Shown here: positions 1 through 64,000 of the stretch, piece by piece
How the letters are laid out: each line of letters opens with the position of its first letter
Numbering within the stretch: the first letter of the stretch is position 1
Assembly (NCBI RefSeq): GCF_003934285.1
Contig: NZ_RQWJ01000002.1
Coordinates: 248,001-312,000, forward strand
Source: Brevundimonas fluminis
GTDB taxonomy: Bacteria > Pseudomonadota > Alphaproteobacteria > Caulobacterales > Caulobacteraceae
Length of the DNA stretch: 64,000 nucleotides
Reading direction: 5' to 3'
The notes under the pieces: model-generated
The model's database searches: none
Told to the model about the DNA's origin: nothing
The model's input: only the letters and a program-made list of their open reading frames with translations
Position numbers and translations under genes: made by a program

Positions 1-129
1 GACCACGCCCGCGAGCGCCACGCCGACGAGGGTCACGAGCCCGGCCACGCCGACCTTCTCGTTGCGGGTCAGGCGGCGACGGCCGCGGGGGTCGATGATG
101 CGGTCGGGGCTGCGCTTGAGACGGGGCAT
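1..129 (-). CDS. Hypothetical protein, N-terminus only (runs off the window)
   Basis: About 43 N-terminal residues are visible; the gene continues beyond the left edge. The protein starts with a basic stretch ([11 protein letters not shown] and an RGRRRLTRNEK segment) followed by a hydrophobic GVAGLVTLVGVALAGVV segment, so it is probably a single-pass inner-membrane protein with a positively charged cytoplasmic N-terminus. Its ATG shares one base with the stop codon of def (TGATG), which suggests translational coupling. I do not recognise the family from this fragment. Confidence 0.6.
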   Translation of the reverse strand, partial: MPRLKRSPDRIIDPRGRRRLTRNEKVGVAGLVTLVGVALAGVV

Positions 130-695
130 CAGGCGGCCATCCTCGCGGCTTTCCTGACCTTGGCCATGGCCCGGTCGCGTCGCAGCCGGGACAGGTGGTC
201 GATGAACAGCACGCCGTTCAGGTGGTCCAGCTCGTGCTGGAAGCAGACGGCGTACAGACCGTCGATCTCTTCCTCGACCGTGCGGCCCTCTCGGTCCAGA
301 TAGCGGACGCGGGCGCGGGCGGGGCGCTCCACGCTGTCGAAATACTCGGGGATCGACAGGCAGCCCTCTTCGTACGGCAGGGTCTCCTGCGACGCCCACA
401 GCACCTCGGGATTGACGAAGAAACGGGGGTTGGGGACGCGGGCGGGCTCCTCGCCCTCCGGGGTCTCGGCGTCGGGATCCGGCGCGCCGTCGCCCAGATC
501 CATGACGACCACACGCTTCAGCTCGCCGATCTGCACGGCGGCCAGACCGATGCCGGGGGCCGCGTACATGGTCTCCAGCATGTCGTCCATCAGGGCGCGC
601 ACGCCGTCGTCCACGGTCTCGACGGGGGTCGAGACCTGCTTCAGCACCGCCAGGTCGGCGGCGTTGTCGACGGTCAGGATGCGGCGCACGGTCAT
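129..695 (-). CDS. def: Peptide deformylase
   Basis: Removes the formyl group from the N-terminal methionine of new proteins using a metal-bound water. All three family motifs are present: [10 protein letters not shown] at residues 48-57, EGCLSIP at 110-116 (its Cys is a metal ligand) and HELDH at 154-158 (two His ligands and the catalytic Glu). At 188 residues it is slightly longer than the usual 170, because of an acidic insert at about 69-85 ([15 protein letters not shown]). It is followed directly by the membrane-protein gene at the left edge. Confidence 0.96.
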
Positions 696-796
696 GCCGT
701 CGAGGTAGGCTTCGCGGCCCTCCGGGTCAAGAATTCGCGGCGTCGCAGGCCGTTCTGGCGCTGGCGGAACCGCGCCCGGACGGCTAAGGGCGCGCC

Positions 797-1822
797 ATGA
801 CCCAAGCTTCCGCCCCCGCCCGCTTCGACGTCTGCGCCGTCGGCAACGCCATCGTCGACGTCCTCGCCCCCTGTGAGCCCGCCTTTCTGAAGGCGCAGGG
901 GCTGACCCCCGGCTCCATGCAGCTGGTCGACGCGGACCAGAGCGCGGCGCTGTACGACGCCATGGCCGCGGGGGTCGAGGCGTCGGGCGGATCCGCCGGC
1001 AACACGGTCGCGGGCGTGGGCAGCTTCGGCGGACGCGCCGCCTATCTGGGCAAGGTCGCCGACGACCAGCTGGGCGAGGTCTTCGCCCACGACATCCGGG
1101 CCGCCGGCGTGCATTTCGACGTGTCGCCTCTGGTCGACGGCGCGGCCGCCGGCCTGGGCACCGGCCGCTGCCTGATCAACGTCACGCCGGACGGGCAGCG
1201 CACCATGTGCACCTTCCTGGGCGCCGCCAACCAGCTGACCGTGGCCGACGTCGACGCCGGGCTGATCGGCGACAGCGCCGTCGTGTATCTGGAGGGCTAT
1301 CTGTTCGACCCGGCCCCGGGCCGCGCGGCGTTCGAGGCGGCGGCGAAGGCCGCGCACGACGCGGGGCGCAAGGTGGCGATCACCCTGTCGGACGCCTTCG
1401 TCGTCCACCGTTGGCGCGCCGACCTGCTGGACTTCATCTCCGCGTCCGCCGACGTCGTCCTGGCCAATGAGGCCGAACTGGCCGCCCTGTTCGAGACCGA
1501 GGACTTCGACGCCGCCGCCGACCGGCTGGCCGCCATGGTCGAGATCGCCGCGGTCACGCGCGGCCCGGACGGCTCAGTGATCGTGTCGGGGGATCAGCGC
1601 GTCCGGGTCGCCGCCGTGCCCGTCGACAAGGTCGTCGACACCACCGGCGCCGGCGACCAGTACGCGGCCGGCTTCCTGCTGGGCCTCGCCCGCGGCCTGT
1701 CTCTGGAAGACGCCGGCAAGCTCGGCTCGCTCGCCGCCGCCGAGGTCATCGCCCACTGGGGGCCGAGGCCGATGGTCTCGCTGGAGGCGCTGGCGAAGGA
1801 CGCGGGTCTCAGGCTCGCCTGA
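797..1822 (+). CDS. Adenosine kinase (PfkB/ribokinase family)
   Basis: A 341-residue sugar/nucleoside kinase. It has an N-terminal PfkB signature region ([16 protein letters not shown] near residues 63-78) and the C-terminal signature [13 protein letters not shown] near residue 280, which holds the anion hole and the catalytic Asp. Alphaproteobacterial proteins with this exact layout are annotated as adenosine kinase (adenosine + ATP to AMP). The substrate is inferred from family resemblance, and ribokinase-like activity on another nucleoside cannot be excluded. Its 3' end overlaps the convergent Smr gene by 14 bp. Confidence 0.85.
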
Positions 1823-2354
1823 TCGTCACGTACAGCGCCCCGTCGCCGCCGTGCTTGCGGGCGGCGGGGGCGAAGCCGGAGACGACGCCCCGCAGGGCCG
1901 GCCCCGTCAGCCATTCGTGCACGCTGGACTTGATCACCCCGGTCCCGCCGCGCCGTCCCTGGCCGGTGATGACCAGCACCGCCCCATGCCCGCGCGCCTG
2001 CGCGCCGATCAGGAAGGCGGTCAGGGCGTCCTGGGCCTGGAAGCGGCCATAGCCGTGCAGATCGATGCGGGCGTCGATCGGATCGCGCTCGCGCGACAGG
2101 CGGCGCTGGCGGCGCGGCTCCAGCTCTTCCGGCGTGCCGCGGGCGCGAGGCGCGGCGAGCTTCGGCGCGGCGAGGGGCGGGAGCTCGACGGGCCGGGGCC
2201 TGGCCTTTCCGGGAGGCGGCGCTTTCGGGGCGGGCGCCGGGTCGTCGACCGTCGAGGTCAGCGGGGCCTTCTTGCGCCGGTGTGGCGTCGCCGATCCCGC
2301 CACCCGCGCCCAGATGCGGCGATCGTCGGGCGACAGGTCGTCGCGCCGGCTCAT
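1809..2354 (-). CDS. Smr/MutS2-C domain protein
   Basis: A 181-residue protein. The N-terminal half is disordered and rich in Pro, Ala and Arg. The C-terminal half (about residues 95-181) is a small MutS-related domain with the diagnostic IDLHGYG and TGQGRRGGTGVIK motifs. Stand-alone Smr domains are nucleases or nicking enzymes acting on DNA or on mRNA/ribosome complexes. The exact substrate here is unknown. It lies 10 bp downstream of the small XRE regulator gene on the same strand. Confidence 0.85.
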   Translation of the reverse strand: MSRRDDLSPDDRRIWARVAGSATPHRRKKAPLTSTVDDPAPAPKAPPPGKARPRPVELPPLAAPKLAAPRARGTPEELEPRRQRRLSRERDPIDARIDLHGYGRFQAQDALTAFLIGAQARGHGAVLVITGQGRRGGTGVIKSSVHEWLTGPALRGVVSGFAPAARKHGGDGALYVTIRRA

Positions 2355-2364
2355 GATCGGGGGC

Positions 2365-2601
2365 TCATGCCTCGCCGTCGTCGCCGCCCGGCTGCGGCCC
2401 CGGCTCGTGGCCCAGCAGGTCGCCGGGCGTGCAGTTCAGCTCGCGGCACAGGGCGTCCAGCGTCGAGAAGCGCATGGCCCGCGCCTTGCCGGTCTTCAGG
2501 ATCGACAGATTGGCCACGGTGACGCCGACGCGGTCGCTGAGCTCGGTCAGCGACATGCGGCGTTCCGCCAGCAGTTTGTCGAGTTGGACGCGGATGGCCA
2601 T
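2365..2601 (-). CDS. Small XRE (YozG-like) transcriptional regulator
   Basis: A 78-residue protein that is essentially one helix-turn-helix domain: LTELSDRVGVTVANLSILKT forms the HTH near residues 18-37, and FSTLDALCRELNCTPGDLL is the usual C-terminal helix. This subgroup is typically encoded beside a DUF2975 membrane protein, and that is the arrangement here (the DUF2975 gene ends 23 bp upstream on the same strand). It probably regulates its own two-gene operon. The signal is unknown. Confidence 0.88.
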   Translation of the reverse strand: MAIRVQLDKLLAERRMSLTELSDRVGVTVANLSILKTGKARAMRFSTLDALCRELNCTPGDLLGHEPGPQPGGDDGEA

Positions 2602-2624
2602 GGCGCGCTCTTACACCGGGTCGA

Positions 2625-3200
2625 TCAGATCGTCAGTTCGGATTCGCGGCGCAGGCGCGCGCCCTCGCGGAACACCTCCGCCAGCACGAAGACGACCAGA
2701 ACGGAAAAGGCGGGAGTCACCAGGTTGAACAGGCTGGGCGGATCCATGATCCCGCGGGCCAGTCGGGAGACCAGCATCTGGCCCACCCAGACGCCGCCGG
2801 TGACGGTGGCCAGGATCCAGCCGATCTGACGCAGCCGCGACACGTTCTCGGGCTGGAAGGGATCGCCCAGCGTCAGGGTCCGGAACACCCGGCGCAGGTT
2901 GCGCAGGATCAGGGCGAAGCCGGCGAAATAGCCGATGAAGGCGCCGACCCCGAAGAGGGCATGGGGTCGGGGCAGGGGGATCTGGGCGCCGCCGGCGTCG
3001 TCGGTGACGTTCAGGGCCAGCTGATCCATGGGAATGAAGGCGACCGTGACGAACAGCAGCGCGCCGAGCGCGGTCAGCAGGATCAGCACGGCGTAGGCGA
3101 CGTCCAGCGCGGTCTTCAGCAGGCTGGACACCGACCCCGGCCCCAGCGCGCGCAGGCCCTTGATGGGCGGCATGGCGAGGCGTCGGGGCGACAGGGGCAT
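2625..3200 (-). CDS. DUF2975 integral membrane protein
   Basis: A 191-residue protein with four hydrophobic segments (about 32-55, 80-100, 125-145, 160-178) and a conserved loop GDPFQPENVSRLRQIGW. This loop and the four-helix layout are characteristic of DUF2975. The function is unknown; the partner is the YozG-like regulator immediately downstream. A membrane sensor feeding the regulator is possible but unproven. Confidence 0.85.
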   Translation of the reverse strand: MPLSPRRLAMPPIKGLRALGPGSVSSLLKTALDVAYAVLILLTALGALLFVTVAFIPMDQLALNVTDDAGGAQIPLPRPHALFGVGAFIGYFAGFALILRNLRRVFRTLTLGDPFQPENVSRLRQIGWILATVTGGVWVGQMLVSRLARGIMDPPSLFNLVTPAFSVLVVFVLAEVFREGARLRRESELTI

Positions 3201-3232
3201 TCTAAGTCCTTATGACGGTCGGGGCCGGATCA

Positions 3233-3262
3233 CCGCGCGGGGTTCGCACGAACCGCGCGCGG
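3233..3262 (-). terminator. Possible hairpin after the 38-residue peptide gene
   Basis: Two 14-nt arms with one mismatch flank a CA loop (core GGTTCG-CA-CGAACC). It lies between the stop of the small membrane peptide and the start of the DUF2975 gene, both on the minus strand. No T-tract follows, so it could be a Rho-assisted stop or a structural or operator element rather than a classic intrinsic terminator. Confidence 0.35.
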
Positions 3263-3306
3263 CTCCAGCATCGCTTCGACTGTCATTCCGGTCAAAGTCC
3301 CGCCGC

Positions 3307-3423
3307 TCAGAAGGCTTGCAGCAGGATGGCGACCATGGCGGTCGGCAGGGCGGCCAGCAGGGCGCCGTTGATGACGGCGTGGCCGAACTTCTCGATGAAC
3401 ATGGTGGCGTTCAGGGCTTGCAT
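3307..3423 (-). CDS. Small membrane peptide (38 residues)
   Basis: A 38-residue ORF with one membrane-spanning helix (INGALLAALPTAMVAILLQAF) after an amphipathic FIEKFGHAV stretch. The ATG is preceded by a good ribosome site (GGAG followed by a short A-rich spacer), which is why I start here rather than at upstream in-frame ATGs. Upstream DNA is unusually AT-rich and contains a 17-bp palindrome. I have no functional assignment. Confidence 0.6.
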   Translation of the reverse strand: MQALNATMFIEKFGHAVINGALLAALPTAMVAILLQAF

Positions 3424-3575
3424 CGTTTTTCTCCGTTTATCCTGAGTGAGGTGCGTCATTGCTTGTTTTCGTTCGCCGCTGCATTCCGATGCCCTTTGGG
3501 AGCCTTCGGGAGAACGATGCGGCCTGTCGTTCTTGAGATCATAGATAGGACGTGCCGTATGAGAATGCACGTTAC

Positions 3576-3592
3576 ATATCGTTTAACGATAT
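3576..3592. promoter_or_regulatory. 17-bp perfect palindrome, probable operator
   Basis: ATATCGTT-T-AACGATAT: two exact 8-bp arms around a single T, in an AT-rich pocket between the divergent small-peptide gene and rdgB. It ends 40 bp before the rdgB start. The symmetry and position fit a dimeric repressor site. I loosely associate TATCG/CGATA half-sites with PadR-type repressors, but this is not certain and no PadR gene is in the window. Confidence 0.55.
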
Positions 3593-3632
3593 TAAACTTA
3601 GGCAAGGTTGGCGGATCAGGGATCGGCGCTCG

Positions 3633-4238
3633 ATGAAACCCAGGCTTATCAAGGGCATGCGGCTGGTCGCCGGGACCCACAATCCCGGCAAGGCGCGCGA
3701 GATCGCGGCCCTGCTGGACGGAAATTACACGATCGTCACCGCCGGTGAGCTGAATTTGCCCGAACCGGACGAGACCGAGAGCACGTTCGTCGGCAATGCG
3801 GTGCTCAAGGCGCGCCATGCGGCCGAGCGGTCGGGCCTCCCGGCGCTGGCGGACGACAGCGGCCTGTCCGTCGCGGCGCTGGGCGGCGCCCCGGGCATCT
3901 TCTCCGCGCGCTGGGCCGGGCCCGACAAGGACTTCGCCCACGCCATGGCCCAGGTCGAACGCCGGCTGGAAGAAGCCGGCGGCGACGACCGCGCGGCCTG
4001 GTTCACCTCCGCCCTCGCCGTGGCCTGGCCGGCCGGCCCCACCGTGGTGGTCGAGGGCCGGGTCGACGGCACGGTGACCTTCCCGCCCCGCGGCTCCCGC
4101 GGCTTCGGCTACGATCCGATCTTTCTGCCCGCCGGCTTCACCGAGACCTTCGGCGAGATGGATCCCGACGCCAAGGATGCCATGAGTCACCGCGCGGTGG
4201 CCTTCGCCAAGCTCAAGGCCGCGCTGGTTGACGACTGA
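3633..4238 (+). CDS. rdgB: Non-canonical purine NTP pyrophosphatase RdgB
   Basis: Hydrolyses dITP, ITP and XTP to the monophosphate and PPi, keeping deaminated purines out of DNA and RNA. Diagnostic motifs are THNPGK near the N-terminus, [14 protein letters not shown] and the C-terminal [11 protein letters not shown] chose the ATG at 3633 ([11 protein letters not shown]), giving 201 residues, because a start at 3552 adds a non-conserved tail and would overlap the palindrome. The hemW reading frame begins inside its last codons, so the two are probably cotranscribed. Confidence 0.93.
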
Positions 4239-5385
4239 GCCGCCCGATCCCGGCACGGACGTCGCCCTCTACGTCCATTGGCCCTTCTGCGTCCGCATCT
4301 GCCCCTATTGCGACTTCAACGTCGTGCGGGCCCGGGGGAAGGAGGACCGGGCGGCGACGCTGACGGCGGCGATCGTCGCGGACGTGCGGGCGCAGGCCGC
4401 GCTCGTCGGCCCCCGACGTCTGGCCTCGGTCTTTCTGGGCGGCGGCACGCCCTCCCTGATGGATCCGGCCGACGTGGCCACCGTGGTCGAGGCCGCGCGG
4501 GCCCTGTTCCCCTCCGGCCCGGTCGAGATCACGCTGGAGGCCAATCCCACGGACGCCGAGGCCGACCGCTTCGCCGCCTTCGCCGCCGCCGGGGTGAACC
4601 GCCTGTCCATGGGCGTTCAGGCGCTGGACGACGCCCAACTGGCGTTTCTGGGCCGCAACCACTCGGCGGAGGAGGCGCGTCGCGCCGTCGCGGTCGCCGC
4701 CCGCGTCTTTCCGCGCCTCTCCATAGACCTGATCCACGCCCTGCCCGGCCAGTCGGTCGCCGACTGGCGCGCGGCGCTGATCCAGGCGCTGGACCTCGGC
4801 TTCGAACACGTCTCGCCCTATCAGCTGACGGTCGCTGCCGGCACGTCCTTCGCCCGCGCCGTCGGCCGCGGCGACTGGTCGCCGCCGGACGAGGAACTTG
4901 CCGCGGCCCTTTACGAGGCGACGCAGGAGACGCTGGGGGCCGCCGGTTTCGACGCCTATGAGGTTTCCAACCACGCGCGCGGCGTCGCGGCCCGCTCGGC
5001 GCACAACCTCCACGTCTGGCGCGGCGGCGACTACCTGGGCGTCGGCCCCGGCGCCCACGGCCGCCTGACGCTCGACGGCGTCCGCACCGCCACCGTCGCC
5101 CACCGCGGAATCGACGCCTACGTCGGCGGCTTGGAGGCGGGCGACCCGTGGGAGGAGCGCGCCGCGCTCTCCCCGCGGGAGGCCGCCGAGGAGCGCGTCC
5201 TGCTGGGCCTGCGGACGGTCGAAGGCGTCCCGGTGTCGGTGCTCGACGTCCTGCCCGCGGCCGCCCGACCGCTGGCCGAGATGGTGGAGGAGGGGTTTCT
5301 GGTCGTGACCGACCGCCGCGTGATCGCCAGCGCCACCGGCCGCCCCCTGCTGGACGCGGTCCTCGGCCGTCTGCTGACCGCTTGA
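4228..5385 (+). CDS. hemW: Radical SAM heme chaperone HemW
   Basis: A 385-residue HemN-like protein that binds heme and a 4Fe-4S cluster. The radical-SAM cysteines are C21, C25 and C28 in [10 protein letters not shown], followed by FLGGGTPSL and the VNRLSMGVQ strand. The C-terminal HemW domain includes YEVSNHA and [10 protein letters not shown]. The likely start is a TTG at 4228 overlapping the rdgB end by 11 nt. Older annotations call this coproporphyrinogen III oxidase; the short N-terminus supports HemW. Confidence 0.92.
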
Positions 5386-5417
5386 GCCCGCCGCCCCCGG
5401 CTGGCACGGTCCCGGCC

Positions 5418-6293
5418 ATGCCCGAGCCCAGCCCCTTTCCCCCCGCCGCGCCGCCGCCCCGGCCGGTGACGCCGGGGCTGTATCTGGTGGCGACGCCCAT
5501 CGGGAATCTGCGCGACATGACGCTGCGCGCGCTCGACGTGCTGGCCGCCGCCGATCTTGTGCTGGCCGAGGACACCCGCGTCTCGGCCAAACTGCTTTCC
5601 GCCTACGGACTGAAGGCCAGGCTCGAGCGCTGCGACGACCACGCCTCCGAGCGCGCCGCCCGGATCGCGGTCGAGAGGATCGCCGGGGGTGAGGTCGTGG
5701 CGCTGGTTTCCGACGCCGGCACGCCGATGGTGTCGGATCCCGGCTACGTCGTGGCCCGCGAGGTGATCGGCGCCGGCCTGCCCGTCCACCCCATCCCGGG
5801 CGCGTCCAGCCTTCTGGCCGCCCTGTGCCTGGCCGGTCTGCCCGCCGACAGGGTGCTGTTCGCCGGCTTCCTGCCCCCGAAATCCGCCGCGCGGAAGACG
5901 GCGCTGGCGGAACTTGCCGAGCCCGGCCGCACGCTCGTCTTCTTCGAAAGCGGCCCGCGTCTGGCGGCCAGTCTCGCCGACATGGCGGAAGTGCTGGGCG
6001 ATCGCCCCGCCGCCGTCACGCGCGAGCTGACCAAGCTGCACGAGGAATGCCTGCGCGGCCCGCTGTCGGAACTCGCCGCGCATCCGGGCGCCCAGGCGCC
6101 GAAGGGCGAGATCGTCGTCGTGGTCGGTCCGGGCGACGCCGTCGTCGCATCGGCCGACGACGTGGACGCCGCCCTGTCCGAGGCCCTGACCCGCCTCGCC
6201 CCCGGCCCGGCGGCCGCCGAGGTGGCGAGGCAGACCGGCGCGAACCGCAAGGCGCTCTACGCCCGCGCGCTGGAGATGAAGGCGGGCCGATGA
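5418..6293 (+). CDS. rsmI: 16S rRNA 2'-O-ribose methyltransferase RsmI (C1402)
   Basis: Methylates the ribose of 16S rRNA C1402 using SAM. The TP-methylase fold is evident from LYLVATPIGNLRDMT, AEDTRVSAKLL, ALVSDAGTPMVSDPG and the PIPGASSLLAAL loop. I start at the ATG at 5418 (MPEPSPFPP, 291 residues), 32 bp after hemW. The upstream extension of the frame lies inside hemW and is not conserved-looking. The stop overlaps the start of the YraN gene (ATGA). Confidence 0.93.
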   Translation: MPEPSPFPPAAPPPRPVTPGLYLVATPIGNLRDMTLRALDVLAAADLVLAEDTRVSAKLLSAYGLKARLERCDDHASERAARIAVERIAGGEVVALVSDAGTPMVSDPGYVVAREVIGAGLPVHPIPGASSLLAALCLAGLPADRVLFAGFLPPKSAARKTALAELAEPGRTLVFFESGPRLAASLADMAEVLGDRPAAVTRELTKLHEECLRGPLSELAAHPGAQAPKGEIVVVVGPGDAVVASADDVDAALSEALTRLAPGPAAAEVARQTGANRKALYARALEMKAGR

Positions 6294-6673
6294 GGCGCGT
6301 CGACCCCGCCCGCAGCCTCAAGGGCGGCGCGGCCTGGCGTCAGGGTCACGCCGCCGAATGGCTGGCCGCCGTCTGGCTGATGCTGACCGGCCACCGCATC
6401 CTCGCCTTTCGCCTGAAGACGCCGCAGGGCGAGATCGATCTCCTGGCCCACAAGGGTCGTGAGCTGATCGTGGTCGAGGTCAAGCGCCGGCGGCTGCGCG
6501 ACGCCGCCGAACTGGCCCTGACGCCGCAGCAGGCGAAGCGCCTGCTCGCCGCGGGCGAGGCGGTGCGCCGCTCGCGCCCGGCGCTGCGCGCCCATGCTTT
6601 GCGCATCGACCTGATCGCCCTGGCTCCCGGGCGCCTCCCGCGCCATCGGAAACGCCTCGCATTCGACGGCTGA
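6290..6673 (+). CDS. YraN/UPF0102 nuclease-like protein
   Basis: A 127-residue protein with the UPF0102 core: [18 protein letters not shown], then [21 protein letters not shown], which carries the D-x(n)-E-x-K restriction-endonuclease-like triad. The family is conserved beside rsmI in many proteobacteria. Its role is unsettled, though a DNA repair or uptake role has been suggested. The start overlaps the rsmI stop by 4 bp, and gshB follows after 59 bp. Confidence 0.88.
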
Positions 6674-6732
6674 GCCTTGCGGTTCCGCGGCCGCGCGCCC
6701 ATTCCCTTCGCACCCAACCTCAGGAGCCGCGC

Positions 6733-7665
6733 ATGATCCGGGTCGCCGTCCAGATGGACCCCATCGAACAGGTGAACCCGCACGCGGACACCACCTGGCT
6801 GATGATCCAGTCGGCCCAGGACCGCGGATTCTCCGTCTGGACCTACGATTTCCGCACCCTGGCTCTCGAGAACGGCCGACTGTCCTGCCGCGCGCGCCGC
6901 ACGACGCTGAAGGGCGACCTCGTCGACCTGGGCGATTTCGAGAAGCTCGACCTGCACTCAGACGTCGACGTGATCCTGATGCGGCAGGATCCGCCCTTCG
7001 ACATGGCCTACGTCACCGCCACCTACCTGCTGGAGGCGGTCCGCGAGGACACGCTGGTGTTGAACGACCCGGCCGAGGTGCGCTCCGCCCCCGAGAAGCT
7101 CATGGTCACCCGGTGGCCGCAGCTGCAACCGCCGACCCTGATCTCCTCGGACGTGGAGGCGCTGGAGGACTTCCACGCCCGTCACGGCGACGTGGTGCTG
7201 AAGCCCCTGCACGGCGCCGCCGGCTCGGGCGTGGTGCGGCTCAAGACGGGCGACCCCAATCTGGCGGCCCTCGTCGAAATCCACGCCACCGGCAGCCGGG
7301 ACCCGCTGGTGATCCAGAAATTCGTCCCCCAGGTCTCGGCCGGCGACAAGCGGATCATCCTGATCGAGGGCGAACCCGTCGGCGCCATCAACCGCGTGCC
7401 GCTCAAGGGTCAGGTCCGCTCCAACCTGCGCGTCGGCGGCACCGCCGTGGCGGTCGAACTGACCGCCCGCGACCGCGAGATCTGCGCCCTGATCGGGCCG
7501 GAACTGAAGGCCCGCGGCCTGCTGTTCGTCGGCATCGACGTGATCGGCGACTACCTGACCGAGATCAACGTCACCTCGCCCACCGGGGCCCAGCAGCTGA
7601 AAACCTTCACCGGCGTGGATGCGGCGGCCTTGATGTGGGACGCGATCGGGAAGCGGCTCGCGTAA
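6733..7665 (+). CDS. gshB: Glutathione synthetase
   Basis: ATP-grasp ligase that joins glycine to gamma-glutamylcysteine. Length (310 residues) and order match the family: an N-terminal substrate domain ([19 protein letters not shown]), ATP-grasp central motifs ([45 protein letters not shown]) and a C-terminal Mg-binding [10 protein letters not shown] ribosome site (AGGAG) sits ahead of the ATG. It is followed by the comM promoter region. Confidence 0.95.
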
Positions 7666-7687
7666 CGGCGCTTGCCAACCGGCGTCA

Positions 7688-7702
7688 GTTCATGTTCTGT
7701 TC
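7688..7702 (+). promoter_or_regulatory. LexA (SOS) box upstream of comM
   Basis: An exact GTTC-ATGTTCT-GTTC, the GTTC-N7-GTTC form bound by alphaproteobacterial LexA. It lies 22 bp before the comM ATG, in the 59-bp gap after gshB. Such a match is expected by chance about once or twice in 64 kb on both strands, so the position gives it most of its weight. Confidence 0.6.
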
Positions 7703-8639
7703 CGACGGGTGAGCGGAGGCGGACATGGTCGCGCGGGCTGTGACGGTGGCGTTCGACGGGGTGGACGCGCGGCGCGTGGACGTCGAGGTCCAGCTGGTCG
7801 GCTCCGACGGTCCGCTGGTGTTCAACATCGTCGGCCTGCCCGACAAGGCCGTGGCCGAAAGCCGCGAGAGGGTGCGCGGCGCCTTCGCCGGCATCGGCCT
7901 GGCCCTGCCGCCCAGGCGCATCATCGCCAACCTGGCCCCCGCCGATCTGCCCAAGGAGGGCAGCCATTTCGACCTGCCGGTGGCCCTCGCCCTTCTGGCC
8001 GCCATGGGGGTGATCCCGCTGGACGCGCTAGACGGCTGGTGCGCGGTCGGCGAACTGGGCCTGTCGGGCCAGATCGCGCCGGTGGGCGGAACCCTTCCGG
8101 CGGCCGTGGCGGCGTCGGCCATGGGCTTGGGCCTGATCTGTCCGGAGGCCAACGGGCCCGAGGCGGCATGGGCCGGCGACGCGCGGGTTCTGGCGCCGCG
8201 CTCGCTGATCGGCCTGATCAACCACTTCAAGGGCACGCAGCGCCTGTCGCAGCCGGAGCCGGGGCCGCTGAAAGCCGGGGAGGCCGTCCGCGACCTGCGC
8301 GAGGTGAAGGGTCAGGAGGGGGCCAAGCGGGCGCTGGAGATCGCCGCCGCCGGCGGCCACAACCTGCTGTTCGTCGGGCCGCCCGGATCGGGCAAGTCCA
8401 TGCTGGCCCAGCGCCTGCCGGGCCTGCTGCCGCCCCTGACCCCGCAGGAACTGCTGGAGACCTCGATGGTCTGGTCCGTGGCTGGCATGATCGAACGCGG
8501 CGCCATCGCCCGCGACCGCCCGTTCCGCAGCCCCCATCACTCCGCTTCGATGGCGGCCCTCACCGGCGGCGGCCTGCGCGCCCGGCCGGGCGAGGCCTCG
8601 CTGGCCCACAACGGCGTGCTGTTCCTCGACGAACTGCCG

Positions 8640-8647
8640 GAGTTCAC
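8640..8647. repeat. Target-site duplication, left copy (GAGTTCAC)
   Basis: Eight bases of comM repeated exactly at 15340-15347 on the other side of the element. An 8-bp duplication is the known size for IS1595-family insertions. Confidence 0.95.
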
Positions 8648-8676
8648 CGCCATTATGGAGCAAACACACCTAGCGG
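8648..8676 (+). repeat. Left terminal inverted repeat (29 bp)
   Basis: Begins CGCCATTATGGAGC and ends CACCTAGCGG. It is an exact reverse complement of 15311-15339. Homology stops abruptly at the inner edge. Confidence 0.97.
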
Positions 8677-8694
8677 TGGGGTGACTAAGTATCT

Positions 8695-8709
8695 GTTCTT
8701 GCTACGTTC
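8695..8709 (+). promoter_or_regulatory. LexA-type box before the first passenger gene
   Basis: An exact GTTC-TTGCTAC-GTTC ending 6 bp before the ATG at 8716, between the left repeat and the coiled-coil/winged-helix gene. In this position a bound repressor would cover the promoter or the ribosome site. It suggests that host DNA-damage signalling controls this passenger gene; binding has not been shown. Confidence 0.5.
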
Positions 8710-8715
8710 TTCGTC

Positions 8716-9156
8716 ATGAAACACGAAGGTTATGATCGGCCGAGAACAATCGCGGGGCTTGTGGCCAAGCGGGCGGAACTTGCTCGGCTATTGAAGCAAT
8801 TGCGGGCAGACGAGCGCAAGGTGATCTGCGACCTCGACCACGTCGATGCCGCCATCCGGCTGTTCGACCAGAACGCCGACACCACGAAGATCGTGCGGTA
8901 TCCCACCAAGCACCGGGCCAAGAAGGGCGAGGTGGTCAGGCTTGTCGTTCGGATGCTCAGGGGCGCAGATCGCCCACTGACGTCGCTCGACATCGTCCAC
9001 CAGCAGATCAAGGAGCGGGGGCTCAAGGCCGACGAAGCCACGGTCGTCCTGATGCGGAAGCGCGTCGGCGCTTGTCTCACCAAGCTCAAGAGCCACGGCC
9101 ATGTGCGGGTGGTGCCGCAGGCGGGCCTCTATCAGGGCTGGGAGTGGGCTCGATGA
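8716..9156 (+). CDS. Coiled-coil plus winged-helix protein (transposon passenger)
   Basis: 146 residues. Residues 15-55 are a charged helical region (KRAELARLLKQLRADERKV) likely to form a coiled coil. Residues 75-140 look like a winged helix (VVRMLRGADRPLTSLDIV, then VGACLTKLKSHGHVRVV and a GLYQGWEW wing). The C-terminal half resembles that of the protein at 13182-13700 in the same element, including the ADRPLT motif. A DNA-binding or accessory transposition role is possible. The family is unknown to me. Its stop overlaps the next gene (ATGA). Confidence 0.75.
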   Translation: MKHEGYDRPRTIAGLVAKRAELARLLKQLRADERKVICDLDHVDAAIRLFDQNADTTKIVRYPTKHRAKKGEVVRLVVRMLRGADRPLTSLDIVHQQIKERGLKADEATVVLMRKRVGACLTKLKSHGHVRVVPQAGLYQGWEWAR

Positions 9157-9377
9157 GCGCCCGCCGATCCCCGGAACCCATGCGGTTCTGGCGGGGTGCC
9201 CGGTTGTATCAAATCGCTCATGTCCACGATGGCGATGGCTTTATGGGCCTGCGCGACGGGCGGGTGGTGGCTACGGCGCCGGATCGGCCTTCGGTGATGC
9301 GTGCGATCCTCATGACAGCACAGTGGGGCCGCCTGATTCGCCCTAGCGGCCCTAGGGATGCTGCCGTCCGCGATTGA
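9153..9377 (+). CDS. Hypothetical protein (74 residues)
   Basis: Starts at an ATG overlapping the previous stop (ATGA), so it is probably translationally coupled to the winged-helix gene. The sequence is basic, with VHDGDGFMGLRDGRVVATAPDRPS in the centre, which looks like a small beta-rich fold. I recognise no family. The last 26 bp overlap the convergent gene that ends at 9352. Confidence 0.6.
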   Translation: MSARRSPEPMRFWRGARLYQIAHVHDGDGFMGLRDGRVVATAPDRPSVMRAILMTAQWGRLIRPSGPRDAAVRD

Positions 9378-9750
9378 TAGCCTTCTGCTTGAGGCGCTTG
9401 GCTATCGTTTTCTGCTTGCTAGGCTTGTGGGCTGAGTAATCGGCAAGGGCGTGGGCAGGATTAGCCGCGAGATCGCCCGCCGCCGGCAGAGGGTCAGATA
9501 CGCAGGGCAGAGCCTCCGCACCGAACTCCGCGACATTGACCGCGTAAACCGCGACCGATTCAAAGCCATTCGAGGTGTAGAGCGAGTGTGAGTCTGCCGC
9601 TGTTGTCAGGCTTGAGCGATCAACTGATAGCTTGTTGTCGTCCTTGACGCTCGGTTGGAAAGGCTGGCTCGAAAGCTGCCCGTCCACCACGAAGTTCGGA
9701 TGCACTTGACGAAAAAGGAGTTCGTTGTCGTCGTCGAGTTTGTCAGCCAT
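9352..9750 (-). CDS. Passenger protein B of a two-gene module (132 residues)
   Basis: The ATG lies within the end of the 383-residue gene (8-nt overlap), so the two are almost certainly coupled. The N-terminal part has LLFRQVHPNFVVDGQL and FQPSVKDDNKLSVDR; the middle has VAVYAVNVAEFGAEALP followed by DPLP; the C-terminus is strongly basic (KPSKQKTIAKRLKQKAINRG). From memory, similar small proteins (HP-F, SSQ-F-P, D-LSV, V-x-EC pattern) occur in many unrelated bacteria next to a larger partner, but I know of no assigned function. Confidence 0.7.
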   Translation of the reverse strand: MADKLDDDNELLFRQVHPNFVVDGQLSSQPFQPSVKDDNKLSVDRSSLTTAADSHSLYTSNGFESVAVYAVNVAEFGAEALPCVSDPLPAAGDLAANPAHALADYSAHKPSKQKTIAKRLKQKAINRGRQHP

Positions 9751-10894
9751 TGGCGCCCTGCTCAGCCAGCTTGGCGTCGAAGACCTCAACGAACGCGTCA
9801 TTGATGCCGTCGAAGTTTTGCGGCTCCATCTCGTCGGGGCCGTCAATCTGAACGCCGAACATTTCCACGCTGCCGTCGGCAGCGATTTCAACGGAATAGT
9901 CCCACCCGTTTTGTTCGATCTCGAAGAGAATGCCGCCAGCCACGGTAGGGAAGATGAGGTAGTGCGCAGCGAACAGCGGGCGCTTGTCCAAAAGGCGTTG
10001 AGCCGCTTGGTCGGCCGCTTCGGAGACACCTAGGCCCTCGCCGTCATACCAACCATCTTCGAGCTTGCGGAGTTCGGCTAGGCGTTCTCTCCGTTTCAGA
10101 AGATCGGCGACAATTTCCTCGTCAATAAGATCCACGTCGAATGAATCCACGACACCTTTGAAGACGTCGTTGTTGTCCAACTCGATCATGAGATCGAACT
10201 GAACCTGAGCGTTCATGCTACCGTCGAACTCGAATTCGACACGCTCGGCATCCAGCGCAATTGCGATCTCGCCGTGCTGCTCCGTTTCAACCCTAATGTG
10301 GCCGCCAATGCCGTCGGCGTTGATGACAGAGCCAAGGAGCCGACCTATGCCCTCATATCGGCTTCGGTAGCTTCCTCGAGTGTGGGTGATGATCCGCTTG
10401 CGGCGCTCGGTGTCCAGGAAGATGACTTCGCCTTCGTTGTCCGCGCTGCCCTGAAACTCGATCTTCTCACCGTCGCGCAATCCTGCGCCGAACTTGTTGA
10501 GCGCCCGAACCTGTTCCGAAGACAGCGCCACAGGGAAGTTGTCGTTTCCGGCGGCCTCGACAAGGTCCAGAACTCTCTTGTAGGCGCGATCGACTACCTC
10601 GGAGAGCTGGTCGGTAAGGCCCGGCAGGTTCGCTTGAGCGGTCTCGCGATTCCATTCGAGCTTCGGAACTGCGCTACCTTCTTCGATCGCGATGAGATCG
10701 AAAGAGAAACTCTTGTCGAATCCCCTCGGCAGCCTCTGCTTCTCGCGGTTTGCGGCTCTCCATTCGGCCTTTGCGAAAGACACGAGTAGATCGCGAAAAG
10801 CCGGCAGGTCAAACAGGACGTCAACAGGCAGGCGCGCGTCGTGGAAACGAGCACCGACATATCTCAAACCGAACGTCTGGTTCTCGCCAGCCAT
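9743..10894 (-). CDS. Passenger protein A of a two-gene module (383 residues)
   Basis: Large, acidic and soluble, with no signal peptide or membrane segment. Residues 1-80 have FHDARLPVDVLFDLPAFRDL. The middle (about 130-245) is beta-rich (KIEFQGSADNEGEVIFLDTE; IRVETEQHGEIAIALDAE). The C-terminal 120 residues start with ELRKLEDGWYDGEGLGVSE and continue with YLIFPTVAGGILFEIEQNG and WDYSVEIAADGSVEMF. I recall that C-terminal pattern (LxDGW-DGEG ... PTxxGG) from many unannotated bacterial proteins. Paired with the overlapping 132-residue gene. Function unknown. Confidence 0.75.
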   Translation of the reverse strand: MAGENQTFGLRYVGARFHDARLPVDVLFDLPAFRDLLVSFAKAEWRAANREKQRLPRGFDKSFSFDLIAIEEGSAVPKLEWNRETAQANLPGLTDQLSEVVDRAYKRVLDLVEAAGNDNFPVALSSEQVRALNKFGAGLRDGEKIEFQGSADNEGEVIFLDTERRKRIITHTRGSYRSRYEGIGRLLGSVINADGIGGHIRVETEQHGEIAIALDAERVEFEFDGSMNAQVQFDLMIELDNNDVFKGVVDSFDVDLIDEEIVADLLKRRERLAELRKLEDGWYDGEGLGVSEAADQAAQRLLDKRPLFAAHYLIFPTVAGGILFEIEQNGWDYSVEIAADGSVEMFGVQIDGPDEMEPQNFDGINDAFVEVFDAKLAEQGANG

Positions 10895-11063
10895 GTCCTT
10901 CTTTGCGTTGAGGTCCCTAGGTCGTCAACTGAGGCGAGAGTGCCGTTGACTGGTTAACGGCATCCAAAGCTACCGGCAGGGCGCTGAGAGCAGGCCCGGC
11001 CGGCGGTCGCCCGCGACCGATTCATCGTCGCCCAAGCCGGCGATGAATGCAAGAAACACGACA

Positions 11064-11453
11064 TTAGTCGCAGTCCGGGCGCTCCGGGTCCTGCTTGCAC
11101 AGGTTCTGGGTAATCCTGCCCATGATTGTCTCGAACGATTCAGGGGCCGTCGGATTCAAGATCGTGTTCATACGATCCCGAAGTTCCTCGCCCGACACGG
11201 AGCGCCCTTGATGCTCAATGTAGCCGGCGCACCCCGACGAGACCCAAACGGCGTCGGTCGGCCTGAGGTCTTGCTCAACCCACCCTTGGCCTCGCTGGTA
11301 GATGGTTCTCGTCGGACGATCGGCGACATGGCCCTGACCGCAGGTGACCACGGCGTCGCGGCCTTGGAACGTGTAGTAGCGCATCGCGTCCTGCGCCGAG
11401 GCGCCACCGGTCAGCACGACGGCCGCCATGACCCCACCCGCCAAAGATCGCAT
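11064..11453 (-). CDS. Secreted hypothetical protein (129 residues)
   Basis: Cleavable signal peptide (MRSLAGGVMAAVVLTGGASA, probable cut after ASA). The mature part is small with four Cys (VTCGQGH, SSGCAGY, NLCKQDPERPDCD), fitting a disulfide-bonded periplasmic protein. It is transcribed away from the XRE regulator gene with only 76 bp between their starts, so the regulator might control it. No family recognised. Confidence 0.65.
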   Translation of the reverse strand: MRSLAGGVMAAVVLTGGASAQDAMRYYTFQGRDAVVTCGQGHVADRPTRTIYQRGQGWVEQDLRPTDAVWVSSGCAGYIEHQGRSVSGEELRDRMNTILNPTAPESFETIMGRITQNLCKQDPERPDCD

Positions 11454-11529
11454 CTGAGCCTCCCGATCCGCAATAATCTGTAGGCTATAACCCGTGGTTT
11501 AACGGCTCCTGAATCTGTCGGCTACGCCC

Positions 11530-11796
11530 ATGAACGGGCGGACGCTGGTCGCATGGAATCTGAGGCGGCTGAGGACCGAGCGCGGGGTCTCGCAGGAACG
11601 GCTCGCCGCAGACGCCGGCGTGGACCGCGCCTACATCAGCGAGCTTGAACGCGAGCGGGGGAATGCCAGTGTCGATCTGCTGGACCGGCTCGCCGGAGTG
11701 CTAAGCGTTCAGGTGAGCGAGTTCTTGAGGGTGCCGCCGACGGGGTCCGAGAAGGTCAAGCCACTGCGAGCTGGTCGGAAGCCGACCACCCGCTGA
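11530..11796 (+). CDS. XRE-family transcriptional regulator (88 residues)
   Basis: A compact Cro/CI-type helix-turn-helix: LRRLRTERGVSQERLAADAG, VDRAYISELERERGNASVDL and LDRLAGVLSVQVSEFL occupy residues 11-67, followed by a short basic tail. It resembles single-domain regulators found in mobile elements and restriction/toxin loci. It is divergent from the secreted-protein gene and convergent with the DUF6471 gene. Confidence 0.88.
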   Translation: MNGRTLVAWNLRRLRTERGVSQERLAADAGVDRAYISELERERGNASVDLLDRLAGVLSVQVSEFLRVPPTGSEKVKPLRAGRKPTTR

Positions 11797-11803
11797 GGAC
11801 ACC

Positions 11804-12145
11804 CTAATCCTCGTCGGCGTCGGACGGCGTTCCCATCACCTTGTAAATCTCGGCGACTATCTCGTCCTTCGTGTGAGGCACGCTGTCGTGCCGAGCCTCC
11901 GGGCCGGTGAAGCCCATCATGCCTGCCTCTAGCGTCAGGTTCCGAACCCCTAACGCCACCAAGCACTGCACCCAGAAGGCGGCGCTGAACGTCCCGCGCA
12001 TCACCTTGTTGCGCAGGTTTCGCTCATTTTCCTCGACGCCAAGAACGCGTAGGCGGCTCTCAAGATCGGCGTAGCTGAGGCCGTGTTGAGCCATATGCGC
12101 ACGTATGGTGCCGATGAGCCATCGGGTGAGTTGGTCGTCGTCCAC
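11804..12145 (-). CDS. DUF6471-like small DNA-binding protein
   Basis: 113 residues with a helical core: IRAHMAQHGLSYADLESRLRV, NERNLRNKVMRGTFSAAFWVQCLVALG. This is the DUF6471 pattern, an XRE-like helix-turn-helix variant. The start is a GTG at 12145; a nearby ATG is out of frame. It is divergent from the transposase, and the shared 111-bp gap contains three copies of a dyad operator, so it is a good candidate repressor of the transposase and of itself. Confidence 0.75.
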   Translation of the reverse strand: MDDDQLTRWLIGTIRAHMAQHGLSYADLESRLRVLGVEENERNLRNKVMRGTFSAAFWVQCLVALGVRNLTLEAGMMGFTGPEARHDSVPHTKDEIVAEIYKVMGTPSDADED

Positions 12146-12165
12146 GCATAACCTCTGGCGCTAAA

Positions 12166-12247
12166 GCATCGAAAATGATGCGAACGCATTGACATTGATG
12201 CGCGCATCTGTTTCGGTGCGGACGCATCAAAAACGATGCGTCCGCAC
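12166..12247. promoter_or_regulatory. Triple dyad operator between DUF6471 gene and transposase
   Basis: Three copies of GCATY-N6-GATGC at 12166-12181, 12186-12201 and 12224-12239. Their starts are 20 and 38 bp apart. The third is embedded in a perfect 13-bp inverted repeat (12216-12228 / 12235-12247, 6-nt loop). TTGACA at 12189-12194 is a consensus -35 on the transposase strand, overlapping copy two. The transposase TTG start begins 10 bp after the array. Confidence 0.75.
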
Positions 12248-12256
12248 TAGATACGT

Positions 12257-13225
12257 TTGTCGCAGCATTTTCTCCTTTCTGCAAAGGCGCGATCTCTCAG
12301 CAGCACCCAAGTCGCTCGCATGAGCGAGGAGGAGGCGAGAGCCGCGTTTCGTGCAGTTCGGTTCGCCGACAGCGGCGGGAGGCCAGTATGCCCCCGCTGT
12401 CAGTGCGACGCTGTGCATGAGTTTCAGTGCCGGCCGATCTTTAAATGCAAGGCCTGCGAGCGGCAGTTCTCTCTCACGTCCGGCACCGTCTTCGACCGCC
12501 GCAAGATGCTCTTTCGAGACATCCTCACGGCCATCGCGCTTTTTGTGAACGGCGCCAGCGGCGTGAGCGCGCTCCGCCTGACCCGTGAGATCGACTGCTC
12601 CTACAAGACCGCCTTCGTCCTTTTGCACAAGCTGCGGGAGGCGATGGGTTCCATGCGGGTGGATCGGATGCTGACCGGCGTCGTCGAAGTGGATGGCGTT
12701 TGGGTGGGTGGTCACTTCAAGCAGAAGAACGTCAAGGCGGAGCGGCCGGACCGGCGGGTGAAGAACCCCAAGCGCCTGTCGGTGGTGACGATGCGAGAGC
12801 GCCGGCCGGGCGGTCGGACGATTTCGGTGATCGTGAAGCAGGAGACCGAGGCATTCAACGCGCTGCTACAGCACATCGACCCCTCCGCGAGCATCCGCAC
12901 AGACGAAGGCTCCGCTTGGACGGCCCTGCATATGTTCTTCGACGAGCACAAGCAGATCAATCACAGCGTCCGTTACGCCGAGCCCGGCGGCATCCACACG
13001 AACTGGGCGGAGAGCTTCAACGCCCGCCTTCGGCGGGCCGAACGCGGTGTCCACCACCGCATTTGGGGCCGATACCTTCTCGCGTATGCGCAGGAGCTAG
13101 GTTGGCGCGAAGACTTTCGGCGCGTGGACAACGGCCGGCAGTTCACGTTGGTCGTCGGCGCGGCTGCGAACAGCCCAACCTCTAGGCTGAGCGGTTACTG
13201 GCAGCGGCACCTGCGCGCCGCCTGA
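12257..13225 (+). CDS. IS1595-family transposase
   Basis: 322 residues. An N-terminal zinc ribbon (C45, C48, C64, C67) precedes the DDE catalytic domain with D146 in VEVDGVWVGG, D216 in IRTDEGSAW and E252 in TNWAESFNARLRR, which is the IS1595/ISXO2 pattern. I favour the TTG start at 12257 because the N-terminus MSQHFLLSAKAR is typical of this subgroup; an ATG at 12320 would lose it. It appears intact, so the element may still be active. Its 3' end overlaps the convergent winged-helix gene by 44 bp. Confidence 0.95.
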   Translation: MSQHFLLSAKARSLSSTQVARMSEEEARAAFRAVRFADSGGRPVCPRCQCDAVHEFQCRPIFKCKACERQFSLTSGTVFDRRKMLFRDILTAIALFVNGASGVSALRLTREIDCSYKTAFVLLHKLREAMGSMRVDRMLTGVVEVDGVWVGGHFKQKNVKAERPDRRVKNPKRLSVVTMRERRPGGRTISVIVKQETEAFNALLQHIDPSASIRTDEGSAWTALHMFFDEHKQINHSVRYAEPGGIHTNWAESFNARLRRAERGVHHRIWGRYLLAYAQELGWREDFRRVDNGRQFTLVVGAAANSPTSRLSGYWQRHLRAA

Positions 13226-13700
13226 TAGACCACCGGGCTGGCGGCCCCTCGTGGCGCTCTACCAACCCTCGCACCAATGATCTCTGGCAGGCGCCGTTGG
13301 CGATGTGAGCCAACCGGCTCTTCTCCCGGTGATCTGGTTCGGCGATGCCAAGCTCGGCTGCGATCGCCCTGCCAATTTCCCACGTCGTCAGAGGCCGGTC
13401 GGCGGCCTTGAGCACGCGATAGGCGGCCTTGGCTCCCTCGCCGTGCTTTCGGGTGCGTGGCTTGGTGATGATCGGCCTGACCGCCTCGGGGTCCCAGTGG
13501 GGCTCGAATGCGCGGATCGCCGCGACGTATGCGCGGGCCTGTTCAAGCATCTTCCTCTTTCGGCGCTCGATCTCCAGTTGCTTCTCGATGATCGCGGCGA
13601 CGCCCATGACGGGCTCTACCTCGTGGTCGATCACCTGCAAGGCGCCCATCAGCCGGGCGTATTTGTCTTCGAGTTGGGTGGGGGCGTGTTGTCTGGCCAT
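13182..13700 (-). CDS. Coiled-coil plus winged-helix protein, second copy type
   Basis: 172 residues from the ATG at 13700 (a TTG at 13721 is possible). Residues 10-60 form a long charged helix (IEKQLEIERRKRKMLEQARAY region). Residues 95-165 form a helix-turn-helix with VLKAADRPLTTWEIGRAIA and a terminal GPPARWSIRR wing. The layout and the ADRPLT motif match the gene at 8716-9156. It sits tail-to-tail with the transposase, so it may be an accessory or regulatory partner. Confidence 0.75.
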   Translation of the reverse strand: MARQHAPTQLEDKYARLMGALQVIDHEVEPVMGVAAIIEKQLEIERRKRKMLEQARAYVAAIRAFEPHWDPEAVRPIITKPRTRKHGEGAKAAYRVLKAADRPLTTWEIGRAIAAELGIAEPDHREKSRLAHIANGACQRSLVRGLVERHEGPPARWSIRRRAGAAASNRSA

Positions 13701-13988
13701 AACCACGAGCTTCGCCGTCAAGGCTAAACGACGGGTGATGCGTGATGGTAAACTAAACGCTGATAAGTTGTGGATAGGCGGAACAAGCCCGGAACATCTC
13801 GCTTGTCGCGCGCACCCAAATCAGACCAATCAGAGCGAACCTTGCCGCGTTCGCTCCCACTGTCCACTAGATCGTGTGATTTTTTCGGACATACCCACAA
13901 GATAGGGGTTGCGGAATCGAAAGTGGCAGTCGAGTGTAATGAGTGCCAGCGCGAGGCACGGTCGCGTAATCATGTGTTGGAGATTGGG

Positions 13989-14105
13989 ATGGCCAAATCG
14001 CCCCCCAAGGGACCGCACCGTTCAGCCTCGACGGGCAAATACGTGACGACTGGAACAGCCGTCCGTAACCCGAAGGGCACGGTGTCGGAACCCCGCAAGA
14101 AGTAA
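13989..14105 (+). CDS. Small conserved protein with RSASTGKYVT motif (38 residues)
   Basis: 38 residues: a short basic start, GPHRSASTGKYVTTGTA in the centre and NPKGTVSEPRKK at the end. I recognise this RSAxTGxYVT...HPxTTV pattern from a widespread unannotated small protein, which makes this a real gene despite its size. Function unknown. It begins the plus-strand passenger cluster that runs to the right end. Confidence 0.7.
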   Translation: MAKSPPKGPHRSASTGKYVTTGTAVRNPKGTVSEPRKK

Positions 14106-14233
14106 GTGGGCAGTGCTCGTCTAGGCTGGCGTGATGCGGCCGAAAACGAGGCGTTTGAGAGGAGGAGTCGGTTCCGAAGTTTGGTAGCCGAGGAAACCCG
14201 ACCCTCCCCTCATTTCACCATCAGGCGTTCAAT

Positions 14234-14314
14234 CCCGATGATTCGGGCAGGTTAGAATCAGAGTCCTTGCCGAATCAACCTGCACAGCAGGTGGGAACTT
14301 ACGAACGCCGTTCG
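14234..14314. repeat. Three short hairpins in a gap upstream of the DUF3892 gene
   Basis: Successive small dyads: CCCGA-TGAT-TCGGG at 14234-14247, ACCTGC-ACA-GCAGGT at 14278-14292, and CGAACGCCGTTCG at 14302-14314. The 14106-14331 stretch otherwise shows no gene. The last dyad core recurs downstream at 14820-14832. These could be leader RNA structures or binding sites. Confidence 0.45.
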
Positions 14315-14331
14315 TTCGAAAGAAAATCAAT

Positions 14332-14463
14332 ATGACTCCCCAACGCCCATCCGTTCCGAACGGGCCTCTCCCGAGCCGCCCGTCGTTTCCGCAATCGCCA
14401 CAGCGGCCGTCTTACCCGCCGCGTCCGTCCGCTCCTCCGAGCCCCCGACCGGGCCGCTGGTAG
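14332..14463 (+). CDS. Proline-rich small ORF (43 residues)
   Basis: 43 codons from ATG to TAG. The product is about one third proline with Ser and Arg (PSRPSFPQSPQRPSYPPRP) and is likely disordered. It lies between a hairpin and the DUF3892 gene, on the same strand. Low complexity makes it hard to tell from chance in GC-rich DNA, but the spacing and the absence of another gene here support it moderately. Confidence 0.4.
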   Translation: MTPQRPSVPNGPLPSRPSFPQSPQRPSYPPRPSAPPSPRPGRW

Positions 14464-14520
14464 CTGAACTCCGGCGCGCCGAGGGCGGGCCGGCCTTCTT
14501 CAACATTATCGAGAACACAA

Positions 14521-14796
14521 ATGGCAGACGTCCAAGTTAGCTGCATCAACAAGCAGCCCCGCAACGACCCCTACGAAGGCATCACCCATCTAGGGGGGAC
14601 AGCCGGCGGTGGCTGGAAGTGGACCCGGCAGCAGGTCATCGACTCCATCGAAGCCAAGACGAACACCTTCTACACGCTGGTGAACGGCAATCACGGCAAC
14701 ATAGGTGTCGTTAACGGCCCGAATGGGAAATACGTCCGCACCTATGCGGACGGGAAGTGGAACGACAATCTGCTTTCCCTGCCCGAGTGCCGGTGA
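14521..14796 (+). CDS. DUF3892 domain protein
   Basis: 91 residues matching DUF3892 across its length: VSCINKQPRNDPYEGITHLGG, a Trp-rich turn GGWKWTRQQVIDSIE, FYTLVNGN, KYVRTYADGKWNDNLLSLPEC. The family is widespread and uncharacterised, often in mobile or phage-linked loci. It is flanked on both sides by copies of the CGAACGCCGTTCG dyad. Confidence 0.82.
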   Translation: MADVQVSCINKQPRNDPYEGITHLGGTAGGGWKWTRQQVIDSIEAKTNTFYTLVNGNHGNIGVVNGPNGKYVRTYADGKWNDNLLSLPECR

Positions 14797-14810
14797 GACC
14801 ATTCAGTGGT

Positions 14811-14841
14811 GTAGGGACGCGAACGCCGTTCGTGTCCCTAC
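14811..14841 (+). terminator. Strong hairpin after the DUF3892 gene
   Basis: 14-nt arms (GTAGGGACGCGAAC and GTTCGTGTCCCTAC) around a GCC loop, with one G-U pair. There is no T-tract, so it may be a Rho-linked stop, an mRNA 3'-end stabiliser or a protein site. The loop-proximal core is shared with the dyad at 14302. Confidence 0.5.
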
Positions 14842-14871
14842 ATCCGCAACTTGGGGCGATCCGGGGAACTC

Positions 14872-15309
14872 ATGGATATAAGTTCGGGACTTGCAGCAGC
14901 GGGCCAAGCGCTAACGCTGGTGAAGGGCCTCATCGAGGTGAACGCACAGCTTGACAAGGCTGAGCTAAAAGCCCGGCTGGCTGAAATTTACACAAGCCTT
15001 GCCGATACCAAGATTGCCTTGGCCGATGCGCAAGCCGCACTTGCGGCAAAGGATGCGGAGATCGCCCGTCTGACAACCCGCGAGCGCGAAAAGCCCGCGA
15101 CGGTCAGCTATCGTGGCTACACGTTCGGACTGAACGCAGACGGAACGCCCATAGGGCGCCCTTACTGCCCCGTGTGTGAGCAGAATGGCCGGCTGATTCA
15201 GCTTGTGAGGGCCACCAGCACACGAGACCTCTGCCCGAGTTGCAAAGCACCCTACAACGGCCATCCTTGGCAACTGCCGAAAGAAAGGTGGCCGAGTTCA
15301 GCCGAATAA
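14872..15309 (+). CDS. Coiled-coil and zinc-ribbon protein (145 residues)
   Basis: The N-terminus has an ISSGLAAAGQALTLVKGL hydrophobic helix. Residues 20-75 are a coiled coil (KAELKARLAEIYTSLADTK, then ALAAKDAEIARLTTRE). A YRGYTFGLNADGTPIG linker leads to a C-terminal zinc ribbon CPVC...CPSC. This layout is common in short phage- and island-encoded proteins of unknown function. The stop codon is one base from the right inverted repeat, so this is the last gene of the element. Confidence 0.72.
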   Translation: MDISSGLAAAGQALTLVKGLIEVNAQLDKAELKARLAEIYTSLADTKIALADAQAALAAKDAEIARLTTREREKPATVSYRGYTFGLNADGTPIGRPYCPVCEQNGRLIQLVRATSTRDLCPSCKAPYNGHPWQLPKERWPSSAE

Positions 15310-15310
15310 A

Positions 15311-15339
15311 CCGCTAGGTGTGTTTGCTCCATAATGGCG
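15311..15339 (-). repeat. Right terminal inverted repeat (29 bp)
   Basis: Exact reverse complement of 8648-8676. Its outer ATAATGGCG supplies an ATG (15334) that is in frame with the comM 3' fragment. Confidence 0.97.
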
Positions 15340-15966
15340 GAGTTCACGCCGCAGGCGCTGGATTCGCTGCGCCAGCCGCTGGAGACCGGCGAGGTCACGG
15401 TGGCCCGCGCCAACGCCCACGTGCGGTATCCGGCGCGCTTCCAGTTGGTCGCCGCCATGAACCCGTGCCGCTGCGGCCTCGGCGGGGCGGGCAAGGGGGC
15501 GTGCGGCAAGGCCCCGCGGTGCCAGCGCGACTATGCGGGACGCATCTCCGGGCCGCTGTTCGACCGCATCGACCTGACGGTCGAGGTGCCGGCCGTCACG
15601 GCCGCCGACATGGCCCTGCCGCCGCCCGCCGAGGGCACGGCCGAGGCCGCCTCCCGCGTCGCCGCCGCCCGCGAGGCCCAGACCGCGCGCACCGGCGGGA
15701 TCAACGCCCGGCTGGAAGGCGAGGCGCTGGACCGCTTCGCCGCGCCGGACGAGGCGGGCAAGGCCCTGTTGACCCGGGCGGGCGAGGCGGCGGGCCTGAC
15801 CGCGCGAGGCTGGACGCGGACCCTACGGCTGGCCCGCACCATCGCCGATCTGGACGGCGCCGACGGCATCCGCCGCACCCACGTGGCCGAGGCCCTGCTC
15901 TACCGCCGGTCCACCGTCGCGGCCCAGGACGATTTCGACAGACGGACCACGGTCCCCGCCTTCTGA
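15334..15966 (+). pseudogene. comM: comM/yifB, 3' fragment
   Basis: Resumes comM at EFTPQALDSLRQPLETG, in frame with the 5' fragment once the element and one duplication copy are removed. It contains the rest of the AAA+ core (NPCRCGLGG, the YAGRISGPLFDRIDL arginine-finger region) and the C-terminal Mg-chelatase domain (ARTIADLDGADGIRRTHVAEALLYR). Native sequence begins at 15340/15348. The ORF opens with an ATG inside the transposon repeat, so a Walker-less fragment could be made, but not a working helicase. Confidence 0.93.
15340..15347. repeat. Target-site duplication, right copy (GAGTTCAC)
   Basis: Exact copy of 8640-8647, at the junction of the right inverted repeat and comM. Confidence 0.95.
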
Positions 15967-15970
15967 CGGC

Positions 15971-16669
15971 TCAGTGCCCGCCGGTCGGATAGGGGGTGGT
16001 GACGCCCGAGCTGATCATCCCCGGGATGGCCTCCGACAGGCCCAGCAGAATGAACTGGATGGCCAGGGCGCACAGGATCAGACCCAGCACCCGCACGATG
16101 ATGGCCATTCCGACCTCGCCCAGCAGGCGGCTGATCGGCCCGGTCAGGGCGAAGCAGATGAAGGTCACGAACGCGGCGGCGGCGATGGCGACGTAGCCGG
16201 CCACCGTCGCCGCCGGCCCGATCTTGGCCGCTTCGCCGGCCTGGATGATCATGGTCGAGATCGCGCCCGGCCCGATCATCAGGGGCATGGCGAATGGCAC
16301 GACCAGCCGCTGGAACCGCCGGCGCGCATAGCCGCGCACGTCGGTGAGATCGGCGCCCGCGTCGGCGTCGGTGAAGCTCTTCAGGAAGTCGTCGCCGGTC
16401 ATGTGCAGCCCGAGCAGCAGCAGCAGGATGCCGCCCGCGATCCGGAACGCCGCCAGCGAGATGCCGAAGAACTGCAGCAGCGACAGGCCGGTCAGGAAGA
16501 AGAAGGCCAGCAGGAAGGCCGCGAAGATGCAGATCAGCGCCGCCAGCGACGCTCTCTGGCGAAGGCTGGCCCCCGCCGTCGCCGCCGCGAAGATCGGTAT
16601 GTTGCCGATGGGATCGACGAGCGCGAACAGCGCCACGAACAGGTTGACCCCCAGATCGACCGCGTCCAT
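15971..16669 (-). CDS. MarC/YchE family membrane protein (UPF0056)
   Basis: 232 residues with six hydrophobic helices. The signature ALFALVDPIGNIPIF near residues 14-28 and VPFAMPLMIGPGAISTMI in the middle are diagnostic for MarC. Transport substrate unknown; the old link to multiple antibiotic resistance is not supported for the family. I chose the ATG at 16669 (AAGGGAAC ribosome site) over a GTG at 16687. Convergent with comM. Confidence 0.9.
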   Translation of the reverse strand: MDAVDLGVNLFVALFALVDPIGNIPIFAAATAGASLRQRASLAALICIFAAFLLAFFFLTGLSLLQFFGISLAAFRIAGGILLLLLGLHMTGDDFLKSFTDADAGADLTDVRGYARRRFQRLVVPFAMPLMIGPGAISTMIIQAGEAAKIGPAATVAGYVAIAAAAFVTFICFALTGPISRLLGEVGMAIIVRVLGLILCALAIQFILLGLSEAIPGMISSGVTTPYPTGGH

Positions 16670-16758
16670 GACGTTCCCTTGCCCCACAACTCAGCCCGAG
16701 CGCCCATAAGGGCGGACGCGACCGCGCGCGTCCACCCCCCGGCGCCGAAAGGATTTCC

Positions 16759-17487
16759 ATGACCTCGCCCCTGCTCGCCGACCCGCGGCTGATCGTCGGT
16801 CTGGACCTGCCGTCGATCGACGCGGCGCGCGCCATGGTCGACCGGCTGGCGGACGGGGTGGAGAGCTACAAGGTCGGCCTTACCCTGCTGGCGCGCCCCG
16901 GGGGCGTGGCCTTCGCCCACGAACTGCGGGCGCGCGGCAAGATGGTGTTCCAGGACTGGAAGCTGCACGACATCGGCGCCCAGGTCGAAGGGGCCGCCCG
17001 CGCGGTGGCCGAAGGCGGCTGCGACCTGCTGACCGTCCACGCCCATCCACAGGTGATGCGCGCCGCGGTGAACGGACGCGACGCCGCGGGCGCCGACACG
17101 AAGATCCTCGGCGTCACCGTCCTGACCAGTCTGTCGGACGCCGATCTCGCCGACCTCGGGCACGCGGAGGACGCCGCCGGCCTCGTCGAGCGCCGCGTGC
17201 GTCAGGCGCTGGACTGCGGCATCGACGGCGTGGTCTCAAGCCCTCTCGAGGCGGCGCGGGTGCGCGAGATCGCGGTTCAGGCGGGGCGCCCCGACTTCCT
17301 GATCGTCACCCCCGGCGTGCGACCGGCGGGGGCCGACGCGGGCGACCAGCGGCGGGTGGCCACGCCCTCCCGCGCGCTCGCGGCGGGCGCGACCCACGTG
17401 GTGGTGGCGCGCCCCATCGTCGGCGACCCCTCGCCGCTCATGGCCGCGGCGCGGATCGCGGCGGAGATGCTTCAGCCCGCGGCCTGA
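16759..17487 (+). CDS. pyrF: Orotidine 5'-phosphate decarboxylase
   Basis: Last step of UMP synthesis. A 242-residue TIM barrel with the catalytic K-D pair in VFQDWKLHDIG (about residues 62-72), an N-terminal LIVGLDLPS, LLTVHAHP, and the phosphate loop FLIVTPGVRPAGADAGDQRRVATP. Length and motifs match bacterial class I PyrF. Monocistronic, with neighbours on the opposite strand. Confidence 0.94.
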   Translation: MTSPLLADPRLIVGLDLPSIDAARAMVDRLADGVESYKVGLTLLARPGGVAFAHELRARGKMVFQDWKLHDIGAQVEGAARAVAEGGCDLLTVHAHPQVMRAAVNGRDAAGADTKILGVTVLTSLSDADLADLGHAEDAAGLVERRVRQALDCGIDGVVSSPLEAARVREIAVQAGRPDFLIVTPGVRPAGADAGDQRRVATPSRALAAGATHVVVARPIVGDPSPLMAAARIAAEMLQPAA

Positions 17488-17490
17488 GCC

Positions 17491-18123
17491 TCAGCGGTCG
17501 TCCAGGATCGTGTAGCAGTCGCAGCCGCGCTCGTATCGGTCGCGCCGACGATGGTCCCTGCCGTAAGGCGGACGGTCGTCGTGATAGCCGTCGCGCTCAT
17601 AGTAGCCGCGCCGGTCGTGCCCGACGCTGTAGCCGTAGCGGCCGCCCCGGTCGTGCCCGCCCCAGGGCTGATAGCGGCCCCAGTGACCGCGGCGATCCGA
17701 CCAATGGGTGGTGTGCGAGTAGGCGTATCCGCCGCCGTAAGCATGCCCCCCGCCACAACGGTCGTGACACCCGTGGGTCGGAGGGGGCGGCGGCGGGGGC
17801 GGGGGATAGTGCCCGCCGCACCGGTCGCGGCAGCCCCGGCCGTAGCGGTCGTCGTAGCCATAGGCGTAGCTCTCGTAGCCGTAGCCGGAGCGGCCGTCGG
17901 CATAGGCGCCCGTCGCCGCATAGGCCGCGCCGCGCGTTTCCACCGCGACCTGCCCGCCATAGGCGTAACGGTAATCCTGCACCGTCGGCTGCCCGTAGGT
18001 GACGTAGCCCTGGCCGCCATAGGACGGCTGCCCGTAGGTGACGTAGCCCGACTGGGCCGTGGCCGCGCCGGCCAGCCCCAGAACGGCGGCGCCCGTCAGG
18101 GCTCCGAAGACGATGCGGCGCAT
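17491..18123 (-). CDS. Secreted Gly/Tyr/His-rich protein
   Basis: 210 residues with a signal peptide (AVLGLAGAATAQ). The mature part has repeated YVTYGQP, a nine-proline run (PPPPPPPPP), pairs of CRDRCGG and CHDRCGG, and an Arg/Asp/Tyr-rich tail ending CDCYTILDDR. Low-complexity surface or periplasmic proteins like this are common in Caulobacterales. No function can be assigned. Convergent with pyrF, 3 bp apart. Confidence 0.75.
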   Translation of the reverse strand: MRRIVFGALTGAAVLGLAGAATAQSGYVTYGQPSYGGQGYVTYGQPTVQDYRYAYGGQVAVETRGAAYAATGAYADGRSGYGYESYAYGYDDRYGRGCRDRCGGHYPPPPPPPPPTHGCHDRCGGGHAYGGGYAYSHTTHWSDRRGHWGRYQPWGGHDRGGRYGYSVGHDRRGYYERDGYHDDRPPYGRDHRRRDRYERGCDCYTILDDR

Positions 18124-18230
18124 GGGTCCCTCCTCCGCGCGGTTGCGGAAACGTTAACGCCGTTCGGGCCGACGGGTTCGGAAAACCTGATCCAGGCGAG
18201 CGGCCGTCCGCGATTTCGCGCTGCGGGCGA

Positions 18231-18458
18231 TCAGAAGTCGATCGCCAGACCCTTCTTCTCCCAGTCGCCGTAACGCGTGGGCTCCGGGCCGCGCGGGCCG
18301 CCGTCCTCGGGCGCGAGCTCGACCGGGGCCGCGGCCAGTCGCCGGGCCTCGGCCTCCATCAGCGCCGCCCGCTCCACCGCCGTCAGGACGCGGTCGGGAC
18401 GGGCCCCGGGAACGTCGGGATTGAGGCCGGGCTCCGGCATGGTGGGCGCTTCGGTCAC
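18231..18458 (-). CDS. Succinate dehydrogenase assembly factor 4-like protein (DUF1674)
   Basis: 75 residues. The C-terminal [23 protein letters not shown] region is the DUF1674/SdhAF4 signature. In eukaryotes SDHAF4 binds flavinated SdhA and helps assemble complex II; alphaproteobacteria carry homologues. The N-terminus is disordered. It is divergent from htpX with 77 bp between starts. Confidence 0.85.
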
Positions 18459-18535
18459 AGGGTCGGTCTCTTGAGGCGGAGGGGCGCGATCTCATTTAAT
18501 GGGCCTCCTCGCCCGGCGCGACCCCTGGACCCGTG

Positions 18536-19489
18536 ATGAACCACCTCAAGACCTTCGTCCTGCTGGCTGCCCTGACCGCCCTGTTCGGCGCCGTCGGCCT
18601 GTGGATCGGCGGCTTCAACGGCATGCTGATCGCCCTTGCGATCGCGGCGGCGATGAACCTGTTCAGCTACTGGAACGCCGACAAGATCGTGCTGCGCCTC
18701 TACCGCGCCCAGCCCGTGGACGAGACCCATCCCAACGCCATGGTCCGCGCCTACGTCGACGACGTGCTGGAGATGGCGGCGGGCGCCGGCCTGCCGCGTC
18801 CGAAGGTGGCGATCATCCCCTCGGACCAGCCGAACGCCTTCGCCACCGGACGCGACCCGAAGAATGCGGCCGTCTGCGCCACCACCGGTCTGCTGGACTT
18901 GCTGACCCGGGAGGAGGTCCGGGCCGTCATGGCGCACGAACTGGCGCACGTGAAGAATCGCGACACCCTGACCATGACGGTGACGGCGACCATCGCCGGC
19001 GCGATCTCGGCCTTGGCCAACTTCGCCCTCATCTTCGGCGGCGACCGCGACCGGCCGGGCGGGATCGTGGGCACGATCGCCCTGATGCTGCTGGCGCCCA
19101 TGGCGGCGGCGCTCGTTCAGATGGCGATCAGCCGCTCGCGCGAATACGAGGCGGACCGCGTCGGCGCGGAGATCGCGGGTGATCCCCACGCTCTCGCCCG
19201 CGCCCTGCAGAAGATCGAGGCTCACGCCCGGCGCATCATGAACCCCACGGCGGAGCGCAATCCCGCCTCGGCCCAGCTGTTCATCATCAATCCGCTGGCG
19301 GGCAAGGGGGCCGACAACCTGTTCTCGACCCACCCGGCCACGGGCAACCGCGTCCGCGCGCTCATGGAGATCGGCGAGCGGTCGGGCCTGCGGCCCGGCC
19401 CGGCGGCGTCCGCGGCCGCGGCGTTCACCGGCCCCACGGGAACCAGCGTGCCGACGACGTCGGACAGACCCCGCGGCCCTTGGGGCTGA
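18536..19489 (+). CDS. htpX: Membrane zinc metalloprotease HtpX (M48)
   Basis: Membrane-protein quality control. Two N-terminal membrane helices ([34 protein letters not shown]), the zinc motif [10 protein letters not shown], a second pair of hydrophobic segments after it, and the third ligand in [10 protein letters not shown]. The length of 317 residues is slightly above average because of a disordered C-terminus ([13 protein letters not shown]). I chose ATG at 18536; a GTG one codon earlier is possible. Confidence 0.94.
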
Positions 19490-19514
19490 GCCCCCGCCGC
19501 GTCATGATGGGGCG

Positions 19515-19916
19515 ATGATCCGCCCGCCCGAGTCAGAACTGGAATTCCGCTTCTTCCGCGCCGGCGGCCCCGGCGGCCAGAACGTCAACAAGGTGTCGAC
19601 GGCGGTGCAGCTGCGCTTCGATGCGCGCGGATCGCCCAGCCTGCCGGAGGACGTGCGCGCGCGCCTGATGCGGCTGGCCGGGTCGCGGCTCACCACCGAC
19701 GGCGTGATCGTGATCCAGGCCGTCCGGTACCGGACCCAGGAGCGCAACCGCCAGGACGCCCTGGACCGTCTGCACGACCTGATCGACCGCGCAGCGGTGC
19801 GGCCGGTGAAGCGGGTCGCCACGCGGCCGACCCGCGCCTCGAAGGAGCGGCGTCTCCAGGCCAAGTCGGTGCGCTCGGGCATCAAGTCGGGTCGCGGGCG
19901 CCCCGACCTCGACTGA
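19515..19916 (+). CDS. arfB: Ribosome-rescue peptidyl-tRNA hydrolase ArfB (YaeJ)
   Basis: 133 residues. The GGQ loop appears as RAGGPGGQNVNKVST (about 15-29), which hydrolyses peptidyl-tRNA on stalled ribosomes. The C-terminal basic tail (KRVATRPTRASKERR, AKSVRSGIKSGRG) enters the empty mRNA channel. The small size and tail separate it from full release factors. It starts 25 bp after htpX. Confidence 0.93.
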   Translation: MIRPPESELEFRFFRAGGPGGQNVNKVSTAVQLRFDARGSPSLPEDVRARLMRLAGSRLTTDGVIVIQAVRYRTQERNRQDALDRLHDLIDRAAVRPVKRVATRPTRASKERRLQAKSVRSGIKSGRGRPDLD

Positions 19917-19920
19917 GGCC

Positions 19921-20400
19921 TCACTCGCCCGGCGCGGCCTCGGGCGTCTGTTCGATCGGCGGGGCCGGGCGGAACAGCAGGGCGGCGATCTTCCCGGCCT
20001 CGTCGAAGCCGACGACCCACTGCGTGTCCGCCTGTTCGAAACGGACCAGAAACAGGTCGGCGCCGTCGCGATGCTGGAAGAATTCGACGCTCTCCAGGGC
20101 GCCGAGACCCCGGATGATTTCGACGGCCTGGGCCTCGCCCGGCTGGAGTTGGGCGGCCAGGTTCGGCGTGAAGGCGTTCCAGTCGACCGTGCCGGTCTGA
20201 AGGCCGCCGATGAAGGCCCGGATCGCCGGCTCGGCGCGCGGATCGGCCTCGGTGCGCTGCTGCGTGGCGACAGCGGTCTGCCGCCCGCTGGCGTCGAAGG
20301 TGTTCTGGATGCGCCCGGCGGCGACGGTCTCTTCCTGCGCCGCGGCGGCGCCGGCGAGCAGCAGGGTGGCGGCAAAGGCGCCGACGGCGAGGGTCTTCAT
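19921..20400 (-). CDS. Secreted hypothetical protein (159 residues)
   Basis: Start at the ATG at 20400 gives a clear signal peptide (MKTLAVGAFAATLLLAGAAAAQ). The mature part reads like a DUF-type beta sandwich that senses or binds something (FFQHRDGADLFLVRFEQADTQWVVGFDEAGKIAALLFRP), similar in layout to proteins described as DUF3887-like or g-type lysozyme inhibitor-like, but I cannot assign it. Downstream of ubiB on the same strand. Confidence 0.7.
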   Translation of the reverse strand: MKTLAVGAFAATLLLAGAAAAQEETVAAGRIQNTFDASGRQTAVATQQRTEADPRAEPAIRAFIGGLQTGTVDWNAFTPNLAAQLQPGEAQAVEIIRGLGALESVEFFQHRDGADLFLVRFEQADTQWVVGFDEAGKIAALLFRPAPPIEQTPEAAPGE

Positions 20401-20432
20401 GGGGACGGAACTCCTGAACGCGGCCCTGATCG

Positions 20433-22028
20433 TCAGAGGATGCGCGGCCAAAACGACAGAACGAGGGCGGACGCTCCCGCCAGCAGGGCGAGGACCGCGA
20501 CGATTCCGGGCCATCGCGGGTCAGGGCGGGTCTCGACGACCACCGCCGGAGCCGGCGGCTCCTGGGCCTGACGCGCCAGAGCCTTCAGCACGGCCCGGAC
20601 CTCCTCCAGCAAGTCGCGGACCTGGGCCTGCGGACCGAGCTCCCGCCGGATCCAGGCGGCCACCACGGGCTGAGCCGCCGCCCACAGGTCGTGGTCCGGA
20701 TTCAGCCGGCGCGCCACGCCCTCGACCGAAACCATCGTCTTCTGCAGCAGGATCAGCTCCGGCCGCAGGCGCATGTCGAACAGATCGGTGATCTCGAACA
20801 GCTGGCCCAGAAGGCGGCCCATCGACACCTGCGACGCCTGCTTGCCGATGACCGGCTCGCCCACCGCGCGCAGGGCCTGGGCGAAAGCCTCGACGGAATG
20901 TTCCGGCGGCACGTATCCGGCCTCGAAATGCACCCGGGCGATGCGGTCGTAGTCGCGGTTCAGGAAGCCCCACAGGATCTCGGCCAGATACTTCCGCTCC
21001 GCCGGGCCGAGGCGTCCGACGATGCCGAAGTCGACCGCGGTAAGTTCGGCCGGGGCGTGACAGAACAGGTTTCCCTCGTGCAGGTCGGCGTGGAAGGTGC
21101 CGTGATCCAGGGCCTGGATCAGGAAGGCCCGCACCACGTTGTCGGCCAGGGCGTTGCGGTCGACGCCCGGCTGTTCGGCCGCCGCGGGGTCGGTCATGGG
21201 CAGGCCCGGGGCCCATTCCAGCGTCAGCACGCGCTTGCCGACGCCGTCCCAGATGACGGCCGGCGCCGACATGTGGGCCCGCCCCTCCGCGCGGGCCTTG
21301 CCCATCACCTCGCCCAATTCCGACGCCGCGGCGGCTTCCAGCCGCATGTCCAGCTCGATCTGCATCGAACGGGCGACGATCTCGACGAAGGCGCGCGGCT
21401 CCAGCCGGCGAGAGGGCTCGACGAACCGCTCGGCCAGACGGGCGGCCAGCCGCATGGCGTCCAGTCCGCGCGCCACGCGCCGCTCGACGCCGGGGCGCAG
21501 GACCTTGACCGCCACCTTCCGCCCGTCGGCGAGGAACGCGGGGTGGGCCTGCGCCAGCGAGGCGGCGGCCACGGCGGGCTGCAGGTCCGTGAACAGGCTT
21601 TCGACCGGACGGCCCAGCGCGCGCTCGATCTCGCGCCGCGCCTCCTCGACCGCAAAGGGCGGCAGGCGGTCCTTCAGCCGGCCCAGATCGCGAGCGAACT
21701 GCACGCCGAAGATGTCGGCCCGGGTGGCCAGCACCTGCCCCAGTTTGATGGCGACCGGACCGAGGCTCTCGAAGGCGCGACCGACGCGTTCGCCGGGGCG
21801 ACCCGTCCGGGACTGCGCCCCGGCGAACAGGTGGAAGAGCCGCGCCGCCAGCCGGGCCGCGGGCGGGAGCAGAGGCGTCACCTCCCGCGGGATCAGGGCG
21901 TCGTGGCGCAGCAGGACCCAGCCCCAGCGCAGCAGGCGGGCGAAGGCGTCGAGCGGCCGCCGCACCGGCTGGGCGGCCGGGACGGGCGGCGGCGTCGCGA
22001 CGTCGGTCAGACGGGTCAGATCGCCCAC
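20433..22028 (-). CDS. ubiB: Ubiquinone biosynthesis kinase-like protein UbiB
   Basis: About 531 residues. An atypical protein-kinase-like ATPase of the ABC1/ADCK family needed for coenzyme Q synthesis. [11 protein letters not shown] is the KxGQ motif, [12 protein letters not shown] replaces the normal P-loop, [10 protein letters not shown] has the ATP lysine, and [10 protein letters not shown] and [10 protein letters not shown] are the catalytic loop and DFG-like motif. Two C-terminal hydrophobic helices anchor it. The best start is a GTG at 22028, overlapping ubiE by 13 nt; the frame extends further upstream but lies inside ubiE. Confidence 0.92.
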
Positions 22029-22792
22029 CCCTGATGCAGGGCGGCGACCCCGCCCGACAGGTTGGTCACCGACACGCGGCCGAAGCCCGCGGCCTCGATC
22101 ATGGCCTTGAACCTCTGCTGGTCGGGGAAGCGGCGGATGCTTTCGACCAGGTAGACGTAGCTGTCCTCGTCCCTGGCCACCCACTTGCCGATCCGGGGAA
22201 TGGCGTGGAAGGACCAGGCGTCGTAGGCGGCGCGGATCGCCGCGGCGGTCGGACGGCTGAACTCCAGACACAGGAATCGCCCGCCCGGCTTCAGCACGCG
22301 GCGCGCCTCTCGCAGGGCCTGGTCCACGTCGGCCACGTTGCGTATGCCGAAGCCGATCGAATAGGCGTCGACCGAGGCGTCGGGGAGGGGAAGCCTCATG
22401 GCGTCGCCGACGACCCAGGTCAGCTCGGGCTCGGACCCGCGGGCGATGCCGGCGCGGATCATCTCCGCGTTGTAGTCCAGCACGATGACCGAGGCGTCGG
22501 GCCCGCCGTTGCGCTCCTGTGCCTTGCGGGCCAGCGCCGCATAGCGCCGCGCGAGGTCGCCGGTGCCCCCGGCGACGTCCAGGATGGTCTCGCCCGGCCG
22601 CGGATTCATGCGCGCCGCCACGGCGTCCTTCCACAGCCGATGCACGCCCCCGGACATGAGGTCGTTCATGCGGTCGTAGCTGGGAGCGACGGATTCGAAC
22701 ACGCCGCGCACGGCGCGCACCTTCTCGTCCGCCTCCAGATCGCGGAAGCCGAAGGGGGAGGTCTTGCGGGAGCCTGCGGCGGCGTCGGTCAT
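22016..22792 (-). CDS. ubiE: Ubiquinone/menaquinone C-methyltransferase UbiE
   Basis: SAM-dependent methylation of the demethylubiquinone ring. 258 residues with [20 protein letters not shown] at the start, SAM motif [38 protein letters not shown] and the family-specific LEFSRP. Translationally coupled to ubiB. In many relatives mutM and coaBC flank this pair, but neither is seen here. Confidence 0.95.
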
Positions 22793-22847
22793 GGGCGCGG
22801 TTTAGCCGCCCCGACGGGCCGCGTCACGCGTCCTCGGGGTCGCGGCT

Positions 22848-23549
22848 TCAGCCGAACTTGGGCAATGGCACGCCCAGATCGGTCGAGACCGCGCGCATCA
22901 TGCGGTAGCAGCCGCAGGACGCCTTCTCGAGTCCCGGCCGGTTCAGGATTTCGACCCAGCCCCGACCGCGGGCGATCAGCTTGCGGTCTTCCAGAAGGGC
23001 GCCGATTTCGCTGACGGTCGCGCGGCGCACGCCCAGCATGCCGGCGATGTCCTGCTGGGTCAGGTCGAAGCGGTCGGAGTCGGCGCGGTCGTGCAGGGTC
23101 AGCAGCCAGCGGGCCAGCCGCTCGTCAAGGCGGTGCTGGGCGTTGCAGGCGGCGGTCTGCTGGACCTGGGCGAGCAGGTTTTCGGTGAAGCGCGACAGGG
23201 CCGCACGCATGGGTTCGCTCCTGGACAGGGCGTCGGAGAAGACGTCCGCGGGGCAGCAGGCCGCGGAGCCCTCGATCTGCGCGATCGCGCGGCTGGAGGC
23301 GCGGGCGTTCAGGGGGCCGCAGGTCACGCCGACGAGGCCCTCGCGGCCGATGGCCGCGGTCTCGACCATGCGGTCGTCGGCGAGGACCGTCATCAGCGAC
23401 ACGACCCCATCCAGCGGAAACCAGACCTCGTCCACCGCCTCGCCGGCGTCGAACAGAGTCTGACCCTGCACGAAGGGCCTTTCGTTCAGATGCGGCTCGA
23501 TGCGCCGCCGGTCGGCGGGCTCAAGCGCCTCGATCCATAGATTGCTCAT
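22848..23549 (-). CDS. Crp/Fnr-family transcriptional regulator
   Basis: 233 residues: a cyclic-nucleotide-binding-like beta barrel (about 15-125, LFDAGEAVDEVWFPLDGVVSLMTV) and a winged helix (about 150-215) with LTQQDIAGMLGVRRATVSEIGALLEDRKLI. It has no N-terminal Fnr Cys cluster. The tail KASCGCYRMMRA has two Cys. This Crp subgroup (FPLDGVVSL, GREGLVG) is frequent in alphaproteobacteria; its ligand is unknown. Confidence 0.85.
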   Translation of the reverse strand: MSNLWIEALEPADRRRIEPHLNERPFVQGQTLFDAGEAVDEVWFPLDGVVSLMTVLADDRMVETAAIGREGLVGVTCGPLNARASSRAIAQIEGSAACCPADVFSDALSRSEPMRAALSRFTENLLAQVQQTAACNAQHRLDERLARWLLTLHDRADSDRFDLTQQDIAGMLGVRRATVSEIGALLEDRKLIARGRGWVEILNRPGLEKASCGCYRMMRAVSTDLGVPLPKFG

Positions 23550-23659
23550 GACATGACCCCGTTACGGCGACGTACGGCAACGCTCCAGCTTGGCCGCGCG
23601 TTCCGCCGCGCTTGTCGGCGCGTCCTCACGAGGCTAGGCCGGAGCAAACGGAGGACGCC

Positions 23660-23959
23660 ATGGCGGACAGGCTGAACGTGGACGCGGTTCTGAAGGACCT
23701 GCCGCTCTGGCGCGCGGAGCCGGGCGACCGGCCCGCGATCCGACGGACTCTGAAGTTCGCCGACTTCAACGCGGCCTTCGGCTTCATGACCCGGGTGGCG
23801 CTTCATGCCGACAAGGCCGACCACCATCCGGAATGGTCCAACGTCTACAACGGTGTGGAGATCGTTCTGACCACCCACGACGCCGGCGGCGTGACGGACA
23901 AGGACGTGACCCTGGCCCGCTTCGTCGACGAGACCGCCGCCGCCATGGGCGGCAAGTGA
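23660..23959 (+). CDS. phhB: 4a-hydroxytetrahydrobiopterin dehydratase (PCD/DCoH)
   Basis: 99 residues. Regenerates pterin cofactor after aromatic hydroxylation. The family core is FKFADFN-like ([18 protein letters not shown]), then the catalytic [36 protein letters not shown] site lies before the ATG. The stop overlaps the start of the SDR gene (TGATG). Confidence 0.92.
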
Positions 23960-24741
23960 TGGCCGGTCGCGTCGCGGGCAAACGCGCCCTGGTCACGGGC
24001 GGCGCCGGCGGGCTGGGCCGCGCCATGGCCAGGATGCTGGCGCGCGAGGGAGCGAAGGTGGCGATCACCGACGTCGACGGCGCGGCGGCCGACGCCCTGG
24101 CTGAAGAGATCAACGCCGAGGTTCCCGGCGCGGCCTTCGGCTTCGCGCACGACGTCGCGGACGAAGCCCGATGGGCCGAGGTCGTCGCCGACGCCGTCGA
24201 GGCCATGGGCGGCCTGTCGGTGCTCGTGAACAACGCCGGGATCGGCGGCGACCTCGTGTTCGTCGAGGGCGACACGGCGGCCAACTGGGACCGGCAGTAC
24301 CAGGTCAACCTTCGCTCCGTGATGTTCGGCTGCAAGCACGCCATGCCGCATCTCCGCGCTGCGGCGCCGGCCTCGATCATCAACATCTCGTCGATCGCCG
24401 GCCTCGCCGCCGGGCCGGGGATGGGGGCCTACAACGCCACCAAGGCCGGGGTCTGGATGTACACCAAGACCGTCGCGCTGGAGGCCGCCAAGGCCGAGTG
24501 GAACGTGCGCTGCAACTCGGTCCACCCCGTGTTCATCAAGACCCCGATCCTGGACCCCTTCGTCGCCATGGCCGGCGGCGACGAGGGCGCGGCGCACCAG
24601 AAGCTGGCGCGCGGCATCCCGCTGAAGCGCATCGGCGAGCCGGACGACGTGGCGTTCTGCGTGCTCTACCTCGCCTCGGACGAGTCGAAATTCGTCACCG
24701 GCGCCGAGTTCAAGATCGACGGCGGCATGACCGCCCAGTGA
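23959..24741 (+). CDS. Short-chain dehydrogenase/reductase
   Basis: 260 residues with a classical SDR layout: TGGAGGLGRAMA for NAD(P), NNAGIG, INISSIAGL (catalytic Ser), YNATK (Tyr-Lys) and a C-terminal FVTGAEFKIDGGMTAQ. An acidic Asp in ITDVDG after beta-2 favours NAD(H). The substrate is unknown; relatives include cyclohexanol and 3-hydroxysteroid dehydrogenases. Coupled to phhB. Confidence 0.9.
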   Translation: MAGRVAGKRALVTGGAGGLGRAMARMLAREGAKVAITDVDGAAADALAEEINAEVPGAAFGFAHDVADEARWAEVVADAVEAMGGLSVLVNNAGIGGDLVFVEGDTAANWDRQYQVNLRSVMFGCKHAMPHLRAAAPASIINISSIAGLAAGPGMGAYNATKAGVWMYTKTVALEAAKAEWNVRCNSVHPVFIKTPILDPFVAMAGGDEGAAHQKLARGIPLKRIGEPDDVAFCVLYLASDESKFVTGAEFKIDGGMTAQ

Positions 24742-24744
24742 GCG

Positions 24745-25458
24745 TCACCCCAGCGCCGCCCGCTGCAGGGCGAACAGCTCGGCGCAGCCGCCTTCGGCCA
24801 GGCTGAACAGGCGCTCGAACTCGTCGCGGGTGAAGCCGCGCTTTTCGCCGGTCGCCTGAATCTCCACGATCGAACCCGAGCCCGTGAGGACGAAGTTCGA
24901 ATCCGCCTCGGCCGAGGAATCCTCCTCGTAGTCGAGGTCCAGCACCGGCACGTCCTGAAACACGCCGCAGCTGACGGCGGCGACCTGATCGAGGATCGGA
25001 TCGGACTTCAGCACGCCCTCGGCGCGCAGGTACCGGAACGCCGAGGCCATGGCCGTCCAGGCGCCGGTGATGGCGGCGGTTCGGGTGCCGCCGTCGGCCT
25101 GGATGACGTCGCAGTCCAGCGTCACCTGCCGCTCGCCCAGCGCCTTCAGATCGACCACGGCGCGCAGGGACCGGCCGATCAGGCGCTGGATCTCCTGGGT
25201 GCGGCCCGACTGCTTGCCGGCCGCGGCCTCTCGCCGGCCGCGCGTGTGGGTGGCGCGGGGCAGCATGCCGTACTCCGCCGTGACCCAGCCCTGGCCCTTG
25301 CCGCGGAGCCAGCCGGGAACGCCGTCTTCGACCGAGCAGGTGACCAGCACGCGCGTGTGGCCGAAGGAGACGAGGCAGGAGCCTTCGGCGTGGCGGTTGA
25401 CGCCGGTCTCCAGCGTGACGGCGCGAAGCTGGTCGGGGCGGCGGTCGGAAGGGCGCAT
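24745..25458 (-). CDS. rph: Ribonuclease PH
   Basis: Phosphorolytic 3'-5' exoribonuclease that trims tRNA 3' ends. 237 residues from the ATG at 25458 ([12 protein letters not shown]). Typical motifs: [59 protein letters not shown]-like, [19 protein letters not shown]. Divergent from the GNAT-hrcA-grpE cluster, a frequent alphaproteobacterial arrangement. Confidence 0.96.
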
Positions 25459-25499
25459 GGACAACCTTGGAGAATCGGATGGAAAGCGGATGGAGATCG

Positions 25500-25528
25500 C
25501 TTGGACGGAGTCCGCGCGCTGCTTATCC
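25500..25528 (+). promoter_or_regulatory. Possible promoter of the GNAT-hrcA-grpE operon
   Basis: CTTG, 18 bp, CTTATCC: near the alphaproteobacterial RpoH pattern. It can also be read as TTGGAC, 16 bp, TTATCC for a housekeeping factor. It ends 7 bp before the GTG of the acetyltransferase gene, implying a leaderless or nearly leaderless message. Confidence 0.4.
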
Positions 25529-25535
25529 TGAAAGC

Positions 25536-26072
25536 GTGAGCCCGGATACCGTCACCCTGAGACCCGCAACGGCCGCCGACGCCCCCCTGCTGGCGGCGTG
25601 GGACCGGCAGCCGCACGTCATCGCCTGCTCCAGCGACGACCCGGACGCCGAGGTCGCGTTCGACGGCATCGACTGGGCCGACGAGCTGTCGAACTCCGCC
25701 TATGAGCTCACCTATGTGATCGCCGAGGTCGCGGGCGAGCCGGTCGGCGTCATGGCGGTGTGCGATCCGCACACGGAGCCCAGCCATTACTGGGGTGAGA
25801 TCGAGCCGGATCTGCGCGCGGTCGACATATGGATCGGCCCGCCGGAATGGCTGAACCGCGGCGTCGGCACGCGGATGATGACGCAGATGCTGGATCGATG
25901 CTTCGCCGAGCCGCGGGTGAAGGCCGTGGTGATCGACCCGCTGAACTCGAACGTGGCGGCGCACCGGTTCTATCGCCGACTGGGCTTCCGCGAGGAGGGG
26001 CGGCGGACGTTCGCCGCGGACGATTGCCTCATCATGCGGCTGACGCGGCAGGATTGGGAGGGGCAGGCATGA
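25536..26072 (+). CDS. GNAT-family N-acetyltransferase
   Basis: 178 residues from a GTG start. The acetyl-CoA motif is [15 protein letters not shown], followed by [24 protein letters not shown] and an EEGRRTF strand, which is the pattern of aminoglycoside 6'-N-acetyltransferase-like and RimJ-like proteins. The substrate cannot be told from sequence. It overlaps hrcA by 4 bp (ATGA), so it is part of the heat-shock operon by position. Confidence 0.8.
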
Positions 26073-27139
26073 GCTACCTCGGCGCTTCCGCCCCCCTGAC
26101 CGTGCTGGACCAGCGCGCGCGCGACATCTTTCGGCGCATCGTCGAGACCTATCTTCAGACCGGCGAGCCGGTGGGGTCGAGAACGCTCTCGCTGAGCGGG
26201 GTGGCGCTGTCCCCGGCGTCGATCCGCAACACCATGCAGGACCTGACGCTGGCGGGACTTCTGGCGTCGCCGCACACGTCCGCGGGACGCATTCCGACGC
26301 ATGCCGGATTGCGGCTGTTCGTAGACGGCCTGCTGGAGGTCGGGGACGTCGGCGCCGAGGAGCGGCGCGAGATCGACGCGCGGCTGGCCGGGCGGGGGCG
26401 CGGCTTCGACGAGGTGCTGAACGAGGCGTCCGCCCTGCTGTCCGGTCTGGCCGGCGGGGCGGGGATCGTCGCCAGTCCGGTGCGCGACGCCGGGGTCAAG
26501 CACGTCGAGTTCGTGGCCCTGGGTCACGATCAGGCGCTGGCGGTGCTGGTCGGCGACGACGGCACCGTCGAGAACCGCCTGATGCCCCTGAAGGCGGGGG
26601 TGACGCCCTCGACGCTGCAGGAAGCGTCGAACTTCCTGAACGCCCGGCTGAAAGGGCGTCCGCTGCACGAGACGCGCACCGAGATGCGCGCCGAGCTGGA
26701 CGCGGCGCGGCAGGAACTGGACGCGGCGGCCGCCCGCCTGGTCGAGGACGGACTGGCGGCCTGGTCCGGCGGCGGCGAGCGCGAGCGGGCCCTGATTGTG
26801 CGCGGCAGGGCGAACCTGCTGCAGGACCGCGAGGCCGTGGAGGACCTGGAACGGGTGCGCGTCCTGTTCGACGATCTGGAGCAGAAGGAGCAGCTCATCG
26901 GCCTGCTGGACGGGGTGTCGTCGGCGCAGGGCGTCCGAATCTTCATCGGCTCGGAGACGCGACTGTTTTCGCTTTCGGGTTCCGCCGTGATCGCGGCGCC
27001 CTATATGACCGGCCGGCAGCGGGTGATCGGGGCTCTGGGAGTCATCGGCCCCGCGCGGCTGAACTATGCCCGAGTGATCCCGTTGGTGGACTACACCGCC
27101 CGGGTGCTGGGCCGGATTCTGGACGGACAAGAGACGTGA
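26069..27139 (+). CDS. hrcA: Heat-inducible transcription repressor HrcA
   Basis: 356 residues. The N-terminal winged helix has [25 protein letters not shown] and [18 protein letters not shown] (DNA recognition), then [23 protein letters not shown]. The rest is the GAF-like dimerisation core ending in [19 protein letters not shown]. HrcA binds CIRCE, and a CIRCE-like site occurs before groES at 41624-41650. Overlaps both neighbours by 4 bp. Confidence 0.95.
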
Positions 27140-27762
27140 ACGAACCGACTGACGACCCGCAAGACTTCGATCCCGAGCTGGAGGCCGACGCCGAGGCCGG
27201 GCTGAACGCCCATCCGGGCGAGGACCTGGGTCCGATCGACCAGCTGATCGCCGAGCGCGACCAGTGGAAGGACCGCGCCCTGCGCGCCGTGGCCGAGGCG
27301 GAGAACACCAAGAAGCGCGCCGAGGCCCAGAACAACGACGCCCGCGCCTATGCCATCCAGCGCTTCGCGCGCGACCTGCTGGGCGTCGCCGACAATCTTG
27401 AGCGCGCGCTGCAGGCCGCGCCCAAGGACGCGGAAGGCGCCGCCGCCGGCCTGATCACCGGGCTGGAGATGACGCAGAGGTCGCTGCTGTCGGCCTTCGA
27501 GGCCAACAATCTGGTGCGGGTCGCCCCGGCGGCCGGCGAGGCCTTCGACCCGCATCTGCACCAGGCGATGATGGAGCAGCCGTCGACCGAGGTGGACGGC
27601 GGCAAGGTGATCCAGACCCTGCAGGCCGGCTACGCCCTGTTCGGCCGCACGGTGCGCCCGGCCATGGTCGTGGTGGCCGCCAAGGGTTCGAACGCGCAGG
27701 CGTCGGCGTCAGATCAGGTCGCGGGCGCCGCGGCCTATGCGAAGGCCAGCGACCAGGGCTGA
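27136..27762 (+). CDS. grpE: Nucleotide exchange factor GrpE
   Basis: 208 residues with a GTG start overlapping hrcA. An acidic N-terminus and long helix ([21 protein letters not shown]) precede the GrpE core ([74 protein letters not shown]). It releases ADP from DnaK, encoded about 2.6 kb downstream. Confidence 0.95.
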
Positions 27763-27766
27763 CGGC

Positions 27767-28258
27767 TCAGGGCGCGTCCGTCCAATCGATCTGAAGCCAG
27801 GTTTCCCCGACGCTGCCCGGCGCGTAGGTCCAAGCCAGCGTTTCCCCTCCCGCTCCGGTCATGCGCCGAGTGCCCGGGACGCCGGTCTCGAGCGGTTCGA
27901 GCCCCCGGGCGGACGCCGCTTCCACAAGCGCCGCGTCGATCGCATCGAGTGCGTTGGCGTGAGCCCGGGTGGCGACCCTGCAGGGCGGACCGACATCGCT
28001 TCGCAGCCAGCCTGATTCCAGACCAGCCTCGACGTACCCGGCATCGGCGGGCGCCGGTCCTTTCCAGCAGACGTGGGCGAGCCACGACGTCATGAAGGCG
28101 GCATGCGTCGGCGGCGGCGGAGGCGGATCGCTGCGTGGGGGGCGCGGCATCGCCGTCGCCGGCGTCGAGGCCTGAACGGCGGGACCGGGGGCGTGCGGGG
28201 CGGCGCAGGCCCCGGCCAGCAGGACGGCGGCAGCCCCGATCGGCGCGATCGCCTTCAT
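27767..28258 (-). CDS. Secreted hypothetical protein (163 residues)
   Basis: Signal peptide MKAIAPIGAAAVLLAGACA; a possible but non-ideal lipobox (AGAC). A Pro-rich spacer (RSDPPPPPPTH) leads to a globular region with WLAHVCWKGPAP, VGPPCRVATRAH and a C-terminal WTYAPGSVGETWLQIDW. Its start overlaps the stop of the Cys-repeat gene (ATGA), so the two probably act together. No family recognised. Confidence 0.65.
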   Translation of the reverse strand: MKAIAPIGAAAVLLAGACAAPHAPGPAVQASTPATAMPRPPRSDPPPPPPTHAAFMTSWLAHVCWKGPAPADAGYVEAGLESGWLRSDVGPPCRVATRAHANALDAIDAALVEAASARGLEPLETGVPGTRRMTGAGGETLAWTYAPGSVGETWLQIDWTDAP

Positions 28259-28665
28259 GTGCGGCCCGCCCGGAAGAAGGGCGCGATGGCCCGGCAGCTG
28301 AAATGCGACTCCCTCGGCGCGAGGTCGCAGTTCTCAATCAGTCCCTTGCATTCCCAGTAGCCTTCCCGCTCGGCCAGATTGCAGTTCCGCTCCACCAGCG
28401 CCTTGCAGGTCCAGTAGTCGGTGCGTTCCGCGAGGCTGCAGTTCCGATCGACCAGGGCCTTGCACAGCCAGTAGTGGGCGCTTTCGGCCAGATTGCAGTT
28501 CCGCGCCTCCAGAGCCCGGCAGAACCAGTACTGACCATCGGTCACGAGGTCGCAGTTCATCGCGGGCTCCTGGGCCGAGGCGGTCGCCGGAGTCGGGCCC
28601 CCGGACAGCCAGAGAGCGGCGACCAAGGCCGCGAGGGTCCGGCCGGGGGAAGAGACGACGTTCAT
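28255..28665 (-). CDS. Secreted protein with five 19-residue Cys repeats
   Basis: 136 residues from the ATG at 28665. After a signal peptide (ALVAALWLSGG...ATASA), five tandem units follow the pattern N-C-x-L-A-E-x3-Y-W-x-C-K-A-L-V-x-R, each with Cys at positions 2 and 13. Ten repeat Cys suggest a disulfide-linked helical solenoid, somewhat like Sel1 or Cys-rich repeat proteins. A diverged relative lies at 38447-38875. Coupled to the downstream secreted protein gene. Confidence 0.75.
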   Translation of the reverse strand: MNVVSSPGRTLAALVAALWLSGGPTPATASAQEPAMNCDLVTDGQYWFCRALEARNCNLAESAHYWLCKALVDRNCSLAERTDYWTCKALVERNCNLAEREGYWECKGLIENCDLAPRESHFSCRAIAPFFRAGRT

Positions 28666-28737
28666 GGCCGGATCACACATCCGGCGGTGGCCAAGGTCAA
28701 CGCGCGTCTCCGCTCACGTCAGATGCCGTCAGCGGCG

Positions 28738-29646
28738 TCAGGCCTTCAGCCGCGCGTCGAAAAGCTCCAGCAGCCGCCGCCAGCCGTCGCGGGCGTCGGC
28801 CTCGCGGTAGCTGTCGCGATAGTCCGCGTGGAAGCCGTGCGGCGCGGCAGGATAGACGTGGATGCCGCTGTCCGTGCGGCCCGCGCGCTGAAGCGCGGTG
28901 TTCATCTGCTCGACGGACGGCAGGGGGATGCCGCGGTCCGCCTCTCCGTAAAGGCCCAGCACCGGGCATTTCAGGTCGTCGGCCAGATCGACGGGCCACG
29001 GCTCGCCGGCGACCCTCTGTTCGGGCGTGGCCTCGGCCGACGGGGCCAGACGACCGTACCAGGCGACGCCGGCGTCCAGCGACGCGAATCGCGCGCAGGC
29101 CTGCCAGACCACCTTGCCGCCCCAGCAGAAGCCGGTGATGCCCATGCGGTCGTCGCGGACCCACGGCTGGGTCGACGCCCATTCCATGGTCGCCGAGACG
29201 TCGCCCATGACCTGCGGGTACTTCGCCGCCGCGACGATCTCCTGGACCCGCGCCATGTCGGACAGCGGCGCCGGATCCTCGACGCGGACGAAGAAGGCGG
29301 GAGCGATCGCGGCGTAGCCCGCCTTGGCCAGCCGGCGGCAGACGTCGCGGATGTACTCGTGCACGCCGAAGATTTCGGAGACGACGATCACGACCGGGAA
29401 CGGCCCGTCGCCCTGCGGTCGGGCGACGTAGGCCGGCAGCTGGAATCCGTCCGGCGCCGGATAGGTCACGTCGCCGACCTGCAGTCCCTCCGCGTCGGTG
29501 CGGATCGGCGCGGCCTGCGCCGCCAGCGCCGCGGGCGCATAGCCGGCGAAGAACAGGCTTCCCGCCGAGACGCCCGCCAGGGCCCGGCGGCTGAGGGCGA
29601 AGTCCTGCGGCTCGGAGCCTTCCGGGCGGGTCAGTCGGACGGTCAT
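28738..29646 (-). CDS. Dienelactone hydrolase family protein, Tat-exported
   Basis: 302 residues. The N-terminus carries a twin-arginine signal (LSRRALAGVSAGSLFFAGYAPAALA). The alpha/beta-hydrolase core has VVSEIFGVHEYIRDVCRRLA, the nucleophile Cys in GFCWGGK, the Asp in LYGEADRGIP and His in APHGFHADYR, which is the Cys-Asp-His triad of dienelactone hydrolases. The periplasmic location is inferred from the signal. Substrate unknown. Confidence 0.87.
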   Translation of the reverse strand: MTVRLTRPEGSEPQDFALSRRALAGVSAGSLFFAGYAPAALAAQAAPIRTDAEGLQVGDVTYPAPDGFQLPAYVARPQGDGPFPVVIVVSEIFGVHEYIRDVCRRLAKAGYAAIAPAFFVRVEDPAPLSDMARVQEIVAAAKYPQVMGDVSATMEWASTQPWVRDDRMGITGFCWGGKVVWQACARFASLDAGVAWYGRLAPSAEATPEQRVAGEPWPVDLADDLKCPVLGLYGEADRGIPLPSVEQMNTALQRAGRTDSGIHVYPAAPHGFHADYRDSYREADARDGWRRLLELFDARLKA

Positions 29647-29720
29647 GGGCGCGCTCCTGTGTCGACCGGCGGACCTTGGCGGCAGGACGGGAGGGCGTCG
29701 AGTCCCGATGCCGTGACCGA

Positions 29721-30077
29721 TCAGCGCGTCAGATACCAGTCGGCGATGCGGCAGACGTCGACGCCGGGCCGGTCGAGCGTCTGGCCGTTCGTCAGGACGG
29801 CGCGGACGGTGAACCGGCAGGCGCCGTTGCCGGCATCGATCAGGAGCGGGCGGCTGCGGCCCGGCTCGAGCGCCTCTCCCGCCAGCAGGTCGGGACCGAA
29901 GGCGCCGCCCGTCTCGGCGACGCTGAGGCTGCGCACGGCCACGCCGGTCTGGTTGTGCACGCGCACGCGGCGATTCTCGGCGTCTGCGGACCGGGCCTGG
30001 GCGCACGCCTGACCGGCCAGGGCCGCGGCCGCCACGGCCACGGTCACGATCAGGGCGGCGCGGGCGAAGGGGGACAT
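29721..30077 (-). CDS. Secreted hypothetical protein (118 residues)
   Basis: Signal peptide (AALIVTVAVAAAALAGQACA) from the ATG at 30077. The mature part is a small beta-rich domain (RRVRVHNQTGVAVRSLSVAETGG; CRFTVRAVLTNGQTLDRPGVDVC) with a Cys pair, reminiscent of Tat-pathway-linked Clp/Tae-immunity-like beta sandwiches but not assignable. Divergent from dnaK, 238 bp between starts. Confidence 0.65.
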   Translation of the reverse strand: MSPFARAALIVTVAVAAAALAGQACAQARSADAENRRVRVHNQTGVAVRSLSVAETGGAFGPDLLAGEALEPGRSRPLLIDAGNGACRFTVRAVLTNGQTLDRPGVDVCRIADWYLTR

Positions 30078-30153
30078 GGCGGGCTCCGGGCGAAGGCCGT
30101 CATCCTGCCCCGGAGCGGCGGCCGGTTCCAGTGACGGCCCCTGACGAAAAGGC

Positions 30154-30181
30154 CTTGCGGGAGGGGGCGGGCTTCCCATAT
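30154..30181 (+). promoter_or_regulatory. RpoH (sigma-32) promoter of dnaK
   Basis: CTTG, 17 bp, CCCATAT: an excellent match to the heat-shock consensus, 134 bp before the dnaK ATG. A long leader of over 120 nt follows, which might hold RNA structure. Confidence 0.75.
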
Positions 30182-30315
30182 GCCGCCTGACCCGAGAAAC
30201 CCCGCGATCGCTGGGGCTTCTCATAAACAGACACCAAACCCACGGGGGCGGTCACGCGCGGCGCTTGATCCAAGGCCGCCGCATCGCCCGCCGAAACGGA
30301 GACGAAGACCAGACC

Positions 30316-32223
30316 ATGGCCAAGATCATCGGTATCGACCTCGGCACCACCAACTCCTGCGTCGCGGTGATGGAGGGCGGCTCGCCCAAGGTCATCGAGA
30401 ACGCCGAGGGCAACCGCACCACCCCGTCGGTGGTCGCCATCCAGGACGGCGGCGAAATCCTCGTCGGCCAGCCGGCCAAGCGTCAGGCGGTGACCAACCC
30501 CGCCAACACCTTCTTCGCCATCAAGCGCCTGATCGGCCGCAACTTCGACGACCCCGTCGTGGCCAAGGACAAGGGCATGGTGCCCTATGAGATCGTCAAG
30601 GGTCCGACCGGCGACGCCTGGGTCAAGGCCCACGGCAAGGACTATTCGCCCCAGCAGGTCTCGGCCTACATCCTAGGCAAGATGAAGGAGGCCGCCGAGG
30701 CCTATCTGGGCGAGAAAGTGACCCAGGCCGTCATCACCGTTCCGGCCTATTTCAACGACAGCCAGCGCCAGGCCACCAAGGACGCCGGCAAGATCGCCGG
30801 CCTCGAGGTCCTGCGCATCATCAACGAGCCGACCGCGGCCGCCCTGGCCTACGGGCTTGAGAAGAACGACGGCCAGAAGATCGCGGTCTACGACCTGGGC
30901 GGCGGCACCTTCGACGTCTCGATCCTGGAGATCGGCGACGGCGTGTTCGAGGTGAAGTCCACGAACGGCGACACCTTCCTGGGCGGCGAGGACTTCGACC
31001 TGCGCCTGGTCGACTACCTGGCCGACGAGTTCAAGAAGGAGCAGGGCGTCGACCTGCGCCAGGACAAGCTGGCCCTGCAGCGCCTGAAGGAAGAGGCCGA
31101 GAAGGCCAAGAAGGAGCTGAGCTCCACGACCCAGTACGAGGTCAACCTGCCCTTCATCACCATGAACGCGTCGGGCCCGCTGCACCTGAACATCAAGCTC
31201 TCGCGCGCCAAGCTGGAGGCCCTGGTCGAGGATCTGGTCCAGCGCACCATCGAGCCGTGCAAGAAGGCGCTGGCCGACGCCGGCATGAAGGCGTCGGACA
31301 TCGACGAGGTGGTGCTGGTCGGCGGCATGACCCGGATGCCCAAGGTGCAGGAGGCCGTGAAGGCCTTCTTCGGCAAGGAGCCGCACAAGGGCGTGAACCC
31401 CGACGAGGTCGTGGCGCTGGGCGCCGCGGTGCAGGCCGGGGTGCTGCAGGGCGACGTGAAGGACGTGCTGCTGCTGGACGTGACGCCCCTGACGCTGGGC
31501 ATCGAGACCCTGGGCGGCGTGTTCACGCCCCTGATCGAGCGCAACACGACCATCCCGACCAAGAAGAGCCAGACCTTCTCGACCGCCGACGACAACCAGT
31601 CGGCCGTGACGATCCGGGTCTTCCAGGGCGAGCGGCCGATGGCGCAGGACAACAAGCTGCTGGGCCAGTTCGACCTGATGGGCATCCCGCCGGCGCCGCG
31701 CGGCATGCCGCAGATCGAGGTCGCCTTCGACATCGACGCCAACGGCATCGTGCACGTGACGGCCAAGGACAAGGCCACCAACAAGGAGCAGTCGATCCGC
31801 ATCCAGGCCAACGGCGGCCTGTCGGACGCCGACATCGAGAAGATGGTCAAGGAAGCGGAGGCCAACGCCACCGCCGACAAGGCCCGCAAGGACCTGGTGG
31901 AGGCCCAGAACTCGGCCGACGCCCTGATCCACTCGACCGAGAAGGCCCTGTCGGAGCACGGCGACAAGATCGGCGCCGAGGAGAAGACGGCCATCGAAAC
32001 CGCCTTGACCGACCTGAAGGCGGCCAGGGACGGCGCCGATCCGGAAGCCATCCGTGAGAAGACCAACGCCCTGGCCCAGGCCTCGATGAAGCTGGGCGAG
32101 GCCATGTATGCGGCCCAGCAGGGTTCGGGCGAGGCCGCCGCCGAGGGCCAGCCGGCCGACGACGGCGTGGTCGACGCCGAGTTCGAGGAAGTCTCGGACT
32201 CCGACGACAAGAAGAGCGCCTGA
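30316..32223 (+). CDS. dnaK: Molecular chaperone DnaK (Hsp70)
   Basis: 635 residues. ATPase domain with [13 protein letters not shown] at the start, [12 protein letters not shown] and [16 protein letters not shown]; linker [16 protein letters not shown]; substrate domain; and an acidic C-terminus ending in [18 protein letters not shown] start at MAKIIGID (30316), since upstream codons are untypical. Works with GrpE (27136) and DnaJ (32388). Preceded by an RpoH promoter and followed by a terminator. Confidence 0.98.
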
Positions 32224-32243
32224 GGCGCCTGAAATCCGGGAAC

Positions 32244-32280
32244 GGCCCCGCTTGTCATCCGACGGGCGGGGCCTTTTCTT
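32244..32280 (+). terminator. Rho-independent terminator after dnaK
   Basis: GGCCCCGC and GCGGGGCC arms (8 bp) with a 14-nt loop, followed by TTTTCTT. It separates dnaK from dnaJ. Confidence 0.85.
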
Positions 32281-32284
32281 AAGC

Positions 32285-32312
32285 CTTGCATCACCGGATC
32301 GGGTTCCCATGT
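32285..32312 (+). promoter_or_regulatory. RpoH-type promoter of dnaJ
   Basis: CTTG, exactly 17 bp, CCCATGT, starting 5 bp after the dnaK terminator and 103 bp before the dnaJ start. It explains how dnaJ can be expressed despite the terminator. Confidence 0.65.
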
Positions 32313-32387
32313 CAGCCCGGTCATCGCCGGTCCTTCAGACGTCGGAACGACGCGGGGACGGGCGGAGAGTCAGAGGATCCCCGCCGC

Positions 32388-33563
32388 ATGGCGCAGCGCG
32401 ACTATTATGAGGTTCTGGGCGTCGAGCGGACGGCCGACGCCGCCGTTCTGAAGGCCGCCTATCGCAAGCTGGCGATGCAGCATCACCCCGACCGCAACGG
32501 GGGCTGCGAAGAGTCCTCGGCCAGGTTCAAGGAAGTCTCCGAGGCCTACGCCGTCCTGTCGGATCCGCAGAAGCGCGCCCATTACGACCGCTTCGGCCAC
32601 GCGGGCGGCCCCGGCGGCAATCCGTTCGGTCAGGGACAGGGCTTCGCCGACGTCAACGACATCTTCGCCCAGGTCTTCGGCGACGCCTTCGGGGACGTGT
32701 TCGGCGGCCGCGCCGGCGGCGGCGCGCGGGGCGGCCCGCGCCGGGGCTCCGACCTGCGCTACGACCTCGAGATCACGCTGGAGCAGGCCTATCAGGGCGC
32801 GGAGGTGGAGATCTCGGTTCCCGCGACGCTGACCTGCACGACCTGCGAGGGCTCGGGCGCCAAGGCCGGCACCCAGCCCGTCACCTGCACCACCTGCGGG
32901 GGGCAGGGCCGGGTGCGCACCGCCAACGGCTTCTTCCAGATGGAGCGCACCTGCCCGCGCTGCGGCGGCCAGGGCAAGATGATCGCCGAGCCCTGCACCA
33001 GCTGCATGGGTCACGGCCTGGTGCGCAAGACCCGCACGCTGAACCTGCAGATCCCCGCCGGGGTCGACGACGGCTCGCGCATCCGCCTGACGGGCGAGGG
33101 CGACGCCGGCCAGCGTGGCGGCCCGCGCGGCGACCTCTACGTCTTCCTGTCGGTGACGCCGCACGACCTGTTCGAGCGCGACAACCTCGACCTGCTGGTC
33201 ACCGTGCCGGTGCCGATGACGGTCGCGGCGCTGGGCGGAGAGATCGAGGCGCCCTGCCTGGTCAGCCAGGCCTGCGACGGCAATTGCAAGGCGCCCGTCA
33301 CCGTCCCCGCCGGCGCCCAGACCGGCAAGACCGTGCGCATCAAGGGCAAGGGCATGCCGCACCTGAACGGAAAGACCCGCGGCGATCTGGTGGTCGAGCT
33401 GTTCGTCGAGACGCCGACCGACCTGACCGCGCGTCAGAAGGAGCTGCTGCAGGAGCTGGCGGATTCGCTGGGCGAGACCCAGACGCCGCGCAACTCCAGC
33501 TTCACGGGCAAGGCCAAGCGGTTCTGGGCCGACATCCTGGGCAGCGGCGAGACGGCCCAGTGA
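32388..33563 (+). CDS. dnaJ: Chaperone DnaJ (Hsp40)
   Basis: 391 residues. J-domain with HPD at 33-35 (QHHPDRN), a Gly/Phe-rich linker (GGPGGNPFGQGQGF), four zinc-finger repeats (CTTCEGSG, CTTCGGQG, CPRCGGQG, CTSCMGHG) and the C-terminal substrate domain. One oddity is an insert EAPCLVSQACDGNCKAPV with three Cys in the C-terminal domain. ATG at 32388; the stop overlaps the GTG start of dapB. Confidence 0.97.
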   Translation: MAQRDYYEVLGVERTADAAVLKAAYRKLAMQHHPDRNGGCEESSARFKEVSEAYAVLSDPQKRAHYDRFGHAGGPGGNPFGQGQGFADVNDIFAQVFGDAFGDVFGGRAGGGARGGPRRGSDLRYDLEITLEQAYQGAEVEISVPATLTCTTCEGSGAKAGTQPVTCTTCGGQGRVRTANGFFQMERTCPRCGGQGKMIAEPCTSCMGHGLVRKTRTLNLQIPAGVDDGSRIRLTGEGDAGQRGGPRGDLYVFLSVTPHDLFERDNLDLLVTVPVPMTVAALGGEIEAPCLVSQACDGNCKAPVTVPAGAQTGKTVRIKGKGMPHLNGKTRGDLVVELFVETPTDLTARQKELLQELADSLGETQTPRNSSFTGKAKRFWADILGSGETAQ

Positions 33564-34309
33564 ACGGGGTGCTGCACGTCGGCATCTCCGGCGCCCGCGG
33601 ACGGATGGGCCGGGCCGTGTCGGCGGCGCTGGACGCGCGGGACGACGTGGTGGTCGCCGCCCGCTTCGACCGGGGCGAGACGCCGGACCTGTCGCGCTGC
33701 GACGTCGTCATCGACTTCTCCACGCCCGAGGCCTCGCTGGAATTGGCCGAGGCGTGCGCGGCGCGCGGCGGGCCGGCGCTGGTGATCGGCTCGACCGGCT
33801 TCACGCCGGAGCAGCTCGCCGGGATCGAGGCGGCGGCGGAGAAGGTCGCCGTGGTCCGCAGCGGAAACTTCTCGCTGGGCGTCAACATCCTGATCGGTCT
33901 GGTCGAGCACGCGGCGCAGAGGCTGGACGCGCGCGACTGGGACGTCGAGGTGCTGGAGGCGCACCATCGCCGCAAGGTGGACGCGCCGTCGGGCACGGCC
34001 CTGATGCTGGGCGAGGCCGTGGCGAACGGTCGGGACGTGGATCTGGCGGAGGTGCGCGCCGCGCCGCGCGACGGCGTGGGACAGGCCCGCAAGGAGGGCG
34101 AGATCGGCTTCGCCGCCCTGCGCGCCGGCGGCATCATCGGCGAGCATTCGGTGATCTTCGCCTCGGACGACGAGACGCTGACGCTCAGCCACTCGGCGGT
34201 CGACCGCAGCCTGTTCGCCAAGGGCGCGGTGGTCGCCGCGGCCTGGGTCCGCAGCCGAAAGCCGGGCCTCTACGACATGCAGGACGTGCTGGGCTTCCGG
34301 CAGGCCTGA
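33560..34309 (+). CDS. dapB: 4-hydroxy-tetrahydrodipicolinate reductase
   Basis: Lysine/diaminopimelate pathway. 249 residues from a GTG overlapping the dnaJ stop. Motifs: HVGISGARGRMGRAV (NADPH), DFSTPEA, GSTGFTPEQ, NFSLGVN, the catalytic EAHHRRKVDAPSGTA and GEHSVIFAS. dnaK-dnaJ-dapB is a conserved alphaproteobacterial order. Confidence 0.96.
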   Translation: MNGVLHVGISGARGRMGRAVSAALDARDDVVVAARFDRGETPDLSRCDVVIDFSTPEASLELAEACAARGGPALVIGSTGFTPEQLAGIEAAAEKVAVVRSGNFSLGVNILIGLVEHAAQRLDARDWDVEVLEAHHRRKVDAPSGTALMLGEAVANGRDVDLAEVRAAPRDGVGQARKEGEIGFAALRAGGIIGEHSVIFASDDETLTLSHSAVDRSLFAKGAVVAAAWVRSRKPGLYDMQDVLGFRQA

Positions 34310-34310
34310 C

Positions 34311-35429
34311 CTAGAAGCCCTGGCTGCGCGCCAGCGCCTCCTGATGGAAGGCGGCGTCGCCCAGCAGTTCGTTCAGGACGCGCACCCGCTTCATGTAGAG
34401 GCCGACGTCGAACTCGTCGGTCATGCCGACGCCGCCGTGCATCTGCACCGCCTCCTGCACCGCCAGCTCGGCGACGCGCCCGGCCTTGGCCTTGGCGACG
34501 GAGGCGACCAGACCCGCGTCCTCGCGGCCCGCGTCCAGCGCCTGCAGCGCGGCCAGAACCGCGGCCTGGGCGATCTCGATCTCGGTGAACAGGTGGGCGG
34601 CGCGGTGCTGCAGCGCCTGAAACTCGCCGATCGCCTTTCCGAATTGCTTGCGGGCGCGCAGGTACTCCAGTGTGATCTGGAAGGCCTGATCCCCGGCCCC
34701 GACCAGGGAGGCGGCGGCGCAGGCGCGGCCCAGGTTCAGGGCGGCGGTCAGGGGGGCCTCGCCCCCGTCCACCGCCCCGATGACGGCGTCGGCGTCGACG
34801 CGGACGTCGGTCATGGTGACCCGCGCGGCGTTGTGGGCGTCGACCATCACGGTGCGCTCGACCTCGACGCCGTCCGTCTTCGGATCGATCAGGAACAGGG
34901 TCAGGCCGCCGTCGGTCTTCGCCGCCACGATCAGGGCGTCGGCGACGTGGCCGTCCAGCACGAAGCCCTTGGCGCCGTTCAGGACGAAGCCGTTGCCCTG
35001 ACGCCGCGCCGTCGCGGCGATTCGCGCGGGCGCGTGCTTGGGCCCCTCGTCCACGGCCAGCGACAGGATCGCCTCTCCGGACGCGATGCGGGGCAGCCAG
35101 GCCTTCTGCGCGTCGGATCCCGCCTGCGTCAGCACGGTCGCGGCCAGCACGGACGATCCGAGGAAGGGCGAGGGCGTCAGGGTGCGGCCCAGGCTCTCGG
35201 CGATGACGCCGGCCTCGACGGCGCCGAGGCCGGAGCCGCCGTCGGCCTCGGGGATCACGACGCCGGCGAAGCCCATCTCCCCGAAGGCGGCCCACAGCTC
35301 GCGCGAGACGCCGTCGGGGTCGCGGGAGTCGCGCAGGTTCCGCAGATGGGCGATCGGCGCGCGCTCGCTCAGGAAGCCGTCGGCGGCCCCCTTCAGCATG
35401 GTCTGTTCGTCGGTCAGGATCAGGGGCAT
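34311..35429 (-). CDS. Acyl-CoA dehydrogenase (subunit-like, 372 residues)
   Basis: FAD-dependent acyl-CoA dehydrogenase fold: an N-terminal helical domain (DEQTMLKGAADGFLSE), a central beta domain (NGFVLNGAKGFVLDGHVADALIVAA), and a C-terminal domain with QVGSGD-like VGAGDQAFQITLEYLRARKQFGKAIGEFQALQHR and VQMHGGVGMTDEF. It is shorter and less canonical than its upstream partner, and unequal pairs often form heterotetramers (as in steroid catabolism). Starts 4 bp after the partner stop. Confidence 0.85.
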   Translation of the reverse strand: MPLILTDEQTMLKGAADGFLSERAPIAHLRNLRDSRDPDGVSRELWAAFGEMGFAGVVIPEADGGSGLGAVEAGVIAESLGRTLTPSPFLGSSVLAATVLTQAGSDAQKAWLPRIASGEAILSLAVDEGPKHAPARIAATARRQGNGFVLNGAKGFVLDGHVADALIVAAKTDGGLTLFLIDPKTDGVEVERTVMVDAHNAARVTMTDVRVDADAVIGAVDGGEAPLTAALNLGRACAAASLVGAGDQAFQITLEYLRARKQFGKAIGEFQALQHRAAHLFTEIEIAQAAVLAALQALDAGREDAGLVASVAKAKAGRVAELAVQEAVQMHGGVGMTDEFDVGLYMKRVRVLNELLGDAAFHQEALARSQGF

Positions 35430-35433
35430 CCGC

Positions 35434-36618
35434 TCACGCCCCCGGCAGCTGGAGGACGTGCTTGGCGAGGATGTTCAGCTGGATCTCGCTGGTCCCGCCC
35501 TCGATGGAGTTGGCCTTGGTGCGCAGCCAGTCGCGGGCCATGGCGCCGTCGCGCGACCGCTCCCCCTCCCACTCCAGCGCGTCCGAGCCGCCGGCGGCCA
35601 TCAAGAGCTCGTGCCGCCGCTTGTTCAGTTCGGAGCCGTAGTATTTCAGCATCGACGCCAGCGCCGGGTGCGCCTGCTTCGCCTTCATGCGGTCGCCGGT
35701 GCGTTCCAGCGCAAGGCGGAAGGCCGCGGCGTCCACCTCCAGCTCGGCGATCCGTGCACGGAGCATCGGGTCCAGCAGGCGGCCGTCGTCGCCCACACCG
35801 ATCGCGCCGGTCGCGACCTGGCCCAACGGCCGGCCCCCGCCGATCTCGCCCATGGCGCCGATCATGGTCCGCTCGTGCGCCAGCAGGTGCTTGGCCACGT
35901 CCCAGCCGCGGTTCAGCTCCCCGACCAGATTTTCCTTCTCCACCCGCACGTCGTCGAAGAAGGTCTCGCAGAAGGGCGACTTGCCCGAAATCAGCGTGAT
36001 CGGCCTGGTCGTCACCCCCGGCGTCGCCATGTCGAACAGGACGAAGCTGATGCCCAGATGCTTGGGCGCCTCCGGATCGGTGCGCACCAGACAGAAGATC
36101 CAGTCCGCCTTGTCGGCATAGCTGGTCCACACCTTCTGACCGTTGACGACCCAGTGATCGCCGCGGTCCTCGGCGCGGGTCTGCAGGCCGGCCAGATCCG
36201 ATCCCGCGCCCGGCTCGGAATAGCCCTGGCACCAGCGGATCTCGCCGCGCACGATCGGCGGCAGGAAGCGCTTCTTCTGCTCCTCGGTGCCGAACTTCAG
36301 CAGGGCCGGGCCCAGCATCCAGACGCCGAAGCTGTTCAGCGCCGGCTGCGCCCCGAGCCGCGCCAGCTCCTGCGCCAGCACCTTGGCCTGTTCCCGCGAC
36401 AGGCCGCCGCCGCCGTACTCCACCGGCCACTCCGGCGCGGTCCACCCCCGCTCGCCCATGACCTTCAGCCAGCGTTCGTGGCCGGGCGTGGCGAAGACGG
36501 CCTTGCGCCCGCCCCAGATCACCTCGTCCTCGGACCGCACGGGCCCCCGCACCTCGGGCGGACAGTTCGCCTCCAGCCACTGGCGGGTGGAGGCGCGGAA
36601 ATCGTCGAGTTCGCTCAT
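35434..36618 (-). CDS. Acyl-CoA dehydrogenase (394 residues)
   Basis: Typical FAD-binding motifs: WCQGYSEPGAGSDLAGLQTRA, WVVNGQKVWTSYADKADW, FFDDVRVEKENLVGELNRGW, and the C-terminal GGTSEIQLNILAKHVLQLP. Probably the first gene of a two-gene operon with the 372-residue partner. The chain-length or ring substrate cannot be read from sequence; a branched or polycyclic acyl-CoA is possible given the paired arrangement. Confidence 0.87.
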   Translation of the reverse strand: MSELDDFRASTRQWLEANCPPEVRGPVRSEDEVIWGGRKAVFATPGHERWLKVMGERGWTAPEWPVEYGGGGLSREQAKVLAQELARLGAQPALNSFGVWMLGPALLKFGTEEQKKRFLPPIVRGEIRWCQGYSEPGAGSDLAGLQTRAEDRGDHWVVNGQKVWTSYADKADWIFCLVRTDPEAPKHLGISFVLFDMATPGVTTRPITLISGKSPFCETFFDDVRVEKENLVGELNRGWDVAKHLLAHERTMIGAMGEIGGGRPLGQVATGAIGVGDDGRLLDPMLRARIAELEVDAAAFRLALERTGDRMKAKQAHPALASMLKYYGSELNKRRHELLMAAGGSDALEWEGERSRDGAMARDWLRTKANSIEGGTSEIQLNILAKHVLQLPGA

Positions 36619-36761
36619 GCCGGAGAGGGAGCCACGGTTACGTCGGGGGAGGCAAGGGTGGAGGACGCCATCATCATGGGACGATCGCGCGTCAGGTTTC
36701 GGGGGTTGGTGTCACGGCCGGGCGGTGCGCAAGTTTCGCCAGCTGATCCGGAGAGATGACC

Positions 36762-37196
36762 ATGTTGAACGTGATGAGCCTCGTCGGGGCTCTCGTCATG
36801 CAGGATCCGACTTGGGAGCTCTTCTGCGTCTCGGACGCCACGGGAACCATCGAGCCTGTCGTGGCGGCTGAAGCGCAGGACGGATCGTGGCGCACGCTTT
36901 CCGAAGATTCGAATTTTCCGGCCGAGCCTTCGGATCTGCCCGGCGCGAGAACGAAACAATGGTTCGCCTACGGGACGGAGATCGAGTGGGCCGGCGTACG
37001 CTACGTACCCTCCGGAAGTCCGACCGGCGTAACCGCGTTGAACCGCTACCTGCGTCACCAAGGCGTGCTCGACGGTGTGCCGGTCTACTCGTGGTGGCCC
37101 GGGGGGGATCGGGACCTGGCCTTGCTGGTCGATGCCCGCGGCTGCGTCTTTCAGACCTACTCGCCCGTGTCAGAACGACGTGACCACTCAGCCTAG
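36762..37196 (+). CDS. Hypothetical protein (144 residues)
   Basis: Starts at the second ATG (36762), which has a properly spaced GGAGAG site; the ATG at 36756 is too close to it. A short hydrophobic N-terminus (MLNVMSLVGALVM) may be an uncleaved or weak signal. The rest is soluble with several Trp (WFAYGTEIEWAGVRYVP; VYSWWPGGDRDLALLVDARGCVF). No family recognised. Converges on and overlaps by 4 bp the next gene. Confidence 0.6.
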   Translation: MLNVMSLVGALVMQDPTWELFCVSDATGTIEPVVAAEAQDGSWRTLSEDSNFPAEPSDLPGARTKQWFAYGTEIEWAGVRYVPSGSPTGVTALNRYLRHQGVLDGVPVYSWWPGGDRDLALLVDARGCVFQTYSPVSERRDHSA

Positions 37197-37981
37197 TCCA
37201 CCACGCCTCCCACGGCCTGGCAGTGCTGCGTGAGCTTCGTCATCAGGTGTGAGACGCGGCGAGCCCGATGCTCAGTGTCGACCCAGAGAAACCCTTCTCC
37301 CCCGTCGGTTCGCATCCGGATGCCCGGCGCCGGGCCGACCAGATAGGGTTCGGCGGTCGCTCGCCGCCACTCCACCGGCGAGACCGTGCGCCCATCCGGC
37401 TGACCCGCCGCCGAGTGACTTTCGACAAGTCGCGCCTGGCACGGGCGTCCCTGTAAGGTGTAGCGGAAATCAAGGCCCGCGGCGGTCCGACGTATCGCCT
37501 CCAGTTCGAGCTTGAGCGATTGAAACGCGTCGACCGCCCTCTCCTCCGCGCTGAAGGACGCCCCACGAGATCTCGTGGCCGCATCCGCGCAGGCGTCGAT
37601 GAGGAAGGCCAAATGAGCCTCGACATTGGTCCGCGCTCTGACCGAGCCGGCTGAGAAGGTGAAAGCGCCATCGGCAGGGCTGACGAACTCCACAGTGTGG
37701 TAGCCGCCGTCTTCCTCGTAACTTCTGACCGTCGCGTGCTCCAGAGAAAGGGGCTGGGACGCACCGGTCGAACCGTCACTCCAGATTTGAACCAGGGTCG
37801 GCCGACAGGCGGCGCCGATCAAAGTGTAACTCTGCACCCGATCATCGTCCCGGACCCGGACCTGCTCGAACGCCGCCTTGCTTTGGCGGAACGCCTCAGC
37901 TGTGCCCAGCTGCGACTGGGCAAGACACGGCGGCGCGTGCATGGCCGCCAAGGCCAAGGTCATCTCAAGCAAGCGGCGCAT
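37193..37981 (-). CDS. Secreted hypothetical protein (262 residues)
   Basis: From the ATG at 37981 it has a signal peptide (MRRLLEMTLALAAMHAPPCLAQ). Two similar halves may be present: each has a short beta region with Cys (YTLIGAACRPTLVQIWSDGS; FRYTLQGRPCQARLVESHSA) followed by VRSYEEDGG... or VEWRRATAEP..., suggesting an internal duplication of about 110 residues. No known family. Confidence 0.6.
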   Translation of the reverse strand: MRRLLEMTLALAAMHAPPCLAQSQLGTAEAFRQSKAAFEQVRVRDDDRVQSYTLIGAACRPTLVQIWSDGSTGASQPLSLEHATVRSYEEDGGYHTVEFVSPADGAFTFSAGSVRARTNVEAHLAFLIDACADAATRSRGASFSAEERAVDAFQSLKLELEAIRRTAAGLDFRYTLQGRPCQARLVESHSAAGQPDGRTVSPVEWRRATAEPYLVGPAPGIRMRTDGGEGFLWVDTEHRARRVSHLMTKLTQHCQAVGGVVD

Positions 37982-38015
37982 CAGGCTCTCTCCGTCGTCC
38001 AAAGGGCGCATGACA

Positions 38016-38435
38016 TCAGCCCGGCTCCACCTGCCAGACCGTGCACCTGGCGATCCAGTGCTCAAGCTCGCGGACAAGGGTGGGATACGAGCGAGTTTCA
38101 AACGCGTGCATGCACCGTCCATCAGAATCGAAATGCAGCGGTACGTGTTTGATCCGACGCCCCTTGGGCGAGCGTGGCCAAGGCTGGTATCCGACCGTCA
38201 GGTGAAAGACGCCGTGGACATCGAATTCGGGTCGCAAATCAACGTCGATGTTGAATCGGCGCGCGGCGTTCACCGCGTGAAACAGCGTCGCCCCGCCGAC
38301 CTGGCTCAGGTCGTCGTCCATCGCGAGCCGCAGCTTGTTGACGGCGATCAGCCAGCCGCCCGGGATGCGCAGGGGCTGCATCAAGCCGTAGGCGTCCGAC
38401 GCAGGATATAGCTCGTGATCCGGGGGGATGCGCAA
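38016..38435 (-). CDS. Hypothetical protein (about 139 residues; start uncertain)
   Basis: Begins probably at a TTG (LRIPPDHELYPASD) just after the Cys-repeat gene; an ATG at 38495 would overlap that gene by 49 bp. Distinctive segments: PLRIPGGWLIAVNKL, AVNAARRFNIDVDLRPEFD, YQPWPRSPKGRRI, FETRSYPTLVRELEHWIARC. The pattern looks conserved and globular, but I cannot name it. Not secreted. Confidence 0.55.
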   Translation of the reverse strand: MRIPPDHELYPASDAYGLMQPLRIPGGWLIAVNKLRLAMDDDLSQVGGATLFHAVNAARRFNIDVDLRPEFDVHGVFHLTVGYQPWPRSPKGRRIKHVPLHFDSDGRCMHAFETRSYPTLVRELEHWIARCTVWQVEPG

Positions 38436-38446
38436 TCGACGGCTCG

Positions 38447-38875
38447 TCAGCCGTCGGATCGGGGCGGCAAGGCGGCGCGCAGTGCCGTGCACCAAGCCTG
38501 CCCGCGCTCATCCAGTTCGTCGCAGCGCCTCTGAACCACCGCATGGCACAGCGCTCCCCGATCCAGCGGGACGTAGGAGCAGTACCGCTGGGTCAGCCCG
38601 CGGCACAGGCTCTGTCCCGCATCGTCCGCGATCAGGGAACAGGTCGCCGTCGTGACGGCCCGGCAAAAGGAGACGCCGTCGCCGGTGGCCAGGCTGCAGT
38701 TTCGCGCCAGCAAGGCCTCGCACAGCGCCGCGTCGGAGTCACGGAGCGGGCTGCAGACCGACACGCCCTTCGGGTCCTGCAATTCTCCCCGGCTCGGCGA
38801 GGCGAGCGAGGGCGACGGCCACAGGCCGACGCACAGAGCAAGGACGGCGGCGCAGCGGGCCAGGACTTGAAACAT
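38447..38875 (-). CDS. Secreted protein with five diverged 19-residue Cys repeats
   Basis: 142 residues. Signal peptide (CAAVLALCVGLWPSPSLA). The mature part has five units of about 19 residues, each with Cys near positions 2 and 13, for example NCSLATGDGVSFCRAVTTA and YCSYVPLDRGALCHAVVQR. The same periodicity and Cys spacing occur in the protein at 28255-28665, so the two are diverged relatives. Function unknown; a periplasmic binding or scaffold role is possible. Confidence 0.72.
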   Translation of the reverse strand: MFQVLARCAAVLALCVGLWPSPSLASPSRGELQDPKGVSVCSPLRDSDAALCEALLARNCSLATGDGVSFCRAVTTATCSLIADDAGQSLCRGLTQRYCSYVPLDRGALCHAVVQRRCDELDERGQAWCTALRAALPPRSDG

Positions 38876-39024
38876 GGGCGCTCTCCTTGCGACCCACTAT
38901 AGATGCTGACGGCGGCGCGTCTTCTGACGAAAGCCGACTTGGGGCCATCAGGGACCGTCAGATCGAGAGGCTTGATCGCCCATCGGAAATCGCCGTTACT
39001 CTCACCATCGAATGGGAGGAAGGC

Positions 39025-39486
39025 ATGATCAAGCGCAGGATGATCGCGGCGGCGGGCGGGCTTCTCATGTTGAACGGGTGCGCCGTCGCGGACTGGATCT
39101 CCGCGCCGTGCTCCGACCCGTGCACGCCCTACCAAGCCCCCCAGCAAGTCTACAATCCGTACACGGGCACTTCGAGCTATGTGTACGGCGCGCCGCCGCA
39201 GCAGCAGGTCTATGTTCCGATGAGCCAGCCCGCTTCGTCGGCGACGGCGCCGGCGCAGCCGTTCGTGCCTCAGGAGGCCTATTCCGACGGCACGCCATAT
39301 TCGACCGCCCCCCAAGGGACCGGCAACGGGCCGGCGATCATCGTCGATCAGAATTGGCCATATAGCCAGCCGCAGCAGCCTGCAGCCCCGACTTGGACAC
39401 CACCGTCTTCGACGCCGTCGGCCCCGCCGGCGGAAGGACCGATAAGGCAGCCGTGTTACCCGACTTCCTGCGTGAATCCCCAGTAG
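39025..39486 (+). CDS. Pro/Gln-rich lipoprotein
   Basis: 153 residues. Lipobox LNGC after a short signal (MIKRRMIAAAGGLLMLNGC), so it is likely anchored in a membrane. The mature chain is low complexity (YQAPQQVYNPYTGTSSY, PPQQQVYVPMSQPASS, PPSSTPSAPPAEG) with Cys pairs near each end. A GGAGGA site precedes the ATG. Role unknown, possibly envelope structural. Confidence 0.7.
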   Translation: MIKRRMIAAAGGLLMLNGCAVADWISAPCSDPCTPYQAPQQVYNPYTGTSSYVYGAPPQQQVYVPMSQPASSATAPAQPFVPQEAYSDGTPYSTAPQGTGNGPAIIVDQNWPYSQPQQPAAPTWTPPSSTPSAPPAEGPIRQPCYPTSCVNPQ

Positions 39487-39512
39487 CCGACGAACGTCGT
39501 CGTTGGCCGGAC

Positions 39513-39544
39513 AAAAAAGGGCGGGCCCGTCGCCGGACCCGCCC
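39513..39544 (-). terminator. Rho-independent terminator after groEL
   Basis: GGGCGGGTCC and GGGCCCGCCC arms (one G-U) with a short loop, followed by a run of six T on the minus strand. Lies 32 bp after the groEL stop. Confidence 0.88.
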
Positions 39545-39575
39545 TCTTCGTTTCAACCTGAGCTGGGCGTGGGAC

Positions 39576-41264
<1,689 letters not shown>

Positions 41265-41279
41265 TCAGGCGCCGGGTGC

Positions 41280-41567
41280 TTAGGACAGCACGCCCAGGAC
41301 GTCCGATTCCTTCATGATGATCAGGTCTTCGCCGTCGATCTTGACCTCGGTGCCCGACCACTTGCCGAACAGGATGCGGTCGCCGGCCTTCAGCTCCAGG
41401 GCGTTGACCTTGCCGCTGTCGTCCCGGGCGCCGGGGCCGACGGAGACGACTTCGCCTTCCTGCGGCTTCTCCTTGGCGGTGTCGGGGATGATGATCCCGC
41501 CCTTGGTCTTCGATTCCTCTTCCACGCGCTTGACCAGCACGCGATCGCCGAGCGGACGAAACGCCAT
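41280..41567 (-). CDS. groES: Co-chaperonin GroES
   Basis: 95 residues, [36 protein letters not shown] containing the mobile loop, then [13 protein letters not shown] and [32 protein letters not shown]. Standard length. First gene of the operon, with a CIRCE-like element and an RpoH-like promoter upstream. Confidence 0.98.
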
Positions 41568-41623
41568 CTGTAGTTCTCCCTTCAGGGCCTCTGATGATTG
41601 AGCGCCCCCGGACGCCGGCGCTT

Positions 41624-41650
41624 TTGGCAGCCGCCGTGCCCGAGTGCTAA
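41624..41650 (-). promoter_or_regulatory. CIRCE operator (HrcA site) of groESL, one half degenerate
   Basis: On the minus strand TTAGCACTC, exactly 9 bp, then a degenerate half; on the plus strand TTGGCAGCC - N9 - GAGTGCTAA. One half is perfect and the other matches at 6 of 9 positions. It lies just downstream of the predicted promoter, where HrcA would block transcription. Confidence 0.78.
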
Positions 41651-41660
41651 CGCGCGGCGG

Positions 41661-41689
41661 AAGTAGGTCCGGCGCGGTCGGGCGTCAAG
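41661..41689 (-). promoter_or_regulatory. RpoH-like promoter of groESL
   Basis: CTTG, 18 bp, CCTACTT on the minus strand. One mismatch from the alphaproteobacterial RpoH -10. The CIRCE site follows 10 bp downstream. Confidence 0.55.
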
Positions 41690-41704
41690 GGCGGGAAGGC
41701 CGAT

Positions 41705-43174
41705 TCAGTCGGGAGATTTCGCCAACCAGGCGGCCTGGACGAGGCGGCGGAACAGCGGGGCCGCGCGGCGGGTGGGGTCGCCGCCCTCCAGCCGCCGTCC
41801 GTCGCGCCGGAACAGGGCGTCGCGCGCGGGCCTGAGCACGGCCAGCGCCTCGTCCGCGCGACCGGCGCGGGCCAGGAAGCCGCCGTGGTCCGCGGCCTGG
41901 AAGACCGCGTCCGGGTGCCCCGCCGGCTGACGTGCGGCCAGGATGGCGCCGGCGCGGATCATCAGGGCCTCGGCCTCGGCCGGGCGGTTCAGGCCGATCA
42001 GGGCCTGACCGTAGCCGTCCAGCGTGGTGACCAGATCCGGGCTGTCGGCGCCGAGGCCCGCCTCCAGCACCGGCAGGGCGGTCTGGAACAGCGGCAGGGC
42101 CTCGGCGTGACGGCCCTGATCGACGAGGCTGAAGGCCAGATTGGCGGTGGCGACGCCGGTGAAGGGGTGGTCCGGGCCGACCAGTTCCAGCGCGATGGCC
42201 AGCGACTGCCGGAACGCCGGCTCGGCCAGATCGCCGCGGCCGGTCAGGTGCAGCAGCCAGCCGTGGTTGGTCAGGGTCTGGGCCAGAAGCACGGGATTCT
42301 CCACCCGCTCGGCGATGGCCACCGCGCGGCGGTGCGACCGCTCGGCCTCGGCCATCCGCCCGGTGCGGCGCAGGATGTTGCCCAGGTTGCTGAGCGCCAG
42401 CGCCACCTGCTCGTCCTCGGCGCCGTAGGCCGCCTCGTAGATCACCAGCGCCCGCCGCTGGTGCGGCTCGGCCTCGGCGTAGCGGCCCTGCGCCATCAGC
42501 GCGTTGGCCAGCTGGTTCAGAGCGTCGCCGACGTAGGGGTCGTCGGGGCCCAGGCGATCGGTGCGCAGCGCGATCACGGTTCGCGCGGAGGTCTCGGCCT
42601 CGGCGAAGCGCCCCAAAGCGTCGAGGTTCTTGCCGCGCTCATAGGTCAGGTCGGCGACGTGGTCGGGCGCCGTCGTCAGGGCGAGAGCGCGGTCGGCCAC
42701 GGCGAGAGCATCCGCGTGGCGGCCCTGAACGTAGCGCATGCGGGCCTGCGTCAGCAGCGCGGGGACCAGCTGCGTGGACTGTGGGCCGAGGCCGGATTCG
42801 ACGATCGCGACGGCGCGGCTCACCGCGGCGTCGGCGTCGTCCTCGCGGCCCAGACCGGCGCGGGCCTTGGCCACCTCGATCCAGGCGGTCGAGGCGGCGA
42901 CCGGGTCGCCGCGCGCCTCCGCCTGCTCGGCCGCCGCGACGTACAGCGGCTCGGCCCCGGCGAGGTCGCCCGCCTCGGCCAGCGCCCGCGCGTCGGCGAT
43001 CCGGACGTCGGTGGGGGGCGGCGGAGGCGGCGGAGGCGGGGGCGGGGGCGCGACAGGAGGCGGCGGCGGGGGCGGCGGCGGGACGTCCTGCGCGGTCGCG
43101 CAGCCGGCCAGCGCCAGCGCCGCCAGCAGGGCGGCCCCGGTGAACCCTCGTCTGAAGCCGCGCCACATCCGCAT
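41705..43174 (-). CDS. TPR-repeat lipoprotein
   Basis: 489 residues from the ATG at 43174. Signal with lipobox LAGC (LAALALAGCATAQ), then a poly-proline stretch (two runs of about nine Pro), then roughly nine tetratricopeptide units of the TPR-10/12 type, e.g. AEPLYVAAAEQAEARGD, AEPHQRRALVIYEAAYG, AERSHRRAVAIAERVEN, AEALMIRAGAILAARQ. Likely an envelope scaffold protein facing the periplasm. No partner is evident. Confidence 0.82.
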   Translation of the reverse strand: MRMWRGFRRGFTGAALLAALALAGCATAQDVPPPPPPPPPVAPPPPPPPPPPPPTDVRIADARALAEAGDLAGAEPLYVAAAEQAEARGDPVAASTAWIEVAKARAGLGREDDADAAVSRAVAIVESGLGPQSTQLVPALLTQARMRYVQGRHADALAVADRALALTTAPDHVADLTYERGKNLDALGRFAEAETSARTVIALRTDRLGPDDPYVGDALNQLANALMAQGRYAEAEPHQRRALVIYEAAYGAEDEQVALALSNLGNILRRTGRMAEAERSHRRAVAIAERVENPVLLAQTLTNHGWLLHLTGRGDLAEPAFRQSLAIALELVGPDHPFTGVATANLAFSLVDQGRHAEALPLFQTALPVLEAGLGADSPDLVTTLDGYGQALIGLNRPAEAEALMIRAGAILAARQPAGHPDAVFQAADHGGFLARAGRADEALAVLRPARDALFRRDGRRLEGGDPTRRAAPLFRRLVQAAWLAKSPD

Positions 43175-43305
43175 GGGCGGACCGTGCCGTTCCTTGCCTC
43201 GGGCCGCAAGCCGCACGGCATGAACGCCCGCTGAACGGCCGATCCCCGGCAGGTTCAGGCCGCCGGGTGCAAGCTGCGGACATGCCTCATGAAAGGAGCG
43301 CCGAC

Positions 43306-43800
43306 ATGAAGACGAAGATGGTGATGACGGCGGCCGCCCCGCTGGCCGCCCTGATGCTGACGGCCGCCCCCGCGGCGGCGCAGGACTATCGCTACGACCG
43401 CGATCGGGACCGGAACGACTCGACCCGCGACGCCCTTCTGGGCGCGGCCGTCGGCGCCGTGGCCGGGGCCGTGATCGGACAGGGCGACGGCGCCTACATC
43501 CTGGGCGGAGCCCTCGCCGGCGCGGCGGTGGCCGCCACGAGCGGCGGCGACGACTGCGGCTACCAGCGCGACGGCCGCTGCTGGCGCAACCAGGGCCACT
43601 GGGAGCGCGAGCACGGCATCAACAGCCGCGACCGCTACGGCTACCAGTCCGGCTACGGCTACGACCGGAGCTACGTCGACGGGCGGACCTATCAGGGCCG
43701 GGGCTACTACCGCGACGGCCGCTTCTGGCGGAACCACGGCGAGTGGCGCAGCGCCCAGAACCGCCGAGACCGCGACTATCGCTACGACCGTCGCTGGTAG
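43306..43800 (+). CDS. Secreted glycine-zipper protein with Tyr/Arg/Asp-rich tail
   Basis: 164 residues from the ATG at 43306 (GGAG site upstream). Signal peptide (MKTKMVMTAAAPLAALMLTAAPAAAQ), a glycine zipper (LLGAAVGAVAGAVIGQG, GGALAGAAVAATSGG), then a YxRDGRxWRN motif twice (YQRDGRCWRNQGHW; YYRDGRFWRNHGEW). Glycine-zipper segments insert in membranes. Role unknown. Confidence 0.75.
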   Translation: MKTKMVMTAAAPLAALMLTAAPAAAQDYRYDRDRDRNDSTRDALLGAAVGAVAGAVIGQGDGAYILGGALAGAAVAATSGGDDCGYQRDGRCWRNQGHWEREHGINSRDRYGYQSGYGYDRSYVDGRTYQGRGYYRDGRFWRNHGEWRSAQNRRDRDYRYDRRW

Positions 43801-43806
43801 GCCGGA

Positions 43807-45564
43807 CTAGTCCTGCGGCTTCTTGCGGGACAGGAACGAGGGGCGCGCTTCCCGGGCGGGAGCGCGCTCCTTTTCCTTTTTGACCTTGTCCGGCTTCGAC
43901 TTGACCCCGGGCACAGGCGCGGCCTTCGACGCCGGGCGGGTCGCCAGCCGGATCAGCAGGGCGGCGGTCGAGGGATCCAGATCCACGGACGGCGCCCCCG
44001 CCTCCGCGTCGGCCAGCAGGCTGCGCGCCATGGCCTTGCCCAGTTCCACGCCCCACTGGTCGAAGCTGTTGATGCCCCAGATCACGCCCTCGACGAAGGT
44101 CTTGTGCTCGTAAAGAGCCAGCAGCGCGCCCAGAGCGCGCGGCGTCAGGGCGTCCATGACGAGGGTGGTCGAGGGCCGGTTCCCCGGAAAGGTCTTGTGC
44201 GGCGCCAGCCGGTCGGCCTCCTCCGGCTCCATGCCCAGCTCCAGCATCTCGGCGCGCGCGTGATCCTCCGTCTTGCCCACCATGAGGGCGCGCGCCTGGG
44301 CCAGGGCGTTGGACCACAGCGGAGCCTCGGAGCCGCCGCCGTCCAGGGTGTCGCGCACCACGACGAACTCCGCCGGCACGACCTGCGGGCCCTGATGCAG
44401 CTGCTGGAAGAAGGCGTGCTGTCCGTTGGTCCCGGGTTCACCGAAGACGATGGGGCCCGACGCCGCGACCGGCGCGCCCTCCAGCGTCACGCCCTTGCCG
44501 TTCGACTCCATCTCCAGCTGCTGCAGGAAGGCGGGCAGGCGCCGCAGCCCGTGGGCGTAGGGGGCCACCGTACGGGCGCCGCGGTCCAGGCCGGCGACGT
44601 TGAAGACCTGGGCCAGGGCCATCAAGACCGGCGCGTTGGCGTCGAGCGGCGCGGTGCGGAAGTGGGCGTCCATCTCCGCGGCGCCGTCCAGCATCTCCGA
44701 GAAGACCTCCCAGCCCAGACCGACGGCGCACGACAGGCCCACCGCCGACCACAGGGAGTAGCGCCCCCCGACCCAGTCGCGGAAGGCGAAGGTGCGGCCG
44801 CAGCCGAAGGCCTCGGCGCGCTCCGGCGCGGCGGTGACGCCGACGATGTGCCGGCCGAGGTGTTTCGTCGGGACGGCGGTCTTGAGCCAGTCGCGGGCCA
44901 GCTCGGCGTTGGCCAGGGTCTCCTGCGTGGTGAAGGTCTTGGACACCACCACGACCAGGGTCGCCTCCGGGTCCAGCCCGGCCAGGGCTTCGGCCATCTC
45001 ACGCGGATCGATGTTGGCGACGAAGCGCAGGTCGACGGTGGGCTCCACGGGGCGCAGGGCGTCCCACACCAGCCGCGGCCCCAGATCAGAACCGCCGATG
45101 CCGATGTGCACGACGGCCTCGAACGGCCGGCCGCCCGTGCCGGTCTCGCGCGCCGTGCGGACGTCCTCGGCGAACTCGGCCATGGCTTCGCGCACCGCCT
45201 CGACCTCATGCGAGACCGGTTCGCCCAGCGCCGTGAAGGTCGCGCCGTCGGGCGCGCGCAGAGCGGGGTGCAGGACGGCGCGGCCCTCGGTCGGGTTGAC
45301 GACCTCGCCCCCGAACAGAGCGGCGCGGCGACCCTCGACGTCGGCGGCGCGCGCCAGATCCAGTGCGGCGCCCAGACCCGCCTGCGACCACGGCTGCTTC
45401 GACAGGTCCAGCGTCAGACCTGCGGCTTGCAGCGTCATCCGCTCCAGCCGGTCGGGCTCCTTGCCGAACCAGTCGACGATGGGCGTCCCGGCATCCGCCT
45501 CGGCGGCGCGGCGAAACGCCTTCCAGGCCTTGTCCAGGGCGGCGGGGCGGGCGGTCGGCATCAT
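43807..45564 (-). CDS. pgi: Glucose-6-phosphate isomerase
   Basis: 585 residues. Interconverts glucose- and fructose-6-phosphate. Motifs: HIGIGGSDLGPRLV, VVSKTFTTQETLANA, FRDWVGGRYSLWSAVGLS, ESNGKGVTLEG, the signature GINSFDQWGVELGKAMA. A C-terminal Lys-rich extension of about 35 residues (KSKPDKVKKEKERAP...) is beyond the usual 550 and is likely disordered. Confidence 0.96.
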   Translation of the reverse strand: MMPTARPAALDKAWKAFRRAAEADAGTPIVDWFGKEPDRLERMTLQAAGLTLDLSKQPWSQAGLGAALDLARAADVEGRRAALFGGEVVNPTEGRAVLHPALRAPDGATFTALGEPVSHEVEAVREAMAEFAEDVRTARETGTGGRPFEAVVHIGIGGSDLGPRLVWDALRPVEPTVDLRFVANIDPREMAEALAGLDPEATLVVVVSKTFTTQETLANAELARDWLKTAVPTKHLGRHIVGVTAAPERAEAFGCGRTFAFRDWVGGRYSLWSAVGLSCAVGLGWEVFSEMLDGAAEMDAHFRTAPLDANAPVLMALAQVFNVAGLDRGARTVAPYAHGLRRLPAFLQQLEMESNGKGVTLEGAPVAASGPIVFGEPGTNGQHAFFQQLHQGPQVVPAEFVVVRDTLDGGGSEAPLWSNALAQARALMVGKTEDHARAEMLELGMEPEEADRLAPHKTFPGNRPSTTLVMDALTPRALGALLALYEHKTFVEGVIWGINSFDQWGVELGKAMARSLLADAEAGAPSVDLDPSTAALLIRLATRPASKAAPVPGVKSKPDKVKKEKERAPAREARPSFLSRKKPQD

Positions 45565-45666
45565 CGGCTCCGAAGGCGGCGTAAGCGTCCGTTTACGGGT
45601 GGGGCGTACCCCCTTTCAATGACCGATTCGCCAGTCGCGCGAGATCGGAGAAGAAGGAACGCCGCC

Positions 45667-46134
45667 ATGTCCTGCGGTCTGGCCCTCGCCGTCGCCCTGT
45701 CCCTGACCGATCCCGCCGTCGCCACGGCCGCCGCCCGGCCGGCGTGGACGCCGGGCGACCCCGTGACCGTCGCCGAAGAGCCGCTGTTCCTCGACATCGT
45801 CGCCCGGGCCGGCAAGCTGAAGACCACGGCCGAGGGCTGGGCCGCGATGGATCTCGTCGCCGTGCTGGGCGGCCCGGACTGGACCGCGTTCAAGGCCGAC
45901 GCCCTGGCGCTGGCCGAGCGCGACATGCAGGGGCATCTGGTGCTGAAGGAACGCGGCGTCGACGGCGACCTGAAATGCATCCTGCGCGGCATTTCCGAGG
46001 ACATCCCCGTCCGCCTGACCGCGCTGGAAAGCGCCGCGACCCCGGAAGAGCGCGCCTCCGCCCTGTCGGAACTGGTTCACCTGTTCGACGACAACGTGGC
46101 GGTGATCACCGCCCCGCCGCAGCCGGAAGTCTAG
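45667..46134 (+). CDS. Secreted hypothetical protein (155 residues)
   Basis: Start at 45667 after an AAGGA site; an ATG at 45619 would put a basic stretch ahead of the signal peptide (CGLALAVALSLTDPAVATAAA). The mature part is helical: ILFLDIVARAGKLKTTAEGWAAMDLVA-like, LAERDMQGHLVLKERGVDGDLKCILRGISEDIPVRL, ELVHLFDDNVAVI. One Cys. It looks like a small conserved alphaproteobacterial envelope protein, but I cannot name it. Ends at the redoxin gene, opposite strand. Confidence 0.65.
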   Translation: MSCGLALAVALSLTDPAVATAAARPAWTPGDPVTVAEEPLFLDIVARAGKLKTTAEGWAAMDLVAVLGGPDWTAFKADALALAERDMQGHLVLKERGVDGDLKCILRGISEDIPVRLTALESAATPEERASALSELVHLFDDNVAVITAPPQPEV

Positions 46135-46793
46135 GCCTCGGCCTCCACCGTCTCCGGATACTTGATCGAGCAGCCGTAGGGCTGGGCGAAGGGCGTCGCG
46201 ACGGGGCGGCCGGCCTCGAGGTCCGTCAGGGCCGCGCGGACGAAGTTGTTGGCGCCTTGCAGATCCTCGACCTTGTTGGTCGGGCGGTCGTCGATGCCGC
46301 CGACGTAGACCAGACGCCCCTCCGGATCGATGATCCGCATGTTCGGCGTGGTCTTCGCGTCGTAAAGCTTGCCGACCTGACCGGTCGGATCGAGCAGCAG
46401 ATGGGTCCACGCGCCGTCGTGCTTCGCCTTGAAGGCCCGGGCGGCCTCGCCTTCGACGAAGCCCTGCGTCCCCGGCGCCGAGGAGATGATCGTCAGCCAG
46501 ATGACGCCGTCGGCCGTCGCTTCGCGCTGCAGCGCCTGCATGGCGCCCGCCGAATAGTGCTTCTGGACATAGGGGCAGCCTTCGTTCGTCCACTCGATCA
46601 CGACGGTCTTGCCGCGGAAGTCGGCCAGGCTGCGCTGGACGCCGTCGGAATCGACCAGGGTGAAGACCGGGGCCGCGGGCAGGGCCGCGGTCGAGGCGGC
46701 CGCCGTCTCCGTCTTCGGCTCGGGCGTCTCCGACGCGGGCGAACAGGCGACGAGGGCCAGGACGGCGGCGCAGGCGAGGGTCACGCGGATCAT
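46131..46793 (-). CDS. Redoxin-domain lipoprotein (AhpC/TSA-like)
   Basis: 220 residues. Lipobox VACS after MIRVTLACAAVLALVAC. Thioredoxin-like fold with FTLVDSDGVQRSLADFRGKTVVIEWTNEGCPYVQKHY, where the peroxidatic-type Cys is not followed by a CxxC partner; YDAKTTPNMRIIDPEGRLVYVGGIDDRP is the family end. A second Cys lies at the C-terminus (YGCSIKY). 18 bp downstream of the DsbD-like gene, so it may receive electrons from it. Confidence 0.85.
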   Translation of the reverse strand: MIRVTLACAAVLALVACSPASETPEPKTETAAASTAALPAAPVFTLVDSDGVQRSLADFRGKTVVIEWTNEGCPYVQKHYSAGAMQALQREATADGVIWLTIISSAPGTQGFVEGEAARAFKAKHDGAWTHLLLDPTGQVGKLYDAKTTPNMRIIDPEGRLVYVGGIDDRPTNKVEDLQGANNFVRAALTDLEAGRPVATPFAQPYGCSIKYPETVEAEA

Positions 46794-46810
46794 CGGGCGT
46801 CTCCTTGGGG

Positions 46811-48934
46811 TCAGCGGGCGGAAGTCTCCTGAAGGGCGCGGACGACCGTGCCCTCGGTCAGCAGTTGCGGCAGGATGCGGGGCTCGCCGCCCCCGGCCGG
46901 ATAGAGCAGATACAGGGGAACGCCCGAGCGGCCGTGGCGGGCCAGCTCGGCGGCGATGACGTCGTCGCGCCGCGTCCAGTCGCCGACCAGATAGACCGCG
47001 TCCGCCGCCTCCAGCGCCTGCGCCACGCGCCCGGACGTCAGGGCGGCGCGCTCGTTGATCTTGCAGGTCACGCACCAGTCGGCCGTGAAGTTGACCAGCA
47101 CGGTCCGGCCCTCGGCGCGCGCCGCGGCGACGGCGTCGGCGGACCAGGGCCGCGACGACAACACGGAGGCGGACGTGGCTCCTTCCGCCCCGGTGGCCGG
47201 CGCGGGCAGCATCGCCGACGTTCCGGCCAGACCGCCGCCGCCAAGCAGGGCGAGGGTCGCGGCGACGGCGCTCAGGATGGCGGGCCGCCCCTCCGTCCGC
47301 GCCGCCTGGTTCACACCCGCCAGCCACAGGCCGAAGGCGACCATGAGGGCGGCGGCGAACAGCAGCGCCAGGGCTTCGGCCCCCGCCTGACGGCTGAACA
47401 CCCAGGCCAGCCACAGGGCCGTGCCGTACATGGGGAAGGCCAGCACGCCCTTCAGCCGTTGCATCCAGGGCCCCGGCCGCGGCAGCCGGCGCAAGACGGC
47501 CGGGCTGAAGCTGACGGCGACGTAGGGCAGGGCCAGTCCGAGGCCCAGCATGGCGAAGACCAGCAGGGCGACGGGCCACGGCATGACGAGCGCGGCGCCC
47601 AGCGCCAGGGCCATGAAGGGCGCGGTGCAGGGCGCGGCCACGACCACGGCCAGCACCCCGGTGAAGAAGGCGCCGACCCCGCCCGGCAGGCGCGACAGCG
47701 GGCCCGATCCGGCGGCCGCCTGCAGCCCCGCGCCGACGTGATAGACGCCCGACAGGTTCAGCCCCACCGCCAGCATCAGCAGGCTCAGGCCGGCCATGAC
47801 GCCCGGCGACTGCAGCTGGAAGCCCCAGCCGACCGCCTGTCCCGCCGCCCGCAGCGCCAAGAGCGCCCCGCCCAGCGCGACGAAGGCGACCAGCACCCCG
47901 GCGAGGAAGGCCAATCCGTCGCGCCGGGCGCGCGGGGCGTCGTGCGCGGCCGAGGCCAGCGAGGCGGCCTTCATCGCCAGAATCGGAAAGACGCAGGGCA
48001 TCAGGTTCAGAATCAGCCCGCCGATCAGGGCCAACCCCAGCGCGGTCACCACGCCCACGGCCGCGCCGCCGCCCGGCCCCACCTCCTCCGCCAACGCCCC
48101 GCCGCCCGAAGTTCCGGGCAGGAGCTCGCCGGGCTGGGCCGTGATCTCGAAGGCGCCGCGGTCGGTGTCGAGCACGCCCGCCAACGGTCGCGCCTCGGTT
48201 CCGAAGCCCCGCCCCGGGGTCAGCGTCAACGTCAGGCCGTTCGGACCGCGGGTTCCGGTCTGCGCCGCCGCATGGTCCAGCAGCCCGCCCTCGAACGGGA
48301 AGAAATAGCCCCGGGTGACGCCCTCCAGCTCCGTGCCGGCGGCGGTCAGCACGGGCCGGCCGTCGTCGCCGAGGGTGATCCGCGCCGCGATCGGCGCGGG
48401 GCGAGGACTGGTCTCCAGCACCCGGCGGATGGCCCCGGCGTGTTCCGTGTCGGTCGCGGCGCCCGGCGCCACGGGCAGCGCCAGCGACAGCTCCAGTTCG
48501 TCCGGGACGCACATCTCTGCGCTGCAGACGAGGAAAAGGGCGGTGACGGTGAAGGTCTGTCGGGATCCCGGCGCGGCGTCGGCGGGGACCTGGACGGGCA
48601 CGGGCAGGTAGACGACGCCGGAATAGCCGTAGTTCATCAGCTCGCCGAGGCGTTGCCGCTCCGGCAGGGGCCAGACGATCCCGCCGGCGGAAAAGCCGCG
48701 GGGGAGGCGCCAGTCCAGCGTCGTCGCCCCGCCCGAGTCGCCGGGATTGCGCCAGTAGGTGTGCCAGCCCGGCTCGATGTCCTGCCGCACCGCCAGCATC
48801 AGGGTCGACCCCGGCGTCGCCCACGCCGACATCGAGACCAGCTCGGCCTCGATCCGCTCGGTGGACTTCGGCTGGGCCGCCGCCAGCGTCGGCCACAGCA
48901 GGATGGCCAGGATCAGGGCGAGCAGGCGGCGCAA
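46811..48934 (-). CDS. DsbD/ScsB-like thiol-disulfide reductase
   Basis: About 707 residues. N-terminal DsbD-alpha-like domain with the Cys pair CSAEMC, eight or so membrane helices containing two conserved Cys (NLMPCVFPILAMK; VVAAPCTAPFMALALG), and a C-terminal thioredoxin domain with ADWCVTCK. Moves electrons from cytoplasm to periplasm. The start is a TTG at 48934 with GGAGG 7 nt upstream and a proper signal peptide (LRRLLALILAILLWPTLAAAQ); the longer frame adds an unlikely leader. Operon with the redoxin gene. Confidence 0.87.
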   Translation of the reverse strand: MRRLLALILAILLWPTLAAAQPKSTERIEAELVSMSAWATPGSTLMLAVRQDIEPGWHTYWRNPGDSGGATTLDWRLPRGFSAGGIVWPLPERQRLGELMNYGYSGVVYLPVPVQVPADAAPGSRQTFTVTALFLVCSAEMCVPDELELSLALPVAPGAATDTEHAGAIRRVLETSPRPAPIAARITLGDDGRPVLTAAGTELEGVTRGYFFPFEGGLLDHAAAQTGTRGPNGLTLTLTPGRGFGTEARPLAGVLDTDRGAFEITAQPGELLPGTSGGGALAEEVGPGGGAAVGVVTALGLALIGGLILNLMPCVFPILAMKAASLASAAHDAPRARRDGLAFLAGVLVAFVALGGALLALRAAGQAVGWGFQLQSPGVMAGLSLLMLAVGLNLSGVYHVGAGLQAAAGSGPLSRLPGGVGAFFTGVLAVVVAAPCTAPFMALALGAALVMPWPVALLVFAMLGLGLALPYVAVSFSPAVLRRLPRPGPWMQRLKGVLAFPMYGTALWLAWVFSRQAGAEALALLFAAALMVAFGLWLAGVNQAARTEGRPAILSAVAATLALLGGGGLAGTSAMLPAPATGAEGATSASVLSSRPWSADAVAAARAEGRTVLVNFTADWCVTCKINERAALTSGRVAQALEAADAVYLVGDWTRRDDVIAAELARHGRSGVPLYLLYPAGGGEPRILPQLLTEGTVVRALQETSAR

Positions 48935-49012
48935 GCGGACCTCCGGAGGGTTCGCCTCCGTCCTACCGGTCCCGGGGCCCGGGTCCAAGCGGCGGCGACG
49001 CCGCAGCCGCCG

Positions 49013-49462
49013 TCAGCGGGGCCGAGCCTCGATGAAGACCTGGGTGCGGCGGCGCAAAGGCTCCATCGTGCCGTCGGGCGTGACGGCGCCCGCGTCGCCG
49101 GCGGCGTCCAGCTGAAACGCCGGGGCGGGCCAGCCCTTGCGCCCGAACTCCGCCGCGACGGTCTGCGCCCGGCGCTGGGAAAGGCTCAGGTTCGCCTCCG
49201 GCGTGCCGGTCGCGGACGCCAGGCCGATGACGGTCACCCTGGTGATGTCGCAGGCGGCCATCTGGTCGGCGACGAGGTCGATGGCCTGACGCGCGGGTTG
49301 CGTCAGCTGGGCGGCGCTCTCGGCGAAATAGACCTCGAAGCTGCGGTTCCCGCAGGTCGAGGGCTCGACCACCAGCTGGTCGCGGGTCATGGGTCCCGAG
49401 GCGCACGCGGCCAGCGTCGCGGCGGTCAGCGCGAGGATCGAAAGCGGTCTGGATGCGGTCAT
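49013..49462 (-). CDS. OmpA-family lipoprotein
   Basis: 149 residues from ATG at 49462 (AAGGGGG site). Lipobox LAAC (LALTAATLAAC). C-terminal OmpA-like peptidoglycan-binding domain: VYFAESAAQLTQPARQAIDLVADQM, ITRVTVIGLASATGTPEANLSLSQRRAQTVAAEF. The NxxLSxxRA motif is conserved. It tethers the outer membrane to the cell wall or serves as a periplasmic envelope protein. Confidence 0.82.
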   Translation of the reverse strand: MTASRPLSILALTAATLAACASGPMTRDQLVVEPSTCGNRSFEVYFAESAAQLTQPARQAIDLVADQMAACDITRVTVIGLASATGTPEANLSLSQRRAQTVAAEFGRKGWPAPAFQLDAAGDAGAVTPDGTMEPLRRRTQVFIEARPR

Positions 49463-49533
49463 GACGTCCCCCTTGTCTTTCGAGGTAACGTCGATTCGCC
49501 GGCGCGGTTGCCGCCAAAGCTTCGCCATATGCG

Positions 49534-49565
49534 AAAACGCCCGCCCCTCTTGCGAGGGACGGGCG
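49534..49565 (-). terminator. Terminator after the glycine-zipper lipoprotein gene
   Basis: CGCCCGTCCCTC and GAGGGGCGGGCG arms (one mismatch) with a GCAA loop, followed by TTTTCGC on the minus strand. Placed just after the gene ending at 49589. Confidence 0.8.
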
Positions 49566-49588
49566 AGATCTTCAGCCGTGTCCGCGGC

Positions 49589-49912
49589 TTAGCGGTAGCG
49601 GCGGCCGTCCGGATAGTAGCAGTCGCCTTCCGGATAGCAGTAGATGCCGCGCGCCTGGTCGTAGCGCTGGTTGGCGCGGTCCTGCTGCGAGCCGCGGATG
49701 GCGCCGGCGGCGCCGCCCACGACGGCGCCGATGGCCGCGCCGCGACCGGCGTTGCCGTCGCCGATGTTGTTGCCGATGACCGCGCCGGCCACGGCGCCGA
49801 TGCCGGCGCCGATGGCGCCCTGACGCACGGTTTCATTCGAGCCGTAGGGGTCGCTGGCGCAAGCGGCGGTCAGCAGGCCGGCTCCGGCGATGGCGATGAG
49901 AGCCTTTTTCAT
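49589..49912 (-). CDS. Glycine-zipper lipoprotein (107 residues)
   Basis: Lipobox TAAC (AIAGAGLLTAAC). Glycine-zipper region (AIGAGIGAVAGAVIGNNIGDGNAGRGAAIGAVVGGAAGAIRG) followed by a small Cys/Tyr-rich tail (YCYPEGDCYYPDGRRYR). Similar to YMGG-like/SlyB-type outer-membrane lipoproteins. Function unclear. Confidence 0.8.
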   Translation of the reverse strand: MKKALIAIAGAGLLTAACASDPYGSNETVRQGAIGAGIGAVAGAVIGNNIGDGNAGRGAAIGAVVGGAAGAIRGSQQDRANQRYDQARGIYCYPEGDCYYPDGRRYR

Positions 49913-50080
49913 GTTGGTTTCGTCCTCTGGAAGAATCTCTGGTTCGCCCCGGGGGTGAGAACGCTGGACCGACTTGGCGGTTCCGCGATTAGGCTTGACC
50001 TTAAGGCCCGGGTTATAAGGTTAACGTCCGGAAGCGGACAGGACCGGGGTGGGCCGGGAACAAGGTTGGGGGTTTGTTGA

Positions 50081-50446
50081 ATGATGCGTTTTCCTGAGAT
50101 CGCGCGGATGGCGGACGACGGCGCGGGCCCGGTGTGGGCGTCCAAGCGTCGCCGAGGCGGCAATCCGGTCGTCGGATTCATCGTCGGGCTGCTGGCGCTG
50201 TTCGGCGTGGTGATGCTGGTCCTGTCGATCATGGACCGCTCGGTGGCCGAGGCCGGGGCACGGATGGACGGCTGGATCGCCACGGCGTGGAACACCGTCA
50301 GCGGCAAGACCGAGGAGGCCGTGGACGCCGTTCCGGTCGTGGCCGGACAGGCCGTCGACGAGACCGGCAAGGCCGCGGAGAAGACCGGCGACGCCTTGGA
50401 AGCCGGCGCGGCCAAGACCGCAGAAGAGCTGAAGAAGGCCGCCTGA
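50081..50446 (+). CDS. Single-pass membrane hypothetical protein (121 residues)
   Basis: A cytoplasmic N-terminus with a basic stretch (SKRRRGGN), one membrane helix (VVGFIVGLLALFGVVMLVLSI, about 30-50), then a long periplasmic amphipathic helix rich in Ala, Glu and Lys (VDETGKAAEKTGDALEAGAAKTAEELKKAA). Upstream of the lipid kinase on the same strand. No family assigned. Confidence 0.7.
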   Translation: MMRFPEIARMADDGAGPVWASKRRRGGNPVVGFIVGLLALFGVVMLVLSIMDRSVAEAGARMDGWIATAWNTVSGKTEEAVDAVPVVAGQAVDETGKAAEKTGDALEAGAAKTAEELKKAA

Positions 50447-50485
50447 TCCGCCGGAACGCCCCGCCGCGCGGGACGTTCGGCAGGC

Positions 50486-51430
50486 ATGAGCGAAACCTTT
50501 GCCGTGGATCCCGCATCCGGTGAGCCGGAGGCGCGGGAGCTGACCCCGCACGTCCCCCTCGGTCGTGTGCGGATGATCGTCAACCCGGCGTCGGGGAGCG
50601 TCGACGCCGGGGCGGCCGAGGCCGCGCGCGGGATTCTGGCGGAGTACCCGCTCGACGACGCCGAGGTGATCGAGCTGCAGGCCGGCGCCTTCGCCGAGGG
50701 GATCGCCGAGGCGCTGGACGCCGGGCCGGACCTGCTGATCATCCTCGCCGGAGACGGCACGGCGGGCACCATCGCGTCGTCGACGGGCGACGACGGACCC
50801 ATGATCGCGCCCCTTCCCGGCGGGACCATGAACATGCTGCCGAAGGCGCTTTACGACACCACCGACTGGCGCAAGGCGCTGCGCGAGACGCTGGAGCGGG
50901 GCGAAATCCGCCTCGTCTCGGGCGGCGAGGTGGAGGGGCGGGCCTTCTTCTGCGCCGCCATCTTCGGGGCGCCCGCGCTGTGGGCGCCCGCGCGCGAGGC
51001 GGTGCGCGAAGGGGACTGGCGGCTGGCCTGGCTTCATGGGCGGCGTGCGCTGCGCCGCGCCTTCGGCGGCCGGCTGCGCTACCAGCTGGACGGTGGCCCG
51101 GTGCGTCGCGCGGAGGCGGTGGCCCTGATCACGCCGCTGATCTCGAAGGTGATGGACGTGGACAAGGGGCTGGAGGCCGCGGCGATGAGCCCGGCGGGTG
51201 CGGCGGACGCCTTCCGGCTGGCCGCGCACGCCCTGTTCGACGACTGGCGGCACGACCCGGCGGTCCTGACCCAGACCGTTCGCAAGGTGACGATGCGGGC
51301 CCGGTCGCGCATCCCGGCGGTGGTCGACGGAGAGCCGATGCGGCTGGACGCCGAGGCGATCGCGACCTTTCGCCCTCGCGCGTTCAAGGCCTTGGCGCCC
51401 CGCCTCGACCACGCGGGGATAGAGGCGTGA
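50486..51430 (+). CDS. Diacylglycerol/lipid kinase family protein
   Basis: 314 residues. Catalytic region RMIVNPASGSVDAGA, LLIILAGDGTAGTIAS (the GGDGT-type loop, here AGDGT) and PLPGGTMNMLPKAL. The C-terminal half is the beta-sandwich domain typical of YegS/DagK-like kinases. The substrate could be diacylglycerol or a related lipid. Translationally coupled to the phosphoesterase (GTGA). Confidence 0.86.
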   Translation: MSETFAVDPASGEPEARELTPHVPLGRVRMIVNPASGSVDAGAAEAARGILAEYPLDDAEVIELQAGAFAEGIAEALDAGPDLLIILAGDGTAGTIASSTGDDGPMIAPLPGGTMNMLPKALYDTTDWRKALRETLERGEIRLVSGGEVEGRAFFCAAIFGAPALWAPAREAVREGDWRLAWLHGRRALRRAFGGRLRYQLDGGPVRRAEAVALITPLISKVMDVDKGLEAAAMSPAGAADAFRLAAHALFDDWRHDPAVLTQTVRKVTMRARSRIPAVVDGEPMRLDAEAIATFRPRAFKALAPRLDHAGIEA

Positions 51431-52278
51431 GCGGACGCCTCGTCCAGGTCTCCGACGTTCACTTCGGGCGCGAGAACGCCGCCGCCGCCGAGGCGGCGAT
51501 GGAGCTCACCCACACGCTGAAGCCCGACCTGACGCTGGTCACCGGCGACGTCACCCAGTCCGGGCAGCCGGAGGAGTTCGAGGCCGCCTCACGCTGGATC
51601 GACAGGCTCGCCAATCCGACCTTCGTCGTGGTGGGCAACCACGACGTGCCCTATTTCAACGTCTGGCACCGGCTGTTCTCGCCGTGGAAGGCGTTCGAAA
51701 CCGTCATCGGTCATCCGGCGCACGACCACCAGTTCGTCGGCGATCGCGTCATGGTGCGCGGCGTCACCACCGCGCGCGGCTGGCAGGCCCGCCTGAACTG
51801 GTCCAAGGGCGTGATCGACCTGGACCAGACGCGCCGCGCGGCTCAGGCGCTGGAGGCGGCGCCCGCGGGCACGCTGCGGGTGCTCGCCTGCCACCATCCG
51901 CTCATCGAGATGATCGGCACCCCGGTCAGCGGCGACGTGAAGCGGGGCGAGGCCGCGGCGATGATCTTCGCCGAGGCCGGGGTCGACCTGATCCTTACGG
52001 GCCACGTGCATGTGCCGTTCGCCACGCCCATCCCGCTGGCGGACCACTGCTCCTACGCCGTCGGGTGCGGCACCCTGTCGGACCGCATCCGCGGCACGCC
52101 GGCGAGCTTCAACCTGATCGACTGGGACGACCGCGAGATCACGGTGACCGTCATGGCCTGGATGGGCGACAGGTTCGAGAAGAACCAGGTCTGGCGCCTG
52201 CCGCGTCGTGGCGGCCCGGCGGTCGTCCCGGCGGCGGCGGCGGGATCGCCTGTTCCAACCGGCGAGCCGACGCTCTAG
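51427..52278 (+). CDS. Calcineurin-like metallophosphoesterase
   Basis: 283 residues from a GTG overlapping the kinase stop. Metal-ligand motifs in order: VSDVHFGR, LVTGDVTQSG, VVGNHD, ACHHPL and TGHVHVP. This is the CpdA/YfcE-like class III phosphoesterase order. The linkage to the lipid kinase suggests phospholipid or nucleotide turnover, but the substrate is unknown. Confidence 0.86.
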   Translation: MSGRLVQVSDVHFGRENAAAAEAAMELTHTLKPDLTLVTGDVTQSGQPEEFEAASRWIDRLANPTFVVVGNHDVPYFNVWHRLFSPWKAFETVIGHPAHDHQFVGDRVMVRGVTTARGWQARLNWSKGVIDLDQTRRAAQALEAAPAGTLRVLACHHPLIEMIGTPVSGDVKRGEAAAMIFAEAGVDLILTGHVHVPFATPIPLADHCSYAVGCGTLSDRIRGTPASFNLIDWDDREITVTVMAWMGDRFEKNQVWRLPRRGGPAVVPAAAAGSPVPTGEPTL

Positions 52279-52310
52279 GGTTCGCGCGCTTTCCACCCCG
52301 CGCGAGTCCC

Positions 52311-54578
<2,268 letters not shown>

Positions 54579-54590
<12 letters not shown>

Positions 54591-54605
54591 GGCCCTTCCT
54601 CGTTT
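54579..54605. terminator. Hairpin between maeB and ampG (possibly bidirectional)
   Basis: GAGGAAGGG and CCCTTCCTC arms with a 5-nt loop that contains the maeB stop codon, then GTTTC. Weak T-tract. It may serve both convergent genes. Confidence 0.55.
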
Positions 54606-54609
54606 CACC

Positions 54610-56346
54610 TCACGACGGCTGGGCCCCGGCCTTCTCTTCCTCCGCGCGGCCGGCGGCTTCGGCCATGACGGCGGGCTGGCGCTTCGCGACGTAGAAGGCC
54701 AGCAGGATGGCGAAGACGCCGATCACCGTCGAATAGAGGAAGAAGGTGAAGTAGCCGGCCCCGAGGCCCTGCACGGTGGTTCCGCTCTTGGCCGCGCCTT
54801 CGACCAGAGAGCCCTCTGGCAGGGCGGTGAAGAGGCCCTTGAACGCCGCCTGGGGCCCACCCGCGTCCGCCGACCGGGCCGAGGCCTCGATGATCTTTCC
54901 GGACTGGGTGGCGATGATCTTGCCGGGCAGAGCGTACAGCGAGCTGAACAGCGCGTACTGCGTCGCGGTGAAGCCGATCGAGGTCAGGCTGGACATGTAG
55001 GCAATCAGCGCGGTGCCGGCGATGCCGGTCGCCACGTTGTCGATGCCGATGGCGACGAACAGCGCCGACAGGTCGTGCCCCTGCGTCGCCAGCCAGGCGA
55101 AGATCAGGTTCGAGACCGGGCTCATGAAGGCGCCGATCACCATGGTCCGGATCAGGCCGAGCTGCGCGACCATCCATCCGCCGATGACGACGCCGATGGA
55201 GGTCATGACCACGCCGAACACCTTCCGCACCTCGGCGATCTCGATGAGGCTGAAGCCGAGGTCGATGTAGAAGGGGTTCATGATGTTCAGCACGAAATCC
55301 GCCAGCCGGTAGAGGCAGATCAGGGCCAGGATCGGCAGGGCCAGCCGGCCGAAGCGCAGGAAGAAGTCCTTGAGCGGCTCGCCGAAAGATCCGGCCAGAT
55401 AGGCGCCGGGGCGGGTCCGGAGGCCCGGAAGGGGCCAGCAGGCGGCGGTCAGGACGAGGAAGCCGCCGATCACGTAGCTGAACTGGATCAGCACGCCGGT
55501 GGCGTCGCCCAGCTTCAGGCCGGCCGCGACGGACGCCCGCGCCGACTCGTCCATCGCCCCGCCGAAGGCCCACACCAGGGCGTCAGGCTTGTCTGTCAGT
55601 CCGGTGCCGATGATCAGGGCGGCGACCGCGATGAGCGCGAGGCGCACGACCCATTCGACGACCTCGAAGCCGGGCCGGGAGGGCACGTCGCCCACGGGGA
55701 TCGGGCGGATCACGTGCTGCTTCTCGCGGGGGGCCATCAGGACGCCCAGCACGCCGAAGCCCATCAGGGCGGCCATGACGGCGTAGGAGAGGTTCCAATT
55801 GTAGAGCTCCGCCAGCACAAGCGGCACGGCGCCGGCGATGATCTGGGCCACGCGCCAGCCCAGCTGATAGGCGGCCGCCATGGCCCCCTGACGGCTGTCG
55901 TCGGCCGCCTCGATGCGCCAGGCGTCTATCGCGATGTCCTGCGTCGCGCCGAAGAAGCCGACGATGACGGCGAACAGGGCGACCATGCCGAGGGCGCTCC
56001 GCGGGTCCGAGCCGGAGATCAGCCACAGCCCCAGGATCAGCACGGCCTGCGTCGCCAGCATCCACGAGCGGCGATGACCCAGCCACTTCGTCAGAACCGG
56101 AATGTTCGTCCGGTCCAGCAACGGCGCCCAGACGAATTTCAGCGCATAGGTCAGGGTGGCCAGGCCGAAAAAGCCGATGACCTCCAGCGAAACCCCGTCG
56201 TCGCGCAGCCAGGCCGACAAGGTGTCGAAGATCAGCAGGTTCGGCAGGCCCGAGGCGAAGCCGAGCAGCAGCATGACGAAGGTCCGCCGCTCGCCATAGA
56301 CGGCAAGGCCCCCCAGGCCCCGGGCGGGTTTCGCGGCGTCGGTCAT
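54610..56346 (-). CDS. ampG: AmpG-like muropeptide permease (MFS)
   Basis: 578 residues, about 12-14 membrane helices. N-terminal GFASGLPNLLIFDTLSAWLRDDGVSLEVIGFFGL and YALKFVWAPLLDRTNIPVLTKWLGHRRSWM are the AmpG signature (LKFLWAP...R). FGATQDIAIDAWRIEA is also typical. Imports GlcNAc-anhydromuropeptides for cell-wall recycling; in some bacteria it controls beta-lactamase induction. An unusual large loop of about 60 residues lies between helices 6 and 7. Confidence 0.88.
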   Translation of the reverse strand: MTDAAKPARGLGGLAVYGERRTFVMLLLGFASGLPNLLIFDTLSAWLRDDGVSLEVIGFFGLATLTYALKFVWAPLLDRTNIPVLTKWLGHRRSWMLATQAVLILGLWLISGSDPRSALGMVALFAVIVGFFGATQDIAIDAWRIEAADDSRQGAMAAAYQLGWRVAQIIAGAVPLVLAELYNWNLSYAVMAALMGFGVLGVLMAPREKQHVIRPIPVGDVPSRPGFEVVEWVVRLALIAVAALIIGTGLTDKPDALVWAFGGAMDESARASVAAGLKLGDATGVLIQFSYVIGGFLVLTAACWPLPGLRTRPGAYLAGSFGEPLKDFFLRFGRLALPILALICLYRLADFVLNIMNPFYIDLGFSLIEIAEVRKVFGVVMTSIGVVIGGWMVAQLGLIRTMVIGAFMSPVSNLIFAWLATQGHDLSALFVAIGIDNVATGIAGTALIAYMSSLTSIGFTATQYALFSSLYALPGKIIATQSGKIIEASARSADAGGPQAAFKGLFTALPEGSLVEGAAKSGTTVQGLGAGYFTFFLYSTVIGVFAILLAFYVAKRQPAVMAEAAGRAEEEKAGAQPS

Positions 56347-56383
56347 TCGGGCGTCCCTCTCCGTACGCCCCCCACGGCGTCGA

Positions 56384-57892
56384 TCAGGCGACCTTGGCGC
56401 GGACTTCGCGGTTCGTCCAGCGGGCCAGGGCCGCGCGCAGCGTCCCGGGCTCCAGCGGCTTGGGCATCCAGTCGTCCATTCCCGCCTCCAGACAGGCGCG
56501 TCGGTCCTCCTCGAAGGCGTTGGCGGTCAGGGCGACGATGGGCGTGCGGTCGCCGCCGGCGCGGATGGCCCGCGTCGCGGTCGGCCCGTCCATGCCCGGC
56601 ATCCGCATGTCCATGAAGACCAGATCGTAGCGGGCGCGCTTCAGCGCCTGAAGCGCCTCGTCGCCGCTGGCGGCCGTCTCGACCGTGCAGCCCTCGCGCT
56701 TCAGCAGGGTCTTCGCCAGCAGGGCGCCGACGGGATTGTCCTCGACCAGCAACACGCGCGCGGCGAAGGCGCGCGGCGGGGCCACCCGGTCGTCGTCGGG
56801 GACCACGGCCGCGGCCTGCGGTCCGCGCTTCAGGGCGGCCGTCACGCGCTCGGCCAGCGAGCCGCCGCGCAGCGGCTTGATCAGATAGCCGGCCCAGCCA
56901 GCGCCGCGATAGCGGGCGATCAGATCGCGGTCGGTCGGGCGCAGCAGGATCAGGGCGGGTCGATCCGGCCGCTCCGCCAGCGCGCGGCCGGTCGCCGCCG
57001 CCTCGGCGTGGTCGACGAGCAGCACGTCCGCCTGCTCGCCGATCAGGGCGCCGCAGGCCCGCGCCTGGGCCTCGGCCGCGCGACGCACGAACGGATCGGG
57101 GCTGCGCACGGCGACCGTCAGCCCGGCCAGGGGCGGGGCGGCGGCGATCTTGACCGGCGCGGCGTCGAACTCGGCGACGAAGATGAACCGGGCGCCCGGA
57201 CCGTCGGGCCGGTCCTGCACGGCGACCGTGCCGCTCATGGCTTCGGCCAGCTTGCGCACCACCGCCAGCCCCAGCCCGGCGCCGTCGACGCGCACGGCGT
57301 CGCCGGCCTCGGCATGGCCGAATTCCTCGAAGATGCGGGCGCGGGCCGCCTTGGGCACGCCCGGGCCGGTGTCGTCGACCGTCAGGGTCAGCCGCGCCCG
57401 GCCGCCTGGCAGGGTCTTCGTCGTCGCCTTCACGGCCACGGCCCCCGCCCCGGTGAACTTCACGGCGTTGCCGGCCAGATTGAACAGCACCTGCCGCAGC
57501 CGGCCCTCGTCGGCGGACAGGCGCACGGCCGGCCCCTCTGACCAGCCGACGATCTCCAGCCCCTTGTCGTGGGCGCGCGGCGCCAGCAGCTCGACCACCT
57601 GACGCACGAGCGCCTCCGGATCGACGGGCGCGAGGTCGAACTCCAGCTTGCCGGCCTCCAGCCGGGCATAGTCCAGCAGGTCGTTGACCAGCCCCAGCAG
57701 GTGCTCCGCCGAGGCCCGCGCCGCCTCGGCATAGGCGCGCTGGGCGCCGTCGAGGCGGGTCCGCTGCAGCAGGCCCAGCATGCCGATCGCCCCGTTGAGG
57801 GGCGTCCGCATCTCGTGGCTCATCAGCCTCAGGAACTGACGCTCCGGAGAAAGCTCGACGGACGGGGCGTTACGCTTGCTTGGACGCGACAT
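56384..57892 (-). CDS. shkA: Soluble hybrid histidine kinase, ShkA-like
   Basis: 502 residues with no membrane or sensor domain. DHp with H26 in LMSHEMRTPLNG, ATPase (FNLAGNAVKFTG, DTGPGVPKAARARIFEEFGH, GAGLGLAVVRKLAEAM), a degenerate receiver (about 265-360, ending YLIKPLRGG), a linker with a DDDR at 366-369, and a canonical receiver with D428 in FMDMRMPGMDG. This matches Caulobacter ShkA (DHp-CA-pseudoREC1-REC2), where c-di-GMP binds REC1 and a linker DDR motif and relieves inhibition. An alternative start lies at 57913. Confidence 0.85.
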   Translation of the reverse strand: MSRPSKRNAPSVELSPERQFLRLMSHEMRTPLNGAIGMLGLLQRTRLDGAQRAYAEAARASAEHLLGLVNDLLDYARLEAGKLEFDLAPVDPEALVRQVVELLAPRAHDKGLEIVGWSEGPAVRLSADEGRLRQVLFNLAGNAVKFTGAGAVAVKATTKTLPGGRARLTLTVDDTGPGVPKAARARIFEEFGHAEAGDAVRVDGAGLGLAVVRKLAEAMSGTVAVQDRPDGPGARFIFVAEFDAAPVKIAAAPPLAGLTVAVRSPDPFVRRAAEAQARACGALIGEQADVLLVDHAEAAATGRALAERPDRPALILLRPTDRDLIARYRGAGWAGYLIKPLRGGSLAERVTAALKRGPQAAAVVPDDDRVAPPRAFAARVLLVEDNPVGALLAKTLLKREGCTVETAASGDEALQALKRARYDLVFMDMRMPGMDGPTATRAIRAGGDRTPIVALTANAFEEDRRACLEAGMDDWMPKPLEPGTLRAALARWTNREVRAKVA

Positions 57893-57940
57893 GGGGTCAG
57901 CCTGCCCCGGCATCCCTTGAGATCGGGCTTGCGAAGATGG

Positions 57941-59149
57941 CTAACGCTTCCCCAAGAAGAGCCGGTCGACGACGTCGGGCATGCCGCCGCCCGCCGCCTT
58001 CAGCCGGCCGACATACAGGTCCACGACGCCGTCGCCGTCGAAGTCCGCGACCTCCAGCGCCACGTTCGGGCCCGCGACCGGTTCGGCGAAATGACGGGCC
58101 GTGGCGTCGCTGAAGCGGCCCTCGCCGTCGTTCTCCCACACCGTGACGGGGCCCAGGTCCGCGCGGATCAGGTCGAGGTCGCCGTCGCCGTCCAGATCGA
58201 CGAAGGCGGCGTCCACGGTGGTGCCCTGCTCGGTCGGGAGGGCGTCCGAGATGACGAACCGGCCCGTGCCGTCGTTCAGCGCCAGCCGATCCTGACCGGC
58301 ACGGCCCTGCCAGGCCACGTGGGCGAAGAACAGGTCGAGGTCGCCGTCGCCGTCCACGTCGGCGGCCCGCACCTTGCGCGCCTCGACGTCGCCAGGATCG
58401 GGCAGGCGGTCGGACGCGTCGTCGAAATGCCCTCGTCCGTCGTTCAGCCACAGGCCCCAGCCGCCCTCCTGACCCAGCACGACGTCCAGATCGCCGTCGG
58501 CGTCCACGTCGACGACCTCGGCGTCCTGGGTGGTGCGGTCCTCCGCCGGCGCGCGGGTCGCGGTCTCGTCGGTGAAGTCGCCGTTGGCGTTGATCAGCAC
58601 CCGGTCCTGACCGGCGCCCGCGAGGATGAGGTCGAGGTCTCCGTCCCCGTCGAGGTCGCCATGGGCGACGGCGTCGGCCTCCGTGTCGGGCAAGGCGAAG
58701 GCGCGGGCGTACCGCCCGTCCGCCGCGCGGTACCCTTCGTGCACCCCGCTCCGCCCGAACTTCACGTCGTCCTCCTGGACGATGATCAGGTCCAGCCGGC
58801 CGTCGCCGTCGAAATCGGCGATGGAGACGTCCTCGCTGTCGTGGCCGGCGCCGGGAAACTGCAGTTGCGGCGGGCCGCCGGCCATCTCCTCGGTCGTCAG
58901 GGGCTCGAACAGGTTCGAGGCGTCGACGAACCGGCCGCCCTCGTTCTTCAGAATCCGGTTCAGCCGGAACTCCTGCGGGAGGACCAGGTCGAGGTCGCCG
59001 TCGCCGTCCAGATCGGCGGAGCCCACGTCCATCGTCCAGTGACCGCCGAAAGCCGGCAACCGGTCGGTGGCGTCCTCGAAGCGGACGACCTGTGCGGCGG
59101 CGGGCGCGGCGAGCGCCAGCAAGGCGGCGGCGCATACGAGCGTCTTCAT
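57941..59149 (-). CDS. Secreted FG-GAP/VCBS calcium-binding repeat protein
   Basis: 402 residues from the ATG at 59149. Signal peptide (MKTLVCAAALLALAAPAAAQ), then about seven repeats of the type ADLDGDGDLDLV or ADFDGDGRLDLI, each a Dx[DN]xDG calcium loop in a beta-propeller blade. Likely an integrin-like beta-propeller in the periplasm or outside the cell. No catalytic domain. The upstream histidine-kinase gene (same strand) has no obvious link. Confidence 0.85.
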   Translation of the reverse strand: MKTLVCAAALLALAAPAAAQVVRFEDATDRLPAFGGHWTMDVGSADLDGDGDLDLVLPQEFRLNRILKNEGGRFVDASNLFEPLTTEEMAGGPPQLQFPGAGHDSEDVSIADFDGDGRLDLIIVQEDDVKFGRSGVHEGYRAADGRYARAFALPDTEADAVAHGDLDGDGDLDLILAGAGQDRVLINANGDFTDETATRAPAEDRTTQDAEVVDVDADGDLDVVLGQEGGWGLWLNDGRGHFDDASDRLPDPGDVEARKVRAADVDGDGDLDLFFAHVAWQGRAGQDRLALNDGTGRFVISDALPTEQGTTVDAAFVDLDGDGDLDLIRADLGPVTVWENDGEGRFSDATARHFAEPVAGPNVALEVADFDGDGVVDLYVGRLKAAGGGMPDVVDRLFLGKR

Positions 59150-59218
59150 CAGTGCAATCCTCCCTTCCGGCACGCTATCCCAGCGCCGGCGCGGCGCACG
59201 TGAAGGATCGGTAAGGCG

Positions 59219-60031
59219 TCAGATCCGCTTCAGTCGCCTCGCATGGCCGCCGACCATGTTCAGCGCCCAGCGGTCGGGAAGGTGTTTCGCGAGCCCGGCC
59301 AGCACGTTGTTCATCAGGCCCGGCGTCGCCTGCGCCTTGTTGGACTCGCAGGCCTCGTATCCGACGCGCGCGACGTGCTCCGCCGTCTGCCACATCCAGG
59401 CGGGATAGGCCGAAGACACCTCCTGGCGGGTGCCGTTGACGTCGTGAAACTCGGTCAGCGTATAGCCGGGACACAGGGCGGTGACGTGGACGCCGGTTCC
59501 GCGCAACTCCAGATGCAGGCCCTGCGACGCCTTGATCAGGAAGCTCTTGATCGGCCCGTACAGGGTGTCGCCGCCGGTCGCCGGCATGCGCCCGGCCAGA
59601 GACGCCACGTTCAGGATGCGGCCGAAGCCGCGCCGAACCATGCCGGGCGCCAGCCGCCGGGCCAGTTCGACCGGCGCGCCCAGCATGACCTGCACCATGG
59701 CGCGGTGGTCGGCGGGATCGGTGTTCAGGAAACCGGAGGTACGGCTGAAGCCGGCGTTGTTGCACAGGCCGTCGACGTGCAGCCCGCGCCGCTCGATCTC
59801 CGCGACCAGCCGCGCGGGAGCCGCCGGGTCCGAGAGATCGTCGAGGAGCACGGCCACCGCCGCGCCGGTTCGTGCCAGCTCCTCCGCCAACGTCGTCAGC
59901 GGCCCCTCGCGCCGGGCCGTCAGGATCAGGTCCCAGCCGTGCCGGGCGTACTCGCGCGCCAGCGCCGCGCCGATTCCGGCCGAGGCGCCGGTGACCAGCG
60001 TCGTGGGCCGCACCTCCGACGGCAGGCTCAC
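59219..60031 (-). CDS. SDR-family oxidoreductase
   Basis: 270 residues. TGASAGIGAALAREYARHG is the cofactor loop, ARREGPL follows (NADP-favouring Arg), CNNAGFS, ILNVASLAGRM with the catalytic Ser, YGPIKSFLIK with Tyr and Lys. DltE-like classical SDR. The GTG start overlaps the stop of the Rrf2 gene. Substrate unknown. Confidence 0.88.
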   Translation of the reverse strand: MSLPSEVRPTTLVTGASAGIGAALAREYARHGWDLILTARREGPLTTLAEELARTGAAVAVLLDDLSDPAAPARLVAEIERRGLHVDGLCNNAGFSRTSGFLNTDPADHRAMVQVMLGAPVELARRLAPGMVRRGFGRILNVASLAGRMPATGGDTLYGPIKSFLIKASQGLHLELRGTGVHVTALCPGYTLTEFHDVNGTRQEVSSAYPAWMWQTAEHVARVGYEACESNKAQATPGLMNNVLAGLAKHLPDRWALNMVGGHARRLKRI

Positions 60032-60498
60032 GCCGCGACGGGACAGGAGGAATGCGGGGCGAAGGGCCGCAGGCTCTCGGGGTCCTCGGCCAGGAGGTCG
60101 GCGATGGTGATCTTCGACAGCGCCTCTCCGGCCGCGACGTCGGCCGCGGTCAGGGCCTTGGCCACCTGCCGGGGGATGTGCTCGCCGACCGGGCAGCCCT
60201 TGGCCCCTGCGGGCGTCGAGCCCAGATGGGCGCAGCCGTTCACCGCGCGCAGCACCTCGTCCAGCGAGATGTCCTCGGGCCTGCGCAGCAGCCAGGCTCC
60301 GCCGGACGCACCGGGCCGCGTGGCGATCAGGCCGGCCTTGGCCAGAAGCGCGGTCACGCGACGGACGACCACCGGGTTGGTCGGCACGGACGCGGCCAGG
60401 ACGGCGCTCGGCGCGGCCGCCTCCGGCCCATAGGCGCCCTTGTGGGCCAGATAGGCCAGGGCGTGCGCGGCGACGGGAAATCTCTGGCTGTCGGACAT
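60028..60498 (-). CDS. Rrf2-family transcriptional regulator
   Basis: 156 residues with the Rrf2 winged helix (AAHALAYLAHKGAYGPEAAAPSAVLAASVPTNPVVVRRVTALLAKAGLIATRPGASGGAWLLR). Cys at CAHLGS, KGCPVG and a terminal HSSCPVAA lie outside the usual IscR spacing, so an Fe-S cluster is unclear; thiol sensing is an alternative. Coupled to the SDR gene (GTGA), its likely target. Confidence 0.86.
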   Translation of the reverse strand: MSDSQRFPVAAHALAYLAHKGAYGPEAAAPSAVLAASVPTNPVVVRRVTALLAKAGLIATRPGASGGAWLLRRPEDISLDEVLRAVNGCAHLGSTPAGAKGCPVGEHIPRQVAKALTAADVAAGEALSKITIADLLAEDPESLRPFAPHSSCPVAA

Positions 60499-60666
60499 GG
60501 CGGCTCCAGCCCCTGATTTAGGAGGTCGGGCGACGAATCACAAACGGCGCAACCCTGGCCCGCGGCGGATCGTTCCGCGCCCGCGATTGATGCGCCGCGA
60601 GAAAGGGCGTAAGGCCCCGCGGCTTTCACGGACGGACCGCCTCCCCGCGGATCCCGGAGACACTGA

Positions 60667-62622
60667 ATGGCTGGGGTCGAGCCCCGCGACGAGGCCCTTC
60701 CGCCCGCCGCTTCCACCACCACCGCCGCGCCGTCGGACCCCGGTCACGGGGACGGGCACGCGCGTTCCGGCAAGGCCGCCCTGGTCGTCGGCGCCATCGG
60801 CGTCGTCTTCGGCGACATCGGCACCAGCCCCTTCTACGCCATGCGCGAGGCCCTGGCCCACAGCCGCTCGGGCGGCCAGGCCGAACTGGCCGTGCTGGGC
60901 GTGGTGTCGCTGGTGTTCTGGGCCCTGATCCTGGTGGTGACGCTGAAGTACGTCGTCTTCCTGATGAAGGCCGACAACAAGGGCGAGGGCGGCACCCTGT
61001 CCCTGATGGCCCTCGCCCAGCACGCCGTCGGTCGGCGCAGCGCCCTCATCTTCATCCTCGGCGTCTGCGGCGCGGCCCTGTTCTACGGCGACGGCATCAT
61101 CACGCCCGCCGTGTCGGTGATGGGTGCGGTCGAGGGCTTGAAGGACGCGCCCGGTCTGGGCGGGCGGGTGGACGCCTTCATCCTGCCGATCGCGGCGGGC
61201 ATCCTGATCGGCCTGTTCCTGATCCAGTCGCGGGGCACGGCCAGCGTCGCCAAGTGGTTCGGGCCGCTGACGACGGTCTGGTTCCTCGTGCTGGGCGCGC
61301 TGGGCCTCTACCACATCTTCGACGACGTCTCGATCCTGCGGGCCCTGTCGCCGCATTACGGCGTGCTGTTCCTGATCGACAACGGCTTCCTGGGCTTCGT
61401 CATCCTGGGCAGCGTCTTCCTGGCCGTCACCGGCGCGGAGGCGCTGTATGCCGACATGGGCCATTTCGGAAAGGCGCCGATCCGTCAGGGCTGGCTGTTC
61501 TTCGTCCTGCCGTGTCTGACGCTGAACTACCTGGGTCAGGGCGGTCTGGTGCTGTCGGACCGGTCGGCCGCCGAGAATCCGTTCTGGATGATGGTGCCCG
61601 AGATGGCCTATTGGCCCGTCTTCGTCATCGCCACCATCGCCGCCATCATCGCCAGTCAGGCGGTGATCACGGGCGCCTTCTCCGTCACCCAGCAGGCGGT
61701 GCAGCTGGGCCTGCTGCCGCGCATCAGCATCCTCAACACCTCGGAAAGCCAGGCCGGCCAGATCTTCGTGCCGGCGGTCAACATCATGCTGATGGTCGGC
61801 GTCCTGTTCCTGCTGGCCATGTTCCAGACCTCGTCGAACCTCGCCGCCGCCTACGGCATCGCGGTGACCGGCTCGATGTTCGTCGACAGCCTGCTGGCCT
61901 GGTTCGTGGTCAGGAAGCTGTGGAAGTGGTCCCTGCCGCTGTCTCTGGTGGTGCTGACGCCGTTCGTGGCGCTGGATCTCGTGTTCCTGACCTCGAACCT
62001 TCTGAAGATTCCGCAGGGCGCGTGGTTCCCGCTGGTTCTGGGCGCCGGCCTGCTGATCCTGATGTGGACCTGGGTGCGCGGCACGCAGATACTGACCGCC
62101 AAGACGCGCAAGGACTCCCTGCCGCTGACCGATCTGATCGAGATGCTGCGGGCCCGACCGCCGCACCGCGCGCCGGGCACGGCCATCTTCCTGACCAGCG
62201 ACCCCGACGTCGCGCCCGTGGCCCTGATGCACAACCTCAAGCACAACAAGGTGCTGCACGAGAAGAACGTGATCCTGACGGTGCGGACCACCGATCGGCC
62301 GCGCGTTCCCGAGGAACAGCGGATCAGGATCGAGCCCATCTCGGACGACTTCAAGAAGCTGACCATCAGTTACGGCTTCATGGAGCAGCCGCACGTGCCG
62401 CGCGCCCTTTCCGTGTGCCGCAAGCACGGGCTGAAGTTCGACATCATGTCGACGAGCTTCTTCCTCGGCCGCCGCTCTCTGGTGCCGTCGGCGCAGCAGG
62501 GCATGCCGCTGTGGCAGGACAAGCTGTACATTTTCCTGATGCGCAACGCCGCCAACCCGACCGACTTCTTCCACATCCCGCCCGGGCGCGTGGTCGAACT
62601 GGGCGCGCAGGTCTCGGTGTGA
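60667..62622 (+). CDS. kup: KUP-type potassium transporter
   Basis: 651 residues, 12 membrane helices and a soluble C-terminus. IGVVFGDIGTSPFYAMREAL near residues 44-63 and FYGDGIITPAVSVMGAVEGL are the KUP signatures. H+/K+ symport across the inner membrane. The 168-bp gap before it shows no obvious riboswitch. Overlaps rsmB by 4 bp. Confidence 0.95.
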   Translation: MAGVEPRDEALPPAASTTTAAPSDPGHGDGHARSGKAALVVGAIGVVFGDIGTSPFYAMREALAHSRSGGQAELAVLGVVSLVFWALILVVTLKYVVFLMKADNKGEGGTLSLMALAQHAVGRRSALIFILGVCGAALFYGDGIITPAVSVMGAVEGLKDAPGLGGRVDAFILPIAAGILIGLFLIQSRGTASVAKWFGPLTTVWFLVLGALGLYHIFDDVSILRALSPHYGVLFLIDNGFLGFVILGSVFLAVTGAEALYADMGHFGKAPIRQGWLFFVLPCLTLNYLGQGGLVLSDRSAAENPFWMMVPEMAYWPVFVIATIAAIIASQAVITGAFSVTQQAVQLGLLPRISILNTSESQAGQIFVPAVNIMLMVGVLFLLAMFQTSSNLAAAYGIAVTGSMFVDSLLAWFVVRKLWKWSLPLSLVVLTPFVALDLVFLTSNLLKIPQGAWFPLVLGAGLLILMWTWVRGTQILTAKTRKDSLPLTDLIEMLRARPPHRAPGTAIFLTSDPDVAPVALMHNLKHNKVLHEKNVILTVRTTDRPRVPEEQRIRIEPISDDFKKLTISYGFMEQPHVPRALSVCRKHGLKFDIMSTSFFLGRRSLVPSAQQGMPLWQDKLYIFLMRNAANPTDFFHIPPGRVVELGAQVSV

Positions 62623-63902
62623 GCGAGGCCGAGCCCGGGATCGAGGCGCGCCGCGTCGCCGGCGCCCTCCTGGAAGGCGCCCTTTCGGGACGCGACGGAC
62701 TCGCGGCGGTGCAGGCGGGCAAGCCGTTCAACGCCCTGCCGCCCCAGGACCGGGCCTTCGCCAGGGCCGTCGCCATGGGCGCCCTGCGGCGTCTGGGAGA
62801 GATCGACCGGGCCCTGGACGCCCGGCTCAAGACCGCGCCTCCCCAGCAGGTCCGAACCCTCCTGCGCGTCGCCCTGGCCCAGCGGCTGGCGCTGGACGTG
62901 CCCGCCTTCGCCACCGTCTCCACCGCCGTGAAGCTGGCCGAGCGCGAAGCCAAGACCCGACCCTACAAGGCTCTGGTCAACGCCGTGCTGCGCGGGCTGG
63001 AGCGTGACGGCCTGCCGGACGCCGACCCCGTGGCCAACCTGCCCGGCTGGTTGCAGGCCCGCTGGACGCAGGTCTGGGGCGTGGATGCGGTGATCGGAAT
63101 CGCCCGAACCGCGCGCGAGGAGCCGGCGACCGACCTCAGCCTGAAGCCGGGCGTCGACGCCGCCGCACTGGCCGCCGCGCTGGACGGCGAGGTCTTGCCC
63201 GGCGGCTCGGTGCGCACGCGCCGCCGCGGCGACCTGACGACATGGCCCGGCTACGACGCCGGGGACTGGTGGGTGCAGGACGCGGCCGCCGCCGTGCCCG
63301 TCCGGGCGCTGGCCCCGCAAGCCGGCGAGAGCGTGCTGGACCTGTGCGCCGCGCCGGGCGGCAAGACGCTGCAACTGGCCGCCTCAGGGGCGTCGGTGGT
63401 CGCGCTGGACCGCAATGCCTCGCGCCTGAAGCGGGTGCACGAGAACCTGACCCGCACCGGTCTGACGGCCGAGGTCGTCGCCGCCGACGCCGCGGCGTGG
63501 GACGATCCGCGCACCTTCGACGCCGTGCTGCTGGACGCGCCCTGCACCGCCACGGGCACGCTTCGCCGCCATCCGGAGGCCCTGCACGCCGTGCGCCCCG
63601 CCGACGTGGCCAATCTGTCGGACGTGCAGCATCGCCTGCTGGACGCCGGCGCCGACCGGGTGAAGCCGGGCGGGCGGCTGGTCTACTGCGTCTGCTCGCT
63701 GGAGCGGGAAGAGGGCGAGGGCCAGGTCCCGGCCTTCCTGCGCCGCCGCCCCGACTTCCGCCTGACGCCCGTCGACCCCGCGGCCGTCGGCGCGCCGGAC
63801 GACGCGCTCGGCGACCACGGCCTTCGCCTGCATCCCGGCCAGTGGCCTGAGCGCGGCGGCCTGGACGGCTTCTTCGTCGCCCGCTTCGACCGGATCGCCT
63901 GA
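62619..63902 (+). CDS. rsmB: 16S rRNA (cytosine-967-C5)-methyltransferase RsmB
   Basis: 427 residues from a GTG overlapping kup. N-terminal NusB-like RNA-binding domain (RAFARAVAMGALRRLGEID), SAM motif VLDLCAAPGGKTLQLA, then the PC motif DAPCTATGTLRRHPE and the YCVCSLEREE motif with the two catalytic Cys. The family also includes RsmF, but the NusB domain supports RsmB. Confidence 0.93.
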   Translation: MSEAEPGIEARRVAGALLEGALSGRDGLAAVQAGKPFNALPPQDRAFARAVAMGALRRLGEIDRALDARLKTAPPQQVRTLLRVALAQRLALDVPAFATVSTAVKLAEREAKTRPYKALVNAVLRGLERDGLPDADPVANLPGWLQARWTQVWGVDAVIGIARTAREEPATDLSLKPGVDAAALAAALDGEVLPGGSVRTRRRGDLTTWPGYDAGDWWVQDAAAAVPVRALAPQAGESVLDLCAAPGGKTLQLAASGASVVALDRNASRLKRVHENLTRTGLTAEVVAADAAAWDDPRTFDAVLLDAPCTATGTLRRHPEALHAVRPADVANLSDVQHRLLDAGADRVKPGGRLVYCVCSLEREEGEGQVPAFLRRRPDFRLTPVDPAAVGAPDDALGDHGLRLHPGQWPERGGLDGFFVARFDRIA

Positions 63903-63942
63903 CGCGCTTGCCCCCGCCCCCGGCCCGGCTTAAGCCCGGGGC

Positions 63943-64000
63943 ATGGCCGCGCCCCTTATCTGTCCGTCCATCCTGTCCGCCGATTTCGCCAAGCTGGGCG
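63943..64000 (+). CDS. rpe: Ribulose-phosphate 3-epimerase, N-terminus only
   Basis: The first 19 codons read MAAPLICPSILSADFAKLG, matching the conserved Rpe N-terminus (ICPSILSADFAxLG), with the Ser contacting the substrate. The gene runs off the right edge. 40 bp after rsmB on the same strand, an arrangement common in alphaproteobacteria. Confidence 0.85.
   Translation, partial: MAAPLICPSILSADFAKLG

Follow-up and report, generated by a model that had tools for sequence, protein, structure and literature searches.

A family of five-unit cysteine-repeat proteins in Brevundimonas with a predicted single-helix, 19-residue unit: a candidate new repeat fold

Introduction

What kind of protein carries two cysteines at a fixed distance in each of five consecutive units of about 19 residues, does it belong to a known family, and what might it do? 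These questions are raised by two genes of Brevundimonas fluminis found in a stretch of 64,000 nucleotides (contig NZ_RQWJ01000002.1, positions 248,001 to 312,000), hereafter the window, whose own numbering is used for all features below. A preliminary description made from the letters of the window proposed that both genes encode secreted repeat proteins and that these might form a new disulfide-linked solenoid. We examined the repeats, their relatives in other genomes, their genomic setting and their predicted structure.

Results

Two genes of the window encode five-unit cysteine repeats

The first gene (28255-28665, minus strand) encodes a protein of 136 amino acids when read from its ATG, or of 141 amino acids from an alternative upstream ATG at 28680. 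We term it repeat protein 1. Residues 1-31 (28573-28665, minus strand) are predicted to form a Sec signal peptide with cleavage after ASA, the signal peptides of both repeat proteins having been called by eye from signal-peptide rules. Past this signal-like start the protein has exactly ten cysteines, with gaps of 10, 7, 10, 7, 10, 7, 10, 6 and 10 residues, and this spacing delimits five minus-strand units: unit 1 at 28498-28554 (C-x10-C), unit 2 at 28441-28497, unit 3 at 28384-28440, unit 4 at 28330-28383 and unit 5 at 28273-28329. The two cysteines of a unit occupy positions 1 and 12 of its approximately 19 residues. Autocorrelation of the sequence gave a best lag of 19 with 33 of 80 identities, a value reached in 0 of 5000 shuffles, and the five-fold repeat first described is thus real. 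The consensus proposed for it, N-C-x-L-A-E-x3-Y-W-x-C-K-A-L-V-x-R, is exact in units 2 and 3, whereas units 1, 4 and 5 are degenerate and unit 4 has 18 residues.

Repeat protein 1 had also been described as coupled to a second secreted protein, and the arrangement supports an overlap with a second gene whose product looks exported: the stop codon overlaps the start codon of a second minus-strand gene (27767-28258) in the sequence ATGA at 28258-28255. This gene encodes a predicted lipoprotein of 163 amino acids whose lipobox was read by eye. It matched no Pfam family at E <= 1, and 131 genomes of the same genus held one other match, a weak one (30%, 1.5e-4). A simple scan of 27600-28900 revealed neither a sigma-70-type promoter nor a terminator, and the whole window yielded no tRNA and no Rfam family at gathering score.

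The second gene (38447-38875, minus strand), which had been pointed out as a diverged relative, encodes repeat protein 2, a protein of 142 amino acids with five units running from 38755 down to 38468. The relationship holds, with BLASTP aligning the two proteins at 30% identity over 107 residues (E 2e-10). Repeat protein 2 likewise has exactly ten cysteines, with gaps of 10, 7, 10, 7, 11, 7, 10, 7 and 10 residues, and its unit 3 has 20 residues; the claim that both proteins share the same unit length and cysteine spacing therefore stands for the ten cysteines and five units of each, with single-residue departures in the spacing. The best autocorrelation lag is again 19 (18 of 83 identities, reached in 8 of 5000 shuffles). 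The unit-by-unit register of repeat protein 2 is uncertain, because comparing it one unit out of register gave a marginally higher score than the in-register comparison (0.231 vs 0.206) and several small alignments came out shifted by one unit. Plus-strand translations at the coordinates of both genes are other frames, open and free of the repeat pattern.

In the genomes searched, the family is found in Brevundimonas

A look for further paralogs, as had been suggested, uncovered one: a 153-amino-acid protein encoded on contig C4 of the same genome and 51% identical to repeat protein 1. A profile search of 131 Brevundimonas genomes found members in 7 of them, nine genes in all, three being those of B. 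fluminis and the others distributed one each over six further Brevundimonas genomes. Five units and exactly ten cysteines are present in all nine, and a three-unit cysteine pattern, applied as a regular expression to the 70 sequences collected, was restricted to these nine genes.

Searching at the level of the family recovered members in 7 of 390 genomes, all Brevundimonas. Outside the genus, three weak matches were obtained in a sample of the class (385 genomes; E 0.00125-0.00507) and three in a sample of the phylum (398 genomes; E 0.00421-0.00873). Very diverged members could have been missed by these searches, since the candidates scored per genome were limited to at most 10 in the family, class and phylum searches and at most 30 in the genus search. 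All six outside matches were rejected: five contain internal stops, and none carries three units in an open frame by the regular expression. The best of them, L021 from the class sample, shows C-x7-C-x10-C-x7-C over 38 residues in its central 114 bases on the minus strand, with three stops; it is probably a coincidence selected by the profile, the alternative being a degenerated copy. The open-frame match, L023, carries a single C-x10-C.

An alignment of one branch of the family, termed subfamily B, used to scan genome contigs, detected three loci, in Brevundimonas denitrificans, Brevundimonas sp. UBA7664 and the metagenome-assembled genome GW715_bin.29, whose genes have 300 exact bases in common with those of genomes G205, G226 and G232. 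The same kind of scan with repeat protein 1 as query confirmed no member. With repeat protein 1 as sole query, there was no match in plasmid and phage records and no pattern match in viral contigs.

The repeat genes are accessory and change neighbors

The two-gene segment of repeat protein 1 and its lipoprotein partner (971 bp, 27767-28737, minus strand; ends known to within three bases, with TGA at both) is absent from the matching site of a close relative, G177. There the flanking DNA is 85-91% identical and the stop codon of the hydrolase gene runs straight into the grpE-side sequence. Three other genomes, G049, G168 and G205, also lack the segment and have 100, 73 and 229 bases, respectively, between the aligned flanks. 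G177 has a homolog of its own at a different locus; the corresponding site of B. fluminis measures 202 bases instead of 1463. DNA of G177, G049 and G168 did not match the interval 36662-39505 around repeat protein 2 at E <= 0.001. Inspection of the ends of four variable segments for inverted repeats produced nothing convincing. Near repeat protein 2, the proteins encoded at 37196-38122 and 38019-38411 had no Pfam family at the cut-offs used.

The C4 paralog is one of a series of neighboring genes whose products look exported, and downstream of it lies a gene called TIMP-like from a Pfam search of its G049 copy. Contig C7 of the same genome has a second copy of this series that lacks the repeat gene, and the TIMP-like gene is present in both. 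In G049, too, a TIMP-like gene (locus L010, 1960-2409) adjoins the repeat gene; its exported-looking product matches Pfam TIMP at 9.7e-6, above the cut-off. Subfamily-B genes stand alone between an asparaginase-family gene (Asparaginase_2, 1.1e-58 in locus L026) and a radC-like gene, both neighbors lying on the opposite strand. The repeat genes are accordingly accessory: their locus varies from one Brevundimonas strain to another, and at some loci they are accompanied by unlike exported-looking partners.

The cysteines are invariant and an array of five units is probably ancestral

Nine sequences, one from each gene, were aligned; ten cysteine columns and two alanine columns proved invariant. 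Four subfamily-B comparisons gave dN/dS values of 0.24, 0.28, 0.30 and 0.31, from which these orthologs appear to be under purifying selection. Repeat protein 1 against the C4 paralog gave 0.32 and the close pair L002/L010 gave 0.68; the value of 1.03 for repeat proteins 1 and 2 (dS 0.93, dN 0.96) is unreliable because of their divergence and alignment.

Units of the same index were more alike across proteins than units of other index (0.324 vs 0.252; 0 of 5000 permutations), in a comparison that took six of the nine proteins and left out that of L024-L026. Since a unit is closer to its same-numbered counterparts in other proteins than to their other units, an array of five appears to be the ancestral state. 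Within the unit, the positions of highest entropy were 8, 16, 6, 5, 19 and 7 (2.63-3.05). In the subfamily-B protein L011 the 19-residue period of the sequence has faded (best lag 11, 13 of 87 identities, reached in 88 of 5000 shuffles), yet its cysteine spacing is kept. The G177 homolog, L009, carries an in-frame TAG at about 1815-1920, between the signal-like stretch and five intact units, possibly reflecting a pseudogene or a sequencing error.

Each unit is predicted to form one short helix

AlphaFold2, supplied with mature repeat protein 1 and three relatives (4 sequences), returned an all-helical model (pLDDT 87.3, pTM 0.79; 84.5-87.3 over the five models). Its helices span residues 12-23, 31-42, 50-60, 69-79 and 87-101, measure 11-12 residues except for 15 in the last unit, and are each preceded by a three-residue helical turn; no strand is predicted. 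The hydrophobic moment over the helix positions peaks at 100 degrees (3.40, vs 1.71 at 120, 1.70 at 160 and 0.44 at 180 degrees). For repeat protein 2, modeled from a two-row alignment, five helices were again predicted, weakly (pLDDT 66.0, pTM 0.49; 44.5-51.2 for the other four models).

No similar fold was detected for the repeat protein 1 model by Foldseek, either in the PDB (15 matches at E <= 10, best 3.5) or in BFVD (42 matches at E <= 10, best 1.7), and VIA-align placed 0 of 67 chains at Z >= 2. The proposed disulfide-linked solenoid has gained a confident model in which every unit forms a short helix, and the PDB and BFVD searches brought up no counterpart. The disulfides and their pairing are putative, and a regular solenoid of helices is suggested by the equality of the units.

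The unit differs from those of named repeat families

The preliminary description knew of no named family with this periodicity and singled out Sel1 as the home to look for. That assessment still holds: the Sel1 profile had no match at E <= 1 in the six members scanned out of the nine genes, and the 15 PDB matches obtained with Foldseek at E <= 10 included no Sel1 or Hcp chain. Sel1 and Hcp units are two-helix hairpins of about 36-44 residues, unlike the units of 18-20 residues found here, with one helix each in the repeat protein 1 model. Short cysteine spacing at helix junctions is also a feature of HcpB and HcpC of Helicobacter. In Csep1P of Campylobacter concisus, the hairpins carry the pairs Cys-59/68, 97/106 and 156/165, with x8 spacing (PMC12904459). 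Csep1P and the repeat proteins are both helical and secreted (the latter presumably), with regular cysteine pairs and an x7 or x8 spacing at the helix junction (PMC12904459); they differ in that Hcp and Csep1P are described with one disulfide per two-helix hairpin, as opposed to two cysteines and one short helix per 19 residues. Disulfide-braced helical repeats are therefore already known; confirmation of the structure would make a 19-residue unit with one helix and two cysteines a new fold.

LRV repeats (PF01816; 1lrv) alternate an alpha helix with a short 3-10 helix over about 24 residues and are not known to have a cysteine pair per unit. The proteins described here resemble them in having a helix and a short helical turn per repeat and differ in unit length and in the cysteine pair; LRV was absent both from the Pfam matches at E <= 1 and from the Foldseek matches. 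The GLG1-type cysteine-rich repeat (PF00839) had no match at E <= 1 in six members. PHROGs offered no family for six members (best 0.021), PADLOC none for five window proteins, and PDB sequences none with a single protein (best 0.17) or a profile (best 0.34). The NCBIfam search covered repeat proteins 1 and 2 and the partner lipoprotein. In the parts searched of Pfam, NCBIfam, PHROGs, PADLOC, PDB sequences, PDB folds and BFVD, no family emerged; weak, short or scattered matches to DUF3737, bacteriocin and metal-domain families, set out below, were rejected as homes. Searches of the open-licence PMC literature on 19-residue cysteine repeats, cysteine-rich secreted tandem repeats of Brevundimonas and disulfide-rich alpha-solenoids brought up nothing about this family, and those on LRV and DUF3737 nothing of use.

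Discussion

A proposed exported, disulfide-braced helical scaffold

We favor the reading that these proteins are exported, disulfide-braced helical binding scaffolds of five units of about 19 residues, and give it a probability of roughly 0.5. The five-unit proteins would be exported to the periplasm or secreted, as their signal-like starts suggest. Each unit would consist of one alpha helix following a three-residue helical turn, with Cys 1 in the turn and Cys 12 in mid-helix. After export, the ten cysteines would be oxidized to five disulfides, most likely within units, perhaps with the help of a Dsb system: the window contains a gene for a DsbD-like thiol:disulfide interchange protein (46811-48988, minus strand; DsbD_N 3.6e-18, DsbD_TM 6.3e-12, Thioredoxin_7 7.4e-17). 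These disulfides would hold the short helices together as a small, rigid stack, whose variable positions 5-8, 16 and 19 might contact an extracytoplasmic ligand or partner. In favor of this reading count the confident helical model, the invariance of the ten cysteines, the hydrophobic moment, the purifying selection in subfamily B, the resemblance of same-numbered units and the DsbD-like gene. Against it, the partner genes differ between loci with no constant partner seen, the model draws on 4 sequences and that of repeat protein 2 is weak, dN/dS is comparatively high in the close pair mentioned above, the G177 homolog has an in-frame TAG, and the 19-residue period of the sequence has faded in subfamily B. 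A more ambitious version, in which the family represents a new repeat fold of its own, a single-helix disulfide-stapled 19-residue solenoid that Brevundimonas would use as a portable scaffold for export, acquired and lost as its partner genes change, is put forward tentatively, with the odds leaning slightly against it.

The main rival on chemistry pairs the cysteines differently, joining Cys 12 of one unit to Cys 1 of the next (C-x7-C), in what could be a shortened derivative of a Sel1-type Hcp protein. C-x7-C, or x6, is present at four of four unit borders in nine of nine proteins, and an x7 spacing is close to the x8 of the hairpin disulfides given for Csep1P (PMC12904459). Such pairing would, however, leave the first Cys 1 and the last Cys 12 without partners although both are invariant; pairing within units leaves no cysteine unpaired, because Cys 1 opens and Cys 12 closes every array. 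Together with the lack of Sel1 or Hcp matches in the profile and fold searches reported above, this makes the alternative rather unlikely.

On function, the main rival is a bacteriocin-like small secreted antagonist, with the overlapping lipoprotein as its immunity partner. The protein is indeed small, cysteine-rich, exported-looking and accessory, and overlaps a predicted lipoprotein gene; a weak match to lactococcin G-alpha (NCBIfam NF038035; 1.3e-4, 22 bits vs a cut-off of 37) and one to Antimicrobial17 in one of six members (Pfam, 0.0035) point the same way. The lactococcin match, however, spans just 10 residues, and since subfamily-B genes stand alone and other loci have unrelated neighbors, no constant immunity gene is seen. 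We consider an antagonist distinctly improbable.

That the cysteines bind a metal or cofactor and form no disulfides is a still fainter prospect: ten regularly spaced cysteines and matches to Zn_ribbon_LapB (0.0065) and zf_CopZ (0.14), in one of six members each, would suit it, but these matches are weak and confined to single members, and the presumed location is exported and oxidizing. Finally, a diverged DUF3737-type beta-helix hardly deserves credence: DUF3737 (PF12541), itself a beta-helix with a C-x7-C-like spacing, resembles the repeats in a YW-x-C-like spacing and matches two of six members at E <= 1 (E 0.0017 for repeat protein 1), but that match reaches 18.1 bits against a gathering cut-off of 23.9 and scatters 76 residues across 175 profile positions, and the confident model is helical and without strand.

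Should the disulfide-braced scaffold prove true, it would provide a compact helical repeat stapled by cysteines, distinct from the Sel1 type with its two helices and combining a fixed framework with a variable surface; such a unit would lend itself naturally to use as a scaffold in binding or design. It would also offer a test case for bacterial disulfide machinery facing ten cysteines in about 100 residues, with the patchy presence of the genes within one genus supplying natural knock-outs.

Two features of the surroundings may be recorded. Both repeat genes sit amid chaperone genes, possibly by coincidence: 25829-27762, 30265-33563 and 39576-41567 of the window presumably correspond to hrcA/grpE, dnaK/dnaJ and groES/groEL. 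Just downstream of the DsbD-like gene and on the same strand (46131-48988 for both), an AhpC/TSA-redoxin domain is encoded, at residues 741-878 of a 921-amino-acid frame.
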